Source: an uncultured bacterium
GTDB taxonomy: Bacteria > Myxococcota_A > Polyangia > Polyangiales > Houyiibacteriaceae
Direction of reading: 5' to 3'
Length of the DNA: 37,297 nucleotides
Assembly: GCA_937984275.1 (NCBI GenBank)
Contig: CALJYC010000046.1
Location: forward strand, 1-37,297
Shown: one piece after another, positions 1 through 37,297 of the stretch
Position numbering within the stretch: the stretch's first letter is position 1
Layout of the letters: the number at the start of each line of letters is the position of its first letter
Notes under the pieces: generated by a model
The model's input: the letters and a program-made list of their open reading frames with translations, nothing else
Database searches by the model: none
What the model was told of the DNA's origin: nothing
Made by a program: the position numbers and the translations under genes

Positions 1-18
1 ACACCCGACCCTTCAAGC

Positions 19-792
19 CTAGGCGAGCGACAGGCCTCCATCGATGGTGACCAGGCTTCCGGTCTGCCAAGTTTGGTCGAGCACGTTGATGATGACCGCC
101 GCGACTTCCTCGGGTTTTCCGAGCCTTCCGAGCGGGTGCAAGGCAGCCAGCGCCGCAAGCTGAGATTCGACGCGCTGCTCGAGCTCTGCCCCGCTGAGAG
201 ACTCGCCGGGGCGGAGGCGCGGGGTGCGCAGCATGTCCGTCTCCACCCCGCCCGGCAGCACGGCATTCACCCGCACGCCGGAGGACGCAAGCTCGAGGGC
301 CAGGCCCTTCGTGAGCGTATTGAGAGCGGCCTTGGTGGCGGCGTACACCATTGTGCTCTGCGCCACACGCTCGGACAGCGTGCTCGAAACGTTGACGATC
401 GCCCCTCCCCGTTCACGAAGATGCTCCGCGACTGCCTGCGACAACAGAAGGGGCGCGACGAGGTTGACGCGAACCTGAGCTTCGATTGAATCGAGGCCAA
501 TGGCGCCAACCGGCTCGTAGCGTGCGATGCCGGCACAGTTCACCAACCCATCGATGGATCCAAACGCATCGATGGCGCGCTGCGCCGCCTCGGGCACACG
601 GGCCACATCCTCGAGGTCCACGGCCACCGCTCGGATACGTTCCGGCTCGGAGGCTTCGAGCGCCCTCAGGGCCTCCTCGTCGCGGGCGATGGCGACGACC
701 TTCCCACCACAGGCTAGGATCGCCTCGACAGTCGCACGCCCGATGCCGCGGGTCGCGCCGGTGACGATCACGGTGCCTTGCGAAATCCTCAT
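19..792 (-). CDS. SDR-family NAD(P)-dependent oxidoreductase
   Basis: A 257-residue short-chain dehydrogenase/reductase of classical (FabG-like) length. The cofactor motif TGATRGIG is at residues 11-18, NCAG at 85-88, the structural Asn at about 110, the catalytic Ser near 137 and the YxxxK pair at Tyr150/Lys154. The C-terminus has the usual DGG segment. The ATG at 792 lies one base after the TGA of the upstream FolB-cupin gene, so the two are probably co-transcribed and translationally coupled. The open frame extends upstream through the folB region, but that part has no SDR homology, so I reject the longer start. The neighbour suggests a pterin reductase of the FolM/PTR1 type, but the diagnostic TGxxRR arginine of those enzymes is absent (TGATRG). 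The substrate is therefore unknown; 3-oxoacyl or sugar/alcohol reduction is equally possible. Confidence 0.9.
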   Translation of the reverse strand: MRISQGTVIVTGATRGIGRATVEAILACGGKVVAIARDEEALRALEASEPERIRAVAVDLEDVARVPEAAQRAIDAFGSIDGLVNCAGIARYEPVGAIGLDSIEAQVRVNLVAPLLLSQAVAEHLRERGGAIVNVSSTLSERVAQSTMVYAATKAALNTLTKGLALELASSGVRVNAVLPGGVETDMLRTPRLRPGESLSGAELEQRVESQLAALAALHPLGRLGKPEEVAAVIINVLDQTWQTGSLVTIDGGLSLA

Positions 793-793
793 C

Positions 794-1540
794 TCACCCC
801 AACCCCGCAATGGGGCCCCATGGTGGCTCGGCTGGAACGTCGGCCGGATCCCCGGCAACTTCGATTTCGTCCTCCGGAATGAAACGCGGCAAGTCGACGC
901 AGAGGATCGTCTGGTGCCGGTCGGTCGGGTTCGTGTACGTATGCGCGGCGCCCCTCGGCCAGCGGTGCACCGTCCCGGGCGCGCAGGGCTGCCCCTGGCA
1001 CACAAGCCCTTGTCCCAACACCATCTCGGACTCCCGCATCTGCTGATGCACGTGAAGCGGGATGGTCTTGCCTGGGGCCACATTCAACCGGTAGATGCCG
1101 GCGCCCTTGGTTTCGTAGATCACGTCAACAGTGCCGAACGGCTTGCTCTCGACCTCGAAGTTGCACCACGGGGCGGTGCGCTCGATCTCGAGCGAAGGAA
1201 CGGCGAAGCCGCGAAGCGCACCGGGCTTGGTCAGGCGGACGACCGCAGAGTCGACCTGAGCGCGTCGCTCGTCGGGCGCGGGAGGCGCAAGGAGGTACCG
1301 CGCTAGCACGTGCGCAGCGGTTTCGAGCAGGCGGAAGCGGCAGCTACGCAAGAGGAACACCACCTGAGACGCGGTGGCGGCGTAGTCGATCGTGGAGCGT
1401 AGGCTCTCTTTTACCGCAGACGTTTCGGTGTGCAGACGCATCTCGATGTCGACGCGGAGCGGCTGCGAGGCGTTGCGCTCGTGCGGGTAGACCCCGACGA
1501 CGCAGTCGACCATCAGCTCCTCGATGCGCAGCACATCCAT
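794..1540 (-). CDS. folB: dihydroneopterin aldolase-like domain fused to a cupin domain
   Basis: A 248-residue two-domain protein. Residues 1-122 match FolB, which cleaves 7,8-dihydroneopterin to 6-hydroxymethyl-dihydropterin in folate synthesis: IEEL near the start, GVYPHER with the conserved Glu21, the TIDY-like STIDYA with Tyr53, the SCRFRLLE segment and the Lys-Pro pair at Lys105. Residues about 123-235 form a cupin with a complete metal-site pattern: HVH at 163-165, a Glu at 170/172, then PRGAAH with His200 and an Asn three residues later. Typical FolB is about 120 residues and stands alone, so the cupin is an addition. The ATG at 1540 gives the normal FolB N-terminus; the open frame continues upstream without homology. 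The gene is divergent from the aminotransferase (49-base gap) and directly followed by the SDR. The folB symbol applies to the N-terminal domain only. Confidence 0.85.
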   Translation of the reverse strand: MDVLRIEELMVDCVVGVYPHERNASQPLRVDIEMRLHTETSAVKESLRSTIDYAATASQVVFLLRSCRFRLLETAAHVLARYLLAPPAPDERRAQVDSAVVRLTKPGALRGFAVPSLEIERTAPWCNFEVESKPFGTVDVIYETKGAGIYRLNVAPGKTIPLHVHQQMRESEMVLGQGLVCQGQPCAPGTVHRWPRGAAHTYTNPTDRHQTILCVDLPRFIPEDEIEVAGDPADVPAEPPWGPIAGLG

Positions 1541-1589
1541 GCGGCCAAGGCTATCCCATTTCGCGACTTCTGCTAGAGTCCCGCTGCTC

Positions 1590-2867
1590 ATGAGCCAGCC
1601 CAACTCCAACCCCATGAACGACGTCGCGGAGCTTGCTGCCTTTCGACCCGTCCCGCGCACCGGCGTCATATACGTCACGGTTGAGGCGCAGAAGCGCGGT
1701 TTCAGGCTCGACGCGCCGGGCTGGTGCAACCTCGGGCAGGGGCAACCAGACACGGGGGAGCTTCCGGGCGCCCCTGAACGGGTGACCAACATCGAGGTTC
1801 AGTCGGGCGACCTCGACTACGCCCCCGTCGCCGGTGTGTGGGAGCTGCGGGAAGCGGTTGCGGGGCTCTACAACAAGCTGTTCCGCCGTGGGATGAAGTC
1901 GCAGTATTCGGCGGAGAACGTCGCCATCGCAGGCGGCGGCCGCGTCGCAGTCATGCGCGCGTGCGCAGCGATCGCGCCCATTCACCTCGGACACTTTCTG
2001 CCGGACTACACCGCTTATGAAGAGCTGCTCGACGTGTTCCGGCGGTTCTTGCCGATCCCGATCTTGCTCGACCCGAAGCAGGGATACGAGTTCACTCGCG
2101 AGGAACTCGAAGACGAGATTCTCGGTCGCGGCCTGAGCGCCATCTTGGCGAGCAACCCCTGCAACCCAACCGGCAAAGCCGTGCAGGGAGACGCGCTTGC
2201 GAGTTGGGTCGACACGGCACGGGACTTGAACTGCGCGCTCCTGCTCGACGAATTCTATTCGCACTACGTGTGGACTGGAGACCAGCCGATCGTCAGTGCG
2301 GCGCAATACGTAGAGGACGTCGACACAGACCCCATCGTCGTGTTCGACGGTCTCACGAAGAACTGGCGATACCCGGGCTTCCGCGTGAGCTGGATTGTCG
2401 GCCCGAGACGGGTCATCGAGTCGGCCGCGAGCGCGGGCTCCTTTCTCGATGGCGGCGGGGTAGCACCCATGCAGCGCGCCGCCATCGACCTCGTCCAGGA
2501 AGAGCCGACGCTTGCTGAGGCCAAGGCGCTTCACACCGAGTTCAAAAAGAAGCGGGACTTTCTCCTGAAGGCCTTAAAAGACATCGGCGTGCGGTTCGAC
2601 CTCGAGCCCCAAGGCACCTTCTACGCATGGGGAGACCTCAGCGGCCTCCCGCCGTCGCTTCGCAACAGCGACGACTTCTTCCAGGCGGCCCTCGAGCAGC
2701 AGGTCATCTGCGTGCCAGGGCACTTCTTCGACGTGAACCCGGGCAAGCGCCGAACCGGCAGGCCTTCACGGTTTGTCGAACACATGCGCTTTTCCTTCGG
2801 GCCGCCGATGCCCGTGCTCGAGGAGGCCGTCGATCGGCTTCGCGCCATGGTGGCGGACGCCAACTAG
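1590..2867 (+). CDS. pyridoxal-phosphate-dependent aminotransferase, class I/II
   Basis: A 425-residue fold-type I aminotransferase. Visible motifs are NPCNPTGK at about 189-196, the cofactor Asp/Tyr segment LLDEFYSHY near 218-226 and the Schiff-base lysine Lys257 in GLTKNWRYPGFR, whose downstream Arg belongs to the cofactor phosphate site. The C-terminal substrate-binding Arg region (MRFSFG) is present. This architecture is shared by aspartate, tyrosine, alanine and valine aminotransferases, so the substrate cannot be named. I chose the ATG at 1590 (MSQPNSN); the ATG at 1614 is an alternative, and the frame opens further upstream into folB. It is divergently transcribed from folB-cupin, with a TAGAGT box in the 49-base gap that could be a -10. 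It is not clearly in an operon with the following methyltransferase (93-base gap). Confidence 0.9.
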   Translation: MSQPNSNPMNDVAELAAFRPVPRTGVIYVTVEAQKRGFRLDAPGWCNLGQGQPDTGELPGAPERVTNIEVQSGDLDYAPVAGVWELREAVAGLYNKLFRRGMKSQYSAENVAIAGGGRVAVMRACAAIAPIHLGHFLPDYTAYEELLDVFRRFLPIPILLDPKQGYEFTREELEDEILGRGLSAILASNPCNPTGKAVQGDALASWVDTARDLNCALLLDEFYSHYVWTGDQPIVSAAQYVEDVDTDPIVVFDGLTKNWRYPGFRVSWIVGPRRVIESAASAGSFLDGGGVAPMQRAAIDLVQEEPTLAEAKALHTEFKKKRDFLLKALKDIGVRFDLEPQGTFYAWGDLSGLPPSLRNSDDFFQAALEQQVICVPGHFFDVNPGKRRTGRPSRFVEHMRFSFGPPMPVLEEAVDRLRAMVADAN

Positions 2868-2960
2868 GCGCACCCGCAACTAGCGAAAACCAGGTCGAAA
2901 TTCGCCCATCCAACGCCGCCTTTTTGCGCTTTTTCGTTTGTGTAGGTGATCATACTACAT

Positions 2961-3827
2961 ATGACGACATCTGCAGCGGTCGCGGCGAGGATCGAGCAAC
3001 AGCCACGGGAGGCAGCCCCCTTTGTGAAGTGGGTCGGGGGCAAGGGCCGATTGCTGAGCCAGCTGCGACCGCTGCTCCCTTCAGGGGTAGAGCACATGCG
3101 CCACGTCGAGCCGTTCGTCGGCGGCGGCGCGCTCTTTTTTTCGCGTCGCCCTGGGCGAGCGCTGCTGACCGACATCAACCCGACCCTGGTGGCGGCGTAC
3201 TCTGCGATTCGTGACGACGTCGAAGGTGTGATCGTCGCATTGCGTGGGCTTGCCGGCCGCCACTCCAAAGAAAGCTATTACCAAGTCCGCGAGCGCTACA
3301 ACCAGGGTAGGCGTGTGTCCACGTCAAAGCGGGCGGCGATGTTCATCTACCTCAACAAGACCTGCTTCAATGGATTGCATCGCGTGAACCGCAAAGGCGA
3401 GTTCAACGTGCCGGTCGGGTCGTACAAGAACCCACGCATCCTGAACGAGGACGGCCTGCATGCAGCGAGCCGCGCCCTGAAAGACGCCCAACTGAAATGC
3501 GCACCGTTCGATGCACTGCTCGAAGACGCCAAGCCCGGCGACTTCATCTACTTCGACCCGCCCTATGAGCCAGTCTCCCAAACCGCCAGCTTCACGTCGT
3601 ACGCCCGCGACGGCTTCTCCCAAGAAGACCAGACGCGCCTACGCGACGTCTACAAAGCCCTCGACCGCCGAGGCTGCAAACTCATGCTCTCCAACAGCGA
3701 CGTCCCCTTCATCCGCAATCTCTACAGCACCTTTAACATCGACACCGTAGCCGCCCCCCGCGCCATCAACTGCGACGCCAAAAAACGCGGCAAAGTAAGC
3801 GAAGTAATAGTCCGCAACTACCAATAA
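2961..3827 (+). CDS. DNA adenine methyltransferase, D12 class (Dam-like)
   Basis: A 288-residue N6-adenine DNA methyltransferase. It has the alpha-class order: the AdoMet loop FVKWVGGKGRLL at residues 21-32, EPFVGGGALFF at 50-60, the helix with YLNKTCFNGL and the catalytic DPPYEPVS at 199-206 followed by FTSY. Dam recognises GATC, but whether this enzyme does cannot be read from sequence. I favour the ATG at 2961, which has AGGTGA at 2944-2949; a GTG at 2946 is possible but has no ribosome site. No restriction endonuclease is adjacent, so it is an orphan. The gene stops five bases before the palindromic element at 3832. Its last third is strongly C-rich on the coding strand (about 102 C to 44 G between 3541 and 3780), unlike its balanced 5' part; see the findings. 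Confidence 0.92.
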   Translation: MTTSAAVAARIEQQPREAAPFVKWVGGKGRLLSQLRPLLPSGVEHMRHVEPFVGGGALFFSRRPGRALLTDINPTLVAAYSAIRDDVEGVIVALRGLAGRHSKESYYQVRERYNQGRRVSTSKRAAMFIYLNKTCFNGLHRVNRKGEFNVPVGSYKNPRILNEDGLHAASRALKDAQLKCAPFDALLEDAKPGDFIYFDPPYEPVSQTASFTSYARDGFSQEDQTRLRDVYKALDRRGCKLMLSNSDVPFIRNLYSTFNIDTVAAPRAINCDAKKRGKVSEVIVRNYQ

Positions 3828-3831
3828 AAGT

Positions 3832-3893
3832 AAAAGGGGTCAGACCCCTTTATTAAAGGGTTAACCCTTTTGAAAAGGGGTCTGACCCCTTTT
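3832..3893. repeat. 62-bp palindromic REP-like element between convergent genes
   Basis: The two outer arms each carry a GGGGTC-GACCCC hairpin: GGGGTCAGACCCC at 3836-3848 and its reverse complement GGGGTCTGACCCC at 3877-3889. They flank a central palindrome AAAGGGTTAACCCTTT at 3855-3870. The whole unit is one inverted repeat centred on the TTAA at 3861-3864, with only positions 3852-3854 failing to pair with 3871-3873. It lies between dam (plus) and the MFS gene (minus), the classical position of REP/BIME elements, and ends in a T run on each strand, so it could also act as a bidirectional terminator. The TTAA supplies the stop codon of the MFS gene. A second copy of the arm is at 36986. Confidence 0.9.
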
Positions 3894-5186
3894 TCGTGCG
3901 TACGGGGGGAGGCCCCAGGCTGCGGTTGCGGCGGCGAGTGGGGCGAATACCGCGGCTATGCCGGACAAGGCGATGTGCAGGGTGTTGTCGCCACCTAGGA
4001 CGTGAGTTGTCAGCGCGCCGACTAGGGGCGGGCCCAGCCCCAAGCCGACGAGGTTTGCGGCAAACAATAGGAGTGCGGATGCGAGCGCTCGCATTTCGTT
4101 GGGTGTGACCGTTTGGAGGGCGGCGATCGCTGGGCCGAAGTAGCTGCTCATCAGGAACAGGATCGGAACCGCCATCCACAGAGCCCCCTGCTGTGTGGGC
4201 ATCAGAGGTCCGAGAATGCCGGGGACCAACCACAGCAACGCCGCCAGGACCACAACGCGCATGTTGGCATCGGGGTATCGATGACTCAGTCGCTCGGCCA
4301 AGAGACCCCCAGTCAACGCACCGACGCTTCCGGCGATGATGAAGATCCAGCCGAACTTGGGCCCAACTTGACTGGCCTCCGCGCCGAAGCTGCGGATCAG
4401 CATCTCGACGTACCAAGTGATCGTGCCATACCCGAGCACCGACAGCATCGAGACGCTTCCTAGGATCGATCCATAGAGTCGCGCGTGGGTGCGAAAATAC
4501 CGAAGCACCTCGCGAACCGGCACCCCTTCTCCTTCGGCGCGCGTTCGACCGTGACGCTTGGGCTCTCGGATCGTCCAGACCAACGCGCCGACGGCAAAGC
4601 CCGGAAGCCCCACCAAGATGAAGGTCAGCTGCCAGGGCTCGAGTGAACCGACGATGGGAAGAAGTAGCTCCGTGTCGCCGACGGCGCCTAACACCCAGCC
4701 GCCGATCATGTACGCCATCCCCCCACCGATGGTGATCCCCAAGGTGAAGATCGACATGGCGCGCGGCAGCAGCTTGGCCGGGAAGAGGTCGCTCAGCAGT
4801 GAGTGTGCCGGCGGCGACAACGCAGCCTCGCCCACGCCGACCCCCATCCGCGCCACGAACAAGCCACCAAAGCTCCGCACCAACCCGCACACGCAAGTCA
4901 TGACCGACCAAGACAACACGCCGACTCCGACGATCGTCCGCCGGCTCTTTCGGTCGGCTAAACGTCCAATAGGCAAACCGAGGACCGTATAGAAGAGCGT
5001 AAACGCCAGCCCATGCAGCAACCCGTATTGGAAGTCGGTGATTTCGAACGACTTGCGAATCGGCCCAACGAGGATCGCCATGACGTTGCGATCGATGAAG
5101 GACAGGATGTAGGCCAGCAGCAGAACAGTCAGCGCCCAGCGGGCACGGGGCCGACTGTCGGACAAATGAGCGGCGTCGGGTGTCAC
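3861..5186 (-). CDS. MFS transporter
   Basis: A 441-residue major facilitator protein with about 12 hydrophobic segments. The first helix carries YILSFIDRNVMAIL and the loop between helices 2 and 3 has GRLADRKSRR, the MFS signature between TM2 and TM3. The subgroup resembles the transporters often labelled spinster-like, but the substrate cannot be inferred. The start is a GTG at 5186; no in-frame ATG lies close by. The last dozen residues (RKRGQTPFQKG) are encoded by the palindromic element at 3832-3893, and the stop TAA is the centre of that palindrome, so the original C-terminus was probably different. The 3' 250 bases share the element-associated composition bias. It is separated from mlaF by a hexanucleotide repeat, so a shared operon is uncertain. 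Confidence 0.9.
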   Translation of the reverse strand: MTPDAAHLSDSRPRARWALTVLLLAYILSFIDRNVMAILVGPIRKSFEITDFQYGLLHGLAFTLFYTVLGLPIGRLADRKSRRTIVGVGVLSWSVMTCVCGLVRSFGGLFVARMGVGVGEAALSPPAHSLLSDLFPAKLLPRAMSIFTLGITIGGGMAYMIGGWVLGAVGDTELLLPIVGSLEPWQLTFILVGLPGFAVGALVWTIREPKRHGRTRAEGEGVPVREVLRYFRTHARLYGSILGSVSMLSVLGYGTITWYVEMLIRSFGAEASQVGPKFGWIFIIAGSVGALTGGLLAERLSHRYPDANMRVVVLAALLWLVPGILGPLMPTQQGALWMAVPILFLMSSYFGPAIAALQTVTPNEMRALASALLLFAANLVGLGLGPPLVGALTTHVLGGDNTLHIALSGIAAVFAPLAAATAAWGLPPYARKRGQTPFQKG

Positions 5187-5259
5187 GATAGCGGCCGCAA
5201 CCTAGCACCCCGCAGAGCCGAAGTGCCACGCCCCCCAGGGGGCCGAGCTCGCACCGCCG

Positions 5260-5325
5260 CTGACGCTGACACTGACACTGACACTGACACTGGCGCTGGC
5301 GCTGGCGCTGGCGCTGGCGCTGGCG
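5260..5325. repeat. hexanucleotide tandem repeat
   Basis: Eleven 6-bp units in two homogeneous blocks on the plus strand: CTGACG once, CTGACA four times (5266-5289), then CTGGCG six times (5290-5325), followed by a decayed CTGAAA. It lies in the 148-base gap between the MFS start and the mlaF stop, immediately 3' of mlaF. Blockwise homogenisation indicates slippage. It is a short-period microsatellite; a CRISPR array would need spacers, and there are none. Confidence 0.95.
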
Positions 5326-5334
5326 CTGAAAGCG

Positions 5335-6147
5335 CTACTCGAGGCTGATTCGCGATGCTCGTATGAACTCGGCGGTCGCCGGGTGCTCGGTGTGTAGCAA
5401 TTCCTGCGGTGTGCCCGTTGCCGCAATCTGGCCCTCGTGCAGAAAGCTCAGGTGGTCAGCGATGCGTACGACCGAGGCCATGTCGTGGCTGATCACGATC
5501 GAGGTCACCCCGAACATCTCCTCTGCGTCTGTGATCAAGTCGTCGACCATCTCCGTGGTGATCGGATCTAGGCCGGTGGTCGGCTCGTCGTAAATCAAGA
5601 TTTCACTCTCGAGGATCATCGCTCGCGCGACGGCGACCCGCTTTTGCATGCCTCCGGAGAGCTGGGCCGGAAGCTTGTGGGCGGCGGCGGCCACCCCGAG
5701 CACAGACAATCGATCCATCACGCGGTCGCGCACCTCTTTGCGCGAAAGATCGGTATGCTCGCGCAGCGGGAACGCGACGTTGTCGAATACCGTCATCGAG
5801 TCGAACAGCGCAGACATCTGAAAAACCATCCCGAAGGTGCGGCGCATGGCCGCGAGATTGAGTCCTTCGAGCTTGGCGAAGTCCACACCATTGACGAGGA
5901 GCGCGCCCGAGTCGGGCTTCTCGAGACGAATCAGTTGGCGCATCAACACGGTCTTGCCCGACCCTGAAGGGCCGATGATCAAATTCGTCTTTCCGCGATA
6001 GATGTCCAGCGAAACGCCGTTCAGTACGTGATGGTCACCGTAGGTCTTGTGCACGTCACGAATCCGCACGTGGATCGGGTCGTCCTTCACTTGCGGGGGC
6101 AGCGGAGGGCGCGTCAACCGAATCAAGTTGCTCCGGAAGAGCTTCAT
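5335..6147 (-). CDS. mlaF: ABC transporter ATP-binding protein, MlaF-type
   Basis: A 270-residue ATPase of the Mla/MCE lipid-transport type, which energises phospholipid movement between inner and outer membrane. The Walker A GPSGSGKT is at 59-66, the Q-loop in MVFQMSALFDSMTV (MlaF-like), the signature LSGGMQKRVAVARA from 163, the Walker B LIYDEPTTGLDP at about 184-195 and the switch His in VISHD. Its ATG overlaps the TGA of the upstream permease gene by one base (TGATG), so the two are translationally coupled. The pairing with an MlaE permease is the main support for the Mla assignment over a generic ABC ATPase. No MCE-domain (mlaD), mlaC or mlaB gene is in the window; the partners must be elsewhere. 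The stop lies ten bases from the hexanucleotide repeat. Confidence 0.93.
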   Translation of the reverse strand: MKLFRSNLIRLTRPPLPPQVKDDPIHVRIRDVHKTYGDHHVLNGVSLDIYRGKTNLIIGPSGSGKTVLMRQLIRLEKPDSGALLVNGVDFAKLEGLNLAAMRRTFGMVFQMSALFDSMTVFDNVAFPLREHTDLSRKEVRDRVMDRLSVLGVAAAAHKLPAQLSGGMQKRVAVARAMILESEILIYDEPTTGLDPITTEMVDDLITDAEEMFGVTSIVISHDMASVVRIADHLSFLHEGQIAATGTPQELLHTEHPATAEFIRASRISLE

Positions 6148-6995
6148 CAGAAGAACCCTTCGCCCAAGACGAGACTCGTCACGAGGTAATCGAGCATGAG
6201 GATGGCGATGGCGCTCTGCACGACCGCGCGATTAGTCGCGCGCCCTACTCCGGCGGCGCCCCCTTTCGCGTAGAAGCCTTGGCGGCACGCGATGAGCGTA
6301 ACGGCGACGCCGAACACCATCGCTTTGATCAGCCCCTGCGAAACATCGTCCCAATCGACGAGCCATTGCAACCGGTCCATGAACACCCCGGGGTCGAGCC
6401 CGAGAAGGGCTACGGCTACGAAGAACGCGCCCATCACTCCGACGATGTTGAAGAGCATCGTCAGCACCGGCACCATGACGAACCCGGCCACCAGCCTGGG
6501 AACGACCAAGTACTGCACCGGATTGACCGCCATCGTGACGAGCGCATCGATCTGATTGGTGACTCGCATGGAACCGAGCTCGGTGGTCATCGCGCTGCCC
6601 GCCCGACTGGTGACCATGAGGGCGGCAAATACGGGCCCCACTTCCCGCGCCAACGCGAGACCGATGACGGCGCCGGTTTGATTCTCGGCTCCGAAGTCGC
6701 GAAAGCCATCGACCAACTGCAGGGCCAGTACGCCTCCAACGAACACCGCAGTTAGCGACACGAGGAAGATCGAACCGATACCGATGAACTCCATCGCCTC
6801 GACGAAGAGACGGCCGCGGTACGGCGGGCGGATGCCCCAAAAGAGCGCCTCCCACAAAAGCTTGAAGAGCGCGCTGATCTCGACAAAGGGCGACAAGAGC
6901 ACCTTGAGGAGCCATTCACCTGCGTTGGCCGCCGCGTCGCGTAGCTTCGACGTCTTTTCTGGGGTCGCGGACGCGGTAGGCGCGGCGTCAGGCAC
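6147..6995 (-). CDS. mlaE: MlaE-family ABC transporter permease
   Basis: A 282-residue inner-membrane permease of the MlaE (DUF140) family with about five membrane segments. Family features include the N-terminal amphipathic part, FIGIGSIFLVSLTAVFVGGVLALQ, the conserved LAREVGPVFAALMVTSRAGSA block and the ELGSMRVTNQIDAL segment, which form the coupling region to MlaF. The C-terminal part reads GVGRATNRAVVQS, also typical. The start is a GTG at 6995; nearby ATGs at 7005-7010 are out of frame or run into a stop. It is the first gene of the mlaE-mlaF pair. Thirty-two bases separate it from the stop of alr upstream, so alr-mlaE-mlaF may be one transcript. Confidence 0.93.
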   Translation of the reverse strand: MPDAAPTASATPEKTSKLRDAAANAGEWLLKVLLSPFVEISALFKLLWEALFWGIRPPYRGRLFVEAMEFIGIGSIFLVSLTAVFVGGVLALQLVDGFRDFGAENQTGAVIGLALAREVGPVFAALMVTSRAGSAMTTELGSMRVTNQIDALVTMAVNPVQYLVVPRLVAGFVMVPVLTMLFNIVGVMGAFFVAVALLGLDPGVFMDRLQWLVDWDDVSQGLIKAMVFGVAVTLIACRQGFYAKGGAAGVGRATNRAVVQSAIAILMLDYLVTSLVLGEGFF

Positions 6996-7027
6996 GAGGC
7001 TTCATAGCATGGTTCGCCCAGCGAACG

Positions 7028-8182
7028 TCAGCCATTCAGATAGACGCGGGGGACTCGACGCGACACGTTGGTCAACACTTCATACGGGATGGTTCCGGCC
7101 GCCGCCGCGAGATCGCGCGCATCGAGAACGGTGCCATTCTGCTCCCCGAGCAGCAGCGCCTCATCCCCGATGGCAACGTCAGGAAGCTTCGAAACATCGA
7201 CGGTGGTGAGGTCCATCGCAATGTTTCCCACGATGGGACACCGGACACCGCGGATCAACACGTGCCCGCGATTCGACGCCGACCGCAGCAACCCGTCGCC
7301 ATACCCGACCGGTATCGTCGCCAAGAGCGTCTCGGACGCGGCTCGAAACGAACGCCCGTACCCAGCCGACTCGCCTGGGCCGAGCGTCCGCACGCGAAGC
7401 ACCTCTGTGCGCCAACGCATCGCTGGGCGCAACGGGGCATCAACCGTATCCGAGCCAGGATAGCCGTAGAGCGCGAGCCCCGGGCGCACCCAATCGAAAT
7501 GGGTTTCGGGATGGCGGAAACAGGCCGCGCTGTTGGCGACATGCAAGACGACCGGCTCATGACCGAATCGGCGAACGAGGCCATGCGCCTGGGCAAAGCC
7601 CGCGACCTGTTCCGCCACGTAGTCCGGATCGGTGTCGGCAGTCGAAAGGTGAGTCATGAGACCCGCGATGCGAATCGAAGGGAATCGGCGAAGCTCGCGA
7701 AGGAACTCGCTGAGCTCGCCAAGCGGCACGCCGAGACGGCCCATGCCAGTGTCCACCTTGAGGTGCACGTCGACCGGGCGGTCGCCGGACACCGCGTCGA
7801 AGGCGCTCGCCTCCGAGATCTCATAGAGCACGGGAGTGAGCCCGGCCGCGATGATGTCACGGTGGGCGCCACCACTGATGCCGTTGAGCACGAGAATCGC
7901 GCGGTCGATGCCGGCCTCTCGAAGCTCGATCCCTTCCTCGGCAAGCGCAACACCAAAGCCGTCGACGCCTTCGGCCTGCAGCCGTTGAGCGACGGGAACC
8001 ACGCCGTGCCCATACGCGTCGGCTTTCACCACCGCGAGCACCTTGCGCCCTTGCACCGCGCTCCGCACTACCTGCAAGTTGTGCCCGATCGCGTCGAGCA
8101 GGACCTCGGCACGCGTCGGCCGTAGCGACGCGTCCGCGCCCTGAACGCGCGGTCTCAAAGGCCTGGGGGAATCGGATTGCAC
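7028..8182 (-). CDS. alr: alanine racemase
   Basis: A 384-residue alanine racemase, the PLP enzyme that makes D-alanine for peptidoglycan. The cofactor lysine is Lys53 in AVVKADAYGHG and the second catalytic base Tyr275 is in AGYGRSF. The barrel contains the phosphate-site Arg context FDWVRPGLALYG. The C-terminal beta domain has IPVGYGDG, GNIAMD and YEVLTNVSRRVPRVY. The length is normal for the family apart from about 20 extra N-terminal residues. The start is a GTG at 8182, divergent from the glutaminyl cyclase gene across 76 bases that must hold both promoters. Confidence 0.95.
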   Translation of the reverse strand: MQSDSPRPLRPRVQGADASLRPTRAEVLLDAIGHNLQVVRSAVQGRKVLAVVKADAYGHGVVPVAQRLQAEGVDGFGVALAEEGIELREAGIDRAILVLNGISGGAHRDIIAAGLTPVLYEISEASAFDAVSGDRPVDVHLKVDTGMGRLGVPLGELSEFLRELRRFPSIRIAGLMTHLSTADTDPDYVAEQVAGFAQAHGLVRRFGHEPVVLHVANSAACFRHPETHFDWVRPGLALYGYPGSDTVDAPLRPAMRWRTEVLRVRTLGPGESAGYGRSFRAASETLLATIPVGYGDGLLRSASNRGHVLIRGVRCPIVGNIAMDLTTVDVSKLPDVAIGDEALLLGEQNGTVLDARDLAAAAGTIPYEVLTNVSRRVPRVYLNG

Positions 8183-8258
8183 GGCTTGTGGCTAACGGCT
8201 GGCACCGCCTGCGTCAAGCATTGGCGTCCCAACGATGGAGGGTTAGGCTCCCGCCAGC

Positions 8259-9158
8259 ATGGTACGGGCTCAACAACGCCACACGGAGGCGGGGAAGCGC
8301 GCCGACCAGCGGGCCACGCGCGTGCTCTGGGGCGGCATGCTCGCCGGCGGCCTCATCGCGGTCGGCATCGTGCTAGCGCCTGGCTTCCGCACGCCGGCTG
8401 AAGAAACGGTTGCTCCGGTAGAGGTCACACCGGTCGAGACTTCGCGCCCCGCCGCGGCGCCAGCGGTCGAAGAGCTTCGGGTTCAAGTCATCCGCAAATA
8501 CCCGCACGCGACCGACGCCTTCACACAAGGACTCATCTGGTATCAAGGCGTCATGTACGAGAGCACCGGCCAATACGGGCAGTCCTCGCTACGCAAGGTC
8601 CGGCTCGAAGACGGCAAGGTGCTCGCCCAACGCAAATTGGAGTCCAGTTTTTTTGGCGAGGGCTTGGCTCGAGTCGACGATCGCCTGATTCAGCTCACGT
8701 GGCGTTCGGGTCTCGCCTTCGTATCGGACCTGACCAACCTCGAAAAACGCGCAACGCTCAGCTATTCCGGCGAAGGATGGGGCCTCTGTTACGACGGGAC
8801 GGCGCTGGTGATGAGCGATGGTTCGTCGATGCTGGAGTTTCGTGACCCCGATTCGATGGAGCTACTCGGCGAAATGAGCGTGTTGAAGAACGGACACCCC
8901 GTGCGCAAGCTCAACGAGCTCGAGTGCGTGGGCTCGGATATCTACGCCAATGTCTGGCAACGCGCCGAACTCCTCCGAATCGATCGCAAGAGCGGGCACG
9001 TCACTGCAACCATAGACGCGAGTGGATTGCTGTCACGCGTCGAAGCAAGGCGGGCGGACGTCCTCAACGGAATCGCGTACAGGCCGGAGTCGAAGACCTT
9101 CCTGCTCACCGGCAAGCTTTGGCCTCATGTGTTCGAGGTCGAGCTCGTGCCCCGCTGA
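8259..9158 (+). CDS. glutaminyl-peptide cyclotransferase (beta-propeller type)
   Basis: A 299-residue membrane-anchored protein. Residues 22-42 are a single hydrophobic segment followed by a Pro/Val/Thr-rich linker, so the catalytic domain is probably periplasmic. From about residue 75 it matches the plant/bacterial glutamine cyclotransferase family (PF05096), a five-bladed propeller converting N-terminal Gln to pyroglutamate: DAFTQGL, ESTGQYGQSSLRKV, GEGWGLCYDG with LVMSDGSS, LNELECV followed by IYANVW, then NGIAY and [13 protein letters not shown]. The ATG at 8259 places the membrane segment correctly. It overlaps the convergent methyltransferase gene by 34 bases at the 3' end. Confidence 0.9.
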   Translation: MVRAQQRHTEAGKRADQRATRVLWGGMLAGGLIAVGIVLAPGFRTPAEETVAPVEVTPVETSRPAAAPAVEELRVQVIRKYPHATDAFTQGLIWYQGVMYESTGQYGQSSLRKVRLEDGKVLAQRKLESSFFGEGLARVDDRLIQLTWRSGLAFVSDLTNLEKRATLSYSGEGWGLCYDGTALVMSDGSSMLEFRDPDSMELLGEMSVLKNGHPVRKLNELECVGSDIYANVWQRAELLRIDRKSGHVTATIDASGLLSRVEARRADVLNGIAYRPESKTFLLTGKLWPHVFEVELVPR

Positions 9159-10006
9159 TCTCGCGGGTACTCTCTCTCTTGCGCCTGGATCTCCGGCTCC
9201 CATTCCGCCAGCCGCGTGCGCATCGTCGCGATCGCGTCTGGACTTTCGTCGATGAGCACGAACCCCCGGCCAAGGCGCGCAGCGGCTTCACCAGTCGTCC
9301 CACTCCCGGCAAAGAAATCGAGGACCGTGTCGCCGGGTTCCGTGTGCACCTTGATGATGCGCTCGAGCACGCCGAGCGGCTTTTGCGTCGGGTACCCGGT
9401 CTTCTCTTTGCCGTTCGTCGGGACGATGGTGTGCCACCAGACATCGGTCGGAGTCTTGCCCCGAGCGGCTTTTTCTTTCCCCACTAGCCCGGGCGCCATG
9501 TATGGAATGCGATCCATCTCGTCGAACTGAAAGACGTAGCGCTTGGGGTCGAGGACGTACCAAAGGAGCGTGTCGTGCTTGGCCGGCCACCATCGCTTCG
9601 GCCGCCCTCCGAAGTCGTACGCCCAAATGATTTCATTGCGAAAACGATCCCTACCCAAGAGTCGGTCGAGCGCGACTTTCACGTAGTGCACTTCGCGGTA
9701 ATCGAGATGCACGAACAGCGACCCATCGGGGGTGAGGCACGGAAGCGCGGCTTCGATACGGCTCATCAGAAAGGGAACGTACGCCTCAAACTCATCTTCG
9801 TAGGTGGGGCTGTCGATCCGTTCGACGTCGTAGCGTCGGCCGCCGAAACCCTGTCGCTCACCCTCCTCGGCCGCCCGCACTTGCATCCGCTGGCGGGACT
9901 GCTTGCGCCCCGTGTTGAACGGCGGGTCGATGTAGATCAGCCGCGCGTGCTCGCGCGGGAGTGTCTGGAGGACCTCCAAGTTGTCGCCCTGTACGATTCG
10001 CTTCAC
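9125..10006 (-). CDS. site-specific DNA methyltransferase, beta class (N6-adenine or N4-cytosine)
   Basis: A 293-residue orphan methyltransferase in the beta-class order: the catalytic DPPFNTG comes first (near residue 27), then a central target-recognition section with [20 protein letters not shown], then [12 protein letters not shown] and the AdoMet motif [15 protein letters not shown]. The DPPF form is common in type III-like and CcrM-like adenine methylases, but the base and target site cannot be deduced. I chose the GTG at 10006 ([13 protein letters not shown]), where homology begins; an ATG at 10087 would leave only five bases to thiS and adds a basic stretch without homology. No endonuclease is adjacent. 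It converges on and overlaps the glutaminyl cyclase gene. The C-terminal tail (RGTSSTSNT) is probably not structured. Confidence 0.88.
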
Positions 10007-10092
10007 GCGGCCGAGCCTATCATCCGTCGGCGGGCGCGCCCATCCTCGAACCCGCTTGCGGCACCGTGGGGGCCGACCTACGCTCACGGTCG

Positions 10093-10293
10093 ATGCGACT
10101 CGTGGTCAACGGTGAAGAACGGCAGGTTGGGGCAAGCACGACCGTGAAGCAGCTGCTGGTCTCGCTCGGCCTGTCAGACACGTTGGTCGCCGTAGAGCGC
10201 AATGAAGAAGTCGTGCCGCGCGCCCAACACGAGAGCACCGAGCTCATCGAAGGCGACCGGGTCGAGGTGGTTCATTTCGTGGGAGGCGGTTAG
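10093..10293 (+). CDS. thiS: sulfur carrier protein ThiS
   Basis: A 66-residue ubiquitin-like carrier that is adenylated and thiocarboxylated at its C-terminal glycine to deliver sulfur for the thiazole ring of thiamine. It starts MRLVVNGEE, contains the helix with [10 protein letters not shown] and the [11 protein letters not shown] segment, and ends in HFVGGG with the required terminal Gly-Gly. The ATG at 10093 is the natural start; the frame is open upstream without homology. It is followed without a gap by thiG. No TPP-riboswitch motif is visible in the 86 bases upstream. Confidence 0.95.
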
Positions 10294-11091
10294 GTGTCCG
10301 AAGATGTCCTAAAGATCGGCGAATTCGAGTTTCGTTCGCGTTTGTTCACGGGGACAGGCAAGTACCCGGACCTCGACACGGCGAGGAGGGCGCTGCAAGC
10401 GTCGGGCTGCGAAGTCGTCACCGTCGCAGTGCGTCGCGTCGACTTGAAGGCGACGGGAGCCGATTCGATCATGACGGTTCTCCGAGAGGGGAACTACACG
10501 CTCCTGCCGAATACCGCCGGCTGCTACACCGCCGAGGATGCGCTTCGCACCGCGCGGCTGGGCAGAGAGCTTCTCGACACGCCGCTGGTCAAGCTCGAGG
10601 TCATCGGTGACGAGAAAACACTCTTCCCCGACGTCCCGGCGACGCTCGAGGCCGCCAAGACACTCGTGGACGAGGGCTTCACAGTGCTGCCCTACTTCAA
10701 CGACGACCCGATCGCCGCGCGGCGCCTGGAGGATCTAGGCTGCGCGGCGGTCATGCCACTCGCCGCACCGATCGGCAGTGGGCTCGGCGTCCGCAACCCC
10801 TTCAACATCGAGATCATCGTGAAGCATGCGAACGTGCCCGTCATCGTCGATGCGGGGGTCGGCACGGCGTCCGATGCCGCCATTGCGATGGAGCTCGGCA
10901 TCGACGGTGTGTTGATGAACACCGCGATCGCCGGCGCGAAGGACCCGGTTCGAATGGCCCGGGCGATGAAAGCCGGAGTCGAGGCCGGCCGCGATGCCTT
11001 CCTCGCCGGCCGAATTCAACGCAAGCTCTACGCGACCGCATCGAGCCCGCTGCAAGGCGTCATCGGCTCCGACCAAGACGGCCGCTCCTAA
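10294..11091 (+). CDS. thiG: thiazole synthase ThiG
   Basis: A 265-residue TIM-barrel enzyme that builds the thiazole phosphate of thiamine from 1-deoxyxylulose 5-phosphate, dehydroglycine and ThiS-thiocarboxylate. The imine-forming lysine is Lys100 in LVKLEVIGD. Other family blocks are [58 protein letters not shown] and [14 protein letters not shown]. The start is a GTG directly after the TAG of thiS, which implies translational coupling and equimolar partners. No thiO or thiH (source of dehydroglycine) and no thiF is in the window. Confidence 0.97.
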
Positions 11092-11101
11092 CACCACGAC
11101 G

Positions 11102-11740
11102 ATGACCCGAGGGCTCCCGCGGATCTGGATCATCACCGACCCGAGTCACCGCGACGGTCCGGTGACCCCAATCCGGCGCGCGCTCGAAGGATGCCCGCCC
11201 GGAGTGGTGGGCGTGCAGCTTAGGGCCAAGCGAGTACCGGATCGCCAGCTGGTTCAATGGGGCCGAGAGCTACGGGCGGTGACCCAAGCCAGCGGCAGCC
11301 CGTTGACAGTCAATCGACGGGCGGACGTCGCGCAGATCGTTGGCGCCGACGGCGTGCACCTCCCGGAGCTCGGTTTACCCGCGGGCGACATTCGCGAGCA
11401 TTGGCCGGCGCTCGGAATGCTCGGTGTCTCACGGCACGACGCACCAGGCCTCAAGGCTGCGGAAAAGGACTCCACGACTTATGCGTTTCTAAGTCCGATC
11501 TTCCACGTCCCGGGAAAGGCTCAGCCGATCGGCATCCATGGCTTTCGGAGTGCGATCGCCGATGTCGGGATTCCGACATACGCGCTTGGGGGCATCGGAG
11601 CCGAGGATTGGAAGGCACTGATCGCTGCGGGCGCGTTCGGCGTCGCGATCCGACGGGCGATCTATTCGGCGAGTCAGCCTGACGAAGCTTTGCAGCAGTT
11701 CCTGCTCGAGCTTGACAAGAGCCGCGGGAACGGCGAATAG
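11102..11740 (+). CDS. thiE: thiamine phosphate synthase-like protein (ThiE/TenI family)
   Basis: A 212-residue TIM-barrel protein ten bases after thiG. ThiE joins thiazole phosphate and HMP pyrophosphate; TenI relatives act on the thiazole tautomer. Family blocks are GVQLRAK, GADGVHLPE, LGVSRH, the phosphate loop region PIFHVPGKAQPIG and YALGGIGAEDW. Two ThiE positions are altered: the usual INDR is VNRR, losing the Asp, and HLGQ-D is HLPELG. That leaves a real possibility that it is a TenI-type protein. I chose the ATG at 11102 because the upstream frame has no homology. It closes the thiS-thiG-thiE run and is followed after eight bases by the signal-peptidase-like gene. Confidence 0.8.
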   Translation: MTRGLPRIWIITDPSHRDGPVTPIRRALEGCPPGVVGVQLRAKRVPDRQLVQWGRELRAVTQASGSPLTVNRRADVAQIVGADGVHLPELGLPAGDIREHWPALGMLGVSRHDAPGLKAAEKDSTTYAFLSPIFHVPGKAQPIGIHGFRSAIADVGIPTYALGGIGAEDWKALIAAGAFGVAIRRAIYSASQPDEALQQFLLELDKSRGNGE

Positions 11741-11748
11741 CCAGCGTT

Positions 11749-12375
11749 GTGGGAGCGGTTCGCAGTGGGCTCGGATGCCTGTCGTGGGTAGGCGCCGGCA
11801 TCATCGTCATCGCGTTGGTGCTCAAGGTGACGCTGTTCGACATGGCGGAGGTCGGACACAACGGAATGGCTCCCACGCTGCTCCGCGGAGAGCGCGTCCT
11901 GATCAACAAGAGGGCCAAACCGGAGGTCGGGTCGATCGCGGTCTGCCAGCATCCGACCGAGGACGGCTGGGTGATTGGCCGAGTGGCCGCAACCGAGGGC
12001 ATGTTGATCGACTCCTTCGGCAAAGAGCTCCGCATCGATGGCGAGCCGATCGTGTTCAACAGGGAAGGCGCGACCTCGTTCTACAACGCCGACAACGAGC
12101 TGACCACCTCGCTGACCTGGGGCGCCGAGTACTTCGGAACCGGGAGTCACCGGATCTTCATCAGGGAAGACGACCGCCATCGCGTTCGGAAAACCGGGGT
12201 GCCTGCGGGCAAACTCTATCTACTCAACGACTATCGGTCCCACACGGTACAAGACAGCCGCGTCTACGGGGTCCTGGACGCGTCGACCTGCCGGGGCACC
12301 ATCGTCTTCCGGGTCACCCCTGTCGACGGCCTCGAACGCGACATCTCGCACCGCTATTTCGAGCCGGTTCGATAG
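11749..12375 (+). CDS. signal peptidase I-like protein lacking the Ser/Lys catalytic dyad
   Basis: A 208-residue protein with one N-terminal membrane segment (residues about 12-30), then a periplasmic domain with the S26 order of motifs. The box that normally reads SMxPTL is GMAPTL (38-44), with Gly39 in place of the nucleophilic Ser. RGERVLINK matches the GDxxLV part. GSIAVCQHP matches GDIVVFxxP. The segment that normally reads YIKRVxGLPGD is VIGRVAATEG, with Gly77 in place of the general-base Lys. A late GTIVFRV block and Tyr/Asp-rich insert are also present. Two independent losses imply it is not a protease of the usual mechanism. It may bind signal peptides or have a structural role, which is speculation. 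The GTG at 11749 is the only reasonable start. It lies between thiE and purQ in the same direction. Confidence 0.75.
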   Translation: MGAVRSGLGCLSWVGAGIIVIALVLKVTLFDMAEVGHNGMAPTLLRGERVLINKRAKPEVGSIAVCQHPTEDGWVIGRVAATEGMLIDSFGKELRIDGEPIVFNREGATSFYNADNELTTSLTWGAEYFGTGSHRIFIREDDRHRVRKTGVPAGKLYLLNDYRSHTVQDSRVYGVLDASTCRGTIVFRVTPVDGLERDISHRYFEPVR

Positions 12376-12445
12376 TGGCGCTTCCACGTTGCCTGAAGCC
12401 CGGTCCGTTCTATGCTCCGCGCGCCAAGGACACGGACACCGCCCG

Positions 12446-13141
12446 ATGAGAGTCGCTGTCGTACAATTTCCAGGCTCAAATGCCGACTGGGACGCCCTAC
12501 ACGCCGTACGCGACGTTCTGGGCGCGGACGCCTGGTACGCCTTCCACAAAGAAACCAGCCTGGGTGACGCCGATGCCGTCGTGATTCCCGGTGGCTTCTC
12601 CTACGGGGACTACCTGCGCGCGGGAGCGATTGCGGGGTTCAGCCCGATCGACAACTCGGTCCGCGAGTTCGCAGGCCGCGGCGGGCCGGTGCTCGGAATC
12701 TGCAACGGCTTCCAGATTCTCACGGAGATGGGCCTGCTGCCCGGCGCATTGACACGAAACGCGCACCTTCGATTCGAGTGCCGTGATATCCACCTACGCG
12801 TCGAGAACGAAGGCCCGTTCACTGACATGGGCAAGGGCACGGTGCTCCGCCTTCCGATCGCACATGCTGACGGCCGATATCACACGACCAGCGAAGGGCT
12901 CGCCGAGCTCGAGCGCAACGGCCAAGTCGCGTTCCGTTACAGCACGCCCAAAGGCGCCCCCCCCAACGGCAGCGATGCCAACCCGAACGGCTCAATCGGT
13001 GACATCGCAGGCGTGTACAACCGCCAGAAGAATGTTCTCGGCATGATGCCGCACCCAGAACGGGCGAGCGAAGCCATCCTCGGCAACGAGGACGGGCTCA
13101 CGCTGTTCAAATCGCTTCGGCGTCACTTGGGGTTCGAATGA
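12446..13141 (+). CDS. purQ: phosphoribosylformylglycinamidine synthase, glutaminase subunit PurQ
   Basis: A 231-residue class I glutamine amidotransferase that supplies ammonia to PurL for FGAM formation in purine synthesis. It starts [12 protein letters not shown], contains the oxyanion [11 protein letters not shown], the nucleophile Cys86 in LGICNGFQ, and the His-Glu pair in MMPHPERA. The ATG at 12446 is the family start. The TGA overlaps the purL ATG (ATGA), indicating coupled translation. The small purQ/purL type needs PurS, and no purS-like frame lies upstream here. Confidence 0.97.
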
Positions 13142-15420
13142 GCACACCAGCGAATTTTCCCGGAGAGCCCGACAGCTCCCCCGAGATCGCCCGCGAGTTC
13201 GGGTTGGCGGAGCAAGAATGGGACCGCGTTCTGAGCACGCTCGCCCGCGCGCCCAGCTATGCGGAGCTCGGGGTCATTAGCGTGATGTGGTCCGAGCACT
13301 GCTCCTACAAGTCCTCGCGGATCCACCTCGGGCGGCTGCCCACGACGGGCCCGCAGGTCGTGCAGGGGCCCGGTGAGAACGCCGGCGCTGTGGACATCGG
13401 CGATGGATTCTGCGCGGTGTTCAAGATGGAGTCCCACAACCATCCGTCGTACATCGAGCCGTACCAGGGCGCGGCCACAGGGGTCGGCGGCATCTTGCGG
13501 GACGTGTTCACGATGGGCGCGCGCCCGGTGGCATCCCTCAACTCGCTTCGGTTCGGTCGGCCCGATCATCCCAAGACACCTCACCTGCTCAAGGGCGTGG
13601 TCGCGGGCATCGGCGGCTACGGCAATTGCATCGGTGTCCCCACGGTGGGCGGCGAGGTGCAGTTCGACGCGAGCTACGATGGAAACATCTTGGTCAATGC
13701 GTTCACGGTGGGCGTCGCCAAGACCGAAGAGCTGTTCTTCGGAGTCGCCGAGGGCGTTGGCAACCCGATCATCTACGTCGGCGCCAAGACCGGCCGCGAC
13801 GGGATTCATGGGGCCACGATGGCAAGCGCCGAGTTCGGGGAGGAGACGGACAGCAAGCTCCCCACCGTGCAGGTCGGAGATCCGTTCATGGAAAAGCTGC
13901 TCCTCGAGGCCTGCCTCGAGATCTTTGCTACGGATTGCTTGTCGGGCGTGCAGGACATGGGCGCGGCCGGACTGACTTCGTCGTCGGTCGAAATGGCAGA
14001 CCGCGCCGGTAACGGTATCGAGCTCGACCTAGACGCGATTCCGCGCCGGACCAAGGCGCTCAGCCCCTACGAGATGCTACTGAGTGAATCGCAGGAGCGC
14101 ATGCTGATGGTCGCCAAAGAAGGACGCGAGCAGGAAGTGTTCGACCTGTGCGCCAAGTGGGACTTGGATGCCTCGATCGTTGGCCGTGTGACCGACACCG
14201 GACGTTTCGTCTGCAAAGCAACCCCGGGCTACGATCCGTTCGATGGTACGGGCGAGCCCGATCCAGTGGTCGTGGTGGATCTGCCTGTCGATTTGCTTAC
14301 AAATGCCGCACCCAAGTACGACCGCCCTCAGGAGGCGCGCGCCGACCAGGCCAACTTGGTGACGATGACGGGCGACGCCCCCGATGACCTCGGCGCAGAG
14401 CTCGTGCGGCTAGTGGGCTCGCCCAACATCGGAAGCCGATCCTGGATCTGGCGCCAGTACGATCACATCGTTCGAAACGGCACGGTGATTCGTCCGGGAG
14501 AAGGCGACGCAGCAGTGATTCGCGTGTTCTGCGAGGACGACTCGGGAACACGGGAGAAGTTCCTCGCGGTTTCATCCGATTGCAACGGCCGGCACGTCGA
14601 GCTCGACCCCTTCGGCGGGGCCGCGATGGCCGTCGCCGAGTGCACCCGCAACATCGTGTGCGTGGGCGCCAAGCCGCTCGGCCTCACCGACTGCCTCAAC
14701 TTCGGCAACCCCGAAGTGCCGGAACAAATGTGGCGCTTCGCACGAGCGATCGACGGCTTGGCCGCGGCATGCACCGCGCTCGACGCTCCGGTGGTAGCCG
14801 GCAACGTCAGCCTCTACAACGAGACCGACCGCAAGGCGATCCTGCCAACGCCAACCGTCGCAGTAGTGGGTCAACTCGAAGACCCGGAGCATCGGCTCGG
14901 GCTTGGGTTCGTCCGCGAGGGCGACGTCATCGCCCACCTCGGGCGGCCCTCTCGCGGCGTGCTCGGTGGCTCGGAATGGCTCGTCCAGCGCAGCGGCTCG
15001 GTGACAGGCGCCCCCGTCGGCATCGATCTCGAAGCCGAGGCCGCTCTTCAGCACGCAATGCTCGAGCTTGCGCGTGGCAAGTTGTTGAAGAGCGCGCACG
15101 ACATCAGCGACGGCGGCTTCGCGGTGTGTGTGGCCGAGGCGTGCATTGCCTACGGGCACGGAGCGCGAGTCACCCTCCCCTCGAACGAAGATGCTCCGGC
15201 TCACGCTCTGCTCTTCAGCGAGGAGCCCTCACGCATCATCGTGAGCCTTCCTGCCGGCAACGTCGGCGAGGTAGGCGACGTTTGCAGGCGCTACGGCGTG
15301 CCCTTCGAGAAGATCGGAAGCGTCTCGGGCCAGACCCTCGTGATCGACGACGTTTGCGAAGTCCCCGTCGAAGAGTTGGCGGAATCCCACGCGGCCGCTC
15401 TGGACGCGATCGTCAGCTAG
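13138..15420 (+). CDS. purL: phosphoribosylformylglycinamidine synthase subunit PurL
   Basis: A 760-residue PurL of the small type, the ATP-dependent synthetase that converts FGAR to FGAM using ammonia from PurQ. Clear motifs are [26 protein letters not shown], the [15 protein letters not shown] loop, [17 protein letters not shown] and, in the second half, [21 protein letters not shown] and [16 protein letters not shown]. Two pseudo-symmetric AIR-synthase-like halves are complete. The start overlaps purQ by four bases. The 3' end overlaps the convergent permease gene by eight bases, leaving no room for an intergenic terminator. Confidence 0.97.
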
Positions 15421-16708
15421 TCTTTTTCGGGGCCAGAGAGTAGCCCACGAGCGCTGCCACCGCTGCAACGACGATCCAGGGGATGAGACCTGTTTCGGTC
15501 TTGAAAGCGTTGTAGAGCATCCAAATTGAAGAGCCCGCATAGATGGCGGCCGCGATCAAAGCCTGAGGCCTCGGGGCGGGGAGGTCCGGCCTGTGTCGTC
15601 TCACGCGAAATAGACCGACAGCGACCAACGCAGAAAACAAGACGAGAATACCGGCCACGTTGCTGAGGAGCTCGCCGATCGTGTGCACATAGAGCAACAG
15701 AATCGCGAGCGCACCTTGGAGTATCACCGACGCACGGGGCGGTGCTCCAGGTTTGCCGCGCAACAACGCGGGGAGGAACCCGTCGCGGGCCATCTCTGCA
15801 TAGACGCGGGGTCCGACGAGGAGCATGGCACTGGTGCTCGACACCATGATTGCCGCGATGCCGACCGACACGGCGTTGGAGCCGGCGTCTCCCACTATGT
15901 CCTGCACGACCAGATGTCCGAGTGTCACTCTCGCCTCCTCGTATTGGAAGACGATTCGTGCGCGCTCTGGGGTGAGGTTGGCGACGAGAATCCAATTCAC
16001 CAACAGGTAGGCGAGCCCGACCAGCGCGCAGCCGATCAACATGGCGCGCGGCACATCCCGTCGTGGGGCTCGAAACTCCTCTGCGGCGTATGCGGCCGCA
16101 TTCCAACCCGAGAAAGCATAGGCAACGAAGAACAAACTGGTGGCAAACGGGAGGGCGCCGCCCGCCGGGTCGCTCGCCGGGACCCATGTCGGCCAGTCGT
16201 TGTCGCCCAAAGACAAGCCGAGCGCGACGAATGCGAGGACGAGAAGACCTTTGAGGATGACAAGCCCGTTCTGAGTCCATTTCGACGAGCGAAGTCCGAC
16301 GGCATGGAACACGGTCAGTGCAGCGATCAGCACGGCTGCTCCCAAGCGCGCATCACCGGTCCCGAATACGGCAAAGGCAAACGCCGCCGCCCCAAATGCG
16401 CTGATCGCCATGGGAGCTGAAAAACCCACCAGCAGCGAGGCCCACCCGGCGAGATAGCCGATCGCAGGGTGAAGCAACTCCGACAGATAGCGGTACTCGC
16501 CGCCGGACCGCGGAATCAACACAGCGGCCTCGGCGTATGTGCGTGCGCCCGCCATCGCCAGGAGCGCCCCAACCACCCACGCCAAGAGGATCCACCCCGC
16601 GCTGAGCTCCTGAGCCATGAACCCCGCGCTCAAGAAGACGCCTGCGCCGATCATGTTGGCAACGACCAGGCCCACCCCAGACCCTAGGTCCAAGAACGCT
16701 TTGCCCAT
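15413..16708 (-). CDS. APC-family amino acid permease
   Basis: A 431-residue inner-membrane permease with about 12 hydrophobic segments. TM1 has the APC substrate motif [14 protein letters not shown], and the TM2 region carries [21 protein letters not shown], both hallmarks of amino acid/polyamine/organocation carriers. TM6 includes [22 protein letters not shown], as in LAT-like exchangers. The substrate is unknown. The ATG at 16708 is the family start. It follows smc after 15 bases on the same strand, so it may be read through from smc. Confidence 0.93.
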
Positions 16709-16723
16709 GCCGGAGAGTGTCCC

Positions 16724-20329
<3,606 letters not shown>

Positions 20330-20486
20330 AATGCCCCCCAAAGGAGTAGTTGGACGTGGCTATCACTGAACATACGATATTGCAACGCTTTACGCGACCA
20401 GAAGGGAGGGTCAGCGCGTGACCCCCACAATATGTTGTGGTTGGGTGACGCGCCCTCGCCTATGCTCAAACCAATGTGAGAGGTCT

Positions 20487-21245
20487 CTACTCCGAATCAG
20501 CCAGCCGGACCGCTTCGACAACCGGCGGCTCCGAGGTGGCCTTACCCGCTGGGGTCGACGCAGGACGCCGGTCCCGGAGGAACTCGAGGAAGGTTGCAGC
20601 CATCTCGATATCTCGAGAAGAGAGCCCATCGACCAGCTCGTGCAGCCGCTTCCGATGGGCGTCGCTGATGGTTACCTGACTGGCCCGCTGATCGTGTCCC
20701 TCCGCCGGAGTTTCGGCTTCGGGTAGGACGCCCTGCCGCTCCTGGGTGTCCTGGACCTCCTCGGCGGTCGGAACGTGCCAAGTCGGCCGCTCCACCGAGT
20801 GGATCCCATGCGCAGTCAGCCACGAGTCCATGCACGAACGTAGGCGCTCAGACCGAAACGCGAACCAGCGCTCCCGATCGACGGGGTGACTCACCAACGC
20901 GTCCTTGAAGCGCCGAAACGCGCCCTTTCCATCGATCGCGATGTTGAGCCGCCGCCGCAGCTCTTCGCTCTCGACGGTCGCGATGAACCGCTCCATCCAG
21001 CGATACTGTTCACGCGACGAAACCGGATCAATTCGGAGATACCGGCTGTCGCCGAGGATGCGCGTGTGCATCGAAGGGTCCGCCACCCCGTCGACGATGC
21101 GAATCACCTCGCCCGTGTCGAAGTGCAAGTAGCTGTGCACCTCGGGTGCGTTGTTTTCAAATGCGTCTTCGAGTGCCTCCCAAGCTACCGGTACATCTTG
21201 TTCTTGTTTGTCTTGTTTGTCTTGCCCGACATCATTCTCGCTCAT
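20487..21245 (-). CDS. UPF0158 family protein
   Basis: A 252-residue soluble protein of unknown function. Residues about 35-160 match UPF0158 (PF03682): HSYLHFDTGEVIRIVDG, SRYLRIDPVSSREQYRWMERFI, then RRRLNIAIDGKGAFRRFKDAL and RERWFAFRSERLR. The N-terminus is a low-complexity acidic/Gln stretch (DKQDKQEQD). The C-terminal 90 residues have no recognised domain. The ATG at 21245 gives MSENDVG; the upstream frame would read into glpK. It begins 11 bases after the glpK stop, so it is in the glpK operon, and lies 157 bases ahead of smc. Confidence 0.85.
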   Translation of the reverse strand: MSENDVGQDKQDKQEQDVPVAWEALEDAFENNAPEVHSYLHFDTGEVIRIVDGVADPSMHTRILGDSRYLRIDPVSSREQYRWMERFIATVESEELRRRLNIAIDGKGAFRRFKDALVSHPVDRERWFAFRSERLRSCMDSWLTAHGIHSVERPTWHVPTAEEVQDTQERQGVLPEAETPAEGHDQRASQVTISDAHRKRLHELVDGLSSRDIEMAATFLEFLRDRRPASTPAGKATSEPPVVEAVRLADSE

Positions 21246-21256
21246 GTTATTCCCAT

Positions 21257-22741
21257 CTAACTTCGCGCCCGCCGTACCGCGTCGCGCCATCGCCTCAAGT
21301 GCCCGTCTCGTTCGGGTTGGGTGACCTGAGACTCAAAGCTACGTTCGATACGGTAAGCATCTACAACAGAACCAAGACCGTCGAATACACCAACGGCCAC
21401 GCCAGCTAAGTAAGCAGCTCCTAAGGCAGTCGTTTCGACATTCTCCGGACGGTCGATCGTCACTCCGAGCATGTCGGCTTCAAATTGCATGAGTAAGTCA
21501 TTGCGGGACGCACCACCGTCGACCCGTAAACGCTTTATAGGGCGATCGGCATCCGCCTGCATCGCGTCAACCAGGTCGACGATTTGAAACGCCATTCCCT
21601 CGAGGGTTGCGCGCGCCAAATGCGCTGCCGTCGTGTCCCTCGTAAGCCCGTAAATGAGGCCCCGCGCATGCGGGTCCCAATACGGTGCCCCCAACCCAGC
21701 CAAAGCGGGCACGAACACCACATCGCCGGTCGCATCGACCTCCCTGGCCTTGGCTTCGATCTCGTCCGACGAAGCGATCAACCCGAGTCCGTCACGCAGC
21801 CACTGGACGGCCGCACCGGCAATGAATGCGCTACCTTCGAGCGCGTAGACCGTTTGGTCGCCGAGGCGCCACGCGATGGTGGTGAGGAGCCCGTTGTTGG
21901 AATGCACCAATTCGGTTCCTGTGTTCATGAGCAGGAACGCGCCCGTGCCGTACGTACATTTGGCGTCGCCGACCTCGAAGCAGGTCTGACCAAACAAGGC
22001 GGCTTGTTGATCGCCAGCCATCCCGGCGATGGGGAGCCCATCGGGCAAGCCGGGGACACCAGAGGTTCGCGAATACACTTCCGAGCAGCTTCGAACCTCG
22101 GGCAGCAAGACCATCGGCACGCGGAGCTCCGCAGCAAGCTCCTCGTCCCACTCGCCTTTCGCGATGTCGTACAGCAGCGTCCGCGAAGCGTTGCTCGCGT
22201 CGGTCACATGCACCTTCCCGCCAGACAACCGATACAGCAGCCACGAGTCGATCGTGCCGAAAGCCAGCTCGCCCTTTTCCGCCCGCGCCCGCGCTCCGTC
22301 GACATGGTCGAGGAGCCATTCGAGCTTGGTTCCGGCCAAGTATGGATCGAGCACGAGCCCGGTGCGCCGACGGAACATCTCTTCCTTGCCGGCGTCCTTG
22401 AGCTCTCGGCAACGGTCGGCGGTGCGGCGATCCTGCCAGACGATAGCCTTGTGAACGGCCTTGCCGGTGTTTCGGTCCCATAGAACCGTGGTTTCCCGCT
22501 GATTGGTGATGCCGATGCCGAGACAATCCGTCGCCGGGAGACCCGCCCGCTCGATGGCCTCGCTCACCGCATCGTTGACGCTCCTCCAAATCTCCTCGAG
22601 GTCGTGCTCGACCCAGCCAGGCCTCGGGAAATGCTGAGGAAATTCGTGATTGGCGCGCGCGAGAATGCGCCCCTCAGGAGACAAGAGCATCGCAGTGGAA
22701 CCCGTGGTTCCCTGATCGATCGACAAAAGAAAGCCCGACAT
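21257..22741 (-). CDS. glpK: glycerol kinase
   Basis: A 494-residue FGGY-family kinase that phosphorylates glycerol to glycerol 3-phosphate. It has the N-terminal ATP loop SIDQGTTGSTAM, GITNQRETTVLWDR, AIVWQDRRTAD with the glycerol-site residues, GTIDSWLLYRLSGG, YGTGAFLLMNTG and the C-terminal FGGY block DGGASRNDLLMQF with ALGAAYLAGVAVG. The length matches the E. coli enzyme. The ATG at 22741 is the family start. No glpF or glpD is nearby; the downstream partner is a UPF0158 gene. Confidence 0.97.
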   Translation of the reverse strand: MSGFLLSIDQGTTGSTAMLLSPEGRILARANHEFPQHFPRPGWVEHDLEEIWRSVNDAVSEAIERAGLPATDCLGIGITNQRETTVLWDRNTGKAVHKAIVWQDRRTADRCRELKDAGKEEMFRRRTGLVLDPYLAGTKLEWLLDHVDGARARAEKGELAFGTIDSWLLYRLSGGKVHVTDASNASRTLLYDIAKGEWDEELAAELRVPMVLLPEVRSCSEVYSRTSGVPGLPDGLPIAGMAGDQQAALFGQTCFEVGDAKCTYGTGAFLLMNTGTELVHSNNGLLTTIAWRLGDQTVYALEGSAFIAGAAVQWLRDGLGLIASSDEIEAKAREVDATGDVVFVPALAGLGAPYWDPHARGLIYGLTRDTTAAHLARATLEGMAFQIVDLVDAMQADADRPIKRLRVDGGASRNDLLMQFEADMLGVTIDRPENVETTALGAAYLAGVAVGVFDGLGSVVDAYRIERSFESQVTQPERDGHLRRWRDAVRRARS

Positions 22742-22784
22742 CCGAACGGCTACGGTACGAAGCCTCGGGAGCAAAGTAAAGGGA

Positions 22785-23882
22785 CTACTCGGGGTCGCTC
22801 ATCCAGGCCTGGAACCGCGGCCAAGCCTCACCGAGACGCGCCTGGAGCTCGGCCCCGAGCGCCTCCAACTCGGCGGCGTTGGCGCCCAACTCTCGCGCCC
22901 GTTCATTGCACACTATCGCAGCCAAGCTCTGCTCGCGGGCGCTCAACGATTGCGCCAGGAGTGGCAATGCATCGCGCTCCTCCGCGCCGAGGCGAATCGC
23001 CCGTCTGAGTAGCCCGATCGCCTCACCGTGTTTTTCGCCCGCGACCGACGCGCGTCCCAGCGCGAGAAACAAGCCTCCCGCCTTTCCCGATTCGCCGGCC
23101 CATTGAATGCCCAGGCGCAAGACTTCGTTGGCGGCATCGAGCTCACCCATGTTTGCGTACGCCGTGCCTAGCAGATCGAGGCTGACCGACAGCCGCCCGT
23201 GGACGTCCTCGCTGAGGCTTTCCGCCTCCCCCGTGCGCAGAAGCATGGAAATCGGGCTCAGCCACGGGTTCAGCAGGGCGACCGTGGCGCCCCAGTTACC
23301 GTGGGCGTTGGCGTCTTCCGCCTGGTCCACGACCGCAAGGTCGATCGCGTTGTCATCCTGTCGGTCGAGCCCGAGCTCGGACCTCACGCGCTCGTCGAGC
23401 ACGTCTCTAAAGTCTTCGAGCGCCAAGACGTGCCGGAGCTCGTTGAATTGAAGGGCGATCTCGGAAAGGCCGAGGTCATGCCGAAGCTCGAGCGGTTCCA
23501 CCTCGAACAAAGACGCCTCGAGCATGTAGCGCCCGCCGATGTGGGCCTGCAGCGCCTCTACGTCGGGATTGTCGGGGAGGTTCCAGCTCTGAAGTGGCGT
23601 CAGCAGGAACTGTCCAATCGTCTCCCGGAACTCGGAAAGTGGAACTTGCCGAACAGTCGGGTCCTGACCGATCGAGAACTCGACCGTCGTCAGATCCTCC
23701 GAGTGCGGGTTGGCCGTTAGGCTCAGGATGCGCGCGCCAGCGACGAGCGCGAGTCCAAGCGTGCTGCGGCCAATGAGCTCACAGGCCTTCTTGAAATCGT
23801 TGGACTGGTCGAGCACCTCCTCGAACCAACGGTCAGGCCGTGCAGCGGAGAGGTCGTAAACCCGCAGAGAGCTGCCGGTCAT
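22785..23882 (-). CDS. TPR-like protein of unknown function
   Basis: A 365-residue protein I cannot assign to a named family. The N-terminal 170 residues form an alpha/beta region (GLALVAGARILSLTANPH) without recognisable motifs. Residues about 195-350 are helical repeats of TPR type: WGATVALLNPWL, LGTAYANMGELDAANEVLRLGIQWA, LALGRASVAGEKHGEAIGLLRRAIRLG and LLAQSLSAREQSLAAIVCNERAREL. No signal peptide or membrane segment is visible, so it is probably a cytoplasmic scaffold. It starts one base after the stop of the epimerase gene (TGA A ATG), so the two are translationally coupled and may work together. GlpK follows after 43 bases. Confidence 0.7.
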   Translation of the reverse strand: MTGSSLRVYDLSAARPDRWFEEVLDQSNDFKKACELIGRSTLGLALVAGARILSLTANPHSEDLTTVEFSIGQDPTVRQVPLSEFRETIGQFLLTPLQSWNLPDNPDVEALQAHIGGRYMLEASLFEVEPLELRHDLGLSEIALQFNELRHVLALEDFRDVLDERVRSELGLDRQDDNAIDLAVVDQAEDANAHGNWGATVALLNPWLSPISMLLRTGEAESLSEDVHGRLSVSLDLLGTAYANMGELDAANEVLRLGIQWAGESGKAGGLFLALGRASVAGEKHGEAIGLLRRAIRLGAEERDALPLLAQSLSAREQSLAAIVCNERARELGANAAELEALGAELQARLGEAWPRFQAWMSDPE

Positions 23883-23883
23883 T

Positions 23884-24849
23884 TCAGGCCTCGCCGTTGA
23901 GCTTGCGACGGTACCACTCGATCGTGTCGAGCAGCCCCTGTTCGAGCTCCACGCGCGCTCGGAAGCCCAACAGTTGCTCGGCCTTCTTAACGTCAGGAAT
24001 GCGAAGCTCTACGTCCGGGAAGTCCCAATCGACGAACTCGATCGGGGATTTGCTCTCGGCGAGGCGGACAATCAGCCGCGCAAGCTGGTAAATCGTGATG
24101 GTGCTTCGCGGATTCCCAATGTTGAAGCTCTCGCCAACCGCCTCGTCGCGCTCCATGGCGAGCAAGATCGCCTCGACGATGTCGTCGATGTAACACCACG
24201 AACGAATCTGATCCCCTTCATTGTGGATGAGGATTTTGTCGCCCTGGAGCGCCCGCACGACGAACGCGTGGACCGCGCCCTCGCCGACCTGCCTTGGGCC
24301 GAAGATGTTGAAGGGGCGAATCGAAACCGTTGGAAGGTTGAACTGCTTCCAGTAGTTGTGGGCGAGGTGCTCGGTGGCGAGTTTACTGACCGCATACGTC
24401 CAGCGGGCTTCGCCGACCGCACCCAGACTGGTGACGTCGGCTTCCCGGACGCGAAACGCATACGACCCGAATACCTCGCTCGTGGAGAAATCGATGACCC
24501 GTTTGATCCCTGTGCAGTCGTTAGCAGCGCGAAGAAGGTTCATCGTCCCTTCGAGAGAGATCTCCATCGTCATGACGGGGTTCTTCAAGACGGTGTCGAC
24601 GCCAGCGATTGACGCCATGTGGATCACGTAGTCGCAGCCAGTGACCGCGCGGCGAACCGCAGTCATGTCGCGCACGTCGCCCACGATGAGCTCGACGTTC
24701 GGGTGATGATCGAGGCCGGCCTCCGAGAGCGCGTTTCGGCGCAGAATATCGAGGACCCGGACGTGGTTGTCGTCGGCCAAACGCGCGGCCAACGCGGACC
24801 CAATGAACCCGGCCCCCCCAGTAATCAGGACGTGTGCCCCCTTCAGCAT
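23884..24849 (-). CDS. NAD-dependent epimerase/dehydratase
   Basis: A 321-residue extended SDR acting on nucleotide sugars. It has the Rossmann GGAGFIGS near the N-terminus, DVRD, the FSTSEVFG strand with the catalytic Ser/Thr, YAVSK with the catalytic Tyr/Lys, RPFNIFGPRQVGEG and the sugar-nucleotide part WCYIDDIVEAIL. This pattern fits UDP-glucuronate decarboxylase, UDP-glucose 4-epimerase and related enzymes; the exact reaction is open. The ATG at 24849 is the natural start. It heads the minus-strand block that continues to the TPR gene, and is divergent from the cyclase-like gene at 25013 across 163 bases. Confidence 0.9.
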   Translation of the reverse strand: MLKGAHVLITGGAGFIGSALAARLADDNHVRVLDILRRNALSEAGLDHHPNVELIVGDVRDMTAVRRAVTGCDYVIHMASIAGVDTVLKNPVMTMEISLEGTMNLLRAANDCTGIKRVIDFSTSEVFGSYAFRVREADVTSLGAVGEARWTYAVSKLATEHLAHNYWKQFNLPTVSIRPFNIFGPRQVGEGAVHAFVVRALQGDKILIHNEGDQIRSWCYIDDIVEAILLAMERDEAVGESFNIGNPRSTITIYQLARLIVRLAESKSPIEFVDWDFPDVELRIPDVKKAEQLLGFRARVELEQGLLDTIEWYRRKLNGEA

Positions 24850-25012
24850 GATCCCCAGCTAGCACAAACAGAACGGGGAAGTCGAGAAAGCTCTGTCCCT
24901 TTACAGGGGGCTCCCCGCGTGGGATCTTGACCCGACGAGGGGGGACATGGGCATCATTGAGACCGTGCCTGACATGACGTTGGCACTCGAGCGCCCCTAG
25001 CTGTTCATCGAG

Positions 25013-27334
25013 ATGGAACGTTTCGTCCTCTGGCACAGAATCCTGCCTCCCGCCTTCGAAGAAGAGGAGACTACCGCGGCCGCCGGGCAGTGGGCCCGCT
25101 ACGTCACGAACGAAGTGCAAGGCGGCGGCGGCGAAGTGATTTCCTCGCTCGCGGGCACTGTCGTTGCGAACTTCACGCTTCACCAACTCAAGGCAGCTAT
25201 CAATCTTGCTCTACGCTTGCTCGCGGAAGCGGAGTCGCAACCCGTACCCGCCGGCGGGCTTCCCATCGCGTTCGGCATCGCGAGTGGCGACGTTCAACGA
25301 GCCAAAGACGACGCGGGCCATCTGACGAATAGCGGTAGCGCAATCGACCGGGCACAGCTGTTGGCCAACCAGGCACGCGCGGGCGAAGTCGTTCTCGATG
25401 TCGAGTCTCGCGAAGCAGCGTCGAGGACCTACCTGTTCGGGCGGTCCGTCAGCACGAGCTCGTTTGCGTTGCACGGAGAGGCGATTGACCGGAGCCGCCC
25501 ACTTCTCGAGGAGTGCCGGCAGTCGGTGGGCTTGCTTCAGCCCGCTCCCATTCCGGCGAGCGTTCGTCATGCCCTCGAGCCAATGAAGAAAGCCGCCGCG
25601 GGGTCGCAGACTTGCGCCTTCTATCTAAAGGGGGAGCTCGGCGTCGGCGCCCGAGCAGGAGTGTTCGCCCTGCGCGACGAGCTTCGGCCGCCGGTGTGTT
25701 TGGAAATCGGCGCCGTGCCCGGCGGGCTCGAACCACTCGGAGGTCTTCGCCTCGCGCTTCTGAACGCCTGGCGAGCGCTCGAGCCGACACGAGAGGTTCT
25801 GAAACAATCCGAGCCTGGAGTCGCCGACGCGCTCAAAGCAATCGCGTGCGCGACCCCTCCACCGCGCGAGGCAACGGTCCATGCGCTCAAGGCGACGTGC
25901 CGCGCGCTGCGGACCGCACACGGTCTTCCGTGGATCTACATCAATCGCGTCTCCGCCGTCGATCCGGCAACGCTCGGAGTCCTTGGTGCGGTCCTGTCCG
26001 ACGACACCGTCGCCGCCCTGCTGTGCGTCCGAACGACGGAATCGAGTGTTCCGCCCGGCCTCCGCGGCCTAGAGCGGGCCACACAGCTCGACGTCCCTCC
26101 TCTCGATCCAAACGAAGCGCTGCTCGTAGCGGCCGGCATCCTTGGTCCGGACGCCAACACGGAGATGGCGACGCAGCTGGTGATCACCGGCGGCACGACG
26201 GTGCTCGGCGTCACGGAAGCTGCGCGAACCATGGTCGCCACCGGCGACATCGTGTACGACGGCGGCCAGTTCCTTTGGCGGGACGAGACGGCCGAACGGC
26301 GCCAACACCTGGGACCGCGAGCTCTCCTCGAGGAACGTTTCGCCACGCTCGACACGTCGTCGATGCGTTTCCTGGAGGTCGCGTGCTCGGCCCTCCCCGC
26401 TTCATCCGCACAAGTCGTCGACGCAGCGGTCGCGTTGGACGGAATACCAGAGGACACACGCCGCAGAGCACTCGAGGCACTGGTCAACGACGGTCTCCTG
26501 ACGCGGCAGGCAAAGCCGGACTCGGAGCTCCTCCGAAGGGCGGTGGTGCAGCGCATGCCTCCCGCGCGGCGGACGGAGGTGTACCGGTTCGTGGCGCACG
26601 CGCTCCACACCGCCGAGCCGCTAGTCGGGCCGTCGATGGCCGCCACGGTCGGCGCATACCTCTGCGAAGGCGGCGACCTTACTCGCGGCGCCCATGCGAT
26701 CCTCGAAGCCGGTTCTCTCGCTGCCGACAATGGGTACACCAACGCGGCGGTGCGGTTGGCGGCCGCGGCCGTTCAGTATCAGCCCGACACGGAGACCCGC
26801 GAGGGGGCCTCCGAAATCAGCCGTGCGGTTCGGCTTCCATCTGGGCCACCGCAAGACGAGGACGAGGAAAGGCCGACGATTCCGGTTCCTGGAACGGAGC
26901 TCGACGACCTTTCCGAAGAGCTCGTGCAGGCACTCAAGGAACGAGACCACGATAAGTTCGACGCCTTGATCGAATCGTCGATCGCAGCGGGCGGCGACCT
27001 CACCGGGGCCCACTGCCTGCGCGTCGTCTCTTACGTGACCCGCGAAGACGTTCCCGGTGCGAAGCGAGCGCTCGAGGCCGCCAAGAAGAGCCCCAATCAA
27101 ACGCCTGCTGCCGCTATCCGGCTCGCAATCGCATCAGCCTGTCTGCAACTCGCTCGCGGTCGGGGACGCGACGCAATGATCGACGCGATGGAGGCGCTCG
27201 CCGCCGCGCGAGCGCAAGAGGACGGCCCTGGAGAAGCCGCCGCCCTGAAGATGGTTTCGGCGACCTGCCTGGCGGCGGGGCTCGAGAGTGACGCGAATCG
27301 GATCGCGCACGTGGCAGAAGCAGTCGCTAGCTAA
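25013..27334 (+). CDS. degenerate nucleotide-cyclase / STAND ATPase-like protein with C-terminal helical repeats
   Basis: A 773-residue protein whose layout follows bacterial class III cyclase-AAA-TPR regulators. Residues 1-150 mimic a cyclase domain: GGEVISSLAGTVVANF aligns with GGxxxKxxGDxxxAxF, LPIAFGIASGDV with LRIGIHTGEV, and GSAIDRAQLLANQARAGEVVLD with the VNxAARL segment. The metal Asp residues and the Asn/Arg of the active site are missing. Residues 195-420 mimic a STAND ATPase: GELGVGARA (207-215) replaces GxxGxGKS, WIYINRVSAVDPATL (307-321) replaces the Walker B LEDLHWADPATL, and LDVPPLDPNEA matches the following segment. A winged-helix-like region (440-520) and TPR-like helices (560-773) follow. 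I infer a non-catalytic scaffold. The ATG at 25013 has no strong ribosome site; an in-frame TAG at 24998 prevents extension. Confidence 0.65.
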   Translation: MERFVLWHRILPPAFEEEETTAAAGQWARYVTNEVQGGGGEVISSLAGTVVANFTLHQLKAAINLALRLLAEAESQPVPAGGLPIAFGIASGDVQRAKDDAGHLTNSGSAIDRAQLLANQARAGEVVLDVESREAASRTYLFGRSVSTSSFALHGEAIDRSRPLLEECRQSVGLLQPAPIPASVRHALEPMKKAAAGSQTCAFYLKGELGVGARAGVFALRDELRPPVCLEIGAVPGGLEPLGGLRLALLNAWRALEPTREVLKQSEPGVADALKAIACATPPPREATVHALKATCRALRTAHGLPWIYINRVSAVDPATLGVLGAVLSDDTVAALLCVRTTESSVPPGLRGLERATQLDVPPLDPNEALLVAAGILGPDANTEMATQLVITGGTTVLGVTEAARTMVATGDIVYDGGQFLWRDETAERRQHLGPRALLEERFATLDTSSMRFLEVACSALPASSAQVVDAAVALDGIPEDTRRRALEALVNDGLLTRQAKPDSELLRRAVVQRMPPARRTEVYRFVAHALHTAEPLVGPSMAATVGAYLCEGGDLTRGAHAILEAGSLAADNGYTNAAVRLAAAAVQYQPDTETREGASEISRAVRLPSGPPQDEDEERPTIPVPGTELDDLSEELVQALKERDHDKFDALIESSIAAGGDLTGAHCLRVVSYVTREDVPGAKRALEAAKKSPNQTPAAAIRLAIASACLQLARGRGRDAMIDAMEALAAARAQEDGPGEAAALKMVSATCLAAGLESDANRIAHVAEAVAS

Positions 27335-28190
27335 CGCCCGTTCGACCGATCGGGTACGAACCGAGCACTTTGAGAAAGGTCGTCACCGCCTCGAGGTCGC
27401 GGAGCGCGGCTTGCGTCGTTTCGCGATCGACGTTGCCCTCGAAATCGACGTAGAAGACGTACTCGAACGGGGTGTCTGGCTTGGGTCGCGATTCGATCTT
27501 CGTGAGGTTCAGCCCTCGGGCGGCAAAAATCGCAATGCACCGCGCCAGCGCGCCCTGCTCGTGAATCGTCGAAAAGATCAACGACGTTTTGCAGGGCACC
27601 CCCCGCTCGTGATGCGCAAGCTCCCGCGCGACGATCACCATCCTCGTATAGTTCTCCGGGTGGTCGGCGATTTCCCGGCGCAGGATCGGCAGGCCGTGGA
27701 GCGCCGCCGCTTCTTCGCTCGCGATGGCAGCTTGCGTGGGGTCCGCATCTCGCTTGACCTGCTCGACGGCCATGGCCGTGTCGACGAACGCCTCGACATG
27801 ACAGTCTTGGAGGGTCTCTAGAAACTCGCCGCATTGCGCCAACGCCACGGGGTGCGAGTAGACGCGACGAATGTCGCTCACCGCCACGTCCGCCGCTCCT
27901 ATCAGGCAGTGGGCAATCGGCTGAAACTCCTCTCCGACGAGGTAGAGCCCGGTAGCTGCGAGCAGGTCGTAGCTGTCGTTGATCGACCCGGCGATCGAGT
28001 TCTCAATCGGGAGCACGGCGTAGTCGGCTTCTCCCGCTTTCACCGCCTCGAGCATCTCGCGAAAGCTATGGTAGCCGACGCAACGAACCGCCTCCTCTGC
28101 ATCAGCGAAGTGATGCATCGCAGCGAGCTGGCTATACGCCCCCTCGGTGCCCTGGTAGCCAACCACGAGCTCTTGTTTCGTCTGGGTCAA
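27327..28190 (-). CDS. pheA: prephenate dehydratase
   Basis: A 287-residue monofunctional enzyme making phenylpyruvate from prephenate in phenylalanine synthesis. The PDT domain (1-190) has YQGTEGAYSQLAA, YAVLPIENSIAGSINDSYDLL, VYSHPVALAQCGEFL and ENYTRMVIV, where the Thr of the TRF/TRM motif is catalytic. The ACT domain (about 200-280) has the regulatory GALARCIAIFAARGLNLTKIESRP. The start is a TTG at 28190 with GAGG nine bases upstream, and that GAGG overlaps the yajQ stop, so translation is coupled; a GTG at 28166 is the alternative. It ends in an eight-base convergent overlap with the cyclase-like gene. Confidence 0.95.
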   Translation of the reverse strand: MTQTKQELVVGYQGTEGAYSQLAAMHHFADAEEAVRCVGYHSFREMLEAVKAGEADYAVLPIENSIAGSINDSYDLLAATGLYLVGEEFQPIAHCLIGAADVAVSDIRRVYSHPVALAQCGEFLETLQDCHVEAFVDTAMAVEQVKRDADPTQAAIASEEAAALHGLPILRREIADHPENYTRMVIVARELAHHERGVPCKTSLIFSTIHEQGALARCIAIFAARGLNLTKIESRPKPDTPFEYVFYVDFEGNVDRETTQAALRDLEAVTTFLKVLGSYPIGRTGVS

Positions 28191-28201
28191 AGCAAACGGC
28201 C

Positions 28202-28687
28202 TCAGTCTCGGAAATTCACGTACTGGAGCGGTAGGTCGAAGTCTTTCTCTTTCAGGAACGCGATTGTGTCCTGCAAATCGTCGCGCTTCTTGCCGGACAC
28301 CCGCACCGTATCGCCCTGGATCGAAGCCTGAACCTTGAGCCTGCTGTCCTTGATGGCTTTGACTATTTCCTTCGCCTTTTCCTTGGAGACGCCCTCTTTG
28401 AGCTTGATGAGCTGCCGCCAGGTCTGCCCGCCTGCCTGTTGTGCTTGCTGCGCATCGAGCGACTTCAAGGAAACCTGCCGGCGGACCATCTTGCTTTCCA
28501 GCACGTCCCGGGCGGCGTCGAGTCGACCTTCGCTGTTTGACCGGATCACGATCCCTTCATCGGATTGTTCGATCGTGCTGTCCGTACCCTTGAAATCGTA
28601 TCGCTGAGCGATCTCTTTGCTGGCTTGATTACGCGCATTGTCGACTTCGTGCTGGTCGATCTTGGAAACGACATCGAACGACGGCAT
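28202..28687 (-). CDS. yajQ: YajQ family nucleotide-binding protein
   Basis: A 161-residue protein of the YajQ/UPF0234 family, two ferredoxin-like domains, known to bind RNA and, in Xanthomonas and Pseudomonas homologues, cyclic di-GMP. It starts MPSFDVVSKID, contains EIAQRYDFKGTDSTIE, KMVRRQVSLKSLD and the C-terminal KVQASIQGDTVRVSGKKRDDLQDTIAFLK, all near-invariant. The length is normal. It lies between scfR (24 bases upstream) and pheA (11 bases downstream) on one probable transcript. Confidence 0.97.
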   Translation of the reverse strand: MPSFDVVSKIDQHEVDNARNQASKEIAQRYDFKGTDSTIEQSDEGIVIRSNSEGRLDAARDVLESKMVRRQVSLKSLDAQQAQQAGGQTWRQLIKLKEGVSKEKAKEIVKAIKDSRLKVQASIQGDTVRVSGKKRDDLQDTIAFLKEKDFDLPLQYVNFRD

Positions 28688-28711
28688 CTTGACCTCCGGG
28701 GTACGACCATA

Positions 28712-30217
28712 TCACGCCGTTGGCTTACGGCGAGCCGGCTTGTGCACCTCCACGCCTGGGTCGCCGCTTACCAGTGGCGAAAAGAAGTTGTCCTTCTTGG
28801 TGTACTCGTCGACCCGGAACGCGAACTTGTAGCTTGGCGCCGATCGCATGTTGCAGTCGGTGCGCTCGCAGAACCGGCAGGTCGTTCCGACGGGAACCGC
28901 CATCTTCTTCGGATCGGCAAACGGGAGGTCGTCGGCGTACGCGAAGTGCTTGGCGTCGTCCGCATGGGTGCCGAGGCCGATGCTGTGGGTCGTACCTTTC
29001 ACGAGCGAGCCCTGCTGCGGCTCACTGACGACCTTGGCGAAGCAGAAATACGTCGATCCGTCGGGAAAAGCGGAGTACTGCTTGGTGATTACGCTGGGCG
29101 TCAGAAATGCCAGATGTACGGCCATCTTAGGGCAAGAACCGTCTTGGTGCGGGAACCGAATTCCGTCGCCTGAGTAGCGTTTGGAGATGTTGCCCGCGAC
29201 ATCGACCCTGACGAAGTGCATCGGAGCGCCGCGCCGGCGCGGGTCCGAAAGATTGCACATCCGGTGGGCCACCGTCTCGTACGACGACTCGAAAAGCTGC
29301 GCGAGGAGCTCTACGTCGTACCGAGTGCGGGTCACTTCCCGATAGAAGTCGGGATACGGAAGCAGGAGCGCGCCGGCGAAATAGTTGGCGAGGTGGATCT
29401 TGATCAACTTCCGCGTCTCGGAATGCTGGCCGCTGTACCCCTCGAGGATCGGCTCGTGCAGCTTTTCCTCGTCAAAGAGCCCGAGCGCAATCGTATGGGC
29501 GAGCTGAAACTTCAACCGCTGCTCGAACAAATCATCCGAGACGGTGAGAACGCGTTCATCGGCATTCCACACGCGAATGACGGAGCTGTTGGCACGCTCG
29601 GGGATTCGATGTACGCGCACCCGCACCTGATCGAGCAGCCCGCGCTCGAGGTCGTCGCTCGTAACGCGTCGCCCGAACGCGCAATCGCGCCGAAACTGCT
29701 GCGCGCGTTCCTCGAGCTGCTCGAACCAGTTGTCATGCTGCTCGAGAAAGTCCGTCACCTCGTCGTACGGGCTGTAATCGAAGCGAACGGAGTCGTCATC
29801 CGCCTGCCGCTCCCGCTGCGCAATGCTTGCCGTCACGTGGTCGAGCTGACTGCGCGTGTTCTTGTAGAGGTTGAAGAGCGCCGTGATGGTGGCGACCATC
29901 CGCGGCTCGGCACTGATACTGGCGAGGTCTTCCTCGCTGAGGTTGAGCGAGCGCAACAAGGGCTCGTCGAGGAGCCGGGCGAGGCCCTCGTCGACCCGGT
30001 GCTCGCCGAGGCTCCCCATGAAGTCTTCGACCGCGACGTCGTAGAGCTCGAGCGCTTGAAATAGCAGCGGCAGCTGCACGACGCGCTTGCCCTTCTCGAT
30101 GAGGCTCAAGTAGGCCGGCGAGATCTTGAGACGGCGAGCGACCTCGCTTTGCTGCAAGCCCCGCCGCAACCGGAGCTCCCGCAGCCGCTGCCCCATCGCC
30201 GCGTTGGTCTCGGCCAT
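28712..30217 (-). CDS. XRE-family short-chain acyl-CoA regulator (ScfR/RamB type)
   Basis: A 501-residue transcription factor of the RamB/MccR/PccR type. Residues 9-63 are an HTH_3 domain (LRLRRGLQQSEVARRLKISPAYLSLIEKG). A central helical part follows, then an ImmA/IrrE-like region whose metal motif is lost (LAHTIALG instead of HExxH), then a C-terminal DUF2083-type domain with FPHQDGSCPKM and CRFCERTDCNMR cysteines. Relatives sense short-chain acyl-CoAs and control acetate or propionyl-CoA assimilation genes. It is divergent from ecm-meaB-ccr-mcd, with a site resembling the family operator directly before its start codon, so it probably controls both itself and that cluster. Two genes, yajQ and pheA, follow on the same strand. 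Confidence 0.88.
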   Translation of the reverse strand: MAETNAAMGQRLRELRLRRGLQQSEVARRLKISPAYLSLIEKGKRVVQLPLLFQALELYDVAVEDFMGSLGEHRVDEGLARLLDEPLLRSLNLSEEDLASISAEPRMVATITALFNLYKNTRSQLDHVTASIAQRERQADDDSVRFDYSPYDEVTDFLEQHDNWFEQLEERAQQFRRDCAFGRRVTSDDLERGLLDQVRVRVHRIPERANSSVIRVWNADERVLTVSDDLFEQRLKFQLAHTIALGLFDEEKLHEPILEGYSGQHSETRKLIKIHLANYFAGALLLPYPDFYREVTRTRYDVELLAQLFESSYETVAHRMCNLSDPRRRGAPMHFVRVDVAGNISKRYSGDGIRFPHQDGSCPKMAVHLAFLTPSVITKQYSAFPDGSTYFCFAKVVSEPQQGSLVKGTTHSIGLGTHADDAKHFAYADDLPFADPKKMAVPVGTTCRFCERTDCNMRSAPSYKFAFRVDEYTKKDNFFSPLVSGDPGVEVHKPARRKPTA

Positions 30218-30225
30218 CCGAGCCG

Positions 30226-30245
30226 TTTACCGCAAATTTACAAAA
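30226..30245. promoter_or_regulatory. candidate ScfR operator
   Basis: A/T-rich stretch in an otherwise GC-rich divergent region, 9-28 bases upstream of the scfR start codon. It contains TTTACAAA (one mismatch from TTTGCAAA, the core recognised by RamB and PccR) directly adjacent to TTTACCGCAAA, whose right half GCAAA matches the same core. The position fits autorepression. No second match is visible nearer to ecm in the 234-base gap, so control of ecm from this site would be at a distance of about 200 bases. Confidence 0.45.
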
Positions 30246-30451
30246 TCCACCAGACCCAAGAACCCAGTAAAAGTCATGTTTCCCGGCAGCTTGACCCGCA
30301 CCGGCCCTATGATAACCCACTAGAGATCGGGCTTGATCGTGTGAAGCTGTAAAGAGCACCGCAACGGTCGTGACGGCCAGAACGCAAGCAACGCGAAAAA
30401 CGATGTAGGCTTCTGCCCCCTCGGGCGGATCGCAGAGGAAAGGACCGGCGG

Positions 30452-32458
30452 ATGGCGGAGTACGGCAAGCGGGAGCGTGACAAACCGTGGATCATGCGGA
30501 CCTACTCGGGCCACAGCACGGCGGCCGCGTCGAACGAGCTGTATCGAACCAACCTGGCCAAGGGTCAGACCGGTCTCAGCGTGGCGTTCGATTTGCCCAC
30601 GCAGACGGGGTACGACGCGGACGATCCGCTCGCCCGAGGCGAGGTCGGTAAGGTAGGCGTTCCGGTTTCGCACATCGGTGATATGCGTGCGCTCTTCGAC
30701 GGACTGCCGCTCGACCAGATGAATACGTCGATGACGATCAACGCGACGGCGGTGTGGCTGCTGTCGCTGTATGTCGCAGCCGCCGAGGATCAAGGCGTCG
30801 ACCCGAGCGTCCTTCGCGGCACGACGCAAAACGACATCATCAAAGAGTACCTGTCGCGCGGCACCCACATCTTCCCGCCCGCGGCATCGATGCGGCTGAT
30901 CACGGATTTGATCAGCTACACGGTCAACGACGTTCCCAAATGGAACCCGATCAACATTTGCAGCTACCACCTACAGGAAGCCGGAGCGACGCCGACGCAG
31001 GAGCTCGCCTACGCACTGGTCACCGCGATCGGCGTCCTGGACGCGGTGAAGGCGACGGGCCGCGTGCCCGAGAGTGAGTTCGGCAACGTGGTCGGGCGTA
31101 TGAGCTTCTTCGTCAACGCTGGCATTCGCTTCGTCGAAGAGCTGTGCAAGATGCGCGCGTTCGTCGAGCTTTGGGACCGCGTCACGCAAGAACGCTACGG
31201 CGTCACCGACCCGAAACAGCGGCGGTTCCGGTATGGGGTGCAAGTGAACTCCTTGGGTCTGACGGAGCAACAACCCGAGAACAACATGATCCGAATCGTG
31301 CTCGAAATGCTGGCGGTGACTCTCAGCAAGGACGCACGCGCCCGCGCGATCCAGCTCCCCGCATGGAACGAGGCCCTCGGCCTGCCGCGCCCTTGGGACC
31401 AGCAATGGTCGCTGCGCGCGCAGCAAATCCTCGCTTACGAAAGCGACCTTCTCGAATACCCTGACTTATTCAAGGGGAGTGAGGTCGTCGAGGCACAGAC
31501 CCAGCACCTCGTCGACTCCGCGTGGGCCGAGGTACAAGAGGTGTTGAAGCGCGGCGGCGCAGTCGAAGCGGTCGAGAGCGGCTACATCAAGCAGAAGCTC
31601 GTCGAATCGAACGCAGCACGGCTTCGCGCGATCGAGAACGGAGACCAAATCGTCGTCGGCGTGAACAAATACGTCGAGAGCGCGCCCTCCCCGCTCACCG
31701 AGAACCTGGACGACGCGATCCTCACGGTCGACCCCGAGGTCGACGCGAATCAGCGTGCAGCGCTCGGTCGCTGGAAAGAAGAACGTGACAACGCAGCCGT
31801 GGAACAGGCGCTGGCAGAGCTGCAGCGCGTCGCGAATACCGACGAGAACATGATGGCCGCGTCGATTGCCGCCGCGCATGCGGGTGTGACAACGGGCGAG
31901 TGGGCCAACACCCTTCGCCAGGTTTGGGGCGAGTATCGGGCACCGACGGGAGTGGCGGGCGCCACCGTCAAGGCTTCGGGGTCCGGTGCCTCCGCCGACG
32001 TGATCGATCGACTGCGCGCTCGGCTCAGCGAGCTCGAGACCCGAATGGGACGGCGAGCGAAGCTGCTCGTGGGCAAGCCGGGCCTCGACGGTCACTCGAA
32101 CGGCGCAGAGCAAATCGCCATCAAGGCGCGCGACGTCGGTTTCGACGTCGTGTACGAAGGCATTCGCGTTTCGCCAGAGCAAATCGTGGCATCCGCACTC
32201 GAGGAAGGTGTCCACCTCATCGGCTTGAGCATCCTGAGCGGCTCTCATCTCGCGCTCGTTCCCGAAGTCGCAGAGCGGCTTCGCGCTTCGGGGCTCGGCG
32301 ACGTCCCGCTGGTGGTGGGCGGCATCATTCCAGATGCCGACGCTGAGCGGCTTCGCCACGAGGGGATTGCCGCGGTCTACACGCCGAAGGACTTCGAGCT
32401 CGACAACATCATGAGCGACTTGATCGACCTGGTGGACCGCCAGCATGCCGCCGAGTGA
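30452..32458 (+). CDS. ecm: ethylmalonyl-CoA mutase (B12-dependent)
   Basis: A 668-residue coenzyme B12 mutase that converts ethylmalonyl-CoA to methylsuccinyl-CoA. It differs from methylmalonyl-CoA mutase at diagnostic places: RTYSGHSTAAASN rather than the AGFSTAEESN form, FDLPTQTGYD rather than FDLATHRGYD, and MNTSMTINATA rather than the SVSMTMNGAV form. TTQNDIIKEYLSRGT and NICSYHLQEAGATP are also typical. The C-terminal B12 domain has GKPGLDGHSNGAEQIA with the cobalt-ligand DxHxxG, LSILSGSH and VVGGIIP. The length fits Ecm better than Mcm (about 720). The ATG has AAAGGA seven bases upstream. It is the first gene of a four-gene run and overlaps meaB by 14 bases. Confidence 0.92.
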   Translation: MAEYGKRERDKPWIMRTYSGHSTAAASNELYRTNLAKGQTGLSVAFDLPTQTGYDADDPLARGEVGKVGVPVSHIGDMRALFDGLPLDQMNTSMTINATAVWLLSLYVAAAEDQGVDPSVLRGTTQNDIIKEYLSRGTHIFPPAASMRLITDLISYTVNDVPKWNPINICSYHLQEAGATPTQELAYALVTAIGVLDAVKATGRVPESEFGNVVGRMSFFVNAGIRFVEELCKMRAFVELWDRVTQERYGVTDPKQRRFRYGVQVNSLGLTEQQPENNMIRIVLEMLAVTLSKDARARAIQLPAWNEALGLPRPWDQQWSLRAQQILAYESDLLEYPDLFKGSEVVEAQTQHLVDSAWAEVQEVLKRGGAVEAVESGYIKQKLVESNAARLRAIENGDQIVVGVNKYVESAPSPLTENLDDAILTVDPEVDANQRAALGRWKEERDNAAVEQALAELQRVANTDENMMAASIAAAHAGVTTGEWANTLRQVWGEYRAPTGVAGATVKASGSGASADVIDRLRARLSELETRMGRRAKLLVGKPGLDGHSNGAEQIAIKARDVGFDVVYEGIRVSPEQIVASALEEGVHLIGLSILSGSHLALVPEVAERLRASGLGDVPLVVGGIIPDADAERLRHEGIAAVYTPKDFELDNIMSDLIDLVDRQHAAE

Positions 32459-33452
32459 TCTCGCCGACGACCCGCAGGCTGTGATGTCCGCCGATAAGGC
32501 GGCTGTCTCCCGAGCCTTGAACCTCGTCGAAGATCGGCGGCCGGAAGCGCACACCCGCGTCACGGAGCTGTTGGCGAAGCTCAAGGACGCCCCCAAAGCT
32601 GCGGGCGGTCACCGCGTCGGCCTCACCGGGCCGCCAGGCGTCGGAAAGAGCACGCTGACATCGGTGCTGGCGCGCGCAGTTCGGCAGCGAGGCAGAACCC
32701 TCGGTGTGGTTGCCGTCGATCCATCCAGCATACGCTCGGGCGGCTCGTTGCTCGGCGACCGCGCGCGGATGAGCTTCGACCCTGCCGATGCGGGCCTGTT
32801 TGTCCGCTCCCTCGCGACCGCCGGCGAAGTCGGAGGCCTTGCTTACGCGGCCAACTCCGCCATGCGCGTATTGGCCGCCGCGTTCGACATGGTGGTCGTC
32901 GAGACCACGGGAGTCGGGCAGTCGGAGATCGACATCGTCCACGTGGCAGACACAGTCGTGCTCGTGATCCAGCCCGGAAGCGGTGACGTGCTCCAGTTCC
33001 TCAAGGCCGGCATCATGGAGATCCCAGATATACTGGTTGTAAACAAAGCCGACCACGAGGAGCTAGCGAAGCGCGCTGTTGCCGACCTGCGGGGGGCTCT
33101 TCAAACCGCCCATGCGGCCGGGGCCAGTAGCGGACAGGACGCGAGCTGGGAGACCCCGATCATCGCGACCAGCGCGACGAAAGGCTCCGGAATTGACGAG
33201 CTCATCGACGCCCTCGATGGGCATCGGCAACACCTCGAGGCGACGCTCGCGGCGCGCCGTCGCCAAGGCGAGGTCCAGTGGACCCTCGACCTTTTCAGCC
33301 GGAAGCATGGCGAACATGGGGTTTCGACCCTAGGTGGCCTGGCGCGGCTGAAAGCTCGCGCCGAACGAGACCTCGACGGCGGACAAACGCCGTTGAGCCT
33401 TTGCGAACACTTGAGCCGAGAGTATGTAGCAGCGCTCGGCAAAACTCCGTGA
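32445..33452 (+). CDS. meaB: methylmalonyl/ethylmalonyl-CoA mutase GTPase chaperone MeaB
   Basis: A 335-residue G3E-family P-loop GTPase (ArgK/MeaB) that gates B12 loading and protects B12 mutases. P-loop GPPGVGKST is at 62-70, VAVDPSSIRSGGSLLGDRARM follows, then VVVETTGVGQSEIDI (the metal and switch region) and the base-recognition motif VVNKAD. The C-terminal dimerisation helices are present. The gene starts inside ecm (14-base overlap), which fits a chaperone dedicated to Ecm. ccr starts eight bases after its stop. The overlap start ATG has only a weak ribosome site, so coupling to ecm is likely. Confidence 0.95.
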   Translation: MPPSDLADDPQAVMSADKAAVSRALNLVEDRRPEAHTRVTELLAKLKDAPKAAGGHRVGLTGPPGVGKSTLTSVLARAVRQRGRTLGVVAVDPSSIRSGGSLLGDRARMSFDPADAGLFVRSLATAGEVGGLAYAANSAMRVLAAAFDMVVVETTGVGQSEIDIVHVADTVVLVIQPGSGDVLQFLKAGIMEIPDILVVNKADHEELAKRAVADLRGALQTAHAAGASSGQDASWETPIIATSATKGSGIDELIDALDGHRQHLEATLAARRRQGEVQWTLDLFSRKHGEHGVSTLGGLARLKARAERDLDGGQTPLSLCEHLSREYVAALGKTP

Positions 33453-33459
33453 GGAACAC

Positions 33460-34680
33460 ATGAGTGAACGTCCAGATATCGTCCCCGTCGGTCAAGTCCC
33501 AGAGCTAGGCGCCGTGCCCGAGAGGATGCACGCCTACGTCATTCGCCCAGAGCGCTTCGGCGAGCCCAAGCAATCGTTCCAGCATGAAGAGATGCCGGTT
33601 TGGGAGCTTGGTCCGGGCGAAGTCCTGGTGCAGGTCATGGCGGCCGGCGTCAACTTCAACGGCATCTGGGCGGGACTCGGCAAGCCGGTCAATGTGCTCA
33701 GGGGTCACGGCCTCGACTTCCACATTGCTGGCTCCGATGCCTCGGGCGTCGTGTGGGCGGTAGGCCCCGGGGTCAACGATCACACGGTTGGCGACGAGGT
33801 GGTGCTGCACTGCAACCATCTCGTCAACCCGGGCACCAACGACCTACAGACCATCTGGGGCTACGAAACGCCCGATGGCTCGTTCGCGCAGTTCACCAAG
33901 GTGCAAGCCCAACAGGTGCTTCCAAAGCCCGCGCACCTCAGCTGGGAAGATGCCTCGAGCTACGGCCTCACCTATTACACGGCACACCGCATGCTGGTCG
34001 ACCGCGCCAAGGTCCAGCCGGGCGAGGACGTGCTCATCTGGGGAGCCGGCGGCGGTCTCGGCGTGTTTGCCGTGCAGCTTTGCAAAGTCATGGGCGCGCG
34101 CGCAATTGCCGTCGTCTCGAGCGACGACAAGGCCGATCTCGTCATGCGGCTCGGAGCGCACGGAGTCATCAATCGCAGAGACTTCCCAGCGCTTCAGTAC
34201 AAAGACGATATGACGCCCGAGGAGCAGAAGGCGCACAGCGCCGACCTCAAGGGTTTCGGCAAGCGCATCTGGGAGATTCTCGGCGAGCGCAAGGGGCCGG
34301 ATGTCGTGTTCGAGCACGTCGGCAAAGCCACCTTCCCGGCCAGCGTGTTTCTGGCAGCGAAGTACGGCCGAATCGTCATCTGCGGCGCCACCACTGGCTA
34401 CAATCTCAACTTCGACGTGCGTCACCTTTGGATGCGCCAGAAGAGGATCATCGGCTCGCATTTCGCCGACGCCGATTCCGCGAGTCGCGCGAATCGCCTG
34501 GTGATTCAGGATAAGGTCAAGCCGGTGATGACGCGCCTCTTCACCTGGGAAGAGATTCCCGAGGCCCATCAACTGATGTACGAGAACAAGCTCCACGGCA
34601 CGGTCGCGTGCTTGGTCGGCGCGCCCCGGCCCGGGCTCAAGAACCTCGAAGAAACCCTCGCTGCGATTGCGAACGGTTAG
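33460..34680 (+). CDS. ccr: crotonyl-CoA carboxylase/reductase
   Basis: A 406-residue MDR-superfamily enzyme that reductively carboxylates crotonyl-CoA to ethylmalonyl-CoA with NADPH, the signature step of the ethylmalonyl-CoA pathway. It contains AAGVNFNGIWAGLGKP at 62-76, whose Asn is in the region that binds CO2 in characterised Ccr, HIAGSDASGVVWAVG, then TIWGYETPDGSFAQF, the Rossmann IWGAGGGLGVFAVQ and the C-terminal GYNLNFDVRHLWMRQKRIIGSHFAD, all Ccr-like rather than simple enoyl reductase. It is preceded by GAGGAA overlapping the meaB stop. mcd follows after eight bases. Confidence 0.94.
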   Translation: MSERPDIVPVGQVPELGAVPERMHAYVIRPERFGEPKQSFQHEEMPVWELGPGEVLVQVMAAGVNFNGIWAGLGKPVNVLRGHGLDFHIAGSDASGVVWAVGPGVNDHTVGDEVVLHCNHLVNPGTNDLQTIWGYETPDGSFAQFTKVQAQQVLPKPAHLSWEDASSYGLTYYTAHRMLVDRAKVQPGEDVLIWGAGGGLGVFAVQLCKVMGARAIAVVSSDDKADLVMRLGAHGVINRRDFPALQYKDDMTPEEQKAHSADLKGFGKRIWEILGERKGPDVVFEHVGKATFPASVFLAAKYGRIVICGATTGYNLNFDVRHLWMRQKRIIGSHFADADSASRANRLVIQDKVKPVMTRLFTWEEIPEAHQLMYENKLHGTVACLVGAPRPGLKNLEETLAAIANG

Positions 34681-34688
34681 GAGCAGCC

Positions 34689-36302
34689 ATGCAGCAAATC
34701 ATCGAAGCCCTTGAGGGCGTCTACCAGCGGGCGCACGACAACGTGAAAGCGCTCGTCTTCGAGGGGGATCGGATCAGCGCGAAGAAGCTGAACGAGAACC
34801 AGCTCGCCGCCCATGCGGTTGCGTACCTGGCAACCGAGCTCGAAGCGTGCCGGCAGATGGCAGCGTGGTCCGAGCGTGTCGGGGGAGACTACGAGGGCAA
34901 GGTGGCGCGCGCTTACGTCGGTGAGGTCGCGCGCGCGATCGTCGGCGGCATCGACCTCGGCGCATGTGAGAACATCGGTCTCGGCGAGCTCGGCATCACC
35001 GATGCTGACCTCCGTGAGACCGTGCTTCAGCCGGATGTCGTCGCGTTTTCCACCGAACACGCCAGCGGCCAGGTGTACATCGAGCTCGCCGCGCATGCGC
35101 GGGACCACGGGTTCCCGAACCCAGGGTTCGACGACGAAATGCTCGACGAGATTCGTTCGCAGTTCTCGAAGTTCGTAGATGCTGAGGTCATCCCGCAGGC
35201 ACAGGAGATCCACCGCAACGACGCCTTGATCCCGATGGACATCGTCGACCAGATGAGCGAGCTCGGCGTCTTTGGGCTCACGATCCCCGAGGAATACGAC
35301 GGGCTCGGCATGAGCAAGGTCGCGATGTGTGTGGTCACGGAAGAGCTATCCCGCGGTTACATCGGCGTCGGCTCGCTGGGCACGCGCTCGGAAATCGCAG
35401 CCGAGCTGATCATGGGTGGTGGCACCGAGGAGCAAAAGAAGAAGTGGCTCCCGAAGCTCGCCGCAGGCGAGGTGCTTTCGACCGCGGTCTTCACCGAGCC
35501 CAATATCGGCTCGGATCTGGCCCACCTCGGAACGCGCGCGGTCAAGCAAGATGACGGCAGCTACGTGATCAACGGGCAGAAGACGTGGATCACGCACGCG
35601 GCTCGCGCGGACCTGATGACCGTCCTCGCTCGCACCGACGCAAGCGAGCCGGGCTACCGCGGCCTGTCGATGTTCCTCGCCGAGAAGACGCGCCGAAGTC
35701 GCGACGCCGGCGAAACCGAGTTCGTCGACGAGGGCCTCACCGGAACCGAGATCAAAGTGCTCGGCTACCGTGGCATGGGCGAATACGAGCTGAGCTTCGA
35801 AGACTTCAAGCTCCCGGCGGACTCGCTGCTAGGCGGCCAGGAAGGCGCGGGGTTCAAGCAACTGATGCGCACGTTCGAGAGCGCGCGGATTCAAACAGCG
35901 GCGCGCGGCGTAGGCGTGGCGCAAGCCGCTCTCGAGGATGCGATCCTCTACGCGACCGAGCGCGAGCAATTCGGCGGACCGATCTTTCAGTTCCCCCGCG
36001 TCGCTCGAAAGATCGGCCGCATGGTCGTCCGCATCCAAGCCGGCCGGCAGATGACCTATTTCAGCGCTCGTGAGAAGGACCAGGAGAAGCGCTGCGACCT
36101 CGAAGCGGGCATGGCGAAGCTCCTGGCAACCCGCTCCGCGTGGGAAGCGGCGGATGCGAACGTCCAGATTCACGGCGGAAACGGCTACGCGGAGGAGTAC
36201 ACCGCCTCCCGTCTGTTGGTGGACGCGCGAGTCCTCAGCCTCTTCGAAGGCGCCAACGAGATTCAGGCGCACGTCGTCGCGCGCCGGCTTCTCGAAAGCT
36301 GA
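34689..36302 (+). CDS. mcd: (2S)-methylsuccinyl-CoA dehydrogenase
   Basis: A 537-residue acyl-CoA dehydrogenase with the extra N-terminal helical domain (1-150) characteristic of Mcd; ordinary acyl-CoA dehydrogenases are about 380 residues. It oxidises methylsuccinyl-CoA to mesaconyl-C1-CoA. The dehydrogenase part has IPEEYDGLGMS, the FAD motif FTEPNIGSDLA, INGQKTWITHAAR, ARGVGVAQAALEDAILYATEREQFGGPI, IHGGNGYAEEY and EGANEIQ near the C-terminus. I chose the ATG at 34689, preceded by GGAG at the ccr stop; the upstream frame has no homology. It closes the ecm-meaB-ccr-mcd run. Mesaconyl-CoA hydratase and mcl genes are not in the window. Confidence 0.94.
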   Translation: MQQIIEALEGVYQRAHDNVKALVFEGDRISAKKLNENQLAAHAVAYLATELEACRQMAAWSERVGGDYEGKVARAYVGEVARAIVGGIDLGACENIGLGELGITDADLRETVLQPDVVAFSTEHASGQVYIELAAHARDHGFPNPGFDDEMLDEIRSQFSKFVDAEVIPQAQEIHRNDALIPMDIVDQMSELGVFGLTIPEEYDGLGMSKVAMCVVTEELSRGYIGVGSLGTRSEIAAELIMGGGTEEQKKKWLPKLAAGEVLSTAVFTEPNIGSDLAHLGTRAVKQDDGSYVINGQKTWITHAARADLMTVLARTDASEPGYRGLSMFLAEKTRRSRDAGETEFVDEGLTGTEIKVLGYRGMGEYELSFEDFKLPADSLLGGQEGAGFKQLMRTFESARIQTAARGVGVAQAALEDAILYATEREQFGGPIFQFPRVARKIGRMVVRIQAGRQMTYFSAREKDQEKRCDLEAGMAKLLATRSAWEAADANVQIHGGNGYAEEYTASRLLVDARVLSLFEGANEIQAHVVARRLLES

Positions 36303-36335
36303 CGGGCCCGGCCCAAGCGGCCATACTGCCCTGGG

Positions 36336-37297
36336 ATGAGCCCTGATCGCGTCGGCGGAAGGCGGAGGCCGGTTCGCATCGCCTTTGCCATAGTGCTCGC
36401 GCTGCAGGTCTTCTTGGCCGTGTGGGGCGTCGCCGATCAATGGACTCGCGGCCACAACGGCTGGAACGGCTCCGCGTATCACAACGCCGCGCGCAACACG
36501 TTGCGCTGGGACGTGCTGTTCCCGCTGCAGTATGAGACCGCCAACGTTCCCCCGAAAAGGGAGCAGCTCTACACGCACGCACCGCTCGCGCTGCACCTAC
36601 ACAACGTCGCCAGCGTGAAACTCTTCGGCGATCGCGAGGTGTCTATCCGGCTGGTCGCAGGCTTCTGGAGCGTGGCCGCCCTCTGCATGTTGTTCGCCGT
36701 GGTGCGACGCCTCTGGGACGATGCCCACGCCCTAGCCGCCTCCGCGATCTACGTCGCCCTCCCGATCAACGCGATCTACACCAACATGGCCAACCACTCG
36801 GCCGGCTTCATCTTCTGGTCCCTACTCACCCTCTACCTCTACATCCGAGCAATCCGCGCCCCACCCTGGCGCCGCCTGGACTTCGCCCTCTTCCTCGCCA
36901 CCTTCGCCATCGCTGCCAGCTGGGACTGGCCCGCCTATTACATCGCCGCCTGCATAGCCCTCCACTGGACCCACACACTCACAAAAAAAGGGGTCAGACC
37001 CCTTTTCAGAAGGGTAGGCGATAGCGTGGGCGCGGCGAGCCCCGTGGGCGATGCAAAGCATCGACTTTACGGGGTGGGGCAGGACAACCTGCCGCCGCAG
37101 GCGTCCGGCGAAAATTTCTCGAGGCTCGGGGTGTTTTGTGGGTGGGTGGTTCTTTTGTTTTTGGGGCATTTCGTGTTGGTGGAGGTGGTCACTGGGAATC
37201 TGGATGAGTTGACAGGGGCATTCAATACGCGGCGGGCGCTTTCTTGGGCGCGATTTCGGACGCACTTACTGGTGGTGCCACAGCTGATGTTCACGGC
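36336..37297 (+). CDS. membrane glycosyltransferase, GT39/ArnT-like (3' truncated by window end)
   Basis: An open frame of 320 codons running off the right edge without a stop. It starts with an ATG 33 bases after mcd. An N-terminal membrane segment (AFAIVLALQVFLAVW) is followed by a luminal loop with GHNGWNGSAYHNAARN, then several hydrophobic helices (VAGFWSVAALCMLFAVV, ASAIYVALPINAIYT, AGFIFWSLLTLYLYI, FALFLATFAIAASWDW). This order resembles dolichyl-phosphate-mannose or lipid-linked sugar transferases (PMT_2/ArnT). The donor is unknown, and the usual acidic residue in the first loop is replaced by His/Asn. From about residue 217 to 259 the frame reads through the second palindromic element without disruption, after which hydrophobic sequence (VVLLFLGHFVLVEVV) resumes. 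Codon use switches across the element from C-ending to G/T-ending. Confidence 0.75.
   Translation, partial: MSPDRVGGRRRPVRIAFAIVLALQVFLAVWGVADQWTRGHNGWNGSAYHNAARNTLRWDVLFPLQYETANVPPKREQLYTHAPLALHLHNVASVKLFGDREVSIRLVAGFWSVAALCMLFAVVRRLWDDAHALAASAIYVALPINAIYTNMANHSAGFIFWSLLTLYLYIRAIRAPPWRRLDFALFLATFAIAASWDWPAYYIAACIALHWTHTLTKKGVRPLFRRVGDSVGAASPVGDAKHRLYGVGQDNLPPQASGENFSRLGVFCGWVVLLFLGHFVLVEVVTGNLDELTGAFNTRRALSWARFRTHLLVVPQLMFT
36986..37110. repeat. second palindromic element with additional hairpins, inside a coding frame
   Basis: The left end is the same GGGGTCAGACCCC arm with flanking A and T runs (36986-37006). It is followed by a structured stretch. There is a nested stem with CCCCGT at 37040-37045 pairing ACGGGG at 37069-37074 around CGATGC/GCATCG at 37049-37063, then a hairpin GGCAGG-ACAA-CCTGCC at 37078-37093, and a weak GCCG/CGGC stem at 37094-37109. 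The right boundary is set by the end of visible structure and is uncertain. The element is transcribed and translated as part of the glycosyltransferase frame. Confidence 0.8.

Follow-up and report, generated by a model that had tools for sequence, protein, structure and literature searches.

Why does the base composition of the two DNA strands switch abruptly at a short palindrome between two genes? The question is raised by a stretch of 37,297 nucleotides, here called the window, which is contig C46 in the draft genome of an uncultured member of the Polyangiales (G000; 3.49 Mb, 397 contigs). An initial annotation had located a C-to-G switch of the plus strand at a palindromic element between a dam-like gene and an MFS transporter gene. 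The hand counts on which it relied proved to be exact, both for the surroundings (111 C and 112 G in 3061-3420; 42 C and 34 G in 4141-4260) and for the two biased flanks listed below. The sign of the switch, from C to G when read from left to right, is indeed that of a bidirectional replication origin, as had been pointed out.

2946..3827, plus strand: gene for a dam-like adenine methyltransferase of the D12 class (PF02086), with a stop codon directly ahead of the GGGG of the first core
3541..3831, plus strand: left flank of the first copy (3' part of dam), with A/C-rich third codon positions; 102 C and 44 G in 3541-3780
3832..3893, no strand assigned: double element, with the inverted hairpins AAAAGGGGTCAGACCCCTTT and AAAAGGGGTCTGACCCCTTTT joined by AAAGGGTTAACCCTTT
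3861..5186, minus strand: MFS transporter gene (PF07690); its open frame terminates within the element
3894..4140, plus strand: right flank of the first copy (3' part of the minus-strand MFS gene); 100 G and 61 C in 3901-4140
36336..37297, plus strand: PMT_2/GT39-like membrane glycosyltransferase gene, which holds the second copy in frame and is cut by the contig end
36700..36983, plus strand: A/C-rich flank of the second copy; 128 C and 56 G in 36700-36984, codons ending in C or A
36984..37015, plus strand: single element AAAAAAGGGGTCAGACCCCTTTTCAGAAGGGT, the second copy in the window, within an open reading frame
37016..37297, plus strand: G/T-rich flank of the second copy; 109 G and 61 C, codons ending in G or T, in the same frame as the left flank

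The element and its copies

The element consists of AAAAGGGGTCAGACCCCTTTT followed by AAAGGGTTAA. Its core in this genome is GGGGTCAGACCCC (TC type), and 104 cores were found. The double element is a near-palindrome of 62 bp with cores at 3836-3848 and 3877-3889, which folds as a single long hairpin when treated as RNA (-44.6 kcal/mol). The spacing of 41 bp between its cores is shared by the large majority of inverted doublets. Many contigs of the draft have an element at their end, and no Rfam family matched the window above the gathering score. Copy and context counts in G000 and in the congener G013 characterise the elements as high-copy palindromic repeats that are mostly extragenic and enriched at convergent junctions (41% versus 16%). 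Their hairpins are terminator-like, having a perfect G/C stem with A and T runs on either side, and hairpin and T-run adjoin stop codons. On the A-side, i.e. 5' of the strand reading CAG, the median distance between GGGG and the stop codon of genes heading towards the element is 8 nt, and 50 of the 81 readable stops nearby are TAA, compared with 18% across all genes.

Homologues of the glycosyltransferase gene are present in most congeners, mostly as open frames of about 570-607 aa. They lack the query residues of about 215-260, which correspond to the element plus a further repeat. This second repeat family, GCCCCGTGGGCGATGC...GCATCGACTTTACGGGGTG, occurs beside elements or alone (window 37030-37090; L054:2760-2840; L057:3000-3110; L064:3300-3380), and its copy in the window belongs to the segment inserted in frame into the glycosyltransferase gene. 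Intergenic tandem arrays of a hexamer, (CCAGTG/CACTGG)n, repeatedly adjoin an element arm (window 5256-5330; L020, L067, L071, L036). A longer multi-copy body (CGTCACACACGCCTCCGTACGTCGACTTCTAC...GGAGAACGGCTCGCGATGGGCAGCACAG...) is bordered by single elements at L021, L031, L037, L041, L055, L058, L065, L072 and L074, and perhaps forms a larger mobile unit together with them.

Strand composition around the elements

At the first copy, the G/T switch across 150+150 bp had a z-value of 4.0 relative to 68,559 element-free positions in the same genome, of which a fraction of 2.5e-4 showed a switch as large. The second copy reached a z-value of 4.2 relative to element-free positions. The A/T skew also switches at both copies, the left being A-rich and the right T-rich. 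At the second copy (36990), codon endings flip from C/A to G/T across the element within one open frame, which excludes a gene-end effect at this site.

The step in skew that the initial annotation had centred on the first copy is present at other copies as well. In the sampled flanks of 76 element sites, the left/right GC skew was -0.274/+0.227 at 0-50 bp, -0.161/+0.175 at 50-100 bp, -0.090/+0.085 at 100-200 bp and -0.047/+0.033 in the bin thereafter, and it was about zero from 400 bp onwards. The AT skew around these sites runs parallel, and the biased zone spans about 300 bp. On both sides, the strand heading away from the element is G/T-rich and the strand heading towards it is A/C-rich. 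The expected sign of the switch was observed at 61 of the 64 testable sites (sign test p=5e-15). The view that the bias lies mostly at third codon positions and does not reflect selection on the proteins was also upheld. It is strongest at these positions where, with genes called by our own codon model, the outward G-C skew in the first 50 bp was +0.52 in genes heading towards the element (baseline +0.08) and +0.38 in genes heading away from it (baseline -0.13). The switch amounted to +0.22, +0.28 and +0.29 in convergent, tandem and divergent settings, respectively. The skew is a DNA-level, mostly synonymous effect on unrelated genes, and it is independent of gene direction.

Three simple causes were rejected. 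Gene-end or terminator codon bias is contradicted by the finding that gene ends without an element show no third-position skew, and that convergent, tandem and divergent junctions without an element show no skew step. Transcription direction fails as a cause because divergent settings and genes heading away from the element show similar effects, and a general property of hairpins fails because hairpins other than the element show no step. It is therefore very improbable that the elements are ordinary intrinsic terminators accompanied by gene-end codon bias. They do resemble bidirectional intrinsic terminators in their stem, their A and T runs and their position behind stop codons, and the enrichment at convergent junctions would fit. 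However, a flank bias that is independent of transcription direction and absent from element-free gene ends and other hairpins is foreign to such terminators, and the concerted, species-specific core dialect described below would be left unexplained.

The third-position G/T fraction in the first 100 bp was about 0.79-0.81 on the A-side versus 0.54-0.64 on the other side in the main classes; the side difference in paired raw composition was weak (p=0.04 and 0.055). A side polarity around the element is thus likely but unproven. A search for specific flank motifs of the Chi-like or KOPS-like kind yielded nothing clear beyond composition. Anti-structure selection was rejected as well, because the folding of the A/C strand is no weaker than that of its dinucleotide shuffles (z of -0.33). 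This suggests that composition, and not foldlessness, is the target.

In the congeners, the core is GGGGACAGTCCCC (AC type), with about 157-158 copies in G013, 95 in G011 and 101 in G016. The exact TC core is rare in the rest of the genus, a few genomes excepted. A comparison of 284 genomes of the phylum showed repeated copies of it in this genus only. The comparison with G013, which like our genome and the other relatives is a draft, took in 1.6 Mb of that congener. Its elements show the same gradient (71 sites), with the expected sign at 58 of the 63 testable sites. Of the 20 G/T-outward switches ranked highest in a blind scan of these 1.6 Mb, 13 coincide with elements, compared with none of the top 50 switches in the opposite direction, and no chromosome-scale replication skew was seen in the same sequence. 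At 24 of the 33 mappable sites of our genome, G013 has an element at the orthologous place, often within 10-20 bp and with the locus-specific borders kept, reading AC...GT instead of TC...GA. G011, the closest of the relatives tested, likewise carries the AC core at places where our genome has TC. This distribution suggests that the lineage of our genome changed its core dialect from AC...GT to TC...GA in place. At shared sites, the skew in our genome is slightly smaller than in either AC relative. The comparisons of dialects and rates comprise 24-34 site pairs.

The core sequence does not bring about the skew as a general property, since 80 loci with the same core in GTDB genomes of other phyla have little or no skew. 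The core AAAGGGGTCAGACCCCTTT recurs in Olsenella, Faecalicatena, Clostridia, Planctomycetota and Gammaproteobacteria (L221-L300, GTDB genomes), where the palindromic arms are often extended and flank skew is mostly absent.

The dam-MFS junction holds the TC double element in our genome, a pair of AC hairpins in G011, a single AC hairpin in G013 and a degenerate core in G015; G017, G004 and G007 have no element there. Over the last 100 bp of dam, the C3-G3 skew was +1.00 in G000, G011 and G013 and +0.50 in G015, compared with +0.72 to +0.85 in the element-free G004, G007 and G017 and +0.17 to +0.71 in more distant, likewise element-free species. At this junction, the skew follows the presence of the element only loosely.

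Could the elements instead have settled at pre-existing skew switches? Skew does occur at some orthologous positions that lack an element, one example being the counterpart of the L040 site in G013. These few cases could represent either losses or an insertion preference and, since the elements are old at most sites, they may be losses. The gradient has its maximum precisely at the insertion point, the skew flips within one gene, and three sites with an element in G013 only (155515, 234166 and 438999) show no skew which, small as these numbers are, fits a skew gained after insertion. We therefore regard an insertion preference as quite improbable.

Substitution kinetics

The initial annotation had proposed that recurrent DNA synthesis or strand-exposed mutation starts at the element. 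Under such strand-polarised mutation, nicking or cruciform processing would start outward synthesis or leave the outgoing strand exposed, on which C-to-T and A-to-G changes would then arise by wobble misincorporation or by deamination of C and A. Much of the pattern agrees with this proposal: C and A are reduced and T and G increased on the outward strand, which is a replication-type asymmetry, the effect is greatest at third positions, it flips inside one gene at the second copy, and the three recent-looking insertions mentioned above are without skew. Like replication origins, the elements mark a C-to-G and A-to-T switch from left to right. Unlike origins, they have a biased zone of only about 300 bp, number about a hundred per genome and show no extra mutation, and the congener shows no large-scale skew in its 1.6 Mb.

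The substitution rates speak against added mutation. They were estimated between species with a pairwise two-state model at 4-fold sites, assuming stationarity, in 34 site comparisons. On the outward strand, the rate of M-to-K changes (A/C to G/T) was 0.42 within 100 bp of the element versus 0.32 far from it, a modest rise, and the rate of K-to-M changes was 0.12 near the element (90% range 0.08-0.17) versus 0.31 far from it, i.e. it was reduced to about 40%. The exchange rates between G and T and between C and G were unchanged near elements, the C/T and A/G exchanges were lower, and total synonymous divergence did not rise. Added mutation should raise this total and spare the reverse rate, and the observations are otherwise. 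Thus, the sign, the centring on the element and the synonymous, DNA-level action assumed in the initial annotation stood, but extra mutation was not supported. The kinetics lower the standing of polarised mutation, which we consider unlikely rather than refuted.

The pattern, in which changes against the bias are suppressed and no extra mutation is seen, looks like one of selection or biased gene conversion. If an old skew were simply decaying, the ancestral G/T fraction would have to be close to one, which argues that the force on flank composition probably acts at present. One candidate force is direct selection on composition, by which the inward strand would be kept A/C-rich for a single-strand loading protein (Rho on RNA, or a RecA/SSB-like protein on DNA), with the element serving as terminator or repair anchor. 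The kinetics fit weak selection of this kind, A and C do not pair with one another, the inward strand beside the element is weakly folded (-28 versus -42 kcal/mol per 120 nt), and a hairpin with a T-run next to a stop codon would suit a terminator. We nevertheless judge this explanation rather unlikely, because divergent settings and genes that point away from the element show a similar effect, because the upstream coding RNA is translated, which should block Rho, and because the flanks show no ordering beyond composition.

A possible mechanism and known repeat systems

Taking the established pattern, its independence of transcription, its conservation and its kinetics together, we infer a mechanism that we favour tentatively, without calling it probable. 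The element would be a REP/REPIN-like hairpin site, passed on vertically at constant positions, most of them immediately behind a stop codon, and read by a putative strand-specific factor, for which a hairpin-recognising HUH-type nicking enzyme is one candidate. This factor would repeatedly open a short tract outward from the hairpin, and polar exchange through a heteroduplex or gap would follow, in which mismatches are resolved with a strand bias such that G.T is favoured over A.C on the outgoing strand. G/T-outward alleles would thereby gain an advantage, as in biased gene conversion, and recurrent local exchange would help a new core dialect to spread to all sites. In favour of such polar exchange we count the skew in two dialects, the orthologous sites with a switched core, the suppressed reverse substitutions and the unchanged neutral classes. 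Against it we count that Y1 genes do not track the number of elements, that the predicted side dependence is partial and that a few sites are skewed without an element. It also counts against conversion that direct weak selection on composition yields identical kinetics.

At the level of the whole genome it is possible, if somewhat doubtful, that these elements form a hitherto undescribed system whose factor recognises a hairpin closed by a species-specific base pair; the CAG/CTG triloop would probably make this recognition strand-specific. The factor would impose a drive-like bias over about 300 bp and co-evolve with its sites, the complete set of which would have been switched in place in one lineage. 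A repeat that biases the synonymous codons of adjoining genes regardless of transcription would constitute a local, sequence-addressed force on the composition of bacterial genomes. With reverse changes suppressed and no extra mutation seen, the kinetics allow strand-biased gene conversion or selection at the level of composition to be tested in a bacterium, a rare natural opportunity. Sister species that differ by an in-place switch at about a hundred sites moreover pose the question of how a bacterial repeat family can exchange its recognition sequence throughout the genome while staying where it is.

Among known site systems, DNA uptake sequences (DUS/USS) share with the elements the species-specific dialects of a conserved site, the inverted pairs behind genes and a selection-like or drive-like maintenance. 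They differ in that they number thousands per genome and not about 100-160 (DUS numbers: PMC3630211), in that the elements are palindromic and have no known receptor, and in that DUS have no known flank bias. The ComEC family is present in 16 of the 19 genomes, but it is common and hence not diagnostic of uptake.

The elements are most readily compared with REP/BIME/REPIN sequences and their RAYT (TnpA-REP) proteins, since they are multi-copy extragenic palindromes with inverted doublets of fixed spacing that lie at the 3' ends of genes, supply stop codons and occur now and then inside genes. GTAG-type REPs have likewise been reported to provide stop codons (PMC3733652). In contrast to tagged REPs, the elements lack the GTAG/CGTC tag: near 184 cores, GTAG was found 4 and 3 times and CGTC 3 and 0 times (12 nt 5' and 16 nt 3', respectively). 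The tag has been described for two large REP super-families, and untagged families also exist (PMC3733652). A strand-specific reading of a perfect 8-bp hairpin with a 3-nt loop is known for the Stenotrophomonas TnpA-REP, which leaves a 3'-OH that could prime synthesis (PMC8266576). Unlike REP/REPIN with RAYT, the copy number of the elements does not track Y1 genes, and RAYT copy number was therefore rejected as a driver: the search for Y1 genes gave no hit in G016, in which the AGGGGACAGTCCCCT core is present in 101 copies. Neither of the two Y1 genes of G000 is near a core. On contig C95 of G012, a gene for a Y1 transposase (9134-9469) does lie between inverted AC-type cores at 8831 and 9563, and this unit (8831-9577) is suggestive of a RAYT-like unit of the present repeat family. 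The elements further differ from REP/REPIN in that their positions are conserved between species and their core was apparently changed in place. Skew as a general REP property was rejected, as 26 BIME sites tested in E. coli had no flank bias. In the open-access literature, we found no report of a flank strand bias at REPs, no description of such a bias around other repeats, and no match to the core strings.

Lastly, a gene for the mismatch-repair endonuclease MutH (PF02976, 4.9e-31; L024:2222-2938, minus strand) is flanked by two inverted elements, and the dam gene in the window likewise adjoins an element. The joint presence of Dam and MutH is unusual outside the gammaproteobacteria. Insertions of REPs at repair genes have been noted before (PMC3733652).

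Follow-up and report, generated by a model that had tools for sequence, protein, structure and literature searches.

The insert in the glycosyltransferase gene

How does a palindromic repeat come to lie in frame inside a membrane protein gene, and what kind of repeat is it? The question is raised by the window analysed here, the whole 37,297-nt stretch of DNA formed by contig CALJYC010000046.1 (positions 1-37,297; assembly GCA_937984275.1) of a 3.49-Mb genome denoted G000. The window ends inside a plus-strand membrane glycosyltransferase gene, of which it holds the 5' 320 codons (36336-37297; Pfam PMT_2, E 1.2e-10). A GGGGTC/GACCCC palindrome is located at 36986-37006, and the reading frame from 36336 passes through it and stays open to the window end. 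Both this palindrome and a hairpin at 37038-37076 fold far better than shuffled sequences (z -3.6 and -4.7, respectively), as expected from the preliminary description, which had proposed a palindrome with further hairpins in an open frame. Judged from that frame, the insert is predicted to be read as a protein loop, and its translation would include the peptide VGDSVGAASPVGDAK.

The insert had been taken for one palindromic element, but positions 36985-37109 are a composite of three stacked repeat families on the plus strand: a half-unit of family A, then a family C repeat with family B nested inside it. The A half-unit (36985-37015; AAAAGGGGTCAGACCCCTTTTCAGAAGGGT) has the palindrome GGGGTCAGACCCC with A/T flanks and the inner arm AGAAGGGT, reads KKGVRPLFRRV in frame and belongs to a family with consensus ends AAAAGGGGTCAGACCCCTTTT..GGGTTAA. 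The C repeat (37014-37109; GTAGGCGATAG...GGCGTCC, split by B) is 90% identical over 96 nt to a copy at 2539-2634 of contig C396. A palindrome foot of the GTAG type is present in repeat C, the C396 copy starting with GTAGGCGATAG; the A/C junction in the window reads GGGTAGGCGATAG. The B hairpin (37038-37076, 39 nt; GCCCCGTGGGCGATGCAAAGCATCGACTTTACGGGG) has many copies of 86-93% identity over about 40 nt, and when these were checked for a GTAG foot, they were found to read CCCCGTAAAG or CCCCGTAGAG. We regard B as nested in C because a C copy on contig C33 (L035) is free of B. A single mobile palindrome covering all 140 bp was ruled out, since the three families are separate.

The end of the window is also the end of the contig; the gene continues with its 3' half on contig C100, where 280 of 281 residues of the homologue in the relative G015 could be aligned at 86% identity. 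The two contig ends share 41 identical bases, and the joined sequence is a 601-aa open frame. On both sides of the insert, dN/dS is 0.03-0.13 (against G015 and G013). The long frame and the low dN/dS show that the gene is alive; together with the contig overlap and colinear orthologues they rule out a dead gene or an assembly artefact, and no stop codon or frameshift follows beyond the window.

The same loop in related genomes

The insert lies between two hydrophobic segments, in the loop that follows ..WDWPAYY, and the difference in length to homologues falls exactly at the element. This loop has 64 aa in G000 and 31 aa in six relatives (G017, G007, G004, G012, G010 and G006), and every homologue on a long enough contig has a long open frame. 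An extra loop of about 43-47 residues had been proposed, with a homologue gap of about 45. The extra loop and the position of the gap were confirmed, but the net gain is about 33 residues, because part of the ancestral loop codons was replaced. Repeat-free homologues carry an unrelated short loop rather than the same loop sequence. Some 25-40 nt of the loop were replaced by the inserts, so that they are not a pure addition; this counts against a clean IS200-type insertion, for which such replacement is atypical.

Other relatives carry repeats in the same loop. G013 (39 aa) has a full inverted A2 pair with core GGGGACAGTCCCC in frame, and G016 (43 aa) has another in-frame A2 pair with the same core. 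A remnant of the C repeat, without A or B, was found in G015 (44 aa), and the 31-aa loop of G014 includes a palindrome fragment (NKGSDP). A two-gene tree places G016 far from G013, with element-free species between them. The loop was therefore hit repeatedly, or was hit and then precisely emptied.

Copies and location of family A

The 17-mer AAGGGGTCNGACCCCTT of family A has 96 copies in the genome, whereas the control, the same pattern read backwards, has none. Of the 87 half-units, 27 belong to head-to-head pairs of fixed spacing. The window contains one full inverted, REPIN-like pair (3832-3893; 61 bp, palindromes 41 nt apart, 90% complementary, fold z -8.1), which is located between convergent genes: a DNA methyltransferase-like gene on the plus strand to its left (2946-3827) and an MFS-like transporter gene on the minus strand (3861-5186). 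As had been suggested, this copy also contributes protein sequence, namely the last residues of the transporter (..KRGQTPFQKG).

We sampled 85 A loci, in DNA of which 92% is coding according to a home-made gene caller. Twenty loci were convergent, 24 tandem, 7 divergent and 30 at an edge or unclassified; 4 were nominally gene-internal. Two of the latter were dropped, L086:8385 because the glutamate 5-kinase gene there probably starts only downstream of it, and L102:8236 because it falls within a likely spurious 5' extension. Only two loci are thus truly gene-internal, the glycosyltransferase gene and an FtsX/MacB-type permease gene at L144, in which the A copy (9500-9540) is in frame and read as KGVRPLFERVKD; a few others overlap gene 3' ends. 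At L144 a GGGGACCCTCCC tract downstream of the A copy is likewise in frame. Such a low count in a sample so rich in coding sequence means that A avoids genes and that the internal copies are survivors. The two copies in the window had earlier suggested a mobile palindrome that either targets coding DNA or survives in it; the count of in-frame copies speaks against targeting and leaves rare in-frame survivors.

Within the GTDB contig collection, one record, from a Deltaproteobacteria MAG, contained the exact 33-nt A half-unit; a literature search for the exact palindrome gave no matches. Several other sequences accompany family A. The half-units of L102, L105, L108, L125, L128, L130, L135, L138 and L145 are followed by a recurring conserved stretch (..ACGTCGACTTCTAC..GGAGAACGGCTCGCGATGGG..), often at contig ends, which is a longer unnamed repeat. 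CCAGTG tandem repeats begin right after the inner arm of the half-unit at L082, L114 and L141. Family C often occurs between A half-units or at them, and does so at matching sites of different species (L087/L239, L122/L253 and L143/G013:C1 392490), a placement that looks like targeting of the A pair centre GGGTTAACCC. At L086 (2175-2915), a gene judged AlkD-like by eye is flanked by inverted A copies, and G013 has the same layout with the other core.

Family A as a probable transposase-end repeat

On contig C95 of G012 (L219), a Y1 transposase gene (PF01797, E 1.6e-12) lies between inverted A2 copies with core GGGGACAG. TIRYT are Y1 transposases whose terminal repeats share GGGGWSAS, often as dimers (Di Nocera et al. 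2013, PMC3733652), and this motif fits both GGGGTCAG, the core found here, and GGGGACAG in the relatives. Further traits of that family are present in A, namely inverted dimers, moderate-to-high copy number and intergenic location. The published inverted repeats of this type (TIRtrons) likewise form moderately abundant families beside Y1 transposase genes (PMC3733652); they differ from A, whose core has changed species-wide at orthologous sites, whose copies are surrounded by a switch in strand composition, and for which we found no A-flanked transposase in its own genome (assembly 88% complete). A cognate transposase was not found in most A-carrying genomes either. REPIN/RAYT systems (Bertels and Rainey 2011, PMC3116915; Nunvar et al. 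2013, PMC3686654) share with A the head-to-head palindrome pairs, the intergenic location and the population-wide sequence classes, but have a GTAG foot, whereas the A core here is GGGGWCAG.

G000 itself has two Y1 transposase genes with different terminal repeats, L016 (C390; GGGACACTCTCCACCCC) and L017 (C345; AACCTGGGAAGG). Both were rejected as drivers of A, as their flanks bear other repeats. A half-repeat of another transposase-end family, D, remains in the window at 16712-16724 on the plus strand (GGAGAGTGTCCCC), and the same motif flanks the Y1 transposase gene at C390.

We consider it probable that the insert is made of three non-autonomous REP-type repeats in a tolerant loop of an intact gene, that a Y1 (HUH) transposase of the TIRYT kind has A as its terminal repeat and REPIN, and that the gene-internal copies are survivors. 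Family A would have been moved by a transposase of the G012 type, spreading in trans through single-stranded DNA intermediates, with the space between genes as its usual place. Internal copies would be kept in rare cases, since most reading frames of the repeats have no stop codon and selection would spare only those insertions that keep the frame and fall in dispensable loops; survival of the present insert probably reflects such tolerance of the loop. A palindromic element of the Rickettsia type, specialised to enter and stay in coding genes, would also be palindromic and in frame, and would also add a charged tract to a living protein. By their description, the Rickettsia palindromic elements resemble this insert as palindromic repeats read in frame inside functional proteins, but A is overwhelmingly intergenic, with the two gene-internal loci noted above, and fits transposase-end repeats, which makes a specialised coding-gene element very improbable. 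In-frame REPs outside Rickettsia have been published for Opitutus terrae, Thauera, Xanthomonas and others (Di Nocera et al. 2013, PMC3733652), and in-frame insertion is therefore of an already known kind. Those intragenic GTAG/CGTC REPs, single or in clusters, also encode tens of residues, and two Xanthomonas species have different REPs at about the same recB site, as in the loop described here (PMC3733652). They belong to another repeat family and another lineage, whereas here three families are serially stacked and nested in one loop. The locus is a documented case of selfish palindromes supplying what are predicted to be protein loops, and can be compared with homologues in which this loop is short or holds other repeats.

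Core switch between species

The core GGGGACAGTCCCC was found 155 times in G013, 91 times in G011 and 89 times in G016, all of the same genus and with few copies of GGGGTCAGACCCC, while G000 has 95 copies of GGGGTCAGACCCC versus 12 of GGGGACAGTCCCC. Neither core was found in any of 38 other genomes of the family or order that were searched. Blocks of G013 were picked regardless of A sites, except near the glycosyltransferase gene. At 13 of 14 mapped loci the element was present in both G000 and G013, the core being nearly always the other one, and for two of the G000/G013 loci both flanks of the element align base for base. The A population has thus switched core largely in place, GGGGTCAGACCCC having taken over from GGGGACAGTCCCC at conserved sites, and is a natural record of the replacement of a repeat population. 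A related case, which the A core switch resembles, is the 'orthoswitch' of a REP class with partial replacement (Nunvar et al. 2013, PMC3686654).

Strand composition around family A

The insert is flanked by DNA of opposite composition on the plus strand. The left flank (36761-36984) is A/C-rich, with a third-codon-position GC skew of about -0.6 to -0.7, and the right flank (37110-37297) is G/T-rich, with a skew of about +0.7. The same change surrounds A sites in general: on the top strand, A and C predominate to the left and G and T to the right for about 300 bp on each side, and the bias fades by 300-500 nt. Over the nearest 0-50 nt, the keto-skew difference was +0.43 in G000 (82 sites), +0.40 in G013 (45), +0.53 in G015 (20), +0.40 in G016 (29) and +0.63 in G009 (6), with random positions near 0. 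The strongest switches in the genome sample were at A cores (6 of 9 at a threshold of 0.5, 4 of 4 at 0.6), and none of the reverse switches was. In small samples, the transposase-end families D (6 sites) and E (4 sites) also showed the switch, and B and C away from A hardly any. Unlike A, 18 REP clusters in 250 kb of E. coli K-12 showed no switch and leaned the opposite way.

The switch was equal at convergent, tandem, divergent and gene-internal A copies (dK about +0.33), and at junctions without A it was small (+0.02 to +0.13). This independence of gene orientation disfavours transcription as the cause. It also argues against the suggestion that A copies are bidirectional transcription terminators, not mobile, which reached the gene by chance or gene conversion and owe the switch to transcription. 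The A-tract, GC stem and T-tract of the repeat and its position mostly at gene ends would suit a terminator, but the gene-internal copies and the transposase-flanking pair are left unaccounted for, and the sign of the switch is opposite to that of coding-strand deamination; we regard this origin as improbable.

Two further causes, a mutational scar left by the elements and a site preference, appear equally probable to us, each a real possibility at rather less than even chance. IS200/IS605-type transposases work by a single-strand mechanism, and deamination of single-stranded DNA is a source of G/T richness. A scar would arise if either strand of the palindrome were nicked by an HUH transposase and the 3' flanks were exposed as single strands by displacement synthesis, with C and A deaminating there and being read as T and G. 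The sign and symmetry agree with this, each strand being G/T-rich 3' of the palindrome, as does the occurrence of the switch at the transposase-end families A, D and E and not at B or C without a nearby A or at the E. coli REPs; a comparable deamination-type reading exists for mitochondrial strand asymmetry. A scar is less easily reconciled with the sparse cognate transposases, with divergence near A, which was not raised between G000 and G013 or G015, and with the element-free 31-aa glycosyltransferase loops, which have the switch (-0.64/+0.59 in G017, -0.54/+0.30 in G007, -0.47/+0.32 in G004). These loops favour the other possibility, in which often-single-stranded loci or local synthesis starts acquire the switch before any element and attract several repeat families. 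The presence of different repeats (A, C) at the same sites in different species points the same way, but precise excision could give the same picture, and excisions of REPINs have been reported (PMC3116915). Two further observations speak against a switch that precedes the elements: G016 carries an A2 pair in the loop and yet has a weak switch, and among 18 species compared at the methyltransferase junction, third-position skew is strongest in the three that carry the element (-0.95, -0.90 and -0.85; others -0.22 to -0.80), the value of -0.95 being that of the last 150 nt of the gene in the window.

The switch is strong and replicated, and could show at which DNA sites these transposases act in vivo, and in what way. 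It alters codon choice in neighbouring genes, which is easily taken for selection. Tentatively, and as a reading less probable than not, we suggest that the transposase-end palindromes of this genus mark recurrent starts of local strand-displacement synthesis. Such starts would leave a composition switch like that at an origin, from A/C to G/T over about 300 bp per side, and would rewrite synonymous sites of neighbouring genes; the palindrome population, in turn, would be rewritten in place upon a change of core specificity. A strong A/C to G/T switch was also seen at the family D remnant at 16712-16724, which lies between two minus-strand genes.

Follow-up and report, generated by a model that had tools for sequence, protein, structure and literature searches.

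The window analysed here, a stretch of 37,297 nucleotides, closes within a gene for a membrane mannosyltransferase-like protein (Pfam PMT_2; 36336..37295, plus strand), which forms a single plus-strand frame that stays open through an insertion and is still open where the contig ends. At 36985..37015 (plus strand) lies a REP-type palindromic unit, AAAAAGGGGTCAGACCCCTTTTCAGAAGGGT, a 31 bp palindrome with the core GGGGTCAGACCCC; judged against orthologues, it is an in-frame insertion in a linker of the gene. Adjoining it is a second, longer repeat segment (GGCGATAGCGTGGG...GGTGGGGCAGGAC...GGCGTCCGGCGAAAA; 37016..37107, plus strand, approximate limits), which is present at the same site in G015, and further matches to this segment were found on contigs G000:C396 and G015:C187. 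Further copies of the longer repeat (GGCGATAGCGTGGG..GGTGGGGCGGGAC) lie at lepA in G016 and at two places in G013, with some skew there too (L186:3572; L195:12542; L253:1465).

The insertion separates two blocks of opposite composition. The left halo (36721..36984, plus strand) is rich in C and A and poor in G and T, with 67 C to 13 G at the third positions of the last 90 codons, while the right halo (37108..37297, plus strand), cut short by the contig end, is rich in G and T and poor in C (third positions C6:G33). The skew switch reported here by the first-pass annotation is borne out by a recount, which gave 37 C and 41 G in 36601-36720, 111 C and 45 G in 36721-36960, 29 C and 59 G in 37141-37297 (G had been put at 60), and the same excess of T over A in 37141-37200 (24 T, 5 A); its statement that both flanks belong to one plus-strand gene also holds, the frame 36336-37295 spanning the insertion. 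Nowhere else in the window does the excess of C over G per 240 bp reach that of the left block (69, against a mean of 2.2 and a standard deviation of 13.1), and the runner-up outside it (58) lies near 3529, beside the first copy of the palindrome. The switch statistic at the element in this gene corresponds to z = 5.3 within the window, where values of at least 0.35 occur only at the two palindrome copies. As the contig ends at 37297, the return to balance within 300 bp on the right, proposed as a check, was read in the sister species G015 and G013 instead, where it is reached at a distance of some 180 bp (per 30 codons, C10/G12 and C11/G13, respectively).

The first copy is an inverted pair of the same REP unit around AAGGGTTAACCCTT (3832..3893, plus strand; cores at 3836 and 3877). 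Its left halo (3481..3831, plus strand) has a GC skew of about -0.3 and an AT skew of up to +0.35, and its right halo (3894..4200, plus strand) a GC skew of +0.14 to +0.17. A gene for a D12-class DNA adenine methyltransferase (2946-3827 of the window) ends directly at this pair. A milder step at 16725, raised earlier as a caution with no element seen there, is real (95:65, then 58:92 on recount), but an element had been overlooked: GGAGAGTGTCCCC, a unit of another REP/RAYT family, lies at the smc stop codon (16712..16724, plus strand). It matches exactly the sequence that ends a RAYT insertion lying between leuS and an mglA-like gene (L052), and GGAGAGTGTCCC, the end sequence of one of the two Y1 genes of this genome, recurs at window positions 16712-16724. 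This second REP family of the window is conserved at the smc stop in about ten congeners, and its unit explains the step.

Across the 3.49-Mb genome, the core GGGGTC[A/T]GACCCC occurs 103 times and a reversed control sequence not once; in the congener G013, assembled as a single contig, the element is GGGGAC[A/T]GTCCCC. Copies are arranged as singles and as inverted pairs with a spacing of 41 bp. At 40 element clusters of this genome the left side is A/C-rich and the right side G/T-rich, a pattern that is gone by 300 bp. When 102 flanks at 51 sites of this genome and G013 were pooled, the G/T excess of the outward strand was +0.139 in the first 200 bp and 0.000 farther out (Mann-Whitney p 2e-22). 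The halo extends 250-300 bp per side, is symmetric and is strongest next to the element, and the inward strand is correspondingly C-rich and G-poor. Gene 3' ends with an element have a value of +0.300 (n=15) versus +0.018 without one (n=207), and gene 5' ends +0.258 (n=11) versus +0.007 (n=212). The pattern is reproduced in G013 on its own and across some 17 congeners. The element-linked reversal of skew is thus real and general, and is systematic across the genome. As a separate observation, several draft contigs stop at most a few hundred bases from a REP (G000:C26:77, C48:12, C141:214, C155:51, C158:84 and C168:132), which suggests that the assembly breaks at such repeats. Tandem arrays of short CAGTGCCAGTGC / GGCACTGGC repeats are found at sites of this kind too, beside REPs or in their place (just right of the REP in L009 and L012; upstream of rluB in G016 and G018).

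The direction of the surrounding genes does not account for the halo. Genes that point towards the element have an inward-strand A/C excess of +0.152 and those that point away one of +0.143; noncoding DNA has +0.124, and the excess falls to about zero at 500-1200 bp. Halo strength being alike in inward and outward genes, transcription direction is not the cause, and element-free gene ends have values near zero; the earlier argument that neither gene orientation nor convergent 3' ends can explain the reversal is thereby upheld, and extended from one gene to the genome. Most of the excess sits in third codon positions (+0.365 and +0.243, versus +0.05 and -0.05 far from elements); first and second positions are shifted less, and so is noncoding DNA (about +0.12, against about +0.30 at third positions). 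Only 6 of 58 element clusters are intragenic by rough gene calling.

What kind of element is this? In four other genomes the palindrome core lies 4-18 bp from Y1/RAYT genes, and the congener G012 has a RAYT gene flanked on its two sides by ACAGT and ACTGT versions of the palindrome, GGGGACAGTCCCC and GGGGACTGTCCCC. These observations identify the palindrome as a nonautonomous REP unit, the end of an element of the REP-associated tyrosine transposase type (RAYT; Y1/HUH). Neither of the two Y1 genes found in G000 is bracketed by the GGGGTC[A/T]GACCCC core; both Y1 genes of this genome lie in skew switches of their own. By eye, no GTAG or GTGG tetranucleotide foot is common to the listed copies, the 5' foot being variable, and we therefore describe the element only as RAYT-linked and REP-like; non-canonical subclasses have been described (PMC6006769). 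Three RAYT proteins of the genus score 59.4, 59 and 52.4 bits against NF047646 (REP_Tyr_transpos), under its curated cut-off of 80, and pass the Pfam Y1_Tnp cut-off.

The halo accompanies this transposase class specifically. REP-class RAYT insertions in the genus have halos of +0.229 on the left and +0.209 on the right (far values +0.03 and +0.06), the 13 loci representing only about five independent sites since several are the leuS 3' site in different species. Other Y1 genes in the same genomes have no halo (+0.082 and +0.002), nor have Y1 genes from other genera of the family and order (+0.038 and +0.026), ruling out a general effect of Y1 transposases. The palindrome sequence as such is likewise ruled out as the cause, as 109 clusters of the same sequence in other genomes show no mean skew, and 17 clusters of E. 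coli K-12 REPs in 150 kb have no halo. A Bacillus locus (L116; -0.52/+0.45) was set aside as a probable case of gene-direction skew, and L129, first taken for another taxon, is the ligA locus of an organism closely related to the genus.

The history of the skew was traced at six half-sites in up to 17 congeners. Third-position skew near the element reaches +0.7, versus about +0.1 far from it, and is specific to site and lineage. Tree reconstruction places the main shift on the stem of clade A, which holds this genome: the rate of A/C-gaining change there is 0.127 near the element versus 0.036 far (3.5x), and that of A/C-losing change 0.011 versus 0.036. After the stem the bias in clade A is weaker, and clade B shows no drive. 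Substitutions as a whole are no more frequent near elements than far from them (0.300 versus 0.325 at third positions), which leaves continuous hypermutation unsupported. All substitution types shift towards the skew, G-to-C included, while the reverse types drop. No mutational context signature was found, and pure deamination was rejected because there is no clear signature of this kind and G-C transversions participate. Recent changes in the group of G000, G015 and G017 run mildly against the skew.

Element and skew do not always coincide. Intact elements without skew occur at ligA in G009, G016 and G018, genomes in which the search gave no close RAYT match, and at the window gene in G016. 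The ligA cases show that insertion can precede skew. Conversely, skew without an element is seen in G017 at the window gene and in G007, G010, G012 and others at leuS, where 3' sites without a RAYT are skewed in several species; such sites lie mostly in clades whose relatives carry elements or remnants, and at lepA and rluB the values of clade B species without an element are close to zero. The finding that the first-pass annotation regarded as fatal to the association, an element-free orthologue with the same skew, was thus made in G017, which lies inside a clade where sister species carry elements at that spot, but deeper element-free orthologues (G012, G005 and G018) lack the reversal. The G017 case is probably explained by loss of the element with a lingering footprint, and is not a clean test. 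The simplest sequence is insertion, followed by skew and, in some species, by loss. The orthologues show a skew that originates in particular lineages, outlasts the element and is eroding at present.

The elements themselves have changed without moving. At all sites of this genome that can be mapped onto the G013 stretch, an element lies at or beside the corresponding place, yet nearly all of the mapped cores differ, being TCWGA in this genome and ACWGT in G013. The core pair T-A is replaced by A-T in nearly every copy at L016:3000, L020:4687, L021:3000, L022:3000-6724 and L024:1174 (G013 counterparts 41835, 318743, 154787, 372829-372870, 369131-369176 and 221472), and the change leaves the hairpin paired. 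At ligA, the TCWGA and ACWGT types alternate among close relatives, and in others the copy has decayed. An exchange of this kind is not what copying to fresh sites yields; fixed positions with swapped but still-paired cores require either concerted in-place replacement or co-evolution with a protein that recognises the hairpin. We consider it possible, though somewhat doubtful, that the RAYT/REP family leaves a two-sided, strand-specific footprint in the genes beside it by cutting resident copies repeatedly and rewriting them in place, a process that would also exchange the cores throughout the genome and leave their positions unchanged across the genus.

The best mechanism that we can propose for the halo, tentative and with somewhat less than even odds of being right, is RAYT-dependent nicking followed by outward strand displacement or repair. 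The transposase would recognise the hairpin and cut a strand there, both at insertion and during later turnover of resident copies. A polymerase would then extend the 3' end outward, displacing the strand that has its 5' end at the element, and base loss or miscoding on the exposed or newly made outward strand would turn C and A into T and G. As either strand can form the hairpin, events would take place on both and yield a mirror-image halo, the length of which would reflect the displacement tract, and repeated rewriting of cores in place could supply the many events needed. The polarity, with C and A lost and G and T gained on the strands leaving the element on both sides, fits displacement and also a weak fixation bias. 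What speaks for strand displacement is that the halo goes with one RAYT class and takes no account of gene context; what speaks for fixation bias is that the rate is not raised and that every type of substitution is shifted. The unraised rate, taken with recent changes that oppose the skew, implies that any mutagenic process would be episodic or past.

Fixation bias could take the form of selection, if the element is a putative bidirectional hairpin terminator and its flanks are selected to give a C/A-rich, G-poor, unstructured incoming RNA resembling a Rho utilisation site. The C-rich, G-poor inward strand suits this idea, as does the AAAAGGGG..CCCCTTTT hairpin, which with its A-tract, GC stem and T-tract resembles an intrinsic terminator, and a shift of all substitution classes at an unraised rate is what weak fixation bias would leave. 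Even so, we regard selection of this kind as rather unlikely: the halo also occurs inside a coding gene and at divergent starts (ligA), where termination is unwanted, inward and outward genes are equally affected, third codon positions shift more than noncoding DNA, elements of the same sequence in other phyla and E. coli REPs lack a halo, and recent changes oppose the skew. An insertion preference reverses cause and effect, the RAYT targeting pre-existing A/C-to-G/T switches, for instance as unfolded, accessible single strands, in which case the halo would be what the enzyme seeks out. That one RAYT class alone has a halo suits such a preference, and skewed sites without a visible element, at the window gene in G017 and at leuS in G010, G012, G007 and others, are what it would lead one to expect; but there is no stock of empty switches (10 element-free skew peaks in 400 kb of G013, no excess over the 15 of a mirror-image control), element-free gene ends centre on zero, clade B species without the element have values close to zero at lepA and rluB, some intact elements lie in DNA that has no skew, and the skewed species without elements fall mostly in clades with elements or remnants. 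We judge such a preference improbable.

Transcription running outward from the element both ways would leave G/T-rich non-template strands and so matches the polarity. It is nevertheless very unlikely, as genes running toward the element show the opposite skew just as strongly, and gene bodies (lepA, smc) have no third-position G/T excess. The draft genome is fragmented and the window itself ends inside a halo, which might raise the question of chance or an assembly artefact, an explanation made scarcely credible by 102 flanks with p 2e-22 and by the recurrence of the pattern in single-contig G013 and some 17 congeners.

Few bacterial repeats are as common as REP sequences, and the action of RAYTs on resident copies in vivo is poorly known. 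A literature search for REPs with local skew found no paper, a search for the palindrome sequence itself brought up nothing of relevance, and as far as these searches go a halo around REPs is, to our knowledge, undescribed. Under RAYT-dependent nicking and displacement, a strand-specific halo would be a readable record of RAYT activity by which insertions and losses could be dated, and an example of a mobile element that reshapes neighbouring codon use and protein ends from outside. If selection is the cause, about 100 REPs per genome would act as two-way termination zones.

The features described here recall several known systems. Rickettsia palindromic elements, too, are palindromes inserted into a protein gene without loss of its reading frame; unlike these, the present family is tied to a RAYT and its in-gene copies are a minority. 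At replication origins, G/T-rich strands leave a central point both ways over megabases, whereas here the asymmetry spans 300 bp and is repeated at some hundred sites. Further parallels are the REPtrons of TnpA-REP (PMC8266576) and the HuH survey (PMC6006769), which likewise describe RAYT genes bracketed by hairpins matching dispersed units, and enzymes that cut single-stranded REP hairpins in vitro; the passages searched do not mention skew in flanking DNA, and the RAYT of this genus lies below the NF047646 cut-off (59 versus 80 bits). Together with the REPIN papers (PMC3116915, PMC8049555), they deal, in the passages found by term search, with hairpin cutting in vitro and REPIN populations and with no compositional halo. 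The RAYT-mobilised REPs and REPINs of Pseudomonas fluorescens SBW25 (PMC3116915) and E. coli resemble our family in comprising about 100 short palindromes, as singles and inverted pairs, mostly intergenic and tied to a Y1/HUH transposase; the present elements differ in that no canonical GTAG foot was seen, in their 250-300 bp halo, in the swapping of cores in place between species and in some intragenic copies.
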